Assembly (NCBI GenBank): GCA_029550525.1 | Contig: JAKPHF010000048.1 | Span: forward strand, 226,181-290,180 | Length of the DNA stretch: 64,000 nucleotides | DNA from: Planctomycetota bacterium | GTDB lineage: Bacteria; Planctomycetota; Phycisphaerae; UBA1845; PWPN01 | Direction: 5' to 3' | In this document: positions 1 to 64,000 of the stretch, piece after piece | Layout of the letters: each line of letters starts with the position of its first letter | Numbering within the stretch: position 1 is the first letter of the stretch | Notes under the pieces: model-generated | The model's database searches: none | What the model was told of the DNA's origin: nothing | Seen by the model: the letters and a program-made list of their open reading frames with translations, nothing else | Program-made: the position numbers and the translations under genes

Positions 1-1054
1 CCTCGGCCATCTGATGCAGCCGGTCCATCGCTACCCGTCCCAGCCGAGCGGCGTTCTCCAGGTATTCTTCCTGTATCAGCTCCAACGTCGCTAGCGCGGC
101 AGCACACGACACCGGATTGCCCCCGAACGTCGAGCCCTGCGAGCCGGGTGGCCACTGCATGACGTCGGCGCCGGCGATCACCGCACCGAGCGGCATACCG
201 CTGGCGAGCCCCTTGGCCAAACAGATGATGTCCGGCTCGACTCCCCAGTGCTCTACGGCAAACAGCCGGCCCGTGCGGCCCATCCCGCTTTGAATCTCGT
301 CGGCCACCAGCAGGATGCCGTGCTTCGTGCACAGCTCGCGCAGACGCGGGAGAAAATCGTCCGGTGGAACGATGTAACCGCCTTCGCCGAGAATGGGCTC
401 GACGAAGATAGCTGCCACCTCGTCGGGCGGTACCTCGCGCTTGAACAGCGTTTTTTCGATAGAATCCACGTCACCGTAATCGGCGTGGGCCACCATGGGC
501 ACGAGCGGGCCGAAGCGCTCCTTCTGTCGCACCTTGGACGCAGTGAGCGACAGGGCGCCCATGGAGCGGCCGTGAAACGCGCCGTAAAACGCGATGATCC
601 ACTTGCGGTGTGTGGAGTGGCGAGCCAGCTTCATCGACGCTTCGATCGCCTCGGTGCCGCTGTTGGTGAACAGCACGCGTTTGGCGCCGTTGCCGGGCGC
701 CAGCGCAGCCAGCTTCTCAGCCAGCTCGATCATCGGCTCGTAGTAAAAGTCGCTGCCGCACATGTGGATGAGCTGCTGCGACTGTCGTTGAATGGCTTCA
801 ACCACGTGCGGGTGACAATGCCCGGTCGAGCACACCGCAATGCCGGCGGTGAAATCGAGAAACCGGTTGCCGTCGAGATCCTCGATCACGCAGCCCTGGG
901 CCCGCCGGACAGCCAAGGGATAGGGTCGAGTATTTGACGTCGACGTGACGCGATGATCGCGGGCGACTGCCGCTCGTACGTGGGGCCCCGGTGGAGGCAC
1001 CGCGATGAACGGTGCCGGCTCCAGTGTCGTTTTGTCCGCGTATGCAACAGCCAT
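1..1054 (-). CDS. Class-III PLP-dependent aminotransferase (acetylornithine/GABA/lysine aminotransferase-like), 3' end outside the window
   Basis: My own translation of the minus strand: MAVAYADKTTLEPAPFIAVPPPGPHVRAAVARDHRVTSTSNTRPYPLAVRRAQGCVIEDLDGNRFLDFTAGIAVCSTGHCHPHVVEAI...VLFTNSGTEAIEASMKLAR...FVEPILGEGGY...DEIQSGMGRTGR. Preceded by AAAGGAGGGCAGGC. Missing from the ORF track because it runs off the edge. Confidence 0.93.
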   Translation of the reverse strand, partial: MAVAYADKTTLEPAPFIAVPPPGPHVRAAVARDHRVTSTSNTRPYPLAVRRAQGCVIEDLDGNRFLDFTAGIAVCSTGHCHPHVVEAIQRQSQQLIHMCGSDFYYEPMIELAEKLAALAPGNGAKRVLFTNSGTEAIEASMKLARHSTHRKWIIAFYGAFHGRSMGALSLTASKVRQKERFGPLVPMVAHADYGDVDSIEKTLFKREVPPDEVAAIFVEPILGEGGYIVPPDDFLPRLRELCTKHGILLVADEIQSGMGRTGRLFAVEHWGVEPDIICLAKGLASGMPLGAVIAGADVMQWPPGSQGSTFGGNPVSCAAALATLELIQEEYLENAARLGRVAMDRLHQMAE

Positions 1055-1164
1055 GCCTGCCCTCCTTTGTGAGCGTGCGTGAAGATGCGAACGTGGCGAA
1101 GTGCCGGCGCGTGAATACGTGACGCGTTCTCACGTGCTCATGGGCAGCACCTTCGCATATCCGT

Positions 1165-2712
1165 TCATTCGCTGTCGAACCGTATCCCCTGAGCCAGCGG
1201 CAGTTCGGTCGAGTAGTTGATGGTGACCGTCTGCCGCCGCATGTATTGCTTCCAGGCGTCCGAGCCTGATTCGCGTCCGCCGCCGGTGTCCTTCTCGCCG
1301 CCGAAGGCTCCGCCGATTTCCGCCCCGCTCGTGCCGATGTTGACGTTCGCGATGCCGCAGTCACTGCCGGCCGCGGACAGAAATCGCTCGGCAGCCAGCA
1401 AATCGCGGGTGAAGATTGCGGATGACAGGCCTTGCGGAACGTCGTTGTTGATGTGGATGGCCTCGGCGAGATCCTCGTACTCCATGAGGTAGAGGATGGG
1501 AGCAAACGTCTCCTCGCGAACGATTTCGGCCTGCGGGCTGATGGCCACGATGCAGGGCGTCACGTAGCAGCCGCCGGGATACTGGCTTCCGCTGAGTGGC
1601 TCGCCGCCGAAGAGGACACGACCACCCTGAGCGCGGGCCTGTTCGAGGGCGGCCATCATGTCTTTCACGGCGCCCGTATCGACCAGCGGGCCCATCCGTG
1701 TGTCGGGATCCAGCGGGTTGCCGACGCGCACCTGCCGATAGGCAGCCAGCAATCGTTGCGTCAGTGCCTGGCTCACGGACTTGTGCACGACGACCCGACG
1801 GGTGGTCGTGCAGCGCTGGCCGGCGGTGCCGACGGCCCCGAACAGGATGGCTCGCGTGGCCAGGTCGAGGTCGGCTTCGGGTGTCACAATAATGGCGTTA
1901 TTGCCGCCCAGCTCCAGAAGCGTGCGGCCCAGCCGCCGGCCGACGACCTCGGCCACCCGCCGGCCCATGCGGCAACTGCCCGTGGCCGACACCAGCCGGA
2001 TGCGCGGATCGGCAAGCAGGGCCTCACCCACGTCGCTCGACGAGCCGATGGCGAGCGAGAAGATGGCCGAGTCCACGCCCTGAGCTCGGCATACTTCAGC
2101 CGCCAGCCGCGTACAGGCGATCGCCGTGAGCGGCGTCTTGGACGACGGTTTCCAGATCATGGTGTCGCCGCACGCCGCCGCGATGGCGGCGTTCCAGCTC
2201 CACACGGCCGTGGGGAAATTGAAGGCGGTGATGATGCCGATCACGCCGAGCGGATGCCACTGCTCGTACATGCGATGCTCGGGCCGCTCGGACGGCATGG
2301 TCAGACCGTAAAGCTGCCGCGAAAGTCCGACGGCAAAGTCGCAGATGTCGATCATCTCCTGCACTTCGCCGCGGGCCTCGACGATGATCTTTCCCGTTTC
2401 CAGCGTGATCAGTTGGGCCAAGTCCTCCTTGGCGTCCCGCAAGGCGTCGCCCAACGCGCGGATGACCTGACCCCGCCGTGGTGCGGGTATGTCACGCCAG
2501 CGTGCGAAGGCGTCGGCCGCTCGTTCGATGATGACGTTGATTTCGCGACCCGTGATTTGTTCGACAGAGGCGAGGGGCCGACCATCAATGGGGGAGACCG
2601 ACTCGATCCTACTGCGGCCGCCGAGCCACTCGCCGCAATAACCTCCGGGATTGTCTGACCCGATCCCAAAGCGGGTCAGCGCGTTCGCCGCCGAATGGGT
2701 TGTGCTGGTCAC
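1165..2712 (-). CDS. Aldehyde dehydrogenase, ALDH7/antiquitin-like (alpha-aminoadipic semialdehyde dehydrogenase family)
   Basis: 515 aa; ALDH motifs TLLELGGNNAIIV and FGAVGTAGQRCTTTRR. Confidence 0.93.
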   Translation of the reverse strand: MTSTTHSAANALTRFGIGSDNPGGYCGEWLGGRSRIESVSPIDGRPLASVEQITGREINVIIERAADAFARWRDIPAPRRGQVIRALGDALRDAKEDLAQLITLETGKIIVEARGEVQEMIDICDFAVGLSRQLYGLTMPSERPEHRMYEQWHPLGVIGIITAFNFPTAVWSWNAAIAAACGDTMIWKPSSKTPLTAIACTRLAAEVCRAQGVDSAIFSLAIGSSSDVGEALLADPRIRLVSATGSCRMGRRVAEVVGRRLGRTLLELGGNNAIIVTPEADLDLATRAILFGAVGTAGQRCTTTRRVVVHKSVSQALTQRLLAAYRQVRVGNPLDPDTRMGPLVDTGAVKDMMAALEQARAQGGRVLFGGEPLSGSQYPGGCYVTPCIVAISPQAEIVREETFAPILYLMEYEDLAEAIHINNDVPQGLSSAIFTRDLLAAERFLSAAGSDCGIANVNIGTSGAEIGGAFGGEKDTGGGRESGSDAWKQYMRRQTVTINYSTELPLAQGIRFDSE

Positions 2713-2858
2713 GTGCGGGTCCTCCGGGAGAACCGCGTCTCACGAGACAGGCGAATGCGGAGAGCGGTTTCCCGCTGATGTCCGGATAATTGTAGAGGGG
2801 CCGGCCGTGCTGACCCGTCGGTTTCTGAGGCTTGAGCAAGAATCAGCGAACTCTTGGG

Positions 2859-2877
2859 GGCGGGCATCTTGCCCGCC
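2859..2877. repeat. Perfect 8-bp inverted repeat GGCGGGCA-TCT-TGCCCGCC (hairpin, terminator-like or REP-like)
   Basis: Read directly from sequence. Confidence 0.8.
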
Positions 2878-3146
2878 TGAATGCAACCGCTGTCGGCGGA
2901 TTGACGTCGGTTCGCAGATGTTATCGTGCCTCTTTATCGGACGTGTGACCCGTTACCGTCCGCCGGGTACGCCAAGCGCCCGAGCCGCCACCCAGGGGCC
3001 GTCCATCCCAATGGTGGCGACAGCGTGCACCGGCGGTTCAGCAGCCTGCTGCACCCCGTCAGGCGAGCAGATTCTCCCAAAGCAGTGACGCACGAGCGAG
3101 CAAGCGGTTATAATGCGGGGCTTGCCCGTAGGCCGGAGAGCGGGGA

Positions 3147-4055
3147 TTGGCAGGGACCATGGAAGAACCAACGACTGCAGAAGTGGGCGAGCGTCTGGCG
3201 GCATGGGCCGGCCGGTTCAACGCGCGATTTGAGGCTCTGCTCGTGCCGAGCGAACCGGTTCCGCCCATCATGGTCGAGGCGGTGCGGTATGCTGCGGCCA
3301 GCGGGGGCAAGCGGGTGCGGCCCTACATCGTGACCCGCACGTGCGAGTTGTGCGGGGGAACCGAGGACGATGCACTACCCGCGGCGGCCGCGCTCGAGTG
3401 CGTGCACGCATTCTCGCTGGTCCACGACGATCTGCCGGCCATGGACAACGATGACTTTCGCCGCGGGCGGCCGACGTGTCACAAGGCCTATGGCGAGGCC
3501 GTGGCCATTCTTGCCGGCGACGCACTGGTGACGCTGGCGTTCGAGTTGTTGGCCACGCGGATGAAAGATCCGCAGAAGATCGTCCGGGCGGTCACCGAAC
3601 TGGCTCGGGGAGCAGGCTGGGCCGGCATGATCGGCGGCCAGACCGAAGATATCCTCGGCGAAAAATGTGCCCCGGATCTGGAACGCGTGCGTCAGATTCA
3701 CCGGGGCAAGACGGCTCGTCTGTTCGAAGCCGCCGGCCGATTGGGGGCGATCAGCGCCGGAGCCGACGAGGCTCAAACTTCGGCTGCAGCCGAGTTTGGA
3801 CACTATCTCGGCCTGGCCTTCCAGATCGCCGACGACATTTTGGACGTCACCGGGAGCGCTCAGGAACTGGGCAAAGCGGTGGCCAAGGACGCCCAGGCGG
3901 GAAAACAAACGTATCCGGCGGCCGTAGGATTGGAGGAGAGTCGCAGGATCGCCCGCACGTTCGTGGATAAAGCCATCGGCGCGTTGAGGATTTTCGGACC
4001 GGCGGCCGATGATTTAAGGGCCTTGGTCCGCTTCGTCATCGACCGCAAGAAGTGA
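3147..4055 (+). CDS. ispA: Polyprenyl synthetase (farnesyl/geranylgeranyl diphosphate synthase)
   Basis: SGGKRVRPY, LVHDDLPAMDNDDFRRGRPTCHK (first DDxxD-type motif), FQIADDILDV (second); internal ATG at 3159 is also possible. Confidence 0.94.
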   Translation: MAGTMEEPTTAEVGERLAAWAGRFNARFEALLVPSEPVPPIMVEAVRYAAASGGKRVRPYIVTRTCELCGGTEDDALPAAAALECVHAFSLVHDDLPAMDNDDFRRGRPTCHKAYGEAVAILAGDALVTLAFELLATRMKDPQKIVRAVTELARGAGWAGMIGGQTEDILGEKCAPDLERVRQIHRGKTARLFEAAGRLGAISAGADEAQTSAAAEFGHYLGLAFQIADDILDVTGSAQELGKAVAKDAQAGKQTYPAAVGLEESRRIARTFVDKAIGALRIFGPAADDLRALVRFVIDRKK

Positions 4056-4068
4056 CTTCGTCTCTCCA

Positions 4069-6072
4069 GTGGAGAATGCCTTCGAGATGAGTTTACTGTC
4101 CGACATCAATCACCCGTCGCAGCTGCGCCGACTGTCCATCGCACAACTCGAGCAATTGGCCGTCGAGATCCGCCGGCGGATTCTGGACGTGGTGGGCAAG
4201 GCCGGAGGCCACTTGGCCAGCAACCTGGGTGTCACGGAGTTGACCATCGCGCTGCATTACTGCTTCGATTTCGAGCGGGATCGGCTGCTGTGGGACGTCG
4301 GCCACCAGTGCTACCCGCACAAGCTGCTGACCGGCCGCAACTCGCGCTTCGACACGCTGCGGCAGGCGGGCGGGATCAGTGGGTTTCCCAGCACCGCGGA
4401 GAGCCCGTTCGACGTGTTCGATGTCGGACACGCCGGCACGGCGATCGCCAGTGCCATTGGCTTGGCCCGCGGCGAATCGCTACAGGGTCGCGACACCCGC
4501 GTGGTGGCCGTGGTGGGCGACGCGAGCATCGTCAACGGCCTGTCGTTCGAAGGTCTCAACCAGGCGGGCACGCTCGATCGCCAGCTGCTGGTCATTCTGA
4601 ACGACAACAGTTGGGGCATCGCCCCGACGCAAGGCGCTCTGGCCGAGTACCTGGCCAAGTTCCGCACCAGTACGCTGTATGAGGAGGTCAAGCGGCGGGC
4701 CAAGCAGATTCTCCCCCAGGTGCCGGTGATCGGACAGTCCATGGCCGACGCCCTGGGTCACCTGAAGGAAGGCGTCAAGGCCACGCTTTCGCAGCCCCAG
4801 ATCTTCGAGCAGCTGGGTTTCGTGTACTGCGGGCCGGTACCCGGGCACAACATCGCTCAGCTCATCGAGTTCCTCCAGCTGCTGAAGGACGTCAAGCACC
4901 CGGTGCTGCTGCACGTGCACACGAACAAGGGCGAGGGCGCCGATTTCGCCCGCAAGGAACCGGGCCGGTTCCATTCGCCCAAGCCGTTTGTGGTCGAAAA
5001 CGGCGTGGCCACCATTCCGAAGGGTAACGGCAAGAGCTGGACGGCCGCATTTTCCGATGCCCTGGTGGAACTCGCCGCGGAGGACGAAAAGATCGTCGCG
5101 CTCACCGCTGCCATGCCCGATGGCACTGGGCTCGACAAGTTCGCCAAGACGTTCCCGAACCGGTTCTTCGACATCGGCATTGCCGAGAGCTGTACGGTGG
5201 ACGTCGCTGCCGGCATGGCCAAGTCCGGTCTCAAGCCGGTCGTGGCCATCTATTCGACGTTCCTCCAGCGCGGATTCGACCAGATCTTCCAGGAAGTGGT
5301 GCTGCAGGGCTTGCCGGTGGTGTTCTGCATGGATCGGGCAGGCCTGGTCGGCGGCGACGGGGCCGTGCACCACGGGTTCCTGGACATCTGTTACCTTCGC
5401 GGGCTACCGGAAATGACCTTGTTGGCTCCCGCCGACGAGAACGAGTTGAAAGCGGCCTTGCGCTTCGCGCTGGCCCAGCCGCGGGCGTGTGCGATTCGTT
5501 ACCCGCGAGCCAACGTTCCCAAGCCGATGGGCGATGCGCCGCCGTTCGTGCGCGGTCAGGCTCGGCTCATGCGCGAGGGTCGGGATGCAACGATCCTGGC
5601 CTACGGTTCCACCGTGGAGCCCGCGTTGGATGCGGCTGAACTGCTGGCCAGCCAAGATCTGTTCGTCCGCGTGTACAACGCCCGATTCGCCAAGCCCATC
5701 GATGAGGACATGATTCGCACGGCGCTCAGCGCTGGGCCGAACCATCCGGTCATTACTGTGGAGGACCATTCGATCGTGGGAGGTTTCGGCAGCGCGGTGC
5801 TGGAAACCGCGCAAGAACTCGGGCTGTCCGCGCAGCATCTGATTCGGCTGGGTATGCCGGCCGACCGGTTCGTTCGACACGGCTCGCGGTCCGGTCAGTT
5901 GGCCGAGTGCGGCATCGACGCAGCGGGCATCGCAGCAGCAGTGAGCGAGGCACTGAACCTCCGACGTGCCAACACGGAGCCGCGACCCGGGCGGCGAGAC
6001 GTCAGTTTGGCCGGGCCTCCCGTCAAGTTGCCACGCGCTGCCGACGCGAAGACCGGCCCGAGTGCCTGTTGA
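4069..6072 (+). CDS. dxs: 1-deoxy-D-xylulose-5-phosphate synthase
   Basis: 667 aa transketolase-like protein: GHLASNLGVTELTIALHYCFD, VGDASIVNGLSFEGLN, DIGIAESCTVDVAAGMA; start may be ATG 4087. Confidence 0.95.
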   Translation: MENAFEMSLLSDINHPSQLRRLSIAQLEQLAVEIRRRILDVVGKAGGHLASNLGVTELTIALHYCFDFERDRLLWDVGHQCYPHKLLTGRNSRFDTLRQAGGISGFPSTAESPFDVFDVGHAGTAIASAIGLARGESLQGRDTRVVAVVGDASIVNGLSFEGLNQAGTLDRQLLVILNDNSWGIAPTQGALAEYLAKFRTSTLYEEVKRRAKQILPQVPVIGQSMADALGHLKEGVKATLSQPQIFEQLGFVYCGPVPGHNIAQLIEFLQLLKDVKHPVLLHVHTNKGEGADFARKEPGRFHSPKPFVVENGVATIPKGNGKSWTAAFSDALVELAAEDEKIVALTAAMPDGTGLDKFAKTFPNRFFDIGIAESCTVDVAAGMAKSGLKPVVAIYSTFLQRGFDQIFQEVVLQGLPVVFCMDRAGLVGGDGAVHHGFLDICYLRGLPEMTLLAPADENELKAALRFALAQPRACAIRYPRANVPKPMGDAPPFVRGQARLMREGRDATILAYGSTVEPALDAAELLASQDLFVRVYNARFAKPIDEDMIRTALSAGPNHPVITVEDHSIVGGFGSAVLETAQELGLSAQHLIRLGMPADRFVRHGSRSGQLAECGIDAAGIAAAVSEALNLRRANTEPRPGRRDVSLAGPPVKLPRAADAKTGPSAC

Positions 6073-6183
6073 TCTTGCTTTCGTTCGCTATCGCCGGCGG
6101 GCTTGCATAGACTCAAAGAGCCTGGCTTGGGTATGGGCGGTAGCGAGCCGGCGGCGTTCTCTCAGTGGAAAGGCTGAGCGTGC

Positions 6184-7503
6184 ATGGCACCTGAGTCGCT
6201 GATCTCGTTGGCCTGCCTGTGGCTGACCGTCAGCATCAAGGTTGCCGTGGTGTACGCAGTTGCACGGCTGGCGAGCGTCACAGTTGCTCGCGATCGGCCG
6301 GCGTGGCGCTCTTTTCTCTGGGTCGCCGTCCTCGCCAGTTTCCCCGGCCTGACGCTGCTCGAGTGGACAGGGACTCGCCCGAATTCGATTCTGCGTGCTT
6401 TCCTCGTCAAATTGCCGGATGACGTTCTTGCTTTTGCCGTCCACGTTTGTGCTGGCGGCAGTGTGATGTTGCTCGGCCTGCTCGCTCATTCAGCCGTGCG
6501 TCTGAGTCTGTTGCGGTCTTACTCATCTCCGCTGGAGGTGGTACTGCCCGCCGAGTGGAAGCACAAGACTCGGGTGGCCGCACACTCCTATCTTCTGCAG
6601 ACCGTGGCACTATTAAGGAACGGCCAGATTTCGGCACCGACGTCGTTCGGACTTCTCCGGCCGGTCATCGTTCTGTCCGATCCGCCCGTCGGTACGGTCT
6701 ACCGGCACTTCGTGCGAGCGGCTCTCGTTCACGAACTGATCAAGACACTGCGCTTCGACGCCTTGTGGGTGCTACTGGCTCGGCTGGTACAATGCGCGTT
6801 CTTTGCTCACCCGCTGGCCTGGCGGGCATTTCGCCACTATTGCCTCGCCCGCGAGCAAGTCTGTGACCGTTGGGCGGTGCGCACGACGGGCGAGATCAGC
6901 GAGTATGAAGACTGCCTGCTGTCCATGGCCCGGCAATCGCCCCGATGGATCGCTATGTCACTGGACATGCCCATGGACGGGACAACGCCTCGCGACATGC
7001 GTCTTCGAATCCGGGATCTTCAAAACCACGAACGGTCCGAATCGCTCGCTCCCTGGGCAAGTCTCGTTGCTGTTGTCGGCTGGATGTTGCTCCTTGCGGT
7101 CGTCGCCGCGGTCAACGTGGCGCCGGCGGAAGGTCATGCAACTGCCGGTCTGGTGTTCCACATGCGGCCCATGCTCGTGGGTCTGACGGCAACGATCCTC
7201 GCCGGAGGTGCGCTCGGCATCGGGATTCTGCTCTCCCGATGTCGCTCGACACAGCTCACGCCGCCTATCGACGGCATCGCCGGCCGGTCTCGGCAGACAT
7301 TGGTCGAATGCGTCCAGCGGATCGAGCGCGAGTGGCAGAGCGTCCGGGCGAGCATTTGGGGAACCGCCCGGCGACTCGAGCTGGTTCTGTTTATGGTGTT
7401 CGTGTTGGCTGCTACGGTAAGCTTGTGGTGGGTCGCCGGCGGTGGCGAAACGAACGCGTGGGAGTTCTCAGAGACGCGGATACATGAACTCTACGGACGC
7501 TGA
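6184..7503 (+). CDS. M56/BlaR1-like membrane protein with degenerate HExxH motif (HELIK)
   Basis: Multiple TM segments; LVHELIKTLRFDALWVLLARLVQCAFFAHPLAWRAFRHYCLAREQVCD aligns by eye with the M56 core HELAHLrRxD..FFHPAvW....EREhcCD. Confidence 0.8.
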   Translation: MAPESLISLACLWLTVSIKVAVVYAVARLASVTVARDRPAWRSFLWVAVLASFPGLTLLEWTGTRPNSILRAFLVKLPDDVLAFAVHVCAGGSVMLLGLLAHSAVRLSLLRSYSSPLEVVLPAEWKHKTRVAAHSYLLQTVALLRNGQISAPTSFGLLRPVIVLSDPPVGTVYRHFVRAALVHELIKTLRFDALWVLLARLVQCAFFAHPLAWRAFRHYCLAREQVCDRWAVRTTGEISEYEDCLLSMARQSPRWIAMSLDMPMDGTTPRDMRLRIRDLQNHERSESLAPWASLVAVVGWMLLLAVVAAVNVAPAEGHATAGLVFHMRPMLVGLTATILAGGALGIGILLSRCRSTQLTPPIDGIAGRSRQTLVECVQRIEREWQSVRASIWGTARRLELVLFMVFVLAATVSLWWVAGGGETNAWEFSETRIHELYGR

Positions 7504-8077
7504 ACGTGAACCCAACCAGGGCAAGCGGCGGAGTCAGGCCGGCATGGGGATAGGCGAGGCCTACGCCATACTGGGCCTTGAGTCCGGTGCCAGCCCGCAA
7601 CAGGTTCACGCTGCCTATCGACGGCTCGCTCTGAAGTATCATCCCGACCGCAACCCCGGCCACGAAAACCTCGAGCATTTCAAGCGATTGGCGGCAGCCT
7701 ACCGATTGCTGCGGAACAAATTCCGGCTTGATCGGACTGATTCGCAGCTGGTCCGCGGCGTGTGCGATCGCTGCGGCGAGTACGCCGTAGTGCACCAGAC
7801 GCTGGATGGAAGCCGTTCCTGTGCGACCTGTCTGAGCTTCTTCAACCGGCGCCCGCTCCTGCCTGCTCCGACCATCACCATCGTCACTTGCGCCACAACC
7901 ATCGTTCTGCTCGCGCTGGCTCTGGGCTGCCTCCTGGCAGGATTGATCCTCTCAAGTCCCGGGTACCTGCTCATGACCATCGTGTTGGGGGTCAGCGCGC
8001 TGGTCAGTTTGGCTGTGACCTGCGTGACTGTGGTTTACACGGCCGATCCACATCACCTGTCGAGAAGGCGAACATAG
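7484..8077 (+). CDS. J-domain (DnaJ-like) protein with Cys4 zinc-ribbon-like motif and C-terminal TM segments
   Basis: AYAILGLESGASPQQVHAAYRRLALKYHPDRNPG (HPD motif); CDRCGEYAVVHQTLDGSRSCATC; two hydrophobic segments. Overlaps the previous CDS by 20 bp. Confidence 0.9.
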   Translation: MNSTDAEREPNQGKRRSQAGMGIGEAYAILGLESGASPQQVHAAYRRLALKYHPDRNPGHENLEHFKRLAAAYRLLRNKFRLDRTDSQLVRGVCDRCGEYAVVHQTLDGSRSCATCLSFFNRRPLLPAPTITIVTCATTIVLLALALGCLLAGLILSSPGYLLMTIVLGVSALVSLAVTCVTVVYTADPHHLSRRRT

Positions 8078-8168
8078 ATCTGGCTGGCTGGGGGAACCTA
8101 CCGTCTGCGCGCAGAGGTCGCGCGCATGAATGTTGAGCCTTCGATACTTCCGCGAGACAACTGAGGCT

Positions 8169-8363
8169 TTACGAGGCCGCGGTCATGCGCGACGTGATCT
8201 CGCGTCGCATGGATCCGCGATATGGGCTCGGCGAGCCGGACTGCCGTGCGCTGGCAGGGGAAAATGCCTGAGCCAGGAGTTCAGCCACGGAGAGCCGTTG
8301 TGACGATGTCGGCGTGCAACCGTTCTTGCTGCAGCCCGTCAGGCCTTTGCACTGGACACACAT
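8169..8363 (-). CDS. Small Cys-rich protein, 64 aa (MCVQCKGLTGCSKNGCTPTSSQRL...)
   Basis: ATG preceded by AAAGGAGAGCCGATC (strong Shine-Dalgarno); four Cys in the first 16 residues; plausible upstream promoter. The ORF track gives a longer version starting at 8426. Confidence 0.7.
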   Translation of the reverse strand: MCVQCKGLTGCSKNGCTPTSSQRLSVAELLAQAFSPASARQSGSPSPYRGSMRREITSRMTAAS

Positions 8364-8415
8364 GATCGGCTCTCCTTTGGCGTTTGGAAGACAACCGCTA
8401 TATCGGCCGCCACCC

Positions 8416-8445
8416 ATTAGTAGCATTAATGCTGTGATTAGTCAA
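8416..8445 (-). promoter_or_regulatory. Putative promoter: TTGACT - 18 bp - ACTAAT, spacer contains the 12-bp perfect palindrome AGCATTAATGCT
   Basis: Reverse complement of 8416-8445 reads TTGACT AATCACAGCATTAATGCT ACTAAT; lies ~53 nt upstream of the small-ORF ATG. Confidence 0.55.
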
Positions 8446-8608
8446 TCGAAAACTGGCCTCCGAATAATCCGGACCTACTGAGCATCATTATACAATAACA
8501 TGCTCGTGATTATTTTCACTATTAGTATTTCTCATAAGTGGCGACTCGACAGAACCTCGGCGGGCCAGTCTACGACGTTGGCAAGGACACACGATCGGGA
8601 TGTGAGAC

Positions 8609-9946
8609 TCAAGACTTCAGCGAGCGAAGCGCATCCTCAGCCGCAGCGATGGTCGCATCGATCTGCTCAAACGTGTGAGCCACAGACATGAACATCACTT
8701 CGTACTGGGACGGGGCCAGATAGACGCCCCGTTCCAGCATGGCATGGAAGAACTTGGCGTAGAGTTTGGTGTCGCTCCGGGCAGCCGACGACCAATCCGT
8801 CACTGGGCCGGGCTGGAAGAACACCGTGGCCATGCTGCCCACCCGGTTTTGGGTGATCGGCACACCAGCGTGACGGGCGGCTGCCTCGAGGCCTTCGGCA
8901 AGCCGAGCAGCACGCATCTCGAGTTGCGAGTAGAAGCCTTTCTCGTGGACGGCCTGGAGCGTGGCCAAGCCGGTCGCCATCGCCAGCGGATTGCCTGAGA
9001 GTGTGCCCGCCTGATACACAGGACCGAGCGGGCTGAGCTTGTCCATGATCTCGGCCCGGGCACCGTATGCGCCGACGGGCAGCCCACCGCCGATGACTTT
9101 GCCCAGACAGGTGATGTCCGGGGTCACGCCGTAGAGCTGCTGGGCCCCGCCCAGGCCGACGCGGTAGCCGGTCATGACTTCGTCAAAGATCAGCAGCGAC
9201 CCGTGATCGGTACAGAGCTTACGCAGCTCGGCGAGGAATCCCTCGATGGGAGGAACGCACCCCATATTTCCGGCCACCGGCTCGATCAGGACGCCGGCGA
9301 TCTTCTTGCCGTGCTGGGCGAAGATTTGCCGAATGGCATCCACGTCGTTGTATGGGGCCACGATGGTGCACGACGTGACGGCCTCAGGCACGCCGGCCGA
9401 TGAAGGCGTTGCGAATGTCGCCAAGCCGGACCCGCCCTTGACGAGTAGCGAATCGGCATGGCCGTGGTAACAGCCCTCGAATTTCACGATATAGTCGCGA
9501 CCCGTGAATCCGCGGGCCAGCCGAATCGCGCTCATGGTGGCCTCGGTGCCGGAGTTCACGAAGCGAATCTTTTCCATCGATTCGAAGTCGCCGAGAATGC
9601 ACTCGGCCAGACGGGTCTCGATCTCGGTCGGCGCTCCGTACGACCAACCCTTGTCGAGTGCCTTGCTGGCCGCAGCGGCTACACGCTCGTCGGCATGGCC
9701 CAGGATCATGGGTCCCCACGATCCGACGTAGTCGATGTACTCGTTGCCGTCCATGTCCACCAGGACGGCCCCCTTCGCCCGAGCGATGAACAACGGTGTG
9801 CCGCCTACCGCCCCGAATGCGCGAACGGGGGAATTGACGCCGCCGGCCAGCACCTTCCTGGCGCTCTCGTATGCTGCGGCGGACTTTTCGGTGGAACGGG
9901 TCGGCGTTTGTGGATTGTCTGCGTTTTCGGCCATGTTCCTGATCAT
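8609..9946 (-). CDS. hemL: Glutamate-1-semialdehyde 2,1-aminomutase
   Basis: GGVNSPVRAFGAVGGTPLFI, DYVGSWGPMILGH, FVNSGTEATMSAIRLARG, IFDEVMTGYRV. Confidence 0.96.
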   Translation of the reverse strand: MIRNMAENADNPQTPTRSTEKSAAAYESARKVLAGGVNSPVRAFGAVGGTPLFIARAKGAVLVDMDGNEYIDYVGSWGPMILGHADERVAAAASKALDKGWSYGAPTEIETRLAECILGDFESMEKIRFVNSGTEATMSAIRLARGFTGRDYIVKFEGCYHGHADSLLVKGGSGLATFATPSSAGVPEAVTSCTIVAPYNDVDAIRQIFAQHGKKIAGVLIEPVAGNMGCVPPIEGFLAELRKLCTDHGSLLIFDEVMTGYRVGLGGAQQLYGVTPDITCLGKVIGGGLPVGAYGARAEIMDKLSPLGPVYQAGTLSGNPLAMATGLATLQAVHEKGFYSQLEMRAARLAEGLEAAARHAGVPITQNRVGSMATVFFQPGPVTDWSSAARSDTKLYAKFFHAMLERGVYLAPSQYEVMFMSVAHTFEQIDATIAAAEDALRSLKS

Positions 9947-10194
9947 ATCCCAATCGCTGCGGACATGCGACCAGTCTTCCGGAGTCGGCTTGGTTCGACA
10001 AATTGAGCCTACTAGTAGCCCTCACCACGGCCTGATGCCCATATGTAGTGGCTGGCATTTTGAGACCACAGTGGTACAATCTGCCCCGCTCGGAGGCTGA
10101 TGAAACACTCTTGTAACCTCTGATAAATCATGTTTTTAACGCGACTGTTCGAAGGGGTCGCCCTCCGCACAGCAGCGAGGCAGATGCAAACAGC

Positions 10195-11514
10195 ATGGGG
10201 AATTTCAGCGACCGCAGTTGGAGCGACGTCCTGGTTCACGTCCGCAACCACCGCCCGGAATTGTTCCGGTCGTGGTTCAACAACATTGAACCTGTGGACC
10301 TGCAGAACGGTGTCATCCGCGCCCGGCCGTCCACCCGCAGTCACTACGAGTACCTGAGCCGCGAATGCCAATCCGCCTTTACCGAGGCCGCCCAACACGT
10401 GACCGGCCGGCTGGTCACGGTGATGTTCGAGGAACCCGCCGAGGGCCCCGAGCCTGAAGCACCGCTGTCGTTCGAGGAAGACGCCGACCAGATCAAGCTT
10501 AGCCCGGACTACCGGTTCGAGCACTTCGTCACCGGTCCGTGCAACCGGCTGGCTCACGCCGCCTGCATCGCCGTCGCCGAAAATCCGGGGCGAGTCTACA
10601 ACCCGCTGTTCGTGCACGGTAGCGTCGGGTTGGGCAAGACGCACCTGTTGCAGGCCACCTGCCATGCGATCAAGGATCGCCAGAGCGATGCGCGCATCTT
10701 GTACATTTCCTGCGAAACATTCGTGAACCACTTTATCGAGGCGGTGGAGCGCGGCGCCGTTCACCAGTTTCGATACCACTACCGGCACGTGGATGCGCTG
10801 GTGATCGACGACATTCAGTTCCTGGCCGACCGTGAGCGGACGCGTGAGGAGTTCTTTCACACGTTCAACACGCTCTACCAGTCGCAAAAGCAAATCATCA
10901 TCTCGGCGGACGAGTCGCCGGCGAACATTCCGAGTCTCGAAGAGCGGCTGGTCAGCCGGTTTAACTGGGGGCTGGTCGTGCGGATCGATGCGCCGTGTCT
11001 GGAAGTCCGCATGGCCATTCTCCGTAAGAAGGCCCGGTTACGTTGCGTGGAACTGCCGGAAAACGTCGTCCACCACGTTGCCGCCAACGTGACCGGCAAC
11101 ACCCGCGAACTGGAAGGGGCGCTGCTGAAAGTGATCGCGCTCAGCCAGCAGTACGGCGGCGTCATCAACCTCGATGTGGCTCGCCAGGCGATCGGCGATC
11201 ACGTCCCCGACCAGGTCAAGCCGATCACCATCACCGACATTCTCAACGTGGTCACCGCCCATTTCGGCGTGCGAGCCGCCGACCTGCAGGGCAAGCGCCG
11301 CAGCCGGTCGATCGCGTTTCCGCGGCAGGTGTGCATGTATCTCGCTCGCGAGCTGACGTCGCTCAGCCTCGAGGAGATCGGCGGCTACTTCGGCGGCCGC
11401 GACCACACGACCGTTCTACACGCCGCCCGGACCATCAGCGAGCAGAAGAAACGGGACAGCGAACTCAGCGCCACGCTGGCCGGCATGATCCGGACGCTGC
11501 GACCGGTGGATTGA
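10195..11514 (+). CDS. dnaA: Chromosomal replication initiator protein DnaA
   Basis: PLFVHGSVGLGKTHLLQA (Walker A), LVIDDIQFLADRERTREEFFHTFN, C-terminal box-binding GGRDHTTVLHAARTI. Confidence 0.98.
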   Translation: MGNFSDRSWSDVLVHVRNHRPELFRSWFNNIEPVDLQNGVIRARPSTRSHYEYLSRECQSAFTEAAQHVTGRLVTVMFEEPAEGPEPEAPLSFEEDADQIKLSPDYRFEHFVTGPCNRLAHAACIAVAENPGRVYNPLFVHGSVGLGKTHLLQATCHAIKDRQSDARILYISCETFVNHFIEAVERGAVHQFRYHYRHVDALVIDDIQFLADRERTREEFFHTFNTLYQSQKQIIISADESPANIPSLEERLVSRFNWGLVVRIDAPCLEVRMAILRKKARLRCVELPENVVHHVAANVTGNTRELEGALLKVIALSQQYGGVINLDVARQAIGDHVPDQVKPITITDILNVVTAHFGVRAADLQGKRRSRSIAFPRQVCMYLARELTSLSLEEIGGYFGGRDHTTVLHAARTISEQKKRDSELSATLAGMIRTLRPVD

Positions 11515-11676
11515 CCCGACCGCTGCCGGCGGGCAACTCGTCCGCCTGCTCTTGCCGACGGCACGCCCACACAGGCGATCAGGACGCCTGTCCGCCGAGG
11601 TTTCCGGTACGGCCGGCGCGGGCTGGATGAGGGGTCTGGCCGGTCCTTCCGACCGGGGTTCCGCCTGTCGGCAAAG

Positions 11677-11883
11677 TGTGGATAAGTTGTCGCGTTTACG
11701 GTATCTTAGAACGCATATTACGAGCTCAGACCGATGGTGGGTTTACGCCCGGGCAGGGCCTGGCGCGAAGGCCGGGGTTACCAACACGTTATCCACGGCC
11801 AGTATCGGAGAATCCCGATACGTAAACGACTGTTATGGAATGATTTACGCATTTCAGTCGCCAGGGTGCTGTCATAATCCACA
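11677..11883. other. Candidate oriC with DnaA-box-like sites and a repeated TTTACG motif
   Basis: TGTGGATAA (11677-11685, exact complement of TTATCCACA), TTATCCACG (11789-11797), TAATCCACA (11875-11883); four TTTACG motifs; lies between dnaA and dnaN. Confidence 0.75.
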
Positions 11884-11958
11884 GCACCCAACTTCGCTTC
11901 CAGACCTTTACATGAGAAATCAATTAATACAGAACCCAACAGAAGGAGCGTCGCACTC

Positions 11959-13056
11959 ATGCATGTGATCATCAGCCGAAGTGCTTTGCTCGAAGTTCTG
12001 GGAGCTGCGTCCAGCGTGGCAGCGACGCGGACCACCAAGGAAGTCCTCAAGTGCGTACGCCTGACCACGAAGGACGATACGCTGGTCCTGGGTGCGACGG
12101 ACCTGGAAGTTGCGCTTCGAGTCGAGATTCGGCAGGTGCAGATCAAGAAGAAGGGCGACCTGCTGATACCGGCTGACAAGCTCACGCAGATCGCTCGTGA
12201 ATGTACCGACGACACGCTGACGCTGGAGTCCGACGAGCAGGTCTGCCACATTCGCGGTCAGGACAGTCATTTCGAGATTTACGGGCACGATCCGCGGGAG
12301 TTTCCTCCCGTGCCGGAGCTGGAGGGTCAGCCGGACGCCGAAATCGAGGCGGCCACGCTGCTCGAACTGATCAACAAAACGCTGTTCGCGGTGGCCAAGG
12401 AGAACACGCGTTACGCGATTAACGGGATTCTCTGGCAGAAGGCCGGCAAGAAGCTGGTGCTGGTTTCGACGGACGGGCGTCGGCTGGCCCGGGCGCAGGG
12501 TCCGGCCGAAGGCACCGGCGGCGGTGATACGCAGATGATCGTGCCCGCAAAAACCGTCCAGGTTCTCCAGCGGGTGCTCGGCCACGCCGAAGGCAAGGCT
12601 GCCGTCCGTTTCGCCGGCAACCAGGTGGTGGTGCGAGCGGATTCCTACGTGGTCAGCTCCGCCTTGGTGGAGGGTCACTTCCCGCAGTACGAGGAGGTGA
12701 TTCCCAAGGACAACGACAAGAAGGTCGAGCTCGACACGGAAGAGTTTCTGAGCGCGGTGCGGCGGGCGGCTCTGCTCACCAACGAGCAGTCCAAGGGTGT
12801 GCGGCTCAAGTTCGACGACAACCAACTGATTCTGTCGAGCCGGGCCCCCGAACAAGGCGAGGCCACGATCTCCATGAAGATCGAGTACACGGCGGCTCCC
12901 GTCGAGATCGGTTTCAACCCGCTGTTTCTGACTGAGGCGTTGCGAGTGGCCAACGCGCCGACGATCACGCTGGAAATGAAGGACGGCAACCGCCCGGGCG
13001 TGTTCCGCGCGGGGCCGAGCTTCCTGTACGTGGTCATGCCGGTGAACCTGGCTTAG
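11959..13056 (+). CDS. dnaN: DNA polymerase III subunit beta (sliding clamp)
   Basis: 365 aa; starts MHVIISRSALLEVLGAASSVAATRTTKEVLKCVRL and ends YVVMPVNLA; DnaN-like spacing throughout. Confidence 0.96.
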   Translation: MHVIISRSALLEVLGAASSVAATRTTKEVLKCVRLTTKDDTLVLGATDLEVALRVEIRQVQIKKKGDLLIPADKLTQIARECTDDTLTLESDEQVCHIRGQDSHFEIYGHDPREFPPVPELEGQPDAEIEAATLLELINKTLFAVAKENTRYAINGILWQKAGKKLVLVSTDGRRLARAQGPAEGTGGGDTQMIVPAKTVQVLQRVLGHAEGKAAVRFAGNQVVVRADSYVVSSALVEGHFPQYEEVIPKDNDKKVELDTEEFLSAVRRAALLTNEQSKGVRLKFDDNQLILSSRAPEQGEATISMKIEYTAAPVEIGFNPLFLTEALRVANAPTITLEMKDGNRPGVFRAGPSFLYVVMPVNLA

Positions 13057-13069
13057 ACGAGCGTGACCG

Positions 13070-13438
13070 GTGGAAAAGCTGTCGGACAAACAATTAAAAT
13101 ACATTCAGGGAAACCTCGACGGCCGCGTGGCGCGTCGAGCCCCGGTTGCCGTCGGCCAGATCGCCGCGGACTTGCTGCGATCCGAGCAGATGAGCGGGCC
13201 GGCGTGGCGCCGCCGGCTGGTGGCCGTGCTGAGCGAGCACGGCCAGGACCTCCTGGAGCATGCCTCCATTCTCGGTGTGCGCGACGGCGTGCTGAAGCTG
13301 CACGTCGCCGAGCCGGCCTTGATGTACCGGTTGCGAGTGGCCTGGGAGCAACGCCTGCTCGCCCTGTTGCGGGCGCAACTTCCCGAATCGGGAATTCACT
13401 CGATCCGATTCATCGCCGGCCCCACACCGTCGGGCTGA
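13070..13438 (+). CDS. DUF721 / DciA-like protein
   Basis: 122 aa; WRRRLVAVLSEHGQDLLEHASILGVRDGVLKLHVAEPALMYRLR...; between dnaN and gyrB, a usual position for this family. Confidence 0.75.
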   Translation: MEKLSDKQLKYIQGNLDGRVARRAPVAVGQIAADLLRSEQMSGPAWRRRLVAVLSEHGQDLLEHASILGVRDGVLKLHVAEPALMYRLRVAWEQRLLALLRAQLPESGIHSIRFIAGPTPSG

Positions 13439-16105
<2,667 letters not shown>

Positions 16106-16221
16106 AATGACGAAGTCCGAATGACGAATGTCGAACGAAAGCTATGAGCTGTGAGCCGGACCGGTGGCCCGCAGCCGCCGGGTCTCATTCGGGCTTCGAC
16201 ATTCATTCGTCACTCGTCATT
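16106..16221. repeat. 3'-flanking composite repeat A: AATGACGAA arms around a GCTNTGA heptamer array
   Basis: AATGACGAAGTCCGAATGACGAATGTCGAA ... GCTATGAGCTGTGAGCC ... TTCGACATTCATTCGTCACTCGTCATT; starts at the nucleotide after the gyrB TAG. Confidence 0.85.
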
Positions 16222-16240
16222 GCCTCCCGAGGAGGGCTCC

Positions 16241-17194
16241 ATGCAGGTTCGGAAAGCGGTCATCACGGCGGCCGGTCGCGGCTCGGCGGATTTTCCCGCT
16301 TGGACCTCCGCTCATCAGGCCATGCTGCCCATGGTCGACCGAGACGGGCTGGTCAAGCCGGTGGTGCAGATCATTGCCGAAGAGGCCCTCGACAGCGGTA
16401 TCGAAGAGATTTGTCTGGTGACCGCACCGGGCGACGAGGCGGTTTATCGTTCACATTTTCAGACGCTGGCCCGCCGTCTCGCCACCGGCGGCGAAGGCAA
16501 AGCCACCCAGGAGCAGCAGCGACGGTTGGCCGATTTCGAGCGGCGGTTGAGTTTTGCCGTTCAGGACAAGCCCGAGGGTTACGGTCACGCCGTCTGGTGC
16601 GCCCGTGAATTCGTCGGTGGCGAGCCGTTTCTGCTGCTGGTCAGCGATCACCTGTATGTTTCCGGCGAGGCCCGCCGCTGTGCCCGGCAGGTGATCGATC
16701 TGGCCGTCGCGCAGGATTGTGCCGTGGCTGCTGTTCAGGCCACTCGCGAGCATCTCATCCACCAGTACGGGACGGTGGCCGGCAAGCGGGTGAGTGGACT
16801 ATCGAACACGTTCCAGATCGAACATATCCTCGAGAAGCCGACGCCCACGGCAGCCGAGCAATTGCTGCACGTACCCGGCTTGCGTGTCGGCCATTACCTC
16901 TGTTTCTTCGGCATCCACGTGCTCACACCCACCATCTTCAGCATTCTTGACGAGCACGTGGAACGATCGCGGCGACAGGGTGAGGAGATTCAGCTCACGC
17001 CGGCGTTGCAGGAGTTGGCCCGCTCGGAGAAGTACCTCGCGGTTCAGACCAACGGCCGTCGATACAACATCGGTGTGAAATTCGGATCGCTGGAGGCTCA
17101 GATTGCACTCGCCATGGCCGGACGCGATCGCGATGAGCTGCTCATTCGGCTGATGGAACTGCTCCTGCAGGCGGGCGTGCGCAATGACGAGTGA
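16241..17194 (+). CDS. galU: UTP--glucose-1-phosphate uridylyltransferase family nucleotidyltransferase
   Basis: VRKAVITAAGRGS...AMLPMVDRDGLVKPVVQIIAEEALDSGIEEI. Confidence 0.9.
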   Translation: MQVRKAVITAAGRGSADFPAWTSAHQAMLPMVDRDGLVKPVVQIIAEEALDSGIEEICLVTAPGDEAVYRSHFQTLARRLATGGEGKATQEQQRRLADFERRLSFAVQDKPEGYGHAVWCAREFVGGEPFLLLVSDHLYVSGEARRCARQVIDLAVAQDCAVAAVQATREHLIHQYGTVAGKRVSGLSNTFQIEHILEKPTPTAAEQLLHVPGLRVGHYLCFFGIHVLTPTIFSILDEHVERSRRQGEEIQLTPALQELARSEKYLAVQTNGRRYNIGVKFGSLEAQIALAMAGRDRDELLIRLMELLLQAGVRNDE

Positions 17195-17302
17195 CGAGAA
17201 GAAGCTGTGGGCTATGAGCTCTGAGATGTGAGCTGTAAGCCGGAGAATCGGGACGAGATTGGGCCGGCAATTCATTCGTCATTCGGATTTCGTCATTCGT
17301 CA
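17183..17302. repeat. Composite repeat B (same family as A); supplies the galU stop codon
   Basis: AATGACGAGTGACGAGAAGAAGCTGTGGGCTATGAGCTCTGAGATGTGAGCTGTAAGCCGG ... AATTCATTCGTCATTCGGATTTCGTCATTCGTCA. Confidence 0.85.
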
Positions 17303-17325
17303 GGCATCGTGGGTGAGCGACGACC

Positions 17326-20300
17326 ATGTCAATCCTGGTTGATACGATCACGAGCAGCGATCCGCAGATTCGCAATCGGCCGTTAGCGGGGCTGCTGGCT
17401 CGACTGAGTGTGACTGAGATCCTGGGCGAGTGCGAGGAACTCGAACGGTTTCGCCGGGGCTGCGAGAACCTCTACGAGCGCGTGCGGGCATGCCTGTTTC
17501 TGGCGGCGGCATACCGGTTTCACATTCAGGAAGCGCAGGGCATCAACCCGCTGGGCACCGTGCCGTTCGAAGGCTACGTCGATCTGCTGGAGCGGCGCTT
17601 CGAGCAGGCCATCAAGCGATTTCGCGCTGCCATGCATGAGACCGGGCCCAACGGGGCGGTGATCAGCGCGCTGGCGCGGGCGTATAATCAGCTCGGGTTT
17701 CAAACGCTCACCGATCAGGTGCGCCGCAGCGTCCGAGGCTCGCGCGGCAACCAGTGGATGTTCCGCGTCGGGCATCAGGCCGATCATCCGCTGCGGATTC
17801 GCCGTGAGCTTCTGCAACGGAGCGGCTTGACGTACCCGATTCTCTGCGAGCGCACGCCCGTGCGGATGGACCTGTCGCACAGCGGCTGGTCCGACATCTT
17901 CTTCTTGGGCATGGACTATCCCGAAGGGGCGCGGGTGGTCAACGTGTCGGTGGACCTTGGCGTTTATCGCCGCGACGCCGACGTGCGGCCGCCAGTGGAG
18001 ACGTATGTGCGCGTGCTGGAAGAGCCGCTCTTGCGGTTGACCAGCATCGATCTGGAAGACACCCGCGACATCACGCAGCTCGACGATCTGTTCAACTTCG
18101 GCAGCGATTACTTGAGCCTGCTCAAGGCTGGCATCATCGCCTCGGGTCTGATCCCGCCGTCGTTTGAGGGTTCCGGCCAGTCGCTGGCCGAGATTTTGGC
18201 CCGGACGGTCGGGCCGGGGTTGGGTCTGGAACTGGTTACGAAGGTAAACGACATTCCGAAGGGCTCGCGGTTGGCGGTCTCGACCAATTTGCTCGCGTCG
18301 ATCGTGGCGGTCCTCATGCGAGCCACCGGCCAGACCAGGAATCTCGAAGGCGGACTGGAGGAGTCCGAGCGACGCCTTGTTGCGTCGCGAGCCATCCTGG
18401 GCGAATGGCTGGGCGGCTCCGGCGGTGGTTGGCAGGACTCAGGCGGGACATGGCCGGGCATCAAGATCATTCGCGGCGCTGAAGCTCGACCGGGCGATCC
18501 GGAGTACGGCGTGAGCCGTGGTCGATTATTGCCCGAGCATGAGGTGCTGGGGCCCGATCGCGTCAGTCCACAGGTTCGCGAGTTGTTTGCCTCCAGCGTC
18601 GTGCTGGTGCACGGCGGCATGGCCCAGGACGTCGGGCCCATCCTCGAGATGGTGACCGAAAAGTACCTCCTGCGCAGCGGTCCTGAGTGGCAGGCGCGCC
18701 AGGAGATGCGCGGTATCTTCGATGCCATCATCGACGGCTTGCAGGCAGGCGATCTCAAGGCAGTCGGCGCGAATACCACGCGCAACTGGGACGGGCCGCT
18801 CAAGACCATCATTCCCTGGGTGACCAACCGGTTCACGGAAACCATCATTCGCGACGCTCGCGCCCGGCTGAAGGAGGACTTCTGGGGTTTCCTGATGCTC
18901 GGCGGGATGTCCGGCGGCGGCATGGCGTTTTTCGTCAATCCTCGGCGGCAGGCCGCCTTCCGCGACGAAATCCTCGAGATCATGAACCGGGCGAAGAGCG
19001 AGCTGTGCGACGCAATCCCATTCGCCATGGATCCGGTGGTGTACAACTTCCGGATCAACGATTACGGCACGGTGGCCACGCTGCGACAAGGGCATCAGGC
19101 CATCATGCCGCCCCGTTATTATGCCGTGCAGGTGCCGGCTTTGACACGGTTGGAGCGCGACAAGGTGTCCATGCTGCGGCGAGCGGATCTGGACAACTTC
19201 ACCAGCCGCGGCGGCACGCCCGACGAACTGATCCGCGTGCTGCGGGTCATGGTGAATCACCTGTTCCCGTCGCCGGGCAACGCGCCGGCCGAGGGTCGTG
19301 CCGAGTGGGCTGCCGAGCTGGACCGCATCAAGCGCGAGAACGGATTCGATGCCGTACAGCATGAGCGCATCCGCGAGGATCTTCGCCGCGGGCGTATCGG
19401 TTTGGCCCGCAATCGCCTGCCCGCATCGACGGAGATCGTTGATGTGCAGAGTGGTGACTTCATCGACGCCCAATCCGGCGCGCCGGACAAAGCCGTCCAG
19501 GTCGGCAAGGATGCGATTCGCCGCGGTGAGGTGGCGGTGGTCTCGCTGGCCGCCGGCGTCGGTTCGCGCTGGACGCACGGGGCGGGTGTGGTCAAGGCGG
19601 TCAACCCCTTCGTCATGATCGATGGCGCGCACCGCTCGTTCATGGAGCTGCATCTGGCCAAGAGCCGCCGAACGAGTCGAACATACGACACTACAATTCC
19701 ACACGTTTTCACAACCAGCTTTCTGACCCACGGGCCGATCGAAAAGCACCTCGCGCTGGCGAACAATCACGGCTACCCGGGGCCAGTGTATCTGTCGCCC
19801 GGCCGATCCATCGGCCTTCGCATGGTGCCCATGGTTCGCGACCTGCGTTTCCTGTGGGAGGAGCTTCCGCAAGAAACACTCGACGAGCAGAAGCAGAAGG
19901 TTCGTGATGACGTTCGCCAAGCCTTGATCAACTGGGCCCAGTCGCGGGGTGAGGCCAGCGACTATGTGGACAACGTGCCCGGTCAGTGCTTCCACCCGCC
20001 GGGCCACTGGTACGAGCTGCCGAACATGCTGCGTAACGGCGTTCTCGCCCGTATGCTGGCCGACCAGCCGAGTCTAAAGTACCTGATGGTCCACAACATT
20101 GACACGCTGGGAGCCGATGTCGATCCGGGCGTACTGGGGCTGCACATTCTGGGCGAGAATGCGGTAACGTTTGAGGTCATCGGCCGGCGCATCGACGATC
20201 GCGGCGGCGGTCTGGCTCGGGTGAACGGGAAAGTGCGTCTGCTGGAAGGACTTGCCCAGCCCAGCGAGGCCGACGAGTTTCGGCTGAGCTTTTACAACTC

Positions 20301-20658
20301 CAACACCGCATGGGTGGACATTGACCGCTTCCTGGCGCTGTTCGGTATCAACCGGGCGATGCTCTCGGGCCCGCAGGAGTTGTTGGCCGAGCGCGTGCGC
20401 GAGGTGTCCAGCCGCGTGCCCACGTATGTGACCATCAAGGACGTCAAGCGCCGCTGGGGTCACGGCCAGGAAGACGTCTTTCCCGTCTGCCAAACAGAGA
20501 AGCTCTGGACGGACATCACCGCACTGCCCGACGTGCGCTGCGCGTTTGTGGCTGTCTCACGCCGGCGAGGTCAACAACTGAAGGATGTTGCCCAGCTTGA
20601 TCCGTGGGTCAACGACGGCTCGCTCGCGTACGTGCGAAGCCTCTGTGACTTCGGTTGA
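17326..20658 (+). CDS. Large fusion protein: N-terminal fucokinase-like GHMP kinase domain, C-terminal UDPGP-type pyrophosphorylase domain
   Basis: SGWSDIFFLGMDYPEGARVVNVSVDL, DIPKGSRLAVSTNLLASI, GGGWQDSGGTWPGIKIIRG, GGMSGGGMAFFV (fucokinase-like); VSLAAGVGSRWTHGAGVVKAVNPF, HVFTTSFLTHGPIEKHL, YLSPGRSIGLRMVPMVRD (UDPGP-like). Confidence 0.8.
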   Translation: MSILVDTITSSDPQIRNRPLAGLLARLSVTEILGECEELERFRRGCENLYERVRACLFLAAAYRFHIQEAQGINPLGTVPFEGYVDLLERRFEQAIKRFRAAMHETGPNGAVISALARAYNQLGFQTLTDQVRRSVRGSRGNQWMFRVGHQADHPLRIRRELLQRSGLTYPILCERTPVRMDLSHSGWSDIFFLGMDYPEGARVVNVSVDLGVYRRDADVRPPVETYVRVLEEPLLRLTSIDLEDTRDITQLDDLFNFGSDYLSLLKAGIIASGLIPPSFEGSGQSLAEILARTVGPGLGLELVTKVNDIPKGSRLAVSTNLLASIVAVLMRATGQTRNLEGGLEESERRLVASRAILGEWLGGSGGGWQDSGGTWPGIKIIRGAEARPGDPEYGVSRGRLLPEHEVLGPDRVSPQVRELFASSVVLVHGGMAQDVGPILEMVTEKYLLRSGPEWQARQEMRGIFDAIIDGLQAGDLKAVGANTTRNWDGPLKTIIPWVTNRFTETIIRDARARLKEDFWGFLMLGGMSGGGMAFFVNPRRQAAFRDEILEIMNRAKSELCDAIPFAMDPVVYNFRINDYGTVATLRQGHQAIMPPRYYAVQVPALTRLERDKVSMLRRADLDNFTSRGGTPDELIRVLRVMVNHLFPSPGNAPAEGRAEWAAELDRIKRENGFDAVQHERIREDLRRGRIGLARNRLPASTEIVDVQSGDFIDAQSGAPDKAVQVGKDAIRRGEVAVVSLAAGVGSRWTHGAGVVKAVNPFVMIDGAHRSFMELHLAKSRRTSRTYDTTIPHVFTTSFLTHGPIEKHLALANNHGYPGPVYLSPGRSIGLRMVPMVRDLRFLWEELPQETLDEQKQKVRDDVRQALINWAQSRGEASDYVDNVPGQCFHPPGHWYELPNMLRNGVLARMLADQPSLKYLMVHNIDTLGADVDPGVLGLHILGENAVTFEVIGRRIDDRGGGLARVNGKVRLLEGLAQPSEADEFRLSFYNSNTAWVDIDRFLALFGINRAMLSGPQELLAERVREVSSRVPTYVTIKDVKRRWGHGQEDVFPVCQTEKLWTDITALPDVRCAFVAVSRRRGQQLKDVAQLDPWVNDGSLAYVRSLCDFG

Positions 20659-20699
20659 TTGACCACAAACAAGAAATGGAGCTCGACTCCGAACCATCC

Positions 20700-21002
20700 T
20701 TACGAACGCGAGCTGCCTGGGCTGAGCAGGGTCTGGACGGATTCACACGATGTACCAACGATGCGGATGGTCTTGCGAGGATTTGTCAGGCCCGATTCGA
20801 CGGTGACCTGCTGGACGCGGACGCCCAACGATTTGGCAATGAGCTTGCGGACGGCCTCGTTGGCAGCGCCGCGCTCAGGGGCGGCTGACACCGTTACCTT
20901 CAACGCACCGTCGAGCTCACCAACGATCCGGTCACGCGACGACTTGGGTACGACCTTCACATCGAGCAGAACATCTTTGCCTTGTTGCGTGAGCTGTAGC
21001 AT
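20700..21002 (-). CDS. DUF167 (YggU) family protein
   Basis: LLDVKVVPKSSRDRIVGELDGALKVTVSAAPERGAANEAVRKLIAKSLGV. Confidence 0.88.
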   Translation of the reverse strand: MLQLTQQGKDVLLDVKVVPKSSRDRIVGELDGALKVTVSAAPERGAANEAVRKLIAKSLGVRVQQVTVESGLTNPRKTIRIVGTSCESVQTLLSPGSSRS

Positions 21003-21016
21003 GGACTGATTTGTGC

Positions 21017-21097
21017 GAACGTGTGAGAGTGATAAAGTGAGAAAGGTGCCGTCTACGTTGCCCTTTCCTACGTTCTCACTTTCTCACATTCTCACTA
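21017..21097. repeat. 8-bp-period array GTGAGAAN (sense strand), partly inverted
   Basis: Minus strand after the 21095 stop: TAG TGAGAAT GTGAGAAA GTGAGAAC GTAGGAAAGG; plus-strand left arm GTGTGAGAGTGATAAAGTGAGAAAGG. Confidence 0.75.
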
Positions 21098-22930
21098 CCT
21101 GATTTTCAACACCACCAGCGTGACATCGTCCAACCGGTCCGCCAAACCGCGGAACCGTCGCAGGTCCCAATTGAGATTCTGCACGATGCGTTCGGCCGGC
21201 TGATCGGCATAACGCAGGAGCGACTCGGCCAGGCGCTGACGTCCGTACGACTCGTCGGCGAAGTTGAGAGCTTCCACCACGCCGTCGGTGTATAACAGAA
21301 TGATGTCGCCGCTTTGCAGCTCGACGATGCCGCGTTCGAATGTGGCCGTATAATCCACACCCAGCACCATCCCGCCGGTCTCGAGGTAGGTGATCTTGCC
21401 ATCGCGCAGATGCATGGGCGGGTCATGACCCGCGTTGCAGTAGGTCAGCCGCCGGCCGTCGGGCGTGATCACACCATAGAACGCCGTGGTGAACTCGCCG
21501 ATGGTCGTGTCACGGCACATGTGGCGGTTCACCTCGGCCATGATCACGTCTACGTCATACGTCACATACGCGTACACGCGCAGCGCCGACCGCAGCGAGG
21601 CCATCAGCAGCGAAGCAGGCACGCCTTTGCCCGACACGTCGGCGATGCCCACGCCGAGGTTGTCCTGCGGCAACTGGATCAGGTCGTAGAAGTCGCCGCC
21701 TACGCGATAGGTCGGACGATACAGCGCGCCGATTTCCACTTGCTTGCAGTCCGGCGCCTTGCGCGGAATCATTCGGCGCTGCACGTCGCCGGCGTAAGCG
21801 ATTTGGCGGGCGTAACGTTCGGCCTCGATGGCCTCGGCCAGGAGGCGGGCGTTGACGATCGCCGCCGCGGCCTGTGATGCCACCGCCTGAAGCAGGCTTT
21901 CCTCGTACGGCGTGAACGTATGCGGCTCGCCAGTATACACGCGGATCACGCCCACGGCCTTGCCGCGATAGATCATTCCACAGACCAGCCCACTGACGAT
22001 GCCTTCCTTGCGAGCTTGCTCCGGATAGCGCACCCGCGGGTCGTTGGGCATGTCGGCGATGCGGACCAGTTCGCCGTGGATGGCCGCCTGATCGATCGGG
22101 TTCTCGTCGACGCTGACCGGCCCCTTGTCGAGGTACTCCCACGAGAGGTTGTGCACGGCCTTGATACTGAGCGAGCCGCTGGCCTCGTCGAGCATCCGGA
22201 TACTGCACGCCTTGGTCTTCATAACCTCACAGACCATGCGGGCGGTCTTGTCCAGGATCTCCTTGAGATCGAGCGAGCCGGCGAACAAACCGGCAATGTT
22301 GTAGACGACGCTCAGCTCCTCGATACGTCGCCGCAGGTCCTCGTCCTGGGCGCAGAGGCTCGCGAAGAGCTCGACCAAGACGGCACCGAGATTGCGAATG
22401 GCCTCGGCCTGAGCGGCGGTCCAGCAGGGTAGCTCGCGGGCCGCCTGAAGCAGGGCGTCGCGATCGAGGCCGGTGGCGGCGGCCATCTCGGCGACCACCG
22501 AGTCGGGCAGCGGCTGGCGCGGCCGATCACCGAGCGTCAGCGTACCCACACGAGCGCCGGTGCGGATAACCGGTACGGCGAACCGACCCAGATAACCGCG
22601 ATCCAACAACCGTCTGGCGGGCAGGGCATTCTCCGCCGCGGCGGCCTGCCGGTGAGCATTTTCGACAAACTGTCGGCCCACCGGCGTTTCGATCAGTTGG
22701 CGCATGAAACTGCTGCCGGTGATGGGGCCGACCACGATCTCGTTGTTCTGGTTGAAAAGAATGACCGTGGTGGCCGTCGCTTCGGCGAACACGCCCAGGG
22801 ATCGGTGCAGCGACTGCCCGGACAGGGTGGACAACAGGTGATCGGCACAAAATTCGGCAGCGCACATGTCTTGTCGTCCTGTAGACCCCCGGGCTTGGTT
22901 CGAGGTTGGTGGGATTATACGGGAACTCAC
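21095..22930 (-). CDS. GAF domain / SpoIIE-type PP2C serine phosphatase (RsbU-like)
   Basis: AGDVQRRMIPRKAPD, YRVGGDFYDLIQL, GIADVSGKGVPASLLMASLRS, YCNAGHDPPM, LYTDGVVEA; start may be ATG at 22869. Confidence 0.92.
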   Translation of the reverse strand: MSSRIIPPTSNQARGSTGRQDMCAAEFCADHLLSTLSGQSLHRSLGVFAEATATTVILFNQNNEIVVGPITGSSFMRQLIETPVGRQFVENAHRQAAAAENALPARRLLDRGYLGRFAVPVIRTGARVGTLTLGDRPRQPLPDSVVAEMAAATGLDRDALLQAARELPCWTAAQAEAIRNLGAVLVELFASLCAQDEDLRRRIEELSVVYNIAGLFAGSLDLKEILDKTARMVCEVMKTKACSIRMLDEASGSLSIKAVHNLSWEYLDKGPVSVDENPIDQAAIHGELVRIADMPNDPRVRYPEQARKEGIVSGLVCGMIYRGKAVGVIRVYTGEPHTFTPYEESLLQAVASQAAAAIVNARLLAEAIEAERYARQIAYAGDVQRRMIPRKAPDCKQVEIGALYRPTYRVGGDFYDLIQLPQDNLGVGIADVSGKGVPASLLMASLRSALRVYAYVTYDVDVIMAEVNRHMCRDTTIGEFTTAFYGVITPDGRRLTYCNAGHDPPMHLRDGKITYLETGGMVLGVDYTATFERGIVELQSGDIILLYTDGVVEALNFADESYGRQRLAESLLRYADQPAERIVQNLNWDLRRFRGLADRLDDVTLVVLKIR

Positions 22931-22995
22931 AGGCGCGGCAAAGCTACGGCGGGTCAGGGCGGCCCCGAGGCAGGTCCGCCTGTGAAGCCGGCGGC

Positions 22996-23129
22996 GCTGT
23001 TAGGCTATGAAGCTCTGAGCTGTTGGCAAGAGCGAGGAGAGGCCGTCGAGTCAGAGAGTCTCTCTGCGCCCCGGCGTCACGGTAATGCAGTCCTGTAGGT
23101 CTGGCTTACAGCTTATAGCTCATAGCTCT
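22996..23129. repeat. Heptamer repeat D, two opposed partial arrays
   Basis: GGCTATGAAGCTCTGAGCTGTTGGC ... GGCTTACAGCTTATAGCTCATAGCTCT. Confidence 0.8.
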
Positions 23130-23133
23130 TCCG

Positions 23134-24552
23134 TCACCGCTTGTAGAACGTGTTTCCGCGGTAAGTGTACTTGCTGAGGCGGTTGTTGACGTAGAGCGAC
23201 TCGAGGATGAACTCGGCGGCACTGGCGAGGGCGGCCGGTTCGTCGGCGGGTAAGCCGGCTTTGGCGCAGACGGCACGGCTCTCGCGAATGAGGCCTCGCA
23301 CCTTCTCGGCCGAAGCGACCAAGTCCTCCGAAGCAATATCGTCGCCGATCTCCACGTTCGTCTTGCCGCCCTGGAACTGCTGCACGATGGCGTCGAGCTC
23401 GTCCACGTCGACGTACTTGGCCGCAACATTCTTCACTGCCTCACCCAGCAAGGCGGTGATGAGCTTGTCCTCGCCCTGCTCATCCTCGGCGAGCATGAGT
23501 TCGATCTTGCCGCGGCAACTGGCGTTGATGTTCGCCAGGTCGCTCACGCGCGGCATGACCTGCGGTTCGCCGAGAACGATGCCGCGACGCTCGGCGTTGG
23601 AGACCAGCGTCTCCATGCAGGTGATCGACGCGCGGACGGACACGCCCGACTGCTGATTCACGTGCGGACTGGTCCGGGCCAGCCGCACGAACTCTTCCAC
23701 CACTTCGGCCATGAACCGAGGAACGACCACCTTGGGCCCCTGCCCATCGCGCTCGATCCAGGCGTTCTCGGCGGTGATGGCCATCGATTCCTCGATAGTG
23801 CGCGGGTAGTGCGTGCGGATGACCGACCCGATGCGGTCCTTGAGCGGCGTGACGATACGGCCGCGGTTGGTGTAGTCCTCCGGGTTGGCGCTGAAGACCA
23901 TGTACACGTCCAGCGGCAGTCGCACGGGAAAGCCGCGGATCTGCACGTCACGCTCCTGCAGGACGTTGAACAAACCCACCTGAATCCGCGGGGCCAGGTC
24001 GGGCAGCTCGTTGATGGCGAAGATGCCGAGATTGCTGCGCGGGATGAGCCCGAAGTGCATGACCGACTCGTCGGCGAGGTACCGGCCTTCGGCGTGTTTC
24101 ACCAAGTCGATCTCGCCGAGCAGGTCGGCGATGGTGACATCGGGCGTGGCCAGCTTCTCCTGGTAGCGATCGTCACGATGAATCCAGCGGATGGGTGTCT
24201 CGTCGCCCTTCTCGGCAATGATGGCCCGCGACTGGCGGAACATGGGGGCGACCGGGTCGTCGGGCAGATCGGCGTCGGCCACCACCGGCCGGTACTCGTC
24301 GAGCAGGCTGGTCAGGGCGCGAAGCATGCGCGTCTTGGCCTGGCCGCGCAGGCCGAGAAAGAGCATGTCGTGGCGGCTCAGGATGGCGTTGACGATCTGC
24401 GGAATGACGGTGTCGTCGTAGCCGATGATGCCGGGAAACAGAGGCTCGCCCGCGCGGAGCTTGCGGATGAGGTTGTCGCGCATTTCATCCCGGATGGAAC
24501 GCGGGCGGTAGCCGTTTGCTTTCAGATCACCCAGTGTCGAAGGTCGATTCAT
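23134..24552 (-). CDS. MoxR/ChlI-like AAA+ ATPase
   Basis: GIIGYDDTVIPQIVNAILSRHDMLFLGLRGQAKTRMLRAL; INELPDLAPRIQVGLFNVLQERDVQIRGF; VFSANPEDYTNRGRIVTPLKDRIGS. Confidence 0.9.
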   Translation of the reverse strand: MNRPSTLGDLKANGYRPRSIRDEMRDNLIRKLRAGEPLFPGIIGYDDTVIPQIVNAILSRHDMLFLGLRGQAKTRMLRALTSLLDEYRPVVADADLPDDPVAPMFRQSRAIIAEKGDETPIRWIHRDDRYQEKLATPDVTIADLLGEIDLVKHAEGRYLADESVMHFGLIPRSNLGIFAINELPDLAPRIQVGLFNVLQERDVQIRGFPVRLPLDVYMVFSANPEDYTNRGRIVTPLKDRIGSVIRTHYPRTIEESMAITAENAWIERDGQGPKVVVPRFMAEVVEEFVRLARTSPHVNQQSGVSVRASITCMETLVSNAERRGIVLGEPQVMPRVSDLANINASCRGKIELMLAEDEQGEDKLITALLGEAVKNVAAKYVDVDELDAIVQQFQGGKTNVEIGDDIASEDLVASAEKVRGLIRESRAVCAKAGLPADEPAALASAAEFILESLYVNNRLSKYTYRGNTFYKR

Positions 24553-24703
24553 CGGAGTTCTCGCTTGTCCGCCCCGGTCTGACCACCCGTCCGAGGCACA
24601 CCGGATGGTAAGAGCCGGCGGAACCGAATTCCAACCGCGGATCTGCGGCCGGTCGGGTACAATTCATATGTGCCGACTCGTTCGTGATGTGTGGAGCGGT
24701 CGC

Positions 24704-25729
24704 ATGTACGGTCACTTGCTTCGCAGCGTGCGTCTGGTGGGCGGCCTGGTCGCCGGCCGAGTCCTCGGCAGGCCAATGGTGCTGTCGCACCTGGTCACCG
24801 CCCGCTGCCCCTGCCGATGCGAGACCTGCTTGTGGCGCGGGTTGTCCGGCGAGGAAGAGGAGTTGACCGTCGCCGAGATTGCCCGAGTCTACCGCGACGC
24901 CGCACGCTGCGGCCTGCGGGTCAACTCCATCTGGGGAGGCGAACCGCTGATCCGCCGCGACCTGCCGGCCATTCTCCAGGCCTCGCGGGACGCCGGGCTG
25001 TGGAACGTGTTGATCGCCAGCGGCTACCGCTTTCACGAGCGGTTCGAGGAAGTCGTACCGCAACTGGACGTGGCCATCTTCTCGCTCGATCACTTGGGCG
25101 AGCGGCACGACGCCATGCGCGGCCAGCCCGGCCTGTTCGACGCCGTGTGCACTGCCATTCGCCGCATGCGGTCCGAAGTGCCCGAAAAACGGGTGTTCAT
25201 CAACACGGTCGTGAGCCGTCTGAATGTGGACATCGTGCCGCGGTTGGCTCGGCTGGCCAGGGAATTGGGGACGCCGATCTACTTCAACCCCATGGAGACC
25301 GGGATGCTGGGCGGGCCGGAGAGCGCCACGGCCAAAGAGGACTTGGCCTTGGATGATGCCGGGCTGTCGGAGCTGGCGCGGCGGCTCATCGTGCTCAAGG
25401 GCCGCGGCTACCCTGTGGCGAACAGCTACACGTTGCTGCGTGGCTTTCTTGGCGGCAAGCAGCCGTACCGGTGCCATGCCCGCAAGGTCTTCCTGGAGCT
25501 GCGGCCGAACGGCGACCTAATGGACTGCCTCGACCGGTTTCGCCCGGTAGCCAATGTGCGGGAGACACCGCTGGCGGAGGTGTTGTGCCGGCGGGAGATT
25601 CGGCGATTACGGCTGAAGGATGTCGGTTGTCACTTCTGCAACAACGCCAACGTGATTGAAACGTCCAACGTCTGGGCCCTACGGCCGGAAAGCGTCTGCG
25701 CCCTGATTCGGCGCAGCATCGCCGGTTGA
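24704..25729 (+). CDS. Radical SAM protein with additional C-terminal cysteines
   Basis: TARCPCRCETCLWRG (CX3CX2C), NSIWGGEPLIRRDLP, C-terminal LMDCLDRF / VGCHFCNN; track ORF starts at 24605, ATG 24704 has GGAG upstream. Confidence 0.88.
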   Translation: MYGHLLRSVRLVGGLVAGRVLGRPMVLSHLVTARCPCRCETCLWRGLSGEEEELTVAEIARVYRDAARCGLRVNSIWGGEPLIRRDLPAILQASRDAGLWNVLIASGYRFHERFEEVVPQLDVAIFSLDHLGERHDAMRGQPGLFDAVCTAIRRMRSEVPEKRVFINTVVSRLNVDIVPRLARLARELGTPIYFNPMETGMLGGPESATAKEDLALDDAGLSELARRLIVLKGRGYPVANSYTLLRGFLGGKQPYRCHARKVFLELRPNGDLMDCLDRFRPVANVRETPLAEVLCRREIRRLRLKDVGCHFCNNANVIETSNVWALRPESVCALIRRSIAG

Positions 25730-25928
25730 CAACGACCGTGAGCGCCTCTTTCACCCGCGTGCCGCAGGAAGCTCAGACCCCAACCTCGCTGTCCGCCTCG
25801 CCAGCCCCCGGCACGGGCGGGCATGTACCACGCCAACGGCGCCGGTGGCCGAAACGACGTTGGTCGCATCGAATCACCGCGCCTAGAGTGCGGCGTCAGG
25901 GAATAATCCAAGAGTGGAGGTTGTGGAC

Positions 25929-26333
25929 ATGACGGAACTGACGTTGGAGCAGGCGCAGGCGGTGGTGAAGGCGGCCGTGGAGAAGGCCCAGGCCGACGGG
26001 CTCAAAATGAACGTGGCCGTGGTCGATGCGGGGGCCAATCTGAAAGCTTTTGCCCGGATGGACGGGGCGTGGCTCGGCTCGGTTGACATAGCCATCAAAA
26101 AAGCGCGGACGGCTCGCCTGTTCGACATGCCCACGGGCGAAATCGGGAAGCTCTCGCAGCCGGGCGGCTCGTTGTACAACATCGAGGTTTCCAACGGTGG
26201 GTTGATCACGTTTCCGGGCGGCATGCCCCTCAAGAACGGCAAGGGCGAAATCGTCGGCGCGATCGGTGTTTCCGGCAGTACGGTCGAGAACGACCATGCG
26301 GTCGCGTCGGCCGGTGCCGCGGCGCTCGTCTGA
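25929..26333 (+). CDS. GlcG/HbpS family (heme-binding-like) protein
   Basis: [62 protein letters not shown]...[25 protein letters not shown] upstream. Confidence 0.88.
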
Positions 26334-26410
26334 CACCGTCGCGCGGTTATCTTGCCGGGCTGCGCGCCGAGGGGTATGCTGGAGCCTGATCACGTTCAAG
26401 GACAGGCCGA

Positions 26411-26995
26411 ATGGCATCACCCAGGCCCATGCGAATTCGTTTTCTGACGCTCATCTGTGTGGCGGTCTGCACCGTTGCGACCGCCCTCGGATGGGTCGCC
26501 GGCGCCATGGGCACGTATTTGTACGCACACGATTTGGTCATGACGGTCACGCCTGCCCTGGGCGGATGGATCGGAGCCTGTAGCGCGCTGGCGTCGGCGA
26601 TCGTCTGGGCGCGGTGCATCGTACCGTTGTCGCTGTATCAGGTGAGCGGGTTGCGGTCGATGGCCGGGCTGGTCGGCCTGGGCGCCGGCGTGCTGGGCGC
26701 CGTGTTGCTGCATGCCGGGCTCATGATTGCCGCCAGTGAGGTGCAACTGAAGGCCCTGGCGGTGGGGCTGGGCATGATCGCGCCGGCCGGACTGATCATG
26801 GGCCTGTTCGCCGGCCATCTCTGCCGCCTGGCGGTGACCACCGAGCGCGCCTATCGGTCCCATCGGCCCGAGGGCCGTATGCGCCGTCCCATTCCGTTTG
26901 ACGGGCCCCTGCCCGTGCCCGATCCCATGGAGCAACTCGACGTGCGCACCTGCTTCCACCCGCGCCCCAACTTCCGGGACGAGTACGACGCGTAA
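26411..26995 (+). CDS. Hypothetical integral membrane protein (194 aa)
   Basis: Four or five hydrophobic segments, cytoplasmic-like Pro-rich tail. Confidence 0.65.
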   Translation: MASPRPMRIRFLTLICVAVCTVATALGWVAGAMGTYLYAHDLVMTVTPALGGWIGACSALASAIVWARCIVPLSLYQVSGLRSMAGLVGLGAGVLGAVLLHAGLMIAASEVQLKALAVGLGMIAPAGLIMGLFAGHLCRLAVTTERAYRSHRPEGRMRRPIPFDGPLPVPDPMEQLDVRTCFHPRPNFRDEYDA

Positions 26996-27091
26996 TCGCC
27001 TCCGCCCGCGCTGTCATTTTCTTCCCCCGTCGACCATCGATAGGACACGTAGTGTCTATTATGTGACATCCTGCCAAAGTAAGATGAATGC

Positions 27092-27187
27092 AACCACAGA
27101 GACGCAGAGGCACAGAGAAGCAGAAATAGTTGTCAGCTCTCCGCCATCAGCCGTCGGTCAGACATCCGGCTGATAGCTCACAGCTCA
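27092..27187. repeat. Intergenic composite repeat E: CACAGAG-type motif followed by heptamer remnants
   Basis: AACCACAGAGACGCAGAGGCACAGAGAAG ... CCGGCTGATAGCTCACAGCTCACCC. Confidence 0.65.
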
Positions 27188-27284
27188 CCCTGTGAGCATC
27201 GCAGGGCCTGAGCTTGTTCCAAACATATCAGCTTCATCGCCGACTGACATTCTCACTGGCCACGATCCATCCGTCTGCTTTTTT

Positions 27285-27314
27285 ATCCGTGTTCATCCGC
27301 GTCATCCGTGGTTC
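27285..27314. repeat. Dispersed-type repeat ATCCGTGTTCATCCGCGTCATCCGTGGTTC
   Basis: Three imperfect ATCCGYG units in 30 bp. Confidence 0.55.
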
Positions 27315-27539
27315 AAGAGGAGGGTGGGAAGACAAGCAGAAGCTGGCGGTCGGGGGTTGGGGACATGGTCGGAAAGGTTCGAGGCCAGGACGAAGGTTGC
27401 GACGACTGGTTTGCGAACCCCGAGAGTGGCGGCGACCGAAAACGGTAGCCGTGGGGGGCGGGACCGCCGTGACTGATGGCTCCGGGAGGAGGGAGGATGG
27501 GCCGGGGGGTTTGGAGATTTGGGCGGCGGTGCGTAATGT

Positions 27540-29777
27540 ATGCCCATGGAGCCCAACCGTCCGGTCATCAACAAGATCGAGAATGCGCCGGTGCACGCCG
27601 GGGCCGGCACACCGGCCCACTGGCGCTCGCCGGCGTTCCTGCCCGCCGCCATCCTCGTGCTCGCGGGGCTGGCGGTGGCTCAGGAATCGGTGGTCGCACT
27701 GGCCTACGCGCTGATCGAGGGCGGCGTGGTGCTGGGCCTGCTCGCGGCGGCGGCGTTGGCCGGCGTGTGGTGGACTCACCTGCTGGGGCTGGGCCGCGAG
27801 GAGTGGCGCGAGCGGCTCATGGTCGGAGCGGGCCTGGGAATCGGAACACTTTCGCTCGCAGTGCTCGCCTTGGGTTCGGCGGGGTGTCTGGCTCAGACCG
27901 CATATCCGCTGGTCGGCGTCATCGTTGTTGCCGCCTTGCTGCGAGCGGGCCTCGATGTGCGGAGGGCGTTTACCGCCGCAGGGACGAACAGCGAGCGTGA
28001 GGATCAAGCGGCGACCCCGCCCTCGAAGGCACCGCCATCGGCGCGAGATCCGAATGTGGCCAAGCGAGTTCGCCGCGAGGCGCTGGCACTGGCGGGTTAC
28101 CACTATCTCTGGCTGCTGGCCATCCCGTTTCTGGCCTTCACCGTGCTGGCCGCCACCTTGCCGCCGGGCATTCTCTGGCGCGAGGAAGCCCACGGCTACG
28201 ACGTGCTCGAGTACCATCTGGCCGTCCCCAAAGACTTCTTCGAGGCCGGCCGGATCTTCTTCATGCCCTATAACGTGTACAGCAACTTCCCGCTCAACAG
28301 CGGGATGCTGTCGCTCCTGTTCATGACGTTGCGGGGCGATGCGATCGAGGCCGCCTTCGCTGCTCAACTGACCAACGTGGGATTGGCGGTGCTCTTCGTC
28401 GCGGCCGCATGGTGGGCCGGCCGATTCTACTCGCGAAAGGCGGGGGTCATCGCCGGCGTGCTGGCGGCGACCACGCCGTGGATTTCCTACCTGGCGGGCA
28501 TTGCGTACGTTGAGCCGGGCATGCTGGCCATGGGCATGCTCGCCTTGGGGGCCATCCTCCGCTCCGCACAGCCTGGGCCCAACGCAAGTCGATGGGTTCT
28601 CGCAGCAGGGCTGCTGGCCGGCCTGGCATGCGGCTACAAGTACACCGCGGTTCCGCTGGTCGCCATTCCGCTGGCGGTCGTGCCGCTGCTGGTCGAGCGA
28701 GATTGGGCGACTTGCCTCAAGCACGTGGGCCTGTTCGCTGCCGGGGCGTTGCTCACGTTTTCGCCTTGGATGATTCGCAATCTCGTCAACACGGGCAATC
28801 CGGTCTTCCCGCTGGCCTGGTCGGTATTCGGGGCAAGGGAGGGGGTTTGGGACGAAGAGCTGCAGGCGCGCTGGCAGCGAGGCCACGGCTGGGCCGGCTC
28901 AGGTATCGGTCCGGACCAGCCGCTCCTGCGGGCCGTGCTCGAGCGAACGGTGCTCGACGTGCGACTGGGCCTCATGTTGGTGATCCTGGCCATCGCCGGC
29001 GCGATTCGCAAACGCGATCGCTGGACACTGGCCTTCCTCGTCGTGTTGGGCCTCCAGGCGGTGATCTGGTTTACAGCCACCCACCTGTTTGCACGATTTG
29101 CCGTTGTCTTGATCCTACCCCTGCTGCTGTTAGCATCACGGCTCGCCGATGGCCTCAAGTCGCGTGTGACCAACAGCGTCATCGTAGTGGCTGTCGTGCT
29201 GGGGGCCATGTGGAACCTTTACCATTTTGCCAGGCTTTATTATATTCACACCCACGTGCGGACCGAGTCGGGCGAGATACAGGCCATAGAGGCCCACGGC
29301 CATACCGATTGGTTTACCAGCGGCCAGTATCCGGGTTACGGTTATCTGGAAATCGTTAACGAACTGGAAGGTTCGCGTGTCATGTTTGTGGGGGAGGCGC
29401 GGACCTTTTATGTCAAGCCGGCCCGGGACTACGCCGTCGTGTTCAGCCGACATCCGCTGGCCGAAGCGGTCGAGCGGATTGTGGTTCAGCCGGACGATTC
29501 GCCGGCGGCCACGTCCGCAGCCAGCGAAAGCCCGCCGCGCCGGGCCCCGGACTACCGGGCGGTCGTGCGGTGGTTGTCGCAGCGCGGTGTCACGCACGTG
29601 CTGGTGAACTGGTTCGAGCTGGAACGACTGCATCGGACGTACGGCTTGGACCGGCAATTGACGCGCGGACTGTTTGAGGAACTGGAAGCTGCCGGCCTGC
29701 AACGCGTGGGCGGAGGCGATTTCATGACCGACGAGGGGATTCCCTACGCCACGCTATATGAGGTGCCAGATGAGTGA
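27540..29777 (+). CDS. GT39/ArnT-like multi-pass membrane glycosyltransferase
   Basis: 745 aa, many TM segments, EYHLAVPKDFFEAGRIFFMPYNVYSNFPLNSGML. Confidence 0.8.
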   Translation: MPMEPNRPVINKIENAPVHAGAGTPAHWRSPAFLPAAILVLAGLAVAQESVVALAYALIEGGVVLGLLAAAALAGVWWTHLLGLGREEWRERLMVGAGLGIGTLSLAVLALGSAGCLAQTAYPLVGVIVVAALLRAGLDVRRAFTAAGTNSEREDQAATPPSKAPPSARDPNVAKRVRREALALAGYHYLWLLAIPFLAFTVLAATLPPGILWREEAHGYDVLEYHLAVPKDFFEAGRIFFMPYNVYSNFPLNSGMLSLLFMTLRGDAIEAAFAAQLTNVGLAVLFVAAAWWAGRFYSRKAGVIAGVLAATTPWISYLAGIAYVEPGMLAMGMLALGAILRSAQPGPNASRWVLAAGLLAGLACGYKYTAVPLVAIPLAVVPLLVERDWATCLKHVGLFAAGALLTFSPWMIRNLVNTGNPVFPLAWSVFGAREGVWDEELQARWQRGHGWAGSGIGPDQPLLRAVLERTVLDVRLGLMLVILAIAGAIRKRDRWTLAFLVVLGLQAVIWFTATHLFARFAVVLILPLLLLASRLADGLKSRVTNSVIVVAVVLGAMWNLYHFARLYYIHTHVRTESGEIQAIEAHGHTDWFTSGQYPGYGYLEIVNELEGSRVMFVGEARTFYVKPARDYAVVFSRHPLAEAVERIVVQPDDSPAATSAASESPPRRAPDYRAVVRWLSQRGVTHVLVNWFELERLHRTYGLDRQLTRGLFEELEAAGLQRVGGGDFMTDEGIPYATLYEVPDE

Positions 29778-30726
29778 CATTGTGAACGTCGGAATCTGCT
29801 GCGTGGACGCCATCGGCCAGACCATCGATGATTACCCGCCGCCGGGTGGCCTTCGCCTGTTTGACAAGCTGACGCTGACCACTGGCGGCAACGCCGTCAA
29901 TTGCTCCATCGCCCTCGGCAAGATGGGCGTGCAATGCGAGGCCATCGTCAAGGTTGGCGACGATGCCCTGGGCGAGTTCGTGGTAAGCGAACTCCGCAAG
30001 TACAACGTGGGCATCGAAGGCGTCATCCACGGCAAAGGCATTCACACGCCCTACACGTTCGCGTGCATCTTTACCGGCGGTCAGCGCAGTTTCTTCCACA
30101 CGCAAGGCGCCAACGGCACGCTGTCCTACGACGAGATCAATCTGGGCATCATCAAGAAGGCCAAGTTCTGCTTCGTCACCGGCACCATGGTCATGAAGAC
30201 CTTCGACGGTGAGCAGACGGCCCGATTGCTCGCCGACGCCCGGAACGCGGGTGTCAAGACGCTGCTCGACACGGTCTACGTGGACAACGCTCCGCTCGAG
30301 CTGTGGCACGCGAACATCCTGCCGTGCCTGCCGCACCTGGATTACTTCATCCCCTCGCAGCCGGAGGCACGCAAGATCACCGGCCTGCAGGACCCGTCGG
30401 AGATGGCCCGGTTCCTGCAGTCCAAGGGCTGCAAGAACGTGGTGATCAAGATGGACGAGCACGGGGCGTTCTGCCGCGACGCCGCCGGCAACGAGACCAT
30501 GGTCCCGTCGTACAAGGTGGACAAGGTCGTGGACACCACCGGCGCGGGCGACACCTGGTGCGCCGGCTTCCTCGCCGGGCTCCGCGATGGGCTGTCCATG
30601 CCCGAGGCCGCTTTGCTGGGTAATGCCACCGCCGCTCACTGCATTCAGGCCGCCGGTGCGTCGACGGGCATCGTGCCGCTCGAGCAGATCAAGCGGTTCC
30701 AGAAGCAGACCGCCACGCGAGCCTGA
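29770..30726 (+). CDS. PfkB family carbohydrate kinase
   Basis: LTTGGNAVNCSIALGKMGV, DTTGAGDTWCAGFLAGL; overlaps the previous CDS by 8 bp. Confidence 0.93.
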   Translation: MSDIVNVGICCVDAIGQTIDDYPPPGGLRLFDKLTLTTGGNAVNCSIALGKMGVQCEAIVKVGDDALGEFVVSELRKYNVGIEGVIHGKGIHTPYTFACIFTGGQRSFFHTQGANGTLSYDEINLGIIKKAKFCFVTGTMVMKTFDGEQTARLLADARNAGVKTLLDTVYVDNAPLELWHANILPCLPHLDYFIPSQPEARKITGLQDPSEMARFLQSKGCKNVVIKMDEHGAFCRDAAGNETMVPSYKVDKVVDTTGAGDTWCAGFLAGLRDGLSMPEAALLGNATAAHCIQAAGASTGIVPLEQIKRFQKQTATRA

Positions 30727-30782
30727 CGGCGGAAACGATACAAAAGTACACCAGCCGCGGTGACCACCAGGGGAGGGACAGT

Positions 30783-31583
30783 ATGGCTTCGTCGGCGAAA
30801 GCTCGGATCGTGCTCCTGTTTGCGGTCGGCGGGCCGTTGCTCGCGCTGATCATGGGGCAGGGTTGCTTGTCCTTCGGTCCACCGGTCGTGGTGGTTGACC
30901 CGCCGGTCGTGGTCGAGCTCGTGAATGACAGCGGGCTCGTGGTGGATCCGCTGCTGTATGTGGATCCGCGGCTGGTGTACGACCTGAACACCATCATGGT
31001 GCCGCAGAATCTCGTGAACATCGGTCCGCCCATGGCCCCCGGCGAGGTGGTGACCGTGACCTTGGAGTGCGCGTCCGCGGGCAGTCTGCTGACCGACGCC
31101 GACGTGGTCGAATTCGCCGACGGCACCATCGCCCAAGCCGGCCTCCTCCGCGAAGGCGAACATTATTTCTGCGGTGAGACCGTCACGTTCTACTACGACC
31201 CGCCGGTCGTGCCCGCCCCGGTCACCGTCGAGCTCGTCAATGCCACGAGCAACCTGGTCGACGCGTTCTTCTGGTCCGATCCTGGCACGCTGAGCGATCC
31301 GGCGCTGGTGGCTGTCCCGGTCAACTTCGTCGACGTCGGCGAGCCGCTCGCCCCCGGAGAAGTGGTCACGCTCACGTTGGACTGCGCCGACGCCGGCACG
31401 TTCCTGGTCGATGGCGATCTGCTCCTCGTGCCCGCCGGCACGTTACCTAGCGCCAATCTGATCCTGCTCAATGAAGGATTCCACTTTTACTGCGGCGACA
31501 TCGTGAGCTTCTATTACGAGGTCGACGGAGCAGGCGGCTTCTTCATCAGCGCGGACGTGAACGACGTCACCATCGCACCGTAA
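30783..31583 (+). CDS. Putative secreted/lipoprotein with two copies of an unrecognised ~105-aa repeat
   Basis: N-terminal hydrophobic segment ending LIMGQGC; two repeats each with VELVN...VDP...VNxGxPxAPGEVVTxTLxC...GxxxYCGxxVxFYY. Confidence 0.75.
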   Translation: MASSAKARIVLLFAVGGPLLALIMGQGCLSFGPPVVVVDPPVVVELVNDSGLVVDPLLYVDPRLVYDLNTIMVPQNLVNIGPPMAPGEVVTVTLECASAGSLLTDADVVEFADGTIAQAGLLREGEHYFCGETVTFYYDPPVVPAPVTVELVNATSNLVDAFFWSDPGTLSDPALVAVPVNFVDVGEPLAPGEVVTLTLDCADAGTFLVDGDLLLVPAGTLPSANLILLNEGFHFYCGDIVSFYYEVDGAGGFFISADVNDVTIAP

Positions 31584-31767
31584 GTCTCGTTTCCAGGAAG
31601 CCGTTCCACTTTTTGCCGCCCGGACGCTCGGGCGACCACTTCGGCGGAACCCCGAATTGGCGGGAATACGCCGTGCCCTCATGGCTGGCCGATGATGACG
31701 CGCTATAGTGACTGACAGGAGACGTGCTGCTCTCCCATAACGCCGTATATTTGTCAGGAGGAATCTC

Positions 31768-32241
31768 ATGACCACGCACGGGTGGATGAAGCGCATCGTG
31801 TTCGGCCTGCTCGGCGGGATTGTGCTGGTGGGCGTCATGGGACAGGGGTGTCCGCCTCCCGGTCCCAGCGACGCCCCGGTCACCATCGAACTGATCAACC
31901 TGACCGGCAACCCGGTCGATCCTTTCCTGTGGGCCGATCCGAATCTGCTGTTCACTCCGGAGGAAGTCGCCATTCCGGCGAACTTCGTCGATGTCGGTCC
32001 GCCGCTGGCCGTCGGCGAACTGGTCACGGTGACACTCGACTGCTTCGATGCCGGAACACTACTGGCCGACGGCGACTTGCTCCTGCCAGACGGCGGGGCG
32101 ATCCCGAGTTCCAATCTCATCCTCCTGCGCGAAGGCGAGCACTTTTTCTGCGGCGACATCGTCAGCTTTTACTACGAGATCGACGGTGTGGGCGGATTCT
32201 TCATTAGCGCCGATGTCAATGACGTGAACATTGCCCCGTAA
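31768..32241 (+). CDS. Putative secreted/lipoprotein, single-repeat paralog of 30783-31583
   Basis: MGQGC after a hydrophobic N-terminus; DVGPPLAVGELVTVTLDC...EGEHFFCGDIVSFYYEIDGVGGFFISADVNDVNIAP nearly identical to the upstream C-terminal repeat; AGGAGG before ATG. Confidence 0.8.
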   Translation: MTTHGWMKRIVFGLLGGIVLVGVMGQGCPPPGPSDAPVTIELINLTGNPVDPFLWADPNLLFTPEEVAIPANFVDVGPPLAVGELVTVTLDCFDAGTLLADGDLLLPDGGAIPSSNLILLREGEHFFCGDIVSFYYEIDGVGGFFISADVNDVNIAP

Positions 32242-33802
32242 GATCGGGGACTTCCAGACAGGCTCGGACCTGAGGGGCCGGCTCGATCCGGCACACGCGG
32301 GCGGGGGGCTTGCGTACCGCCCAGCTCCCGCTGCGCAGCGGACGAATCCACTCGCACAACGCGCGGTAGCGGACGTCGGTCTGATATTCCGGCGGGCCCA
32401 GGAACGGTTCGCAGATTCGCGCGAACTTCGGGTTGCGGGCCACGTTGAGCGGATTGATCAGCCATGCATCCACGGTTTCGTGGGCCGGGTCGGATACGAG
32501 CCGGATGCTACCGTCCAGGTAGTGCGTGCGTCCGTAATCCGTCGTGCCGGCCACATTGGGCGGCGTAGCCAGACCGTTGAGCACATAGATCTCGTTGGCG
32601 GTGTGAACGTCAGTCACGAACTGCCGGTCGGGATGCGCCAGCACGTAATCGAGCAATTCGCGCGAGATGGTGACGTTTTGACCCCAACTTCCGCCCAGTG
32701 ACAGCATCAACCCGCAGACACACAGCGTTGCCACCCCTGCCGCCCGAGCCCATTGGCGAAATCGAAACTGGACCAGGCCGGCCGCGAACGCCACCGCCAC
32801 CGGCATGACCAGCGGGTGGAAATAGCGGGCGTTTCGCCAGAACGGGCGATAGTCCCAGGGCACGTATGACCCGAAACTGAGCACCAACCAGAACAAGCCG
32901 GCTCCCAGGGCCATGATTCGCACTGGTGGTGAGAATCGCCGATAGCAGCAGCTCGCCAGGAGCGTCGTGACCATCAGCGCCACGCCGAACGAATGGCCCA
33001 TCGTGAACTGCACGAGCGACCAGATCATCATGGAGCGCGTCAGGCCGTCAGACTCCAGCGTATTATTGATCTCGAGCGCCTTGGGGGAGGACAGCCTTAA
33101 GCCACGCAGCGCGTCGCCGAAAAGGACCTGGAACGCCAGCATTTCGCCGAGCATGGCCAGAACGCCGCCGATTATCACGGCGAGAACGGCTCGCCCATAC
33201 TTGCGACGGTCGACGATGAGTGCGGCCAGGAGCAGGCTTGCGACGTAGTAGCTGCCGTTGTAATGAGCGACCACACCTAGAGGCAGACACACCGCGGCCA
33301 GCCATCGCGCCGGGCGCGAATCAGCCGCGCGGACGAAGGCCAGCGTTCCCGCCGCCATGAAACCTGCCATCACTGCGTGCGCGGATACCGTCGTCGCGTT
33401 AGCGACCTCTACGGGCACGAGTGCGACGAAGAGTCCGGCCCACCACGCCTGACGTATAGTGCCGTATAATCTGCATGCAAATAACGTGCTGATCAGAACC
33501 GTGAGCGACGCCAGCATCGCCGGCAGCACGGCGGCCCACTCGCGAACCCCGAAGATCAGAAGAAACGGCCGCAGGACGGCATTACCCAGGAGGCGGGCTT
33601 CCCAGTGGTTCACCGGTGTGCGATGCCACAACGCCGCGAACCGCAAATAGAACATGTCATCGCTGCCTTCGTAGCCCACGAAGAACAGCCAACGGGCCAA
33701 CGCCCAGACGGCCAGGCAGACTGCGCCGACCATCGCCCAGGCTCGCCAGGTGGGTCGTTCGTCTGTACATGCGGATACGTTGGTCGCTGCCGCCGGCGTC
33801 AT
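32216..33802 (-). CDS. Multi-pass membrane glycosyltransferase (GT39-like)
   Basis: MTPAAATNVSACTDERPTWRAWAMVG...; YEGSDDMFYLRFAALWHRTPVNHWEARLLGN; many TM segments. Start refined from the longer track ORF. Confidence 0.82.
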   Translation of the reverse strand: MTPAAATNVSACTDERPTWRAWAMVGAVCLAVWALARWLFFVGYEGSDDMFYLRFAALWHRTPVNHWEARLLGNAVLRPFLLIFGVREWAAVLPAMLASLTVLISTLFACRLYGTIRQAWWAGLFVALVPVEVANATTVSAHAVMAGFMAAGTLAFVRAADSRPARWLAAVCLPLGVVAHYNGSYYVASLLLAALIVDRRKYGRAVLAVIIGGVLAMLGEMLAFQVLFGDALRGLRLSSPKALEINNTLESDGLTRSMMIWSLVQFTMGHSFGVALMVTTLLASCCYRRFSPPVRIMALGAGLFWLVLSFGSYVPWDYRPFWRNARYFHPLVMPVAVAFAAGLVQFRFRQWARAAGVATLCVCGLMLSLGGSWGQNVTISRELLDYVLAHPDRQFVTDVHTANEIYVLNGLATPPNVAGTTDYGRTHYLDGSIRLVSDPAHETVDAWLINPLNVARNPKFARICEPFLGPPEYQTDVRYRALCEWIRPLRSGSWAVRKPPARVCRIEPAPQVRACLEVPDLTGQCSRH

Positions 33803-35199
33803 ACGACTGCACACTCCACGTTGGAGACGACACACGCGTGTTTGCCGGACGCCGTAGGCGCGATCCGTTCGCGACGGTGGATGCGAATCTCGACGTCCGC
33901 GCCCATCCGTTCGCGCAACGCCCGCGTGACCGATTCCTCGATTGCCGGCGTGAACCGCCCATCCGCCACCAGCTCGACGTCGATGGCTTGAAGCGAGTTC
34001 TGTACGATCCGGAATTGCCGTACGCCTGGTGCTTCGCGCAATACGTAGATCAACGACAGGGCATGCATCCGCCGCACTTCGCCGGCGTCGTAGCGGACGA
34101 TCTGGTCGGTGATGCGGCCACGAATCTCCGTCAACTGCCGCGAGGCTCGCCCGCATGGGCAGCGGCCATCGTGCGAAGCCTCGTCCCGCCGCGGCACGAG
34201 CGCGAGATCGCCCACGCGATAGCGAATGAGCGGCGTGGCGAACGACTCCAGGCAGGTGACCACGACCTCGCCGACTTCACCCGGCGCGGTCGGTCGGCCG
34301 TGTTCGTCGAGCACTTCGACGATCACGTTCTCGTCAGCCACATGCAGTCGGCCTGCCTCGCAACCGCCGGCCATGAAACCGCAATCGCGCGAGCCATACT
34401 CCACCACCACCGGCGCTCCGAACGCGGCCTGAATGTCGTGGACGTCACGGGGCGTCACCGTTTCACCGGTGACGAACACGGCTCGCGGTGATTTCTCCGG
34501 CGTCAGCACCCGGTCCGCGTTCAGCATCTGACGAGCGAGCAGGGCCAGACTGCTGGAATAGCCGTACAGCAGTCGCGGACGACTGGTCGCGATCTGCCGG
34601 GCATATTCGTCCATGGTCCGATCGGTCATGTTGAAGGCGTCGAGGATGAACTGGTTCAACCACCGATCGCGCAGAGTCCGCAGACGATCGGGGGTCGAAA
34701 CCGCAACGCGACCCGCGCCTGCCCACAACATGATCTCGCGAGAGCCCGGTGGGAGTCCCCACCAACTTCGTGCTCGCCAGCGCGCCGCCCAGTCAGCCGA
34801 CTGGCGGCAGCGGTCGATGTAGAATTGCAGCGGTTGGCCGGTCGAGCCGCCGGTCGTATAAGGCCGCGCCGGTCCGCCCGGGCAATCGCACCAAGTCATC
34901 TCGTCGAGATGCTCCTGCACATCGTCGCGCTCGAGCAGCGGCAGGGCGGACAGAACGTCGAGTCCGAGCTGCGGATCGCGCGGATCGATACCGGCCTGGC
35001 GGAACCGATCGCGGTAGAACGGGCAATGCTCGCCGGCAAGCCGCAGGAGCCGTGCGAGTTTGCGCTGTTGAATGTCCGCCAGGTCCCGGGCACTGTAGCG
35101 GTCGGAAACGAGGAGCGTTTGGAACCGGCGCATGGTGTCGCGGCCGACCAGCCGTTCGCTCAACGGCCACACCACGTTGCCGGCCAGCCAGCGGTTCAT
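33799..35199 (-). CDS. CapK/PaaK-like adenylate-forming enzyme
   Basis: PFYRDRFRQAGIDP, PYTTGGSTGQPLQFYID, VEYGSRDCGFMAGGCEAGRLHVADENVIVEVLDEHG, RYRVGDLALV; start refined, overlaps upstream gene by ATGA. Confidence 0.88.
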   Translation of the reverse strand: MNRWLAGNVVWPLSERLVGRDTMRRFQTLLVSDRYSARDLADIQQRKLARLLRLAGEHCPFYRDRFRQAGIDPRDPQLGLDVLSALPLLERDDVQEHLDEMTWCDCPGGPARPYTTGGSTGQPLQFYIDRCRQSADWAARWRARSWWGLPPGSREIMLWAGAGRVAVSTPDRLRTLRDRWLNQFILDAFNMTDRTMDEYARQIATSRPRLLYGYSSSLALLARQMLNADRVLTPEKSPRAVFVTGETVTPRDVHDIQAAFGAPVVVEYGSRDCGFMAGGCEAGRLHVADENVIVEVLDEHGRPTAPGEVGEVVVTCLESFATPLIRYRVGDLALVPRRDEASHDGRCPCGRASRQLTEIRGRITDQIVRYDAGEVRRMHALSLIYVLREAPGVRQFRIVQNSLQAIDVELVADGRFTPAIEESVTRALRERMGADVEIRIHRRERIAPTASGKHACVVSNVECAVV

Positions 35200-36467
35200 C
35201 GCCGCACCTCCCACGCGAGCCCGCGCGATGGAGTCAGGATCTCCGCGGACGACAGCGACAGGCCGAATAATCGCTCGGGGGCTGCGGTTCGTGCGGAGGC
35301 TCGCTCCTTCAACACGCGATCGAATACCCGCCGCACTTCGCGACCGACCTGGTCCCAGCTTCGCGCTCCGCCATGGGCGGCGATCAGCACTCGATTCCAT
35401 TCGCACGTCAGCGCTTCGCAGACCGCGTCCGCGAACGCGTACAGGTCGCCGTCGGGGACAATGCGTCCCAGTTTTCTCGAGCAGATCTGCTCGGCGTTTC
35501 CGCCCACGTCGAACGCAACCACGGGCGTACCCGCCGCCAGCGATTCGGCGATGGCGTTGTTCCAGCCTTCTGAGCGCGATCCGTTCACGAACAGGTCGGC
35601 GGCGTTGTAGAGCAGATTCAACCGCTCGGGATCGACCGCTCCGACAAATGTCACTGCGGGCGCACCGCCGCAGGTTGCTATCAGTCGGCCCAGCCGCCGG
35701 CGAAAGCTCCATTCACCACGGCTGCTTCCGGCCAGGACGAGCCGCACGTCGCCCATGCGGGCCCGAATCTCCGGGAGGATCGACACAAGCCGGTCGAAAC
35801 CTTTCACGCGCTGCAGATGTCCGACGGCCAACAGATAGCGGGCATTGGGGCTCCAGCCCAGTTCTCGGCGAGCCTCCGCGCGATCGACGGGCTGAAACGT
35901 GGCGGTCTCGACGCCGTTCGGTATCACGTCCACTTGCAGGTCGCTGCCGCCTACGCGATGCACCCAATCGGCCAGGCTGCGACTGACCGCGATTCGAGCA
36001 TCGACGCCGCGCAGCATACGAGCGATCTGCGCTCGCCGCAGCGCCTTGCGCGAGAGCGAAACGATCTTGCCCCGCGCGGTGACCGCGACGGGGATGCCCA
36101 GCTTTCGGCCGGCCAGCCATGCTCCTACACCATCGGGATACTCGAAATGAGCGTCGATCAGATCGAACGCTGCAGGGCCGCCGTGCTCGAGGATCGAACG
36201 CTCGAGGGTGCGTCCGAAGGACACGCCGTCCGTTGCCCAGCCCAGCACCGGCACGCTCGGCATTCTCGGATAGGTCACCGGCACCGGCCACCGCTCGTCG
36301 ACCAAGCGAGGAGCACGGCGCAGCAACGGGCACCATAGCTGCGGCGCCACCACTTGAACGTCCATGCCACCGCGCTCGGCCATGGCGGCGGCACGGCGCT
36401 GGACGAACACACCCTGCTCAGGCTTGTCGGCAGTCGGATAACAGATCGTGGTGGTCAAGACTCTCAT
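35196..36467 (-). CDS. GT4-like glycosyltransferase
   Basis: MRVLTTTICYPTADKPEQGVFVQRRAAAMAERGG...NGVETATFQPVDRAEARRELGW...VNGSRSEGWNNAIAESLAAGTPVVAFDVGGNAEQI. Confidence 0.92.
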   Translation of the reverse strand: MRVLTTTICYPTADKPEQGVFVQRRAAAMAERGGMDVQVVAPQLWCPLLRRAPRLVDERWPVPVTYPRMPSVPVLGWATDGVSFGRTLERSILEHGGPAAFDLIDAHFEYPDGVGAWLAGRKLGIPVAVTARGKIVSLSRKALRRAQIARMLRGVDARIAVSRSLADWVHRVGGSDLQVDVIPNGVETATFQPVDRAEARRELGWSPNARYLLAVGHLQRVKGFDRLVSILPEIRARMGDVRLVLAGSSRGEWSFRRRLGRLIATCGGAPAVTFVGAVDPERLNLLYNAADLFVNGSRSEGWNNAIAESLAAGTPVVAFDVGGNAEQICSRKLGRIVPDGDLYAFADAVCEALTCEWNRVLIAAHGGARSWDQVGREVRRVFDRVLKERASARTAAPERLFGLSLSSAEILTPSRGLAWEVRR

Positions 36468-38416
36468 GCCAGTGTCACACATTCATGCCGCTCAACGTGG
36501 TCCGGCCGTTCCGCTGGATCGGGCGCGGCACAATGTTGAGCCCATTGCTCCAGCATGAACACGGTCCACAACGTCTGGCCGTGGTTGCCGGAGCCGGATA
36601 CATGATCGCGAATCAGGTTTTCGACCGCGGCCGACTCGAGCCATTGCCGCAGCCGTGCGGCGGGCGAAAGCAGCTCGTCGTACAACACGCTTCGCAACGG
36701 ACCGCGGAACCATTCGTCCGTCGGCACATCGAAGCCATGTTTCGCAACCGTGGCCGACTCGGGGCCGACCCATCGCTCGACCGTCTGACGCAGCACGCGC
36801 TTGCCCACGCCGTTGCTCAGCTTCAGAGCCGTCGGCATGCGCGCGGACAGCTCGACCAGGCGGTAATCCAGAAGGGGAACACGCACTTCCAGACCTACCG
36901 CCATGCTCGTGCGATCCACCTTGGTCAGGATCTCGTCGGCGAGTAGTGTCTTCATGTCGAGGTAGCACAATCGATTCAACAGCTCGGGCGATTCGCATCG
37001 GGCGAAGTGCTCACGGCCGCGGGCGAACGGATCATAATCGGCAAGCTGTGTCGCCAGGTCGCTGGACAAGAGCATGCCGGGCAATTCGCCGGCCGCCAGC
37101 GACACGCTGCGCAGGTGGGCGGTCGCATCATCGGTTGCCAGGTTCTGCAGCGTGCGCTTGGCTCGCAGAGGACGAGGCAGCCAGTCCGCCTTGGGGTACA
37201 CGCGGCCGGCCAGCCCGAACGTGCCTCGCCGCAGCCACTCCGGCATGCGCGCGCGAGTCGCCGCTTCCGCCAGGTCGAATCGATAACGGCGATAGCCGGC
37301 CAACATCTCGTCGGCCCCGTCGCCGCCCAGCACCACCGTCACACGTTCCCGTGCAGCGCGGGCCAGGTGATACGCGGGCACGGCACAAGGATCGGCGAAC
37401 GGTTCATCGAAATGGCTCGCCAGTCGTCGTGCCGTCTCCACCGCATCGGGACGAACCAGGATCTCCCGGTGATCCGTGCCGAGTTGCGCGGCGATCCGCC
37501 GAGCCTTGTCCCGCTCGTCGTGAGGGGTTTCGTTGAAACCGACAGTGTGTGTGAGCACGGGTCCGCTCGCGTGGCGGCACATCGCGGCCACGATGGCCGT
37601 TGAGTCCACGCCGCCGCTGAGAAACGCGCCCAACGGCACGTCCGCCTCGAGCCGCATGGCCACGGCGTCGTCCAGCAGCGCGGCGAACTCGTCGATCCAC
37701 GCTTGCGCCGGACGCTCGCGACCGTCATCCGCGTCGTCGTCGCACGGGATGTCCCAATAGGCACGCACCTGCGTGTGCGCTGGCGTGCATACGACCATGT
37801 GGCCCGGTTCGATCTTGCGAATGTCGCGATAGATCGTCCCCGGCGCGGGTACGTGGCCGAACGTGAGGTAGTCTTTCAAGGCTTGTTCATCGAGTTCGCG
37901 CCGTCCGATGCCCGCCGCAAGTATCGCCTTGAGCTCCGAGCCGAAAGCGACACAATGCCTGTCGCCGGCCCAGTACAACGGCTTGACGCCCAATCGGTCG
38001 CGCACCAGCACGAGCCTGCGCCGGCGGGAATCCCACAGCGCGATGGCGAACATGCCGTTCAGATCGTGGACGAACTCATCACCGCGTTCCTCGTACAGGT
38101 GGGCGATGACTTCCGTGTCGCAGCGCGTGGTCAGGCGGTGTCCTCGCGACCGAAGCCAGGCTGCCAGCTCGCGATGGTTGTAGATCTCGCCGTTGAACAC
38201 CACCTGGATCGTGCCGTCTTCGTTGGACATGGGCTGATGGCCGGCCTGCGGATCGATCACGCTCAGGCGCGCGTGGCCGAGGCTCGCGACGGCATCGCTG
38301 AAGCAACCGACCTCATCGGGTCCGCGGTGGCGAAGCCGGGCCGCCATCCGCGCGCCGCATCGCCGCTCGTCGGGTCGCAGCCCTTCGAACCGAACCAGGC
38401 CGGCTATTCCGCACAT
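36464..38416 (-). CDS. asnB: Asparagine synthase (glutamine-hydrolysing)
   Basis: MCGIAGLVRFEG (Cys2), RHRGPDEVG, FNGEIYNH, GAFLSGGVDSTAIVAAM. Confidence 0.95.
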   Translation of the reverse strand: MCGIAGLVRFEGLRPDERRCGARMAARLRHRGPDEVGCFSDAVASLGHARLSVIDPQAGHQPMSNEDGTIQVVFNGEIYNHRELAAWLRSRGHRLTTRCDTEVIAHLYEERGDEFVHDLNGMFAIALWDSRRRRLVLVRDRLGVKPLYWAGDRHCVAFGSELKAILAAGIGRRELDEQALKDYLTFGHVPAPGTIYRDIRKIEPGHMVVCTPAHTQVRAYWDIPCDDDADDGRERPAQAWIDEFAALLDDAVAMRLEADVPLGAFLSGGVDSTAIVAAMCRHASGPVLTHTVGFNETPHDERDKARRIAAQLGTDHREILVRPDAVETARRLASHFDEPFADPCAVPAYHLARAARERVTVVLGGDGADEMLAGYRRYRFDLAEAATRARMPEWLRRGTFGLAGRVYPKADWLPRPLRAKRTLQNLATDDATAHLRSVSLAAGELPGMLLSSDLATQLADYDPFARGREHFARCESPELLNRLCYLDMKTLLADEILTKVDRTSMAVGLEVRVPLLDYRLVELSARMPTALKLSNGVGKRVLRQTVERWVGPESATVAKHGFDVPTDEWFRGPLRSVLYDELLSPAARLRQWLESAAVENLIRDHVSGSGNHGQTLWTVFMLEQWAQHCAAPDPAERPDHVERHECVTLA

Positions 38417-39669
38417 CGCGCATCCTCCCCCCGACCGTGGCGGACCGGCTTCAATCCGGCCAGACGGCGATACAACGCGGCATGCCGAGCTACCCAGGTA
38501 TCCACGCCGAACCGCTTGACCGCCACGTCGCGCCCGGCCGTCCCCACGCGGTGGCGGACACAGCGATCGAGCAAAGCGCCCAACAGGGTGTGGACGAACG
38601 CTTCGTGGTCACCGGGCCGAATCAGCCAACCCGTGTGGTTGTGCGTGACGATCTCTCGCATGCCGCCGACATCGCACGCCAGCACGGGCAGGCCGCTGGC
38701 CATCGCTTCCAGCGTCGCGTTGCTGCAACCTTCGTACAAACTCGGCAGTACGAACAGATCGGCCGCCCGCAACAAGGTTGGCACGTCCTCGCGCAAACCG
38801 AGAAAACGGACGAACTTCTCGCACCGCGACACGCGAACCAGTTCCTCCAGCTCGCCGCGCAGCGGCCCCTCGCCCACCAGGAGCAACCTCGCCAGCGGGT
38901 CGGCCATCTGCACTTGGCGCCAGCTCCGGATCAGCAGGTCCAGCCCTTTGATGGGCAGCAGGTTGGCCACGCAGATCACCACGTTGGCATGCCGTTCCAC
39001 CTGCAGGCAGTGCCTGATACTCGCCACTTCGGCTTCGTCTTCGGCCGGAGCGAACAGGCTGGTGTCCACGCCGTTGTGGATGGTGGTAAGCTTGTCGCTG
39101 GGAATGGCGAGGCTTTCGCGGAGCAGACTCGCCGCCTCATGCGAGACGGTCAGCACGGAATCGGCCCGACGAGTGGTCCAACGGTCGATCATTCGCCGCC
39201 GCAAGTTCGGCGTTTCCAGCGTGGTGCGGCCGTGAAAGCTCAGCAGCAGTCGCACTCGCTTGAGGCCGGCCAGCGAAGCCGCCGCATCAAACCACGCGCC
39301 CGTGCTGCGGGCGTGCACGACGTCGGGTTCGAACGCCGTGATGATGTTGCGAAGCTGGCGCCAGCCCGCGTAACGCGTCCAGCGGCGCTGAGCCCGCAGG
39401 ATCCAGGTGGGAATGTCCCGCGGGCAGTGCTCGCGCAGATCGTCTTTCACGTCGTTGAGCACGCAGATACCGTGCGTGATGCCGCTGCCCCCCGGGCTCT
39501 GGCGATCGTGCAGAAGCGAGCGGTGGATGAGGCGAAGCATGGCCCGCTCCATGCCGCCGCTGGAAAGTTCGGGCACGACGTGCAGCACGCGAACCGGCCG
39601 CTCCATCGCATCGGGCGGTAGAGCCGGCCGAACGGAGGTCTTGGGTTGAACATATGCCGTGGATGTCAT
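38404..39669 (-). CDS. GT4-like glycosyltransferase
   Basis: VLHVVPELSSGGMERAML, VVHARSTGAWFDAA, LPSLYEGCSNATLEAMASGLPVLACDVGGMREIV. Confidence 0.92.
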   Translation of the reverse strand: MTSTAYVQPKTSVRPALPPDAMERPVRVLHVVPELSSGGMERAMLRLIHRSLLHDRQSPGGSGITHGICVLNDVKDDLREHCPRDIPTWILRAQRRWTRYAGWRQLRNIITAFEPDVVHARSTGAWFDAAASLAGLKRVRLLLSFHGRTTLETPNLRRRMIDRWTTRRADSVLTVSHEAASLLRESLAIPSDKLTTIHNGVDTSLFAPAEDEAEVASIRHCLQVERHANVVICVANLLPIKGLDLLIRSWRQVQMADPLARLLLVGEGPLRGELEELVRVSRCEKFVRFLGLREDVPTLLRAADLFVLPSLYEGCSNATLEAMASGLPVLACDVGGMREIVTHNHTGWLIRPGDHEAFVHTLLGALLDRCVRHRVGTAGRDVAVKRFGVDTWVARHAALYRRLAGLKPVRHGRGEDARCAE

Positions 39670-40721
39670 GGTGCCTGTTCCTCTCCCCGTACACACTTGC
39701 GCACGACCATGCTGAACAACGAACCGTGCGCGGGAAGCATCATGCGAAGAACCGCGTCCAAGGCGCTGCGTACCGGCCGGAACCGCCGGGGCGCCTCGCC
39801 CAGGTAGTCCGATGACACCAATCGGATCAGCTCATATTTCGGGAACAACGCTTCGATGAGTGCGACGGCGTCGAAGCCGGCATGCTCGGCAGCACCCCGA
39901 GCGTGAGCATCCACCATGTCGAGGATGGCCGCCGGGTTCAAGGGCTCGTCGATCAAACCTTCGCTTTGCAAGCATTCGCTGATCATCCGGCAAACCGCCC
40001 GATCGCTTTCGCACGAGGCGTCCTGCCCGCCGAGACCCAGGTAAGCCCGAAATCTCCGCACGTTCTGGCGCGGATTGGCGTACCAGGCCAGCCGATCCAC
40101 GCCGTGCGCCACGCGGGCCATCGGCGAACGGAAGTGATGCAAATTGGGCTCGAAACCCAGTGCGAACAGGCCGGCCGGCTTGAGCACGCGATCGACCTCT
40201 TGCAGCACACCGATGGGATCAGGCATATGGTGTAACGCGGCGTTGATCGCAAACAAATCGACTGATTCATCGGCCAGCGGCAGGCGCGCGCCGTCGGCGA
40301 CTGCTTGCTGGAGCCGGTGTGGCCGGCATTTGCGGGCGGCACTGTCCAGAGCGGCCGGGCTGATGTCGATGGCGATCAGCCGGTCTTGGGGGTGCATCGC
40401 TTCGGCGAGAATCTGTGTGACGAATCCCGTCCCGCAGGCCAGATCCACCACGGTTCGGCCCGCTACGACACCGTCGTTGTCGCCGAGCATTCGGCTCACG
40501 TCGTGCCAGAAACTCCGCTCTACTCGGTGACGATACCGATGCTCGACATCGAACACGTCCTGCGTGAGGTCGTGATAGAGTTGATTCACGCGTCGCACGA
40601 GCCGGGCCCGCGCGGAGTCATCCCTTGCCGCGCCGGCCGGCGCGTCCGGCTGGTTGCATCGTTCCGCCACGGATACCGTGCGGCACCGATCCCGGATTTC
40701 GGCCTCTACACACTCGATCAC
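39666..40721 (-). CDS. Class I SAM-dependent methyltransferase
   Basis: GRTVVDLACGTGFVTQILAEAMHPQDRLIAIDISPAALDSA; likely GTG start at 40721. Confidence 0.85.
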   Translation of the reverse strand: MIECVEAEIRDRCRTVSVAERCNQPDAPAGAARDDSARARLVRRVNQLYHDLTQDVFDVEHRYRHRVERSFWHDVSRMLGDNDGVVAGRTVVDLACGTGFVTQILAEAMHPQDRLIAIDISPAALDSAARKCRPHRLQQAVADGARLPLADESVDLFAINAALHHMPDPIGVLQEVDRVLKPAGLFALGFEPNLHHFRSPMARVAHGVDRLAWYANPRQNVRRFRAYLGLGGQDASCESDRAVCRMISECLQSEGLIDEPLNPAAILDMVDAHARGAAEHAGFDAVALIEALFPKYELIRLVSSDYLGEAPRRFRPVRSALDAVLRMMLPAHGSLFSMVVRKCVRGEEQAP

Positions 40722-40722
40722 G

Positions 40723-42084
40723 TCACGCTCTCCCCAGCCCGGCCAGCGCCCATTCGGGTTCTCGCTCGGAGACTTCCAGCAAGCTGGCCAGTTCCAACTC
40801 GGCCTGAACTCCCTCACGAATCTCGTTCTCGACCGCACGCGACAAACAGACTGGCAGCATGATGAGCCACCACATGCCCTCGGTGTAGAACCGGCTCACG
40901 AACAGGCCCGCCACGACATAGACCACCAGGGCGAGCCGATTCGCGAAGATCAGCCACTCGTACAGTTCGGAATCCTCCAGCAGGCGCACCCGCCGGGCCA
41001 CCTGCCCCAGCGTCACCCACGAAAGGCCCAGCGTGGCCAGGTAGGCGAGCAATCCCGGCACGCCGCATTCTCCCGCACAAAGGATGAAGCTGTTGTGAGC
41101 GTCGCGGGTGTTCACCAGGTGGTCCGAATACTTTTTGACCTGGAACTGGAACTGCCCCACACCCACACCCATGGGGTTGCTCTTGAGCATTTCCCACGCG
41201 GCGGCCCAAATCTGAAGGCGAATGGCCGACGAGGCGTCGCGCTGCTGCTCGTCCGTGACGACGATGGTGTCCATGCGCTTCCAGAACCACGCATCGCTCA
41301 AGAAGAATCCGCCCAGGCTGCCTAGCAGGAGGAACACGACGACCGCGGTTCGGAACCGCCGGGGGGCGTACACCACGGCACAGACACCGGCCACGATGCA
41401 GGCCAGGAAGGCCGAGCGGGCTCGGCACAGCAGAATCGCGTTGACCCCGTACCCGGCCGCCAGAAACGCCATGATCCGCAGCGGCCAGCGCTTCTGCCAC
41501 AGGACCATCGCCACAAAGGGCAACAATGCGCACAGGTGAATGGCCAGGCCGGCCGACTCGCGGAAGTCCGGACCGCCGATGCCGTCCAGACGATTCTTGA
41601 GGAACGCTCCCGGGGGCGCATTCTTCGCCTCGTGCCCCAGGTAGAGCGTCATGAGCGTGAGAATCAGCACGAAGATCCACAGACGCCGGCGGGTAACCAG
41701 GATGTGCGACATCACCAGCAGAAACAGGACGATCTTGCCCAGCTTGTCCAGCAGAAGCAGGCTCTGGGCGTTGGTGCCCACGCCGGTCGCGATGGTCAGC
41801 AGGGCGGTCAGATACACAACGATCGCCCCCACTTCGACCGGATGCAAGAACGCGCGGCCGAACCGCATGCGGGGGGCGCTGAGGGCCGTGCCGATTAAAA
41901 GGCATGCACCGCAAATGAAGGAGTACCGGAGCCCCAGAGGTTCCAGCGGCTTGCCCCACCAGGTGGTCTGGGGATACACGTGGTACAAGATTACGTAGCA
42001 GATCAGCCCGACCATGGGGTAGATAAGGGCGCCGGTCGAACTGCCCAGGAAATACAGGAGGAAGGCGATGCTACGCAGAGGCAT
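40723..42084 (-). CDS. O-antigen ligase/polymerase family membrane protein
   Basis: Multi-TM; WEMLKSNPMGVGVGQFQFQVKKYSDHLVNTRDAHNSFILCAGECGVPGLLAYL. Confidence 0.85.
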   Translation of the reverse strand: MPLRSIAFLLYFLGSSTGALIYPMVGLICYVILYHVYPQTTWWGKPLEPLGLRYSFICGACLLIGTALSAPRMRFGRAFLHPVEVGAIVVYLTALLTIATGVGTNAQSLLLLDKLGKIVLFLLVMSHILVTRRRLWIFVLILTLMTLYLGHEAKNAPPGAFLKNRLDGIGGPDFRESAGLAIHLCALLPFVAMVLWQKRWPLRIMAFLAAGYGVNAILLCRARSAFLACIVAGVCAVVYAPRRFRTAVVVFLLLGSLGGFFLSDAWFWKRMDTIVVTDEQQRDASSAIRLQIWAAAWEMLKSNPMGVGVGQFQFQVKKYSDHLVNTRDAHNSFILCAGECGVPGLLAYLATLGLSWVTLGQVARRVRLLEDSELYEWLIFANRLALVVYVVAGLFVSRFYTEGMWWLIMLPVCLSRAVENEIREGVQAELELASLLEVSEREPEWALAGLGRA

Positions 42085-43318
42085 AAACCACCTCCCGACA
42101 GCGTCGCCGCAGCGCGGGCGAAGCCGCGCCGGTCGTTTGGGTCGCCTCGCGCCGACAACCTTCCAGTACGCTCCACATGGCCCGGGCGGCGCCCGACCAA
42201 CTGAACCGGTCTCTCACCATGGAGGCCCCGGCTCGTCCCAACTGCTCCGCATACGCCGGGTCGGTGAGCAAATGGACCAGGTGGCCGGCGAATATCTTGG
42301 GATGATCCGCAACGAGAATGCCATGATCCTCGCCGGTGGGAATGCCACCCGCGCCCAGACGAGTGGCGACCACCGGACAGGCATGGCCGCAGGCTTCGAG
42401 GATTTTGTTCTTGAGGCCCGTGCCGCTGAGCATGGGCGCGGTGGCCGCTCGGGCTCGCCGCAACCAGGCGCCCAGGTCGTCCACGCGCCCGGTCACCGTC
42501 ACGTTGAACGCGTCCGCCAGTTCTCGCACGCGCGCCGTCGGGTCCGCACCGACCAGAGCCAGGCGGGCCGTCGGCACCATGCGTCGTACCCTCGGCCAGA
42601 TGACGCGAACCAGGTAGCGAGCCGCTTGCTCGTTGGGTGGGAAGTTCATCGCTCCCGTCAGCACGACTAACGATTCGCGTTGACCGGGTTCGATATCGTC
42701 CGGACAAGTCACACCGTTGGGCACCACGTGAACGTCTCGCCCCGTCGTGCGTGACAACATCTCGGCGTCGCGCGGGGCGACTGCTGTCAGCACGTCAATC
42801 TGCGGGAGCAGCCACCGGCGCAGCGCTCGAACCGCGATGGCCGTCTTCATCCCCACGATGGAGAATTGCTCGTCCCAGCGGCCGCTACGGAATGTCAGCC
42901 AAGGATCGTCGATGAGATCACAAACCGTGGGTACGCTGCGTTCGGCGTGCCGGCCCAACTGCGTCAGGTACAACGCGGAAACCAGATCGAAGCCCAGCAC
43001 GAGGTCAGCGTCGACGCTCAGCTCGTCGATCCAGGCATGCATGGCGGGATCGTAGCCGAAGAACCGGGCTGCCCGCCGCAGCCACCAGGGGTCTCGGAGC
43101 GTGGCCGATCGTGCGTGGTGGCAACGAGGCACATCGGGCGCGGTTAACACTCGGATTCCGGGCAGAACGGCGGCCGCTCCCGCGGCCACTCGTGCATCGC
43201 ACGCCGCCAGCGTGATGTCGCAGCGGCGGTCCAGTTGCCCCAGCAGGTTCACCACGCGCAGATTGCGGCCATGAACCTGGCACGAGATATCGAACGGTAG
43301 CGGCACCAGGACTCTCAT
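42071..43318 (-). CDS. GT4-like glycosyltransferase
   Basis: VNLLGQLDRRCDITLA...VVPNGVTCPDD...LVVLTGAMNFPPNEQAARYLVRVIWPRVR...GTGLKNKILEACGHACPVVATRLGAGGI. Confidence 0.88.
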   Translation of the reverse strand: MRVLVPLPFDISCQVHGRNLRVVNLLGQLDRRCDITLAACDARVAAGAAAVLPGIRVLTAPDVPRCHHARSATLRDPWWLRRAARFFGYDPAMHAWIDELSVDADLVLGFDLVSALYLTQLGRHAERSVPTVCDLIDDPWLTFRSGRWDEQFSIVGMKTAIAVRALRRWLLPQIDVLTAVAPRDAEMLSRTTGRDVHVVPNGVTCPDDIEPGQRESLVVLTGAMNFPPNEQAARYLVRVIWPRVRRMVPTARLALVGADPTARVRELADAFNVTVTGRVDDLGAWLRRARAATAPMLSGTGLKNKILEACGHACPVVATRLGAGGIPTGEDHGILVADHPKIFAGHLVHLLTDPAYAEQLGRAGASMVRDRFSWSGAARAMWSVLEGCRREATQTTGAASPALRRRCREVVYASA

Positions 43319-44586
43319 GCCGCCTCCTCCAGTCTCCGTGAGACGGGCAGCGCGAGCGGCTGGTGGCAGTTAGCAGCGGTCTGCGGCCGGCGAAGCAGCG
43401 AGAGCGTGCGGTCCAGCGCCGTCTCGATGCTGAGCTCTCGCATCACGCGCCGGCGGGCGTTACACCCCAGTTGCTCGCGCAACAGGGACTGGCTCGCGAG
43501 TGCGGATAACTTGTCGGCAAGTTCTTCGGTGGAGAACGATTCGAGCAACAGGCCGGTCAAACCGTCGTCGATCTGCATTCGCGCCCCGGCCGTCGGCGTG
43601 GCCACCACGGCCCGCTCGCAACTCATGGCTTCGCCAAGCACGAGCCCGAACGATTCCGTACTGCTGCACAACGCAAACGCGTCGATGGCGCTGTAGAACG
43701 CCGGCATATCCGCGACCTGGCCCAGAAGGGCGAAATAGTCGGCCACGCCCAGCTTGCCGGCGATGGAGATCAGCTTCTGACGATCCGGCCCGTCGCCAGC
43801 CACCACCGCTTGTACGTCCATGCCGCGGCCGCGCAGGACGGCGATCGCCTGGGCGAGCAGTTCAAATCCTTTCCCGTGCACCAGCCGGCCCGCGCTGCCT
43901 ACGATGAACGGTTCTGTTGGCAAGTCGTGGAGAATGCCCGCTTCGCGCCAGACCGCACGCACGCAGGTTCGAGCGTGCGAATCAAACCGGTACCGGCTCG
44001 TGTCGATGCCGTTTCGCACGACATGAACGTGATGAGGCCGAATGCAGTGCTCGCGAGCCACCTGCGCGCGGTCTTCTTCGTTCAAAGTCACCACCGCAGT
44101 GCTGGCCGTGGCAGCCAACCGGTGCCGCAGCGCTTGCGGCCAGCGCCAGGCGTTCAAGCCTTCGATGCGTCCGCCCAGCCGAGCGGGCATCAGTCGCCGA
44201 TAATCCAGGTGATCCACCATGTGATGCACCCACAGCGACGGCACGCCTTCGAGCCGGCATACCCACGGCACCGCCCAAAACCGCGGGCGCCCGCAGGCAT
44301 TCACGATCATGGCATCCGGCCGTTCTTGCCGTACGCATCGGCGAAGCTCGCGACACAACGCGTGCAGGTGTCGCGTTCGCGCGGGCGGCACGACCCACAC
44401 GTCCGCGCCCTGACGCCGGGCCTCGGCAAACACATCCTCCGTCCCCGTGCACGGACGGGCCCACCACACGACCGAACTGATGCCGCGGATGCGAGCTGCC
44501 GCGACCATGTTGGCGACGTATTGCTCGGCACCGCCGAAGTGGGGGGCGTCGCTGACGAAAAGCAGTTTGCTGATGTCTCGTCTCAT
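43315..44586 (-). CDS. GT4-like glycosyltransferase
   Basis: KLLFVSDAPHFGGAEQYVANMVAAARIRG, VVRNGIDTSRY, CSSTESFGLVLGEAMSCERAVVATPTAGARM; start refined, ATGA overlap with upstream gene. Confidence 0.92.
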   Translation of the reverse strand: MRRDISKLLFVSDAPHFGGAEQYVANMVAAARIRGISSVVWWARPCTGTEDVFAEARRQGADVWVVPPARTRHLHALCRELRRCVRQERPDAMIVNACGRPRFWAVPWVCRLEGVPSLWVHHMVDHLDYRRLMPARLGGRIEGLNAWRWPQALRHRLAATASTAVVTLNEEDRAQVAREHCIRPHHVHVVRNGIDTSRYRFDSHARTCVRAVWREAGILHDLPTEPFIVGSAGRLVHGKGFELLAQAIAVLRGRGMDVQAVVAGDGPDRQKLISIAGKLGVADYFALLGQVADMPAFYSAIDAFALCSSTESFGLVLGEAMSCERAVVATPTAGARMQIDDGLTGLLLESFSTEELADKLSALASQSLLREQLGCNARRRVMRELSIETALDRTLSLLRRPQTAANCHQPLALPVSRRLEEAA

Positions 44587-46088
44587 GCGACCTCCACCGC
44601 TTCTCGATTGTGGCTCGCGATCCCGCGACGGCCCGTCTTTTCGCAACACGCGGCTTCGAGGCAATCGGCAAACCGTCGGGCGATAATCTGTCGATCGAAC
44701 GCATCCACGCGCGTCCAGTCACGATCGGCCTGCAATTCGCCCGAAAAGTGTGATTCGATAATTCCCCGCAGCGCGGAGAAGACGGCATGCTCGCGCTCGA
44801 ACGGCGCCACCGTGCAGCCACCCGTTCGCCGGACGATGTGCTCGGTGTCGCTGCCTGACGGCACGAGGGCCAGCACGTGCGTGGGCACGGCGAGCAGCTC
44901 GAAGGTCTTGCCCGGGATGCTCAGATGACCATGCTCACACGCCGGCACGACGACAATGCTGCAGGCCGCCCGCGCCGTCAGAGCAATGGCTTCGGCGTGA
45001 TCGACATAGCCGGCAAGCGAGACAAACTCCGGCGTGTTCTGCTGTACCGCCCGGCGTTGTTCGGCGTCGATGGTCCCCGCGATGACGAGCTTGACGCGGC
45101 CGGCATATGGCGGATGGAGTTGCATCAGCCGCTGCAACGGGCGGATGATCCGCGACAGTTCTCGACGGCCGTAGAACGCACCCGCAGCTACCAGCGTGCA
45201 TTCATCACGAGTGTCGCCGGCGAGCTCGGCCGGACGAACGGCTCGACGAATGTCGTCGCGATCGAAGCCGTTCGTGATCGCACGAATCCGCCGGGTCCGC
45301 TCGGGATAACGTTGCTGCAAATCCCACGCGAATGACGGACAGGTGGTAACGATGAGGTCGGCCCGCTCCACGATGTCCGCTTCATACTCGCGCATGCGCC
45401 GAGCCTGCCGGGGCGAGCAGCCCGTCCGATCGAAGTCGCTGACCAGCGGGTCACGCAGATCGGCCAGCCAGGGCAACCCGGTCAGCCGGGCCACCTGCAT
45501 AGCCACGCGATGCACGAAATGCGGCGGGCCGGTGGAAATTACGGCATCGAAGGGGGTCTCGCGATGGCGGCGGATGGCCGCTCGCGTCGCCGGCCCGATC
45601 CAGAGCGACTCACCGTTCTGCAGTCCGAGCCGGTCGGCCCAACCCGTCAAACGCCAGTGCAGAGCGTCATCCACGCGACGGCCGTAACGCTCGCCGCCCA
45701 GGCGGGCGCACTGCGCGCCGAGCCAGCGGGCCACGCAGGCCGGTTCGTGACCGGCGATACGATGCGTGATCAGATCGTCGGGCAAATCGGCCAGAAGCGA
45801 GGTGTCCGTCCAGGGGAACCGATCGTGTGCCGCGGTCAACACTTCGACCTGCCAGCCGCAACGCGGGAGATACTTGGCGAGTTTGGCGGGGCGTTGCACG
45901 CCGCTCCCGCCCGTCGGTGGAAACTGATAGCTGATCAGCAGCACGCGTCCGCCGACGCCGTCTGCCGGCGGCGTGATCACCGGCCGATGCAGCCACCGCC
46001 ACCAACGCTGCACGTGCTCGGGAACGTCGGCGGACGTCCTGCTCGTCGCACGCGGGAGCGTATAGCTGGTTGTGCTGGCGGTGGTCAT
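44583..46088 (-). CDS. Glycosyltransferase (GT4-like, N-terminal YQFPPTGGSGVQRPAKLAKYL)
   Basis: RVLLISYQFPPTGGSGVQRPAKLAKYLPRCGWQVEVLTA...; VVPACEHGHLSIPGKTFELLAVPTHVLALV. Confidence 0.88.
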   Translation of the reverse strand: MTTASTTSYTLPRATSRTSADVPEHVQRWWRWLHRPVITPPADGVGGRVLLISYQFPPTGGSGVQRPAKLAKYLPRCGWQVEVLTAAHDRFPWTDTSLLADLPDDLITHRIAGHEPACVARWLGAQCARLGGERYGRRVDDALHWRLTGWADRLGLQNGESLWIGPATRAAIRRHRETPFDAVISTGPPHFVHRVAMQVARLTGLPWLADLRDPLVSDFDRTGCSPRQARRMREYEADIVERADLIVTTCPSFAWDLQQRYPERTRRIRAITNGFDRDDIRRAVRPAELAGDTRDECTLVAAGAFYGRRELSRIIRPLQRLMQLHPPYAGRVKLVIAGTIDAEQRRAVQQNTPEFVSLAGYVDHAEAIALTARAACSIVVVPACEHGHLSIPGKTFELLAVPTHVLALVPSGSDTEHIVRRTGGCTVAPFEREHAVFSALRGIIESHFSGELQADRDWTRVDAFDRQIIARRFADCLEAACCEKTGRRGIASHNREAVEVA

Positions 46089-46371
46089 CTGATCACTCCC
46101 GGCCGGCGGACCCATACTCGTGCGCTGGCCGATAATCGAGCCTGTGTGCCGTAGATATCGGTCTTTTGTAAAGTCAGTTGAGGACTGCCGGAGGGAATCC
46201 GGCCCGCCGCAGGAACGGGCCTCAAATCACGGCTGGTGTGACGAAAACGGGGTTCTTATCGGGCCTTGACAAGCTTGTGCGATCGGCAATTTACGCGCGA
46301 CCGATAACCACGCATTTCCGGACGACGAATGACATGATCCAACAGGAATTGCGACGAAGAGACTTGCCTTT

Positions 46372-46412
46372 GCCTCAGGCCTCAAGACTCAAGGTCTCAA
46401 GTCTCAAGCCTA
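46372..46412. repeat. CTTGAGN short-period array abutting the stop codon of the GT9-like gene
   Basis: Minus strand: TAG GCTTGAGACTTGAGACCTTGAGTCTTGAGGCCTGAGGC. Confidence 0.8.
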
Positions 46413-47384
46413 GGCCAGCTCGTATCGCACGAACTTCTGCACCGGCCAGGGCCAGCGACGATAGCGGCGTGGCTCGATGATCGATCGGCGCAGCGTGCTG
46501 CGCAGCGTCCATTTGCCGCGAAACAACGCTCGCTGCACGCTGGATCCCGTGCGCCGGCCGATGGCCTGTAACGCGCCCATGATCTGGTCGGCCGCTGCTT
46601 CAGGTGTGGGCAGCGATGCGGCTTCGTGAAACACTACGGGCGAGCCGAGCGGGTTCCACCACGTCTCATACCGCTGGCGATTGGTGATCTCCCATTGCCA
46701 CATGAGATAGTCCTGCACCGACCACACCAGCGTGGGGCATCCGCACAGCGCGGCCAGATGCAGCCCGCCCGTCGATTGGCCCACCGCCAGGTCGCAGCCT
46801 GACAACATGGTGATGGCTGCCTCGGCTTCGCACGGGTAGATCGTCGTGTGCACGCCGCGATCGGCGAGCAGACGCGCGAGCCGAACCCAGCTTTCGGCCG
46901 GCCAGTTGCGCTCGGCTCCGTGAGCCCGCGTGCGCTGCACGAGCACAACCCACGGTTCGGACGGCAACTCGGAGATCTTGCGCTCGTAGCGGATGAAGGC
47001 CTGATGTTCCGGGTCGCACGAACAGGGCTTGCCGGCATACTCGGGCCAGAGGACATCGACTGTGTCGCCATCCGCGCGAGACTCCGCGACGACGTTTCGA
47101 ACCAGCGGCTCGAGCAGCCGCTTCAGTTCGTCAGCTGCCACGATTTCCTTCGAGTGGCCGATGTATCGCCGATCCTCGTACGCTTCGCCCGGCAGATGCG
47201 AAAGATCGATCGCTCGATAATCCAGCGGCATGCCGTCGTAAAACGCCGCCTTGCCCGGCCCGCCCAGGACCACCACGCGGTCGTAGCCGCCTCGCCGGTA
47301 CATTCGGCGCACTCGGCCCTGCCAGGACATGAGTTCCCAGCCGATCTCACCCACGTGCGGAGCGGCAAGCAGAATGCGGCTCAT
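46410..47384 (-). CDS. GT9/heptosyltransferase-like glycosyltransferase
   Basis: RILLAAPHVGEIGWELMSWQGRVRRMYR...VVLVQRTRAHGAERNWPAESWVRLARLLADRGV...GQSTGGLHLAALCGCPTLVW. Confidence 0.75.
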   Translation of the reverse strand: MSRILLAAPHVGEIGWELMSWQGRVRRMYRRGGYDRVVVLGGPGKAAFYDGMPLDYRAIDLSHLPGEAYEDRRYIGHSKEIVAADELKRLLEPLVRNVVAESRADGDTVDVLWPEYAGKPCSCDPEHQAFIRYERKISELPSEPWVVLVQRTRAHGAERNWPAESWVRLARLLADRGVHTTIYPCEAEAAITMLSGCDLAVGQSTGGLHLAALCGCPTLVWSVQDYLMWQWEITNRQRYETWWNPLGSPVVFHEAASLPTPEAAADQIMGALQAIGRRTGSSVQRALFRGKWTLRSTLRRSIIEPRRYRRWPWPVQKFVRYELA

Positions 47385-49315
47385 GAAACCCCCGCACAGA
47401 TCGAGACGCGAGCCGCGCCCACATCCAATCGCCGGAACTGCAGTCCGGCGGCCGAACATGATGGCACGGGCATGCGCTCGAGTTCCCGGATCATCGTCTC
47501 GGCCGTCATCAGCGTGAGCAGCGGGATGGAACCTCGCGGATCGCGCATCGCAGTATCCCAGGCTTCGCGCAGCGACTCCGCCCGCACCCACTCGCGCACG
47601 CGGGCGTCCGGAGCCAGCAGCTCATCGAACGCGCCCGCCTCTCGGCATGTCTGCAGTGCCCACGCCCGAGCGGCCATCGAATCCCGTCCCCAGCGGCGGA
47701 CGTCCGGGTAGCGCAGCCGGGCCCACCAGGAATACAGTTTCTCCACCTGCCAGTGGTACTCGCGCCGCCAGCCTTCGCCGCTCAGCGGCATGCCGCTGCA
47801 TCCATCGGCGCGGGGAACGCGGGCGAATCGCGGGTAGCGCGTGCGCAGCACGTCGATATATGCCCGGCGGGCTCGACGCATCACCGCTGGTGTGGTCGCA
47901 TACCATTCGATCATGCGACGATCGCAAGCCGGATGCCGGGCCGCCACGTAACGCCGGTATATCGCGGGCACGAGCACATCATTGCGTCCGCTGCGGCCGG
48001 TGATGATGGCATACTCCGCGCGGCACAACCGATCGTCCGTGCCGGCAGCGGCAAACGCATCATCCACGTGAGCCTGCCAGCGGGCAAGGCTCTCTCGCGC
48101 GAGGTTCGCTTCGAGTAAACGGCCAATCCTTTCCGGCTCTCCACCGCTATGCAGAAAGTCGATCGCCCATGCATGCTGGTGAGCGGGGCGGTCGGTCGGA
48201 ACATCCGCGTCGGCCGGCAGGTCCGAGCCGCCGAGCACGCCGTGCAGATATCCCTCCACGAGCACGGCCCCTTCGTGTCGCGCCAGGTAGGACGTGATGG
48301 GCGCGCTCAAAGCCAGGTGTGCCGCGCCGTGCAACCCGTCGGTCTCGATAATGGACGCACGAAGTTGTGCAACAATCGCCCGCTCGTCCAGTAGGAGCAA
48401 GTCATGCCGGGCACCGGCCGCTCGGGCGAGCTTGCGAGCAAAGCGTACGTCCTCGCCATAGGGGAATCCCGACGTGTAGCAACCAGGTCGGCGATTCAAT
48501 TCGTGGCTGACGGCCAGGAAGATTCGCGAATCCAGTCCGCCGCTCAGACCCATCAGAACCGGTGCGGCGCCGCGGGTCATCCGATCCATGGTCGCTCGCG
48601 ATGCTTCGACGAATTCGGCCAACACGTCTTCATACGGACGACCCTCGCACGGCCGATGCTGATAATCCCAATAGCGCCGGCGAACCATGCGTTGGCCGTC
48701 CCATCGTAGCTCGCTGGCCGGTTCGAGCCAGTGGACGCCCGCGATCAACGTGTGATCATCGAGCATGTTCTGCGTGCGCAACAGATCAGCCAGGCCGTCG
48801 GGGTTGATGCGCAGAGAAGAGTCCGATGTTCGCCAGGTGAGCCGAGCCTTGGGCGAGGCGATCAGTGTGGAATCGTCCGCTCGCCAGAACAGCGGGATCA
48901 GGCCCCAGCGATCGTTGAACAGCGTCCACGTATTGGTTGCTGCATCGAACCACGCGCCGCAGAAGCTGCCGTCGATGTCGGCGAGAATCTCGGAGCCGTC
49001 GTTCACGAGCCGGTCGAACAGCGTGGCGGCCATGCTCTGTGATGTGCGGTCGCTGCCGGTCCACGCTTGCGGCGGGAACATCTCACCCGCCCAGATGAGC
49101 AGACCGCGAGCGTCGGCGTGGACCTCCGGTCCGCTGCCCGCGTGATGACCCGGCGGCGAAACGGCTACTACGGCATAACCGTCCCCTTCGATCGCCAGCA
49201 TGCTTTCGTCGAGACGGCCGGCCAGGCTCAGCATGCCTGCAACCGTCGCGCGGGCTCGCGACCCGTCCGGGTCAACCGCCAGATAGATGCCGGGATACGC
49301 TCGTGGTGTGATCAA
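47381..49315 (-). CDS. AsnB-like asparagine synthase domain protein lacking the N-terminal catalytic Cys
   Basis: Starts MITPRAYPGIYLAVD (no Cys2); synthetase PP-loop LMGLSGGLDSRIFL present; FCGAWFDAATNTWTLFNDRWGLIPLFW. Confidence 0.85.
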   Translation of the reverse strand: MITPRAYPGIYLAVDPDGSRARATVAGMLSLAGRLDESMLAIEGDGYAVVAVSPPGHHAGSGPEVHADARGLLIWAGEMFPPQAWTGSDRTSQSMAATLFDRLVNDGSEILADIDGSFCGAWFDAATNTWTLFNDRWGLIPLFWRADDSTLIASPKARLTWRTSDSSLRINPDGLADLLRTQNMLDDHTLIAGVHWLEPASELRWDGQRMVRRRYWDYQHRPCEGRPYEDVLAEFVEASRATMDRMTRGAAPVLMGLSGGLDSRIFLAVSHELNRRPGCYTSGFPYGEDVRFARKLARAAGARHDLLLLDERAIVAQLRASIIETDGLHGAAHLALSAPITSYLARHEGAVLVEGYLHGVLGGSDLPADADVPTDRPAHQHAWAIDFLHSGGEPERIGRLLEANLARESLARWQAHVDDAFAAAGTDDRLCRAEYAIITGRSGRNDVLVPAIYRRYVAARHPACDRRMIEWYATTPAVMRRARRAYIDVLRTRYPRFARVPRADGCSGMPLSGEGWRREYHWQVEKLYSWWARLRYPDVRRWGRDSMAARAWALQTCREAGAFDELLAPDARVREWVRAESLREAWDTAMRDPRGSIPLLTLMTAETMIRELERMPVPSCSAAGLQFRRLDVGAARVSICAGVS

Positions 49316-49400
49316 CCGTGCCTCCGTGCACGTGCGCGCTAACCCAGAGAAGAGGGGAGAGTCGAGACACGGCTTTCCGTACCCGCGTCTTCCCCGACGT

Positions 49401-50657
49401 TCATGTCATCAGGCCACCCGGCGCCGTCGGAGACACGCCGTAGACTTCCGGGCAAGCGATGTCTCGCACCGACGACGGCCGGCCCGCGACGCTGTTCAGC
49501 AGCGCCATCCATTGCTCCGCCACGCAGCGCGGGTCGTGCTCGCGCAGTGCCTTAACCCGGGCGTTTTGGCCCAGCCGGCGCCGTAAATCCGCGTCAGCCG
49601 CGAGCTTGTCGAGCGCGGCCGCCAGCGCCGAAACGTCCAGTGGCGGCACGCACAATCCGCCCACGCCCGGCTCGATGAGTTCGGGCATGCCGCCGGCGTC
49701 CGTGGCGACCACCGCCTTGCCTGCCGCCATCGCCTCCAACACCATGTTGCTCGACGACTCGCGCGGCGAACAGAGCACGACAATATCCATATCGGCATAT
49801 GCGGACGCTGAATCCTGCGTGACGCCACGCCATGCCACACGATCGGCGATACCCAGCCGCGACGCCAAGTCGGCCAGCAGTGGCTGTTCCGCCCCCTCGC
49901 CGTAAATCTGTACGCGCACGTTCCGCGACTGCATGGCCGCGACCGCTCGCAGGAGGATGTCCAACCGCTTGTCCGCCCCGATCCGGCCCGCGTAGCCGAT
50001 GGTGACGGGTCGATCACTCGCGCGCGAGGCGGAGAGGGCAGGCGAGAATCTCACGGCATTGGGAATCACCACGCGGCGATGGCGAGGATAGTGGTACAAC
50101 GTTTCGTAGCCGCGGGCGACTACGGTGCTGTTGTACACCACGCGAGCGGCCAGAAAGGCCGTCAGCCACGTCTTGAAAATGACTTTGCGCCGATGTAGCC
50201 CCAGGCCGGGTACCAAACCGAAGAAATGCCGTCGCGACGGAACGTATTCCACCGGCCAGGCCATCGTGCGATGCGTGCTGATCACCGGCACGCCCGCAAG
50301 CCTCGCTCCGACAATGGCTGCGCGGAACGGCGTATTGGAGGATTGCACGCACAGCGCCACGTCGGGCTGTACGCGGGCAAACCAGCACCGTCGCTCGAGA
50401 ATCCGCGTCCGCTCGTATTCACGGTCGCCCGCGCAGGTGGCGTCCAGCCATTCGACGGGGACCACGCGAATCGCGTCGCCGTACCATGTCTGCAACGAGT
50501 CGTAGATGTTCTCGCCCGACAGCGCCACCGTGACTTGCCAACCTGCCTCCAGCACCGTTTCCGTGAGAAACTTGCAGAACGTCTCCATCCCGCCGGTCCG
50601 CGCCGGATGGCAGACCACCAGGGCAAGATGACCGGAATGGCGTGATCGAGTCGGCAT
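49401..50657 (-). CDS. GT4-like glycosyltransferase
   Basis: LVVCHPARTGGMETFCKFLTETVLEAGWQVTVALSG, IPNAVRFSP, LCSPRESSSNMVLEAMAAGKAVVATDAGGMPELI. Confidence 0.92.
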   Translation of the reverse strand: MPTRSRHSGHLALVVCHPARTGGMETFCKFLTETVLEAGWQVTVALSGENIYDSLQTWYGDAIRVVPVEWLDATCAGDREYERTRILERRCWFARVQPDVALCVQSSNTPFRAAIVGARLAGVPVISTHRTMAWPVEYVPSRRHFFGLVPGLGLHRRKVIFKTWLTAFLAARVVYNSTVVARGYETLYHYPRHRRVVIPNAVRFSPALSASRASDRPVTIGYAGRIGADKRLDILLRAVAAMQSRNVRVQIYGEGAEQPLLADLASRLGIADRVAWRGVTQDSASAYADMDIVVLCSPRESSSNMVLEAMAAGKAVVATDAGGMPELIEPGVGGLCVPPLDVSALAAALDKLAADADLRRRLGQNARVKALREHDPRCVAEQWMALLNSVAGRPSSVRDIACPEVYGVSPTAPGGLMT

Positions 50658-50670
50658 GCTACCAGGAGTA

Positions 50671-50806
50671 AATGACGAAACCCGACTGACGAATGACGAA
50701 AAGAAGCTATGAGCTCTGAGCTATAAGCTGTGAGCCAAACCGTCGGGTCGCGAGTGCGACCTCGTGCTTCGTCATTCGTCATTTGTCGCCGCGTCGCCGT
50801 GTCGTC
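50671..50806. repeat. Composite repeat F: AATGACGAA arms, 4-unit heptamer array, and TCGCCGCG octamers
   Basis: AATGACGAAACCCGACTGACGAATGACGAAAAGAAGCTATGAGCTCTGAGCTATAAGCTGTGAGCC ... CTTCGTCATTCGTCATTTGTCGCCGCGTCGCCGTGTCGTCC. Confidence 0.85.
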
Positions 50807-50807
50807 C

Positions 50808-51761
50808 TTACGCCTCCGCCCCCACCGGTTGCGCGACCGCACTCATCCGATCCCACGCCCGCAGGACACGCATGGGAATCCACCGCTTGTGCCACATGCG
50901 GCGAATCTCAGGATCCTCCGGGGCGAGTTGGCGCGCAAGCTTGAGCAGCCGTGCATAGTCGTTCGTATCCCGCCGCCAGTGGGCGTCCTTCACCGCCTGC
51001 AACACGGGTTCGATCATGTACTGTCGCACGCTCTCGGCCGGCAATTGCGCGAACGCTTCCGGCCGACGCTGGCGGAACCGCTCCTGGGCCAGCCAGTGCA
51101 TGTAGGCCATGTGGCAAGGCCGGCTCGACAGGTTGCTGCCGTGGCGGCGAATGCGGTACAGCGGCTCGGGGAGGTAAACGAACTCGCAGCACGACGCAGC
51201 CATGAGCGACATGCCGAAGTCTTCCGTCCCGAACAGGTCCGGGTCGTAGTTGCCTAGTTCGAGAATGACCGAGCGCCGCAGCATGGTCGAGGCCCCGCAC
51301 ACCGGGTTACGCTCGAACACCGTTCGCAGACAGCGGCCGGTGGCCTCGGCCGCACTGGGTCGTTCAGTCGGCGGATGGCGGCCGTCCGACCAGAAGATGC
51401 TCGCGCCCGTGTGCACCAGCGTATGCGAGTCACTGCGGGTCAGGATGGCCAGTTGCTTTTCGTGCTTGGTGGGATCGACCGTGTCGTCGGCATCAACGAA
51501 CGCGATGTACTCGCCGCGGGCTTCGCGCACGCCGATCCGCCGCGCTGCGCCCGGCCCGCCGATGTCGTTGTACAGCACGCGAACCTTGGCTCCGAACGAC
51601 GCAGCCACCGCTACGCTGCGATCCACGCTGCCATCGTCGATCACCAGCACTTCCAGCGGTGGGATCGTCTGTGACAGAACACTGTGGATGGCCTCGGCCA
51701 GCGTATCCTCGGCGTCCAGACACGGAATGATGACGCTGACCGTCGGGTTCGGCGTGCTCAC
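50808..51761 (-). CDS. GT2 family glycosyltransferase
   Basis: TVSVIIPCLDAEDTLAEAIHSVLSQTIPPLEVLVIDDGSVDRS...EYIAFVDADDTVDPTK; likely GTG start 51761. Confidence 0.92.
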   Translation of the reverse strand: MSTPNPTVSVIIPCLDAEDTLAEAIHSVLSQTIPPLEVLVIDDGSVDRSVAVAASFGAKVRVLYNDIGGPGAARRIGVREARGEYIAFVDADDTVDPTKHEKQLAILTRSDSHTLVHTGASIFWSDGRHPPTERPSAAEATGRCLRTVFERNPVCGASTMLRRSVILELGNYDPDLFGTEDFGMSLMAASCCEFVYLPEPLYRIRRHGSNLSSRPCHMAYMHWLAQERFRQRRPEAFAQLPAESVRQYMIEPVLQAVKDAHWRRDTNDYARLLKLARQLAPEDPEIRRMWHKRWIPMRVLRAWDRMSAVAQPVGAEA

Positions 51762-51777
51762 GATTCCACTCCATTCG

Positions 51778-53082
51778 TCAAACGTGCAGCGAAGCGGCGA
51801 GGACCTGCCCTTCCCCGTCAACCGCCTCTTGATGGTCCGAGCCTTCGAGAAGCTCCCACGACCTCGGCTGGTGCACCGGCCCGTCCGTCACGCCGTCGGG
51901 AACCACCGTGATGCGGTAGGCCCGGTCGTGCCAATCGTGTTCGGGCAGACCTTTCTCGTCGGCGAGGGCTACGCTCACTTGATAGACACCTTCGCCGAGC
52001 GAAAGTTTGGGGAAATCCACCGCCACCGTGCCTTTCCCTACGCACCGGCCCGGCCGCAATCCGTCGCGCCGCGATTCGAACTGGTAAAACAGCCCGGCGC
52101 CGAACATATGAACGGCAATCGCGAAGTTGGGATCGACCAGCCCGCCGCTCGCCGGATCGATGTCGTAGTCGATCTCCAGCCGTACGGGTTCGCCCGACAC
52201 GAACGTGCGCGATGGCTGCCCCTCACCATTGAGAATCCGCACCGCCGTGATGCGTGCCGGCCCCTTGCTTCGCGCCCGGCCGCCCACGTGCGACTGCTCG
52301 ATGCCCTGCGGATTGGCGTCCTCTAGATCGCTCACCAGCCGGCTGTACTCGGCAATCGCCGCATCCGGCGTGCCCTCGAGCCGCACCCGACCGTGGTCCA
52401 GCAGCACCACACGGTCGCAAAACCGCTTGATCTGTGCCAGATTATGCGACACGAACAGCACCGACGTGCCACGCCGCAGGAAGTTCCGCATGGCGTCCAT
52501 GCACTTGGCTTTGAACGACACGTCACCGACCGACAGCACTTCGTCTACCAGAAGCACTTCCGGTTCCATGTGGGCGGCAATCGAAAAGCCGAGCCGAACG
52601 TACATGCCCGATGAATAGCGCTTCACCGGCATGTCGAGGAACTCGCCGATGCCTGCGAACTCCACGATGCGATCGAACTTGCGGCGGATCTCCGCCCGGC
52701 TCATGCCGAGGATGGCCCCGTTGACGTAAATGTTCTCGCGGCCCGACAGATCGCCGTGAAATCCAGCACCCACCTCGATCAGCCCGCTGAGCCGACCGTT
52801 CACCTGGATGCGGCCGCGATCCGGCCGCAGCACCCGCGACAGGATCTTGAGCATCGTGCTCTTGCCTGCCCCGTTGGGCCCGATGATCCCCACTGCTTCG
52901 CCCCGTCGCACCCGCAGGTTCACATCCTGCAGCGCCCAGAACGAATCGCTGGCCGACCGCCCGGAGAGCAATTGCCGTACGCCGCGAACGGCCACTTCCC
53001 ACAGCAGCCCGTCCGTGCCGCCCTTGCGGAACCGCTTCCACAGCCCGTCGATCTCAATCGCTGTCGGCGAAGAACCAGTCAT
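51778..53082 (-). CDS. wzt: ABC transporter ATP-binding protein, Wzt-like (polysaccharide export) with C-terminal extension
   Basis: AVGIIGPNGAGKSTMLKILSRVLRPDRG, KRYSSGMYVRLGFSIAAHMEPEVLLVDEVLSVGD; C-terminal Wzt_C-like domain. Confidence 0.93.
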   Translation of the reverse strand: MTGSSPTAIEIDGLWKRFRKGGTDGLLWEVAVRGVRQLLSGRSASDSFWALQDVNLRVRRGEAVGIIGPNGAGKSTMLKILSRVLRPDRGRIQVNGRLSGLIEVGAGFHGDLSGRENIYVNGAILGMSRAEIRRKFDRIVEFAGIGEFLDMPVKRYSSGMYVRLGFSIAAHMEPEVLLVDEVLSVGDVSFKAKCMDAMRNFLRRGTSVLFVSHNLAQIKRFCDRVVLLDHGRVRLEGTPDAAIAEYSRLVSDLEDANPQGIEQSHVGGRARSKGPARITAVRILNGEGQPSRTFVSGEPVRLEIDYDIDPASGGLVDPNFAIAVHMFGAGLFYQFESRRDGLRPGRCVGKGTVAVDFPKLSLGEGVYQVSVALADEKGLPEHDWHDRAYRITVVPDGVTDGPVHQPRSWELLEGSDHQEAVDGEGQVLAASLHV

Positions 53083-53311
53083 GTTTCTTGTTTTCCAGCG
53101 TCCAGTACAGCCGAATGCACAACTGCTCGACCAGAATCACTCGCCGGCCGGTCCTGGCCGACCGCTCGCGCGTGGCCGTGTGCGGACTCAGATGCTCGTC
53201 AATCCCGAAACCGTGTCTCCATTCCCGCAATTCTGTTCACCTCATCCTTGGCATCGAACAGACTGCAACAACCGTCTCTCTCTCGCTTTCTCTTATCCTC
53301 GTTCGCCCTCC

Positions 53312-53388
53312 CTCGCCGCGTCGTCGCCGCGTCGATTCTTTCTCCCCCCTTCCGGCTCACAGCTCACAGCCCAGAGCTCATAGCTTCA
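53312..53388. repeat. Composite repeat G (heptamers + GCCGG + GAAAGAAT + GACGCGGC octamers)
   Basis: Minus strand after the methyltransferase TGA: AGCTATGAGCTCTGGGCTGTGAGCTGTGAGCCGGAAGGGGGGAGAAAGAATCGACGCGGCGACGACGCGGCGA. Confidence 0.85.
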
Positions 53389-54351
53389 GCGCGGCGTCGT
53401 GGCCACGCCGAACACGTTTCGGCAGGCGATCGACTTGTCGCCGAACAGCCGGCGAAGCCACGGGCGCTTGAGGCACCCTTCATCCTTGAATCCCGGGTGC
53501 GCGTGGATGGCGAACGTGTACACATGCTCGAATCCCGCCCGCTCCAGCAGTTGTCGCAGATGCACCTTGTCCATGCAGTTGATATGACCGTACTCGTGCC
53601 GGTAGAACCGGACGTGCTCGCGCCGCAGCCTTCGCAGCGGCCAGCGGTCGAGCCATCGCACGTATGCGGTGAACGCCGCGTCGGGCAGCCAGGCCATGGG
53701 CACCAAGAGCGTGAGCAGCTTCCAGCGGCCCGGCTCGAACCAGTAGTAGTAGCGTCCCGGCGAAGTCTGCACGACGATCCGCCCGCCCGGCCGAAGCACG
53801 TGCTTGACGCCCTCCAGCGTCTGCATGATGGCGTCGTCTTCGAGGTGTTCGAACGTGTCGCACGAAACCACCACGTCGAACGAGCCTCGTCCGAAGTACC
53901 GCTGCAGATGCCGCACGTCACCCGCCACCAGCCGGCAGCGATCGGCCAGCCCCAGCGAGTCGATCAGGTCGCGGCCGCGGTCGATCATCTGCGGCAGGAT
54001 GTCGATCCCGAACGTCTGGTGTCCTTTGCGGGCGAACTCGATCGCGTGACAGCCCACCGCACAGCCCAAATCAAGCACCCGTTGCGGCCGGGTGCTGTTC
54101 ACGAACCGGTCGATCCACTCGTGCGTGAGCGTCCAGTGATTCTCCTTGCCCGCCAGCGCCTCGGCGTACGGCCGGAGCTGGTTGTCCACGAAGGGCATGT
54201 TCTGATCGAGGATCTCATACGCCTCGCGGTAATGTCCTTCCCGCAACAGCGCGATCATCTGCCGCGACCAACTCTGCGGATGCTCCGGATCCACGAACGC
54301 GGAGACGTCCACCGCCGGCATATTCTCGACCTTAGCTTCCGCACCACTCAT
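53386..54351 (-). CDS. Class I SAM-dependent methyltransferase
   Basis: QRVLDLGCAVGCHAIEFARKGHQTFGIDILPQMIDRGRDL. Confidence 0.9.
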   Translation of the reverse strand: MSGAEAKVENMPAVDVSAFVDPEHPQSWSRQMIALLREGHYREAYEILDQNMPFVDNQLRPYAEALAGKENHWTLTHEWIDRFVNSTRPQRVLDLGCAVGCHAIEFARKGHQTFGIDILPQMIDRGRDLIDSLGLADRCRLVAGDVRHLQRYFGRGSFDVVVSCDTFEHLEDDAIMQTLEGVKHVLRPGGRIVVQTSPGRYYYWFEPGRWKLLTLLVPMAWLPDAAFTAYVRWLDRWPLRRLRREHVRFYRHEYGHINCMDKVHLRQLLERAGFEHVYTFAIHAHPGFKDEGCLKRPWLRRLFGDKSIACRNVFGVATTPR

Positions 54352-54377
54352 CCACTCACCCCTGTCGCTTCTCTCTC

Positions 54378-54466
54378 TCGCCGCGTCACCGCGTCCCGTG
54401 TCGCCGCGTCAATTCTTTCTCCCCGCTCCGGCTCACAGCTCAAAGCTCATAGCTCACAGCTTCCCT
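54378..54466. repeat. Composite repeat H (second copy of the G architecture)
   Basis: Minus strand: AAGCTGTGAGCTATGAGCTTTGAGCTGTGAGCCGGAGCGGGGAGAAAGAATTGACGCGGCGACACGGGACGCGGTGACGCGGCGA. Confidence 0.85.
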
Positions 54467-55267
54467 TCACACTCTCTCCGCGAACCGTCCCTCGAGCCGC
54501 TGGTACGCCGCCCATCCGGTCGCCGCCAGTCCCATGGCCGCGAAACTGGCGACCGCAAAGGGCACCGGTTCGGGCAAACCGCCCTCGATCACGATCCTTC
54601 GATAGGCCGAGATGATCGGCACCATCGGGTTGGCCGTGGTGAGAAACCGCATGAGCGCTGAGCCGTCGTTGGGCAGCGGGTACAGCACGTTGGTGAGGAA
54701 CATCCACATTTGGATGCCCACGCCGAACAGGTACTTCACGTCGCGAAACCACAGGTTGGCCAGGGCCAGCCACAACCCCAACCCCGCCATCAAGAGCAAT
54801 TGCACGAGCACCACACCCGGCAGCAGTAACAGGGCCGGGCCAAGCGTCATTTGCCAAGCGGTGGTTACCTGGTAGTAGACCACCAGTCCCACCAGCACCG
54901 CGCCGGCCACGCAGAAGTCGAAGAATGCGCTGGCGATGGCCGACAGCGGCAGAATCTGCTGCGGGAAGTACACTTTGGTCACCAGATCGCGATGGCTGGC
55001 CAGGCTCTGCACGGCGCCCGTCAGGCCCATGGCGAACAGCGTCCACGGCAGGATTCCCAGGTAGGCCCACAGCGGGTAGGGCACGCCCAACTCGCGAATC
55101 GCCCCCAGCGACACCGCCCGCGTGAACACGAACGTGAACAGCAGCATCATGCCCAGCGGCTGCAGCAGGGCCCAGGCCACCCCCAGGACGGAGTGCCGAT
55201 AACGTACCACCACCTCTCGCCGTACAAGCTGGTACAGCAGATCCCGGTATTGCCAGAACTCACCCAT
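54467..55267 (-). CDS. wzm: ABC transporter permease, Wzm-like (polysaccharide export)
   Basis: LLYQLVRREVVVRYRHSVLGVAWALLQPLGMMLLFTFVFTRAV; six TM-like segments. Confidence 0.93.
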   Translation of the reverse strand: MGEFWQYRDLLYQLVRREVVVRYRHSVLGVAWALLQPLGMMLLFTFVFTRAVSLGAIRELGVPYPLWAYLGILPWTLFAMGLTGAVQSLASHRDLVTKVYFPQQILPLSAIASAFFDFCVAGAVLVGLVVYYQVTTAWQMTLGPALLLLPGVVLVQLLLMAGLGLWLALANLWFRDVKYLFGVGIQMWMFLTNVLYPLPNDGSALMRFLTTANPMVPIISAYRRIVIEGGLPEPVPFAVASFAAMGLAATGWAAYQRLEGRFAERV

Positions 55268-55446
55268 GAACAGTCTGTCTCCGTACCGCAGTTAACGGAC
55301 GATTGGGGACGTTGGATAAGTTCGCCCCATAAACAAATTGCGTGCGGATCCTCGCCAGCCGCTACGGTGCCCCAGATTCAAGTACAGCCGTAATCGGGCC
55401 GATACCATCTGGGCTTTGCAAATCTTGGATTCGAGGGCCGAAGAAA

Positions 55447-55710
55447 GTGGACGCGTTGAAAGCTGCCGTCGCAGAACTGTGTCAGGGCACGCCTCGACGG
55501 CATTGGCAGATGGCCGAAGGGGCTTCCATGCTCTTGATCTATGGATTTGAATCCGAAAGCGAGGCTCGCAAGCTCAGCGCGGGGCTGACCAGCCGCGGCT
55601 TCCTCAGCTCGGTCGTGCGCGGCGACAAGCAGGGCAGCACCTGGACGGTCTCAGCCCGCCATCGCGTTCGCCCGCGCCGGCAATCCGCATCGGCGACCCA
55701 CGTCCGATAA
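55447..55710 (+). CDS. Small hypothetical protein (~87 aa, GTG start)
   Basis: VDALKAAVAELCQGTPRRHWQMAEGASMLLIYGFESESEARKLSAGLTSRGFLSSVVRGDKQGSTWTVSAR; GAAGAAA upstream. Confidence 0.5.
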   Translation: MDALKAAVAELCQGTPRRHWQMAEGASMLLIYGFESESEARKLSAGLTSRGFLSSVVRGDKQGSTWTVSARHRVRPRRQSASATHVR

Positions 55711-55856
55711 TGCTCCCAACTGACTCTCGTTGGCGATTGCTCCGAGCGATCGTCTCCTGATCGCCGGTCGCTTCGCCCCTGGCGCGCGTCTCTGCACTCG
55801 CCCACCCCGCGCGGTATACTCGCCGCCGCTAACACATCCACTTGTGGAGATCCGCC

Positions 55857-56849
55857 ATGCGCTCCGGATGTTTCCTCGGCGTCGTGTTTTCGCTGCTACT
55901 GCCCTGCACGCTGGTCGCCGAGTCGGCCGCCACCCGGCCAGACTCGCGCAAGTGGGAGGTCACCATCCGCGATCCCTACCTGCGCGACATCGGCGAGGAC
56001 ACCGTCTGGGCGGCCGCCAAGTCGGTGGGAATCACCCGCCTCGAGTGCGTGTTGGACGAGAATCTCGCCTGCCCGTACCTCCTGGAGAAGGGGGCTGCGC
56101 CGTATCGCATCGACACGGAAGAGAACCGCAAGATCCTCGCCCGCAAGCTCGAAAGCGAGGGCATGTCCATCGGCTGCTTCGCCATGGTCGTCCGTCTCGC
56201 GACGCCTGTGGATGAGCAGCGAGCGGCCGAGTGGATCGTTCGGGCGGCCAAGGCAGCGCCCGGCGTGGGTTGCCGCCACATCATGCTGCCCGTGGCCATC
56301 GTGGACGAAAAGGGTGAAAAGGTCTCCGACGAGCGGTTTGTCACTGTCGGCCGTCGATTCGTTCGCGCGCTGGATCGAATCGCCGCCGAAACCGGCGTCC
56401 AGCTCATGCTCGAAAACCTCGGCCACTATTGGAACCGGCCGGAAATCCTCCTGCCCGTGCTTCGCGAAAGCGAACCCGATCGCGTCGGCCTCCTGCACGA
56501 CGTGTGCAACATGTACTGGTTCGGCCACCCGCTCGACAAACTCTACTCGTTGACGCAGGAGGTCGCACCTTTCGTACGCTGCGTGCACGTCAAAAGTGTC
56601 AAATATCCGACAGACCGGCGCAACCAACAGCGCTCGCCGGGCTGGGAGTACATCAAGTACGCCGAGCCCGTGCCCACGGGCGACATCGACTTTGGCCGCA
56701 TCCTGGCTATTTACGCCCGGGCTGGCTACGTGGGGGACCTGTGCATCGAGGACGACAGCCTCGGCAAGTTCGACGCCGCGGGCAAGAAGAAGGCCATCGC
56801 CGACGACGTCGCCTTCCTGCAGGAATTGATCGCAAGACTCCCGAAGTGA
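55857..56849 (+). CDS. Sugar phosphate isomerase/epimerase (xylose-isomerase-like TIM barrel) with signal peptide
   Basis: MRSGCFLGVVFSLLLPCTLVAESAATRP signal-like; LMLENLGHYWNRPEILLPVLRESEPDRVGLLHDVCNMYW; YVGDLCIEDDSLG. Confidence 0.8.
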   Translation: MRSGCFLGVVFSLLLPCTLVAESAATRPDSRKWEVTIRDPYLRDIGEDTVWAAAKSVGITRLECVLDENLACPYLLEKGAAPYRIDTEENRKILARKLESEGMSIGCFAMVVRLATPVDEQRAAEWIVRAAKAAPGVGCRHIMLPVAIVDEKGEKVSDERFVTVGRRFVRALDRIAAETGVQLMLENLGHYWNRPEILLPVLRESEPDRVGLLHDVCNMYWFGHPLDKLYSLTQEVAPFVRCVHVKSVKYPTDRRNQQRSPGWEYIKYAEPVPTGDIDFGRILAIYARAGYVGDLCIEDDSLGKFDAAGKKKAIADDVAFLQELIARLPK

Positions 56850-56883
56850 TCACGTCGCAGCCGTTGGTGCAACTACAGGAATT

Positions 56884-57009
56884 CACCACAGAGGCAGCGA
56901 GGCACAGGGAAAGCTCTCAGCTCTCAGCTGTCAGCGAGATGTCATGTATTTACGTTAAACGCCTGCAGCAGACGTCCGACTCATAGCCCACAGCCCATAG
57001 CTCACGGCA
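56884..57009. repeat. Composite repeat I: CACAGAG-type motif plus two heptamer arrays
   Basis: ACCACAGAGGCAGCGAGGCACAGGGAAAGCTCTCAGCTCTCAGCTGTCAGC ... GACTCATAGCCCACAGCCCATAGCTCACGGC. Confidence 0.8.
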
Positions 57010-57396
57010 CTATATCCCGTCGAGCAGCCCGGGCAACACCGGTACGGGCAGATGCAGGAACAGCACCTGTCCATCGACGGTATCCACGCGCAGGCGGCCC
57101 GGCTCGTTCGTGTCGGGCTGTTCGAGCCGAATCTGTCGCGGCGCCACCACAAACTGCGGCCCGCCTTGAGGCGAGTGTCGATCGAGAAAGATCAGCAGAT
57201 CCTCACCACCGCTGTGTTCGAGTCGCAGCGAGTGCATGGGACATTCGCGGGCGATCACCGTGCTTTCCGCCGCCGGATCCTCCACCTGACTGCTCGATAG
57301 CACTTCGATGGTTACCGGCTCACCTGCGTGCTTGTTGGAGAACTCCTGACAAAACGCTGCCCAGTCCTCGACCGGTACGTTGAAAATCGACACCAT
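57010..57396 (-). CDS. Hypothetical protein, possibly DUF5335-like
   Basis: 128 aa, MVSIFNVPVEDWAAFCQEFSNKHAGEPVTIEVLSSSQV...; family assignment from memory only. Confidence 0.65.
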   Translation of the reverse strand: MVSIFNVPVEDWAAFCQEFSNKHAGEPVTIEVLSSSQVEDPAAESTVIARECPMHSLRLEHSGGEDLLIFLDRHSPQGGPQFVVAPRQIRLEQPDTNEPGRLRVDTVDGQVLFLHLPVPVLPGLLDGI

Positions 57397-57603
57397 CCGT
57401 CTCCTCTGGCTCGAGCGATTCTGATTCCCGACCGGCAGATTAAAGACAGCGCCATGCCGTTCGGGCTATGGGCGCAGCAGCGAATCGAGCGTGGGCGGAC
57501 CCGGCGGATATCAGATCAGGCGATGCCCCAGTCGGAACTTGGGACTGGTCTCTTGATAGTCCGATCTGGCTGACAGTCGAACGCTGTCTTGCAGAAGCGA
57601 ATT

Positions 57604-57634
57604 GAACCGCAGAGGACGCAGAGGAGCACAGAGG
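57604..57634. repeat. CACAGAG-type dispersed repeat (J)
   Basis: GAACCGCAGAGGACGCAGAGGAGCACAGAGG. Confidence 0.65.
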
Positions 57635-57650
57635 TGAGCGTGTGAGGCAT

Positions 57651-58532
57651 TCACGGGCGGAAGATTGCTTCGGCTTCCTCGACCAGGTTGGGCAGTTCCT
57701 CGCGAACCGTGTTGAAGTCCGACTCGCTCAGGCCAACCGACTCGAGCACCACGTCGTCCAGTGTCTGCTGACCGGCCGTGAGGAAGAAGCCGATCCGCTC
57801 GTGGCACACGAGCATGTCAGCGATGTAAACCAGCACCGCGGGCAGCCGGTTCTCTTCGGTGAGATTGTCGATGCGATGGTGATAACCGAGCACGGTCTGC
57901 AAGCCGCGAGGGAACTTCCACTTGGCGGCCAGCGCGGCGCCGAGCATCTGGTGGTCGGCCCCGATGAGCTCCATCTCGAGCTCGCAGAACGGCCGGTTCG
58001 TTTCACTCGCGATGCGGATCACTTCCTTCAGTTGATCCGGGAAAGCCTGTCGCTCGATGAGCAGCCCGAGGTCGTGAATCAGTCCGGCCAGGAAAGCCTC
58101 TTCGGCGAACGCCCGCTTGCCGATCATCGAGCAGAACTGGCGGGTCGCCACCGCCACGGCCACGCAGTGCTTCCAAATATCGCGAGCGCTGAAGCGGTCG
58201 GACACGCGTTCCGACGTGAACAGCCGGCTGATGGAGGTCGAGATCGCAATGTTCTTGACCGCACTCAGCCCGAGCAGCACGATCGCCCGATCAATTTCCG
58301 AGACCTGTCCGGGCAAACCGTAGAACGCCGAGTTCACCACCTTGAGAATCTTCGTGGCCAGGGCCGGGTCGTTCTTGATGATGTTGTGCAGATCGCGAGC
58401 CGTGCTCTTGGGATCGTCCACCACCGAGATGATGCGGGCGGTCACCTCAGGCAACGTGGCAATGTCGCCAATCCTGGACAGGGCCAGCTTCACTGCCTGG
58501 GCCGGATCAGTCGCGACCGGTGTGATGGACAT
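57651..58532 (-). CDS. HDOD domain protein
   Basis: IGDIATLPEVTARIISVVDDPKSTARDLHNIIKNDPALATKILKVVNSAFYGLPGQVSEIDRAIVLLGLSAVKNIA. Confidence 0.94.
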   Translation of the reverse strand: MSITPVATDPAQAVKLALSRIGDIATLPEVTARIISVVDDPKSTARDLHNIIKNDPALATKILKVVNSAFYGLPGQVSEIDRAIVLLGLSAVKNIAISTSISRLFTSERVSDRFSARDIWKHCVAVAVATRQFCSMIGKRAFAEEAFLAGLIHDLGLLIERQAFPDQLKEVIRIASETNRPFCELEMELIGADHQMLGAALAAKWKFPRGLQTVLGYHHRIDNLTEENRLPAVLVYIADMLVCHERIGFFLTAGQQTLDDVVLESVGLSESDFNTVREELPNLVEEAEAIFRP

Positions 58533-58651
58533 TCAGGAACACCCTCGAGCACTCGTAATGGATTGAGGCGCAACAACGTGCCCCAATCTGTCATCGACCC
58601 TCCCGCAGTGGCGGTTTAGGTCTATCCGGGCCGATTCCGAGGCGAGCCCAT

Positions 58652-59821
58652 CTAATAGGTAAGATATTTCTGGTGCGCATGCGAAGCGGCGGTTACGCGT
58701 TCGAGGATGCGGGCGATGCGTTCACCGGCCCGCCCGTCCCCGTATACTGAGCGGTCGGGATTGGGACGTGGCCGTACTAAAACCGATTTAATCGCCCGCA
58801 GGATGGCCGCGTGCGATTCGGACGCGTCGATAACGTTCTCGCCGCAGCGCAAGCGGCCCTCCTGGCGGCGTCCGATATTGACTGCTCCGACGCCCAGGCT
58901 GGCCGATTCGATGATGCCGCTCGACGAGTTGCCCACCAATACGGCAGCGCGGCTCACCACGCGCAGGTAATCCTCGCGCGGCAGCGATTTGAACACGCGC
59001 CAACCGGGGCGTCGGTCCAGTTGCGCGAGAACCTCGACGATCCCGTCGTGGCCGGGATCACTGTTGGGCCACACGGCCACGCCGCCCAGGCCGCAGCGTT
59101 CGATCGCCCGCACCGCCGCTCGCATCACCGCCGCCTCGACGGTGGCCGGTCGTCCGTAGGCGTGTTGGATCAGCACGGCGTACGGCGCGTCGACCAGCGG
59201 CCCGATCAGCGCTGTCAAACGCTCCCGCGTGGCGCGCGAATGCTTGTCGCTCCGACGAAATTCGCGGATGGCGTCCAGGCCCGGAGCTCCGACGCGGTAG
59301 ATGCGCGATGGAGGCTCGCCCATGCGAGCCAGTCGGTCGGTGGCATCCTGCGAGGCGGCAAAGTGCACGTGAGCCAGCCGCGTGATCGCGTTGCGCAGCG
59401 ATTCATCCAGATCCCCCGGAGCGCGGTCGCCGCCGTGTATATGGGCCACCAGTCGCCGAGCCAGCGCGCCGGCGGCTGCTCCCGCGAAGGCTTCGATCCG
59501 GTCACCCAAGACCACTACCGTGTCGCATTCCAGCCGTTCGAGCGCTCGGGCGATGCCTGCGATCCCGCGGCTCACCGCGGCCGCCTGGCCCACCGCGTCA
59601 TCCCGACCGGTCTGCATCTTTACGGTTGCATCGACTCGGTAGCCTTTAGCCCGAATCTCGTCGATGGTGTGGCCGAACTTGTGAAGCAGGTGCATGCCCG
59701 TGACGATGAGCCGATCATCGAGCCGGCCGCGACGGCGAATCCCCTGGATCACTGGCTCCAGCAAGCCAAACTCGGCCCGCGTACCCGTGATGATCGCAAC
59801 TCGCGGCTTTCGTTTACTCAT
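58652..59821 (-). CDS. neuC: UDP-N-acetylglucosamine 2-epimerase (hydrolysing), NeuC-like
   Basis: VAIITGTRAEFGLLEPVI, VVLGDRIEAFAGAAAGA, VAHIHGGDRAPGDLDESLRNAITRLAHVHF, LVGNSSSGIIES. Confidence 0.92.
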   Translation of the reverse strand: MSKRKPRVAIITGTRAEFGLLEPVIQGIRRRGRLDDRLIVTGMHLLHKFGHTIDEIRAKGYRVDATVKMQTGRDDAVGQAAAVSRGIAGIARALERLECDTVVVLGDRIEAFAGAAAGALARRLVAHIHGGDRAPGDLDESLRNAITRLAHVHFAASQDATDRLARMGEPPSRIYRVGAPGLDAIREFRRSDKHSRATRERLTALIGPLVDAPYAVLIQHAYGRPATVEAAVMRAAVRAIERCGLGGVAVWPNSDPGHDGIVEVLAQLDRRPGWRVFKSLPREDYLRVVSRAAVLVGNSSSGIIESASLGVGAVNIGRRQEGRLRCGENVIDASESHAAILRAIKSVLVRPRPNPDRSVYGDGRAGERIARILERVTAASHAHQKYLTY

Positions 59822-59926
59822 CGCTCGCACACTCGACCCACAAAGCGATCGGCGGGGCTGGACCCCGCCGACTGATTACTACACTCACTTGCGCTTCTCC
59901 CGCGGATGTCGCTGGCAACTCCGACT

Positions 59927-61021
59927 TCAAACCAGCGCTTCCCAGCGCACAGGCGTATCGGCGGGGATTCGCTCCCGCGCTTGGCGGCCAACCAACTGGT
60001 GCAGCGCCATGGGACTGATGCCGTCGCCCGGCCGCTTCACCGTCAGCATCTCGGGCGTCAGGACGTCGCCGGGCTCGATGTGACGCGAGGCCACGACGCT
60101 GGCCCGGGCGAGCCGGCGCACTTCGCGCTCCAGCGGACTGACGGCCACACAGCCGCTACCCAGCAGGAGTTCCGTGCGGCGAATCTGGCGGATGTACTCG
60201 GCCATCTGGGCGGGTTCGAGCGAGAACGCATGATCCGGCCCGCGCCGCAAGCGGCTGAGCGTCAGATGCTTCTCCACGATCCGTGCCCCGGCGGCCGCGG
60301 CGTACCCGCCGATGGTCAGCGATTCGGTGTGATCGCTGAAGCCGACCACGCAATCGAATGCCTCAGCCAGCGTCTGAATCACCGCCAGATTGGCCTCGTG
60401 CTCCGGGGCCGGATAGCTGCTCACGCAGTGCAGGAGGGCCAGCGATGTTCCGCCGCCGGACCGGAACCGGTCGACGGCTGCGGCGATCTCGTCGTACTCC
60501 GACGCGCCGCGAGAGAGAATCAACGGCAGCCCCGATCGCGCGGCCGCATCGAGCAAGGGGCCGTTTACGATGTCGGTGGAGGCCAGCTTGATAGCTCGCA
60601 CGCCCAACGAGACCAGGAATTCCAGGTCGGCAACGGAAAACGGCGTGGCCAGGAACTCCACGCCGCATTCGCCGGCGTACGCGGCCAGCTCGGCGAACGC
60701 CTCATGAGGCAGCGCCAGACGGGCCAGCATCTCATGCTGCGAGTCCGATTCGCAGGCCTGCCGCTGGTAGGTGGCGGCAGGGGCGTCGGCCCGTACCAGC
60801 CGGTCAGGCGAAAAGACCTGGAATTTGACCGCATCGGCCTCGGCGTCGACGGCGGCGTGAATCAGCTCGCGGGCCACGCCGACGTCGCCGTCGTGGTTCA
60901 CGCCGATCTCGGCCACGACGTACACCGGCTGTCCGGGTCCAATGATCGCCGGACCGATCTGCACCGACCGGCTCGCGACGACTTTCGACCGCTCGTCGAT
61001 CGTGCGGGTTGCCGTATCCAT
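59927..61021 (-). CDS. neuB: N-acetylneuraminate (nonulosonate) synthase with C-terminal SAF domain
   Basis: VYVVAEIGVNHDGDVGVARELIHAAVDAEADAVKFQVF, KLASTDIVNGPLL, GFSDHTESLTIGGYAAAAGARIVEKHLTL. Confidence 0.94.
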   Translation of the reverse strand: MDTATRTIDERSKVVASRSVQIGPAIIGPGQPVYVVAEIGVNHDGDVGVARELIHAAVDAEADAVKFQVFSPDRLVRADAPAATYQRQACESDSQHEMLARLALPHEAFAELAAYAGECGVEFLATPFSVADLEFLVSLGVRAIKLASTDIVNGPLLDAAARSGLPLILSRGASEYDEIAAAVDRFRSGGGTSLALLHCVSSYPAPEHEANLAVIQTLAEAFDCVVGFSDHTESLTIGGYAAAAGARIVEKHLTLSRLRRGPDHAFSLEPAQMAEYIRQIRRTELLLGSGCVAVSPLEREVRRLARASVVASRHIEPGDVLTPEMLTVKRPGDGISPMALHQLVGRQARERIPADTPVRWEALV

Positions 61022-61022
61022 G

Positions 61023-61784
61023 CTATTTCACTCCCGCCGCAACCGCTGTGGTCGCCGTAGATTGTCGTTGGCTGGCGCGGATTTCGCGCTGATAGCGCAG
61101 GATGGCCTCGGCCTGGAACAGGTCGATCATGGTGTCGATGTCCACGGTGTCGCCGGGCTCCTGAATGACCGCACGGCGGTCGGGGCCGAAGAAGGCGTGC
61201 GGATCGTTGCTGTCCGCCGCGGCGAAAAGCGAGGCCCGGGTCACCGCCACGACGGCCCCATCGTGATAGTACAGCGGTTCGAGATCCTGGCGGCGATGAA
61301 TGCTGTTGGGCCGAAACTGGACCATGCGATCGCCATCCAGCCGGTGAATCCAGTCCGGGTGCTGCTTGCTCACCGGGGCCACCGTTCGCACCGAGCTGCA
61401 GCCGGTTCGCTCGAGATGCTCGATGCAGCGATCGATGATGCCTTCCGCTCGCACGGGGATGTTTCCGTACAGTATGACCACGGCGTCGGCCGGTTCGCCC
61501 GTTCGCGCCTCATACCAACTGACGGCATGGCGAACGGCCGCATCGACGCGAGCCGAGTCCGTCGCCAGTTCCGCCGGCCGCGGCACCACGAGGATGCCCG
61601 CTTCGACGCCCAAAGCGGCGGCTGGCTGGGAGTCGGTGGTCAGAACGACGTCGCCCAGTCGCCGGCTGGCCAGCGCATGGCCGATGGTGTAGCTGATCAC
61701 CGGCCGGCCCAGCAGGGGCAGCACGCACTTGTCCGGCAGGCCCTTGCTGCCCGCCCGGGCGAGGATGACGCCGATCGTTTTCAT
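61023..61784 (-). CDS. neuA: Acylneuraminate cytidylyltransferase-like
   Basis: IGVILARAGSKGLPDKCVLPLLGRPVISYTIGHA; AVVILYGNIPVR; DTVDIDTMIDLFQAEAIL. Confidence 0.9.
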   Translation of the reverse strand: MKTIGVILARAGSKGLPDKCVLPLLGRPVISYTIGHALASRRLGDVVLTTDSQPAAALGVEAGILVVPRPAELATDSARVDAAVRHAVSWYEARTGEPADAVVILYGNIPVRAEGIIDRCIEHLERTGCSSVRTVAPVSKQHPDWIHRLDGDRMVQFRPNSIHRRQDLEPLYYHDGAVVAVTRASLFAAADSNDPHAFFGPDRRAVIQEPGDTVDIDTMIDLFQAEAILRYQREIRASQRQSTATTAVAAGVK

Positions 61785-61999
61785 ACCAGCTTGATCGGCT
61801 GACCCGATAACCTTGCTTGAGGAACCCCACTTGAGGAGCTCGCCCGAGGAACTGCCTCAGAAAAGCCTCACCGAACGCTGAAATCTTTCAGTCGGCGCCG
61901 CTTTGATGACTTGCAAAAGCCCGCTACCCCCCCGATCATGGTTTACTTTCGTGCAACTCGGGCTCGACGTCGCCGAGCCCAGCAGTCGGGAGATAACTC

Positions 62000-63700
62000 G
62001 TGGCGAGAAATGATCTAACGCCGGTTCTGGCCAGACCCCGCGAGCAGTGGGCGAGCAAAATCGGCGTGATCCTGGCGGTGGCCGGCTCGGCCGTTGGGCT
62101 GGGCAACTTTCTGCGTTTCCCGGGCGTGGCGGCCACCAACGGCGGCGGGGTCTTCATGATCCCCTACTTCATCTCGCTGCTCATCCTCGGAATCCCCATC
62201 TGTTGGGTGGAGTGGAGCATCGGCCGCTACGGCGGCGCCCGGGGCTTCAACAGCGCGCCGGGCATCCTGCTCGCCCTGTGGCCCAACCGGGTTAGCAAAT
62301 ACTTGGGCTCGCTGGCCCTGATCATCCCCGTCGGCATCTTCATGTACTACGTGTACATCGAGGCGTGGTGCCTGGCCTACGCGTACGACTATCTCAGCGG
62401 GGCCATGGCCGCCTACGCGCGCGAGGCCGCCACTGAACAGGAGGCGGTCGCCGCATACCAGCGGCACTTCGCCGATTTCGTCGGCATGGGCGAGAACGGC
62501 TTTCTCGTCCGCGGCTCGCTCCAGAAGAGCGTGGTCTTCCTGGTCATCGTGTTCATCATCAACTTCGTGCTGATCTATCGGGGTCTGACCAAGGGCATCG
62601 AGATGTTCTCCAAGGTGGCCATGCCCCTGCTGATCTTGTTTGCCGTCATGGTCCTCGTCCGCGTGCTCACGCTGGGCACGCCCAACCCCGAGCAGCCGGA
62701 CAAGAACATCTTGAACGCCCTGGGATTCATGTGGAACCCCAAGACCGGCGATCAGACCATCTGGCAGGCCCTGGCCAACCCCGAGATGTGGCTTTACGCG
62801 GCCAGCCAAATCTTCTTCTCGCTCTCAGTGGGCTTCGGCATCGTGCTGAACTACGCCAGCTACCTGCGGTCCGACGATGACGTGGTGCTTTCGGGCTTGA
62901 CCGCCAGCTCCACCAACGAATTCTGCGAGGTGTGCCTGGGTGGGCTGATCACCATTCCCGTCGCCTTCCTCTTTCTCGGGCCGGAGAGTCTGAACAAGGA
63001 CGTGTTGGGCTCGAGTTTCAGCCTCGGGTTCATCGCTCTGCCCACGGTGTTTGCTCGCATGCCCGTCGGGGCGTTGTTCGGGGCCATCTGGTTCTTCATG
63101 CTCTTCCTGGCCGCCATCACCAGTTCGCTGAGCATGCTCCAGCCCGCCATCGCCTTCTTTGAGGAGGCCTTCGGCATGGGCCGGCGGCTTTCGGTCACCT
63201 GCCTGGGCATGCTGGGAGCGTTCGGATCGCTGCTGGTCGTGTTCTTCTCGAAGAACCTGCTGGCTCTGGACACCATGGACTTCTGGGTCGGCGGGGTCTG
63301 CATCTTCATCCTGGCCACGATAGAAGTCACCCTGGCCAGCTGGGTGTTCGGCGTCCGCAACTTGCGGATCGAGGTCAGTCGCGGGGCGGCCATGCGAATC
63401 CCCGGCTTCTTCTGGTTCATCATCAAATACGTTTCGCCGACCTACCTCCTGGTCATCTTCGGTCTGTGGGTCTATTACAACCTGCCGACGCGAATCCAGG
63501 ATATCCGGTCGATGAGCAGTGAGGATCGCGGCACGGTGTTGCTCATCCTGTCGTTCCTGACCGTGCTGTTGATCTTCTTCGGGTTGCTCATCAACCTGGC
63601 CGGCAAGCGCTGGCGGGCCGAGGGCCGATTGGACGGGCTCACCGGCCGGGCCACGCCCGAGCCGCGTCCGACCGTCAGAGAACGGAGCGTGATCCCATGA
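62000..63700 (+). CDS. Sodium:neurotransmitter symporter (NSS/SNF) family transporter
   Basis: EQWASKIGVILAVAGSAVGLGNFLRFPGVAATNGGGVFMIPYFISLLILGIPICWVEWSIGRYGG. Confidence 0.96.
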   Translation: MARNDLTPVLARPREQWASKIGVILAVAGSAVGLGNFLRFPGVAATNGGGVFMIPYFISLLILGIPICWVEWSIGRYGGARGFNSAPGILLALWPNRVSKYLGSLALIIPVGIFMYYVYIEAWCLAYAYDYLSGAMAAYAREAATEQEAVAAYQRHFADFVGMGENGFLVRGSLQKSVVFLVIVFIINFVLIYRGLTKGIEMFSKVAMPLLILFAVMVLVRVLTLGTPNPEQPDKNILNALGFMWNPKTGDQTIWQALANPEMWLYAASQIFFSLSVGFGIVLNYASYLRSDDDVVLSGLTASSTNEFCEVCLGGLITIPVAFLFLGPESLNKDVLGSSFSLGFIALPTVFARMPVGALFGAIWFFMLFLAAITSSLSMLQPAIAFFEEAFGMGRRLSVTCLGMLGAFGSLLVVFFSKNLLALDTMDFWVGGVCIFILATIEVTLASWVFGVRNLRIEVSRGAAMRIPGFFWFIIKYVSPTYLLVIFGLWVYYNLPTRIQDIRSMSSEDRGTVLLILSFLTVLLIFFGLLINLAGKRWRAEGRLDGLTGRATPEPRPTVRERSVIP

Positions 63701-63849
63701 CCCCTGCCGGATGGGTGGTAATGCTGATTTCCTGTGGAACGGTCGTCACCCTCGCGCTGTACTGCTATTACCGCGTGCTGGCCACGCCCAGCAGCAGCGA
63801 CCACCTCCATGCCCCTCTGGAAATCGATACCCACGACCAGGACACATAG
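63697..63849 (+). CDS. 50-aa single-TM protein, MetS-like small subunit candidate
   Basis: Below the ORF-track size cutoff; MTPAGWVVMLISCGTVVTLALYCYYRVLATPSSSDHLHAPLEIDTHDQDT; ATGA overlap with the transporter stop. Confidence 0.72.
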   Translation: MTPAGWVVMLISCGTVVTLALYCYYRVLATPSSSDHLHAPLEIDTHDQDT

Positions 63850-63909
63850 CGACGGTCCCCGGGGAGCATCGTGTCCAGTGATGCCACGGTGTCGGGTCTC
63901 GGCCCGTCT

Positions 63910-63945
63910 GGCTCATAGCCCACAGCCCATAGCCCACGGCTCATG
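63910..63945. repeat. Heptamer repeat K
   Basis: GGCTCATAGCCCACAGCCCATAGCCCACGGCTCATG. Confidence 0.8.
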
Positions 63946-64000
63946 TGAGTTGCAGCCGGCGACAAATGCGATATCCTGCAGGCCGCACGTACATACCTCA

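Follow-up and report, generated by a model that had tools for sequence, protein, structure and literature searches.

Three reports (PMC11241148, PMC6562870, PMC2253796) describe the haloarchaeal C(P)XCG zinc-finger micro-proteins as stand-alone proteins of fewer than 70 residues that carry four Cys residues with the capacity to hold one zinc, and indicate that some of them act as regulators. The title of one of these reports (PMC11241148) states that several predicted zinc micro-proteins do not bind zinc, and for this reason a zinc reading of any protein of this kind is made with caution. The product of a small gene in the 64,000-nucleotide stretch of planctomycete DNA analysed here (the window) resembles the haloarchaeal proteins, as described in those reports, in its length of fewer than 70 residues, its stand-alone nature and its four Cys residues.

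A small cysteine-rich gene and its homologs

The ORF begins with an ATG at 8363-8361 and ends with a TAA at 8171-8169 on the minus strand (Table 1). Homologs are present as one copy each in 8 of 13 genomes of the same Phycisphaerae MAG family: the genome of the window ORF (G000), a second member of its genus (G001), and G002, G004, G005, G007, G009 and G012. All eight carry the N-terminal pattern C-x2-C-x-[GN]-L-x2-C-x4-C, in which the four Cys residues are invariant, followed by tails that vary; in G004 and G012, four additional residues precede the first Cys. A GA-rich, Shine-Dalgarno-like stretch lies at the matching place ahead of the start codon in all eight. An earlier note on this DNA had claimed a small gene with Cys residues at positions 2, 5, 11 and 16 behind the ribosome site AAAGGAG, and had reasoned that the claim would fall if no homologs kept the Cys pattern and no transcript began near 8400-8410. 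The gene is real, the letters of the ribosome site are in place, and the homolog search that the note proposed recovers the pattern in the eight genomes listed above, so that a refutation on the first of these counts fails.

Table 1. Positions of sequence features at the small-gene locus, in window coordinates.
Feature	Position	Strand	Remark
Cys4 micro-protein ORF	8363-8169	minus	64 codons + stop; sequence MCVQCKGLTGCSKNGCTPTSSQRLSVAELLAQA...
N-terminal motif M-C-x2-C-x-[GN]-L-x2-C-x4-C	8316..8363	minus	C2, C5, C11, C16
Second block RLSVAELLA	8268..8294	minus	weaker conservation; predicted short helix
Ribosome-binding site AAAGGAG	8378-8372	minus	8 nt 5' of ATG
ACTAAT, downstream copy	8421-8416	minus	putative -10 region; 21 bp from first copy
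Perfect 12-mer palindrome AGCATTAATGCT	8433-8422		within 18-bp spacer; probably incidental
ACTAAT, upstream copy	8437..8442	minus	direct repeat
TTGACT, putative -35	8445-8440	minus	overlaps upstream ACTAAT
ACTAAT, third copy	8521..8526	minus	84 bp farther upstream
AT-rich region, hemL end to small gene	8364..8608		GC 0.48 vs 0.64

Short ORFs are frequent (112 ORFs of at least 40 aa are listed in 12 kb), and the 64 codons could have arisen by chance within AT-rich non-coding DNA. However, homologs with invariant Cys residues across several genera rule out such an origin, whose probability we consider negligible, and nucleotide change is biased towards synonymous positions. Between G000 and G001, whose ortholog is 40% identical and occupies the same site between hemL and a J-domain gene, third positions account for 13 of the 20 nucleotide differences in the first 16 codons (p=0.004), and both TGT and TGC are present at each Cys position across the homologs. 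Moreover, the ORF itself is not AT-rich, its GC of 0.64 being equal to the mean of the 64-kb window. Judged by these patterns of conservation, the ORF is a genuine gene under clear selection, and it represents a previously undescribed, unannotated micro-protein family.

We searched 114 genomes of the order for a degenerate nucleotide pattern that encodes the motif, with the reversed pattern as a control. The forward pattern gave six matches, all of which are true homologs inside the family, and the control gave none. Only two matches were seen in the other 101 genomes of the order (G051 and G099), both of which are broken by stop codons and were set aside as chance-like. When the pattern was applied to 397 genomes of the class, one extra match was encountered outside the family (G708), which has no wider resemblance to the small protein and was likewise regarded as chance-like. 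A looser pattern added the G004 and G012 copies only, and gave no copy in the five other family members, some of whose genomes are incomplete. We call the family narrow because these order- and class-wide pattern searches revealed no true copies beyond the eight of the 13 family genomes. Searches of genome contigs and of viral and plasmid sequences with the small protein returned no matches. Three of the carriers appear in GTDB, as records JAAXZI01 (G007), JAAYCU01 (G009) and JAKLEZ01 (G012), and their isolate names may point to anaerobic digesters.

No family scored above threshold for the small protein in Pfam, NCBIfam, PHROG or PDB sequences. The profile of the heterocyst-inhibition peptide PatX (NF047413) shows a weak likeness to the window protein only, which is confined to residues 20-55 in the variable tail and reaches 18.9 bits versus a cut-off of 30; this match is absent from the homologs scanned and was taken as chance. 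The WhiB-like profile PF02467 gave no match for the window protein and reached one of the eight homologs at an E value of 0.082, which is below threshold. An AlphaFold2 model is of low confidence (mean pLDDT 58), with a sole helix at residues 26-33 and no fold around the Cys residues. The RLSVAELLA block is kept to varying degree in G000, G001, G004, G012 and G002, and is lost or altered in G009, G007 and G005.

Gene neighbourhoods and the peptide alternatives

Five distinct gene neighbourhoods occur among the eight homologs. In the window, the small gene has hemL (8609-9946, minus strand) on one side and a convergent J-domain gene (about 7.5-8.08 kb) on the other, and past the latter is a gene for an M56/BlaR1-like peptidase. 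The hemL/J-domain setting is common to G000 and G001, and the neighbours in G004 and G012 are a STAS gene and one that we take, from its translation, to be TrkH-like. The small gene neighbours a TIM-barrel gene in G007 and an RTX protein gene in G002. Pfam assignments for the scanned neighbours comprise M56, DnaJ, class-III aminotransferase, HDOD, histidine kinase, STAS, TIM barrel and RTX. The next downstream gene is convergent in six of the eight genomes (G000, G001, G004, G012, G007 and G002), and thus the small gene stands alone there.

In G009 (L060:6297-9703) and G005 (L062:1-2208), an HDOD gene follows the small gene on the same strand, at a distance of about 460 nt and about 260 nt, respectively. 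The two HDOD proteins are 49% identical, and in G009 the HDOD gene is followed by one for a hybrid histidine kinase. The other family genomes searched gave no HDOD protein of this type; their best HDOD matches are about 30% identical and encoded elsewhere, and a link to HDOD as a shared partner was rejected. This same-strand order is nevertheless what would be expected if the small ORF served as an upstream ORF or leader peptide in which translation is sensed at the Cys codons to control the following gene. However, the gaps to the HDOD genes are those given above, and in the six genomes with a convergent downstream gene there is nothing to lead. Because the small gene stands alone in most of its hosts, we consider a leader peptide very unlikely.

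The earlier note had also suggested that the Cys residues could be modified in a RiPP-like way. On this reading the product would be a secreted peptide with enzyme-modified Cys residues, and its gene would use the palindrome as an operator. The small size of the peptide, its Cys and Ser/Thr content and its good ribosome site would suit such a precursor. However, conservation resides in the N-terminal Cys block and variation in the tail, which is the reverse of a leader followed by a core, and the palindrome is not conserved. The neighbours in the window are the M56 peptidase, the J-domain protein and the hemL aminotransferase, those in other genomes are unrelated genes, and no modification enzyme or maturase is present among the neighbours examined for the window ORF and the scanned homolog loci. 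With the Cys residues placed in the conserved N-terminal part instead of a variable core at the C-terminus, and no maturase among these neighbours, the suggestion finds no support and a RiPP precursor appears highly improbable. The lack of a constant partner gene counts against both a RiPP and a toxin-antitoxin pair.

Putative promoter and CTAAT direct repeats

The promoter letters given in the earlier note, TTGACT-18 bp-ACTAAT, are found on the minus strand (Table 1), and TACTAA with a 17-bp spacer is an equally possible choice of the -10 element. This promoter is missing from the list produced by a strict sigma-70 scan because ACTAAT has no A at position 2. ACTAAT occurs only three times on both strands of the 64 kb, in each case on the minus strand within 8416-8526, with spacings of 21 and 84 bp. 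The same three copies are found in G001, spaced 22 and 94 bp, and G009, which belongs to another genus and has another gene neighbourhood, carries GCTAAT twice with a spacing of 22 bp. At the -35 place, TTGACTAAT is identical in the G001 ortholog, and G009 has TTGCTAAT.

On the scale of whole genomes, G000, G001 and G009 (two genera) each contain a single CTAAT-N16/17-CTAAT arrangement, always at the small gene and with its second CTAAT 57 to 59 nt ahead of the start codon. These genomes contain a reversed control pattern 3, 1 and 16 times, and shuffled versions of their upstream regions yield the pair in 0.025%, 0.05% and 0.18% of cases. The pair is absent from the whole genomes of G004, G012 and G002 (reversed control: 2, 1 and 1), and thus the promoter logic that it represents is not family-wide. 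A CTAAT regulon was rejected, as no second site exists in the six genomes.

The palindrome between the two CTAAT copies had been proposed as an operator. When the 250 nt upstream are shuffled with dinucleotide composition preserved, 6.5% of the shuffles contain a perfect 12-mer palindrome. The one at the small gene is absent from G001, which has CAGATTAAGGAT at its place, and from G009, whereas both keep the flanking CTAAT repeats. We therefore rejected the palindrome as a conserved operator and took the direct repeat, which is both kept and rare in shuffles, as the control signal. By these sequence comparisons, the conserved control signal in two genera is the CTAAT direct repeat that overlaps the putative -35 and -10 elements.

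How the pair would act is a separate matter. The repeats share letters with TTGACT and with the -10 place at normal spacing and lie at a constant distance from the start codon, as would be the case if they only served as the core elements (-35/-10) of a promoter, constitutive or dependent on an alternative sigma factor, that needs no separate regulator. However, a general promoter class should be encountered many times in a genome and this pair is encountered once, a third ACTAAT lies farther upstream within the genus, and the G009 version, TGCTAATAC, would make a poor -10 in the same register. We regard a promoter core alone as possible but doubtful, and lean towards the pair being a site for a regulator, given its uniqueness in each genome.

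The description of this region as strikingly AT-rich, also made in the earlier note, applies to the upstream region and not to the ORF, whose composition is like that of the window. No 180-bp stretch of the window has a lower GC than 8360-8539 (0.417), and the upstream regions of the homologs have a GC of 0.48 to 0.55 in seven of eight cases and 0.40 in G009. No Rfam RNA families were found in 7900-8800. An inverted repeat, GAGCAT-N14-ATGCTC, surrounds TATAAT at 8474-8500 in the AT-rich region, and no counterpart was seen in G001.

The genes at 10-16 kb, which we take from their translations to be dnaA, dnaN and gyrB, place dnaA 1.7 kb away. The nearest DnaA proteins in GTDB records come from Phycisphaerae MAGs, and the window is accordingly assigned to a MAG of this class. 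An oriC was rejected as the source of the AT-richness: the DnaA boxes are grouped at 11.68-11.88 kb, with none at 8.4 kb. The cluster, at 11677-11883, comprises a perfect TTATCCACA at 11677 and one-mismatch boxes at 11789 and 11875, and adjoins the AT-rich dnaA-dnaN gap (11818-11997, GC 0.45); it is a likely oriC candidate. In G004 (L058:9678-9830), GCTAATAC upstream of the small gene is closely followed by TGTGGAAAA, with the DnaA-box-like TTTTCCACA, at a locus that has no dnaA nearby, and the same place in G012 (L059) has TATGGAAAA.

A predicted metal-binding micro-protein and its comparison with known systems

Our leading explanation, to which we give an evenly balanced chance, is that the small gene has its own putative promoter and encodes a cytoplasmic, single-copy, stand-alone Cys4 micro-protein that is predicted to bind metal (Zn or Fe-S) and to serve as a small regulator or adaptor. 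Metal ligation by the four conserved Cys residues is plausible in view of their invariant geometry and the analogy with zinc micro-proteins; against it, profile and structure families lend a metal site no support, the poor AlphaFold2 model has no fold around the Cys residues, and free or disulfide-linked Cys residues are a possible alternative in strictly anaerobic hosts.

As proposed, the N-terminal Cys4 knuckle (C-x2-C-x5-C-x4-C) would hold one metal centre, either Zn(II) or an Fe-S cluster, the latter option being raised because the relatives are MAGs of probably anaerobic origin. The short variable tail, predicted to include a helix in some members, would interact with a partner, either a protein or a nucleic acid. 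With such a knuckle and such a tail, the micro-protein would work as a small regulator or a metal- or redox-responsive adaptor rather than as an enzyme. Its gene would be driven by a dedicated promoter. In two genera, CTAAT-N16/17-CTAAT, spanning two helical turns, would sit on the -35 and -10 elements, such that a regulator on the repeats could control access of RNA polymerase. Metal binding, the direction of regulation, the partner and the physiological role are the parts of this proposal that we infer.

A more specific version, which we rate as unlikely and offer tentatively, is that the protein is a family-specific Fe-S/Zn sensor or adaptor that has moved with its own promoter through several relocations, under an undescribed CTAAT-repeat regulator for which it would be the single target with that arrangement. 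For a little-studied group of planctomycetes, the gene represents a micro-protein family whose Cys spacing is new, and its sharply defined cis element, present a single time in each of three genomes, allows the idea of a single-target regulator to be tested directly.

The haloarchaeal proteins, as presented in the reports cited above, have two C(P)XCG motifs, whereas the small protein has one C-x2-C, with no G after it, and then C-x5-C-x4-C. It therefore falls outside the C(P)XCG class, which is defined by two motifs in fewer than 70 aa, and its likeness to these proteins comes without a demonstrated sequence relation. The WhiB-like Fe-S regulators (PF02467) have the pattern C-Xn-C-x2-C-x5-C. 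Unlike these, the small protein has its fourth Cys after the triplet rather than before it (no Cys is upstream, C2 being the second residue) and lacks the remainder of the domain; what it shares with them is the C-x2-C-x5-C spacing of three Cys residues.
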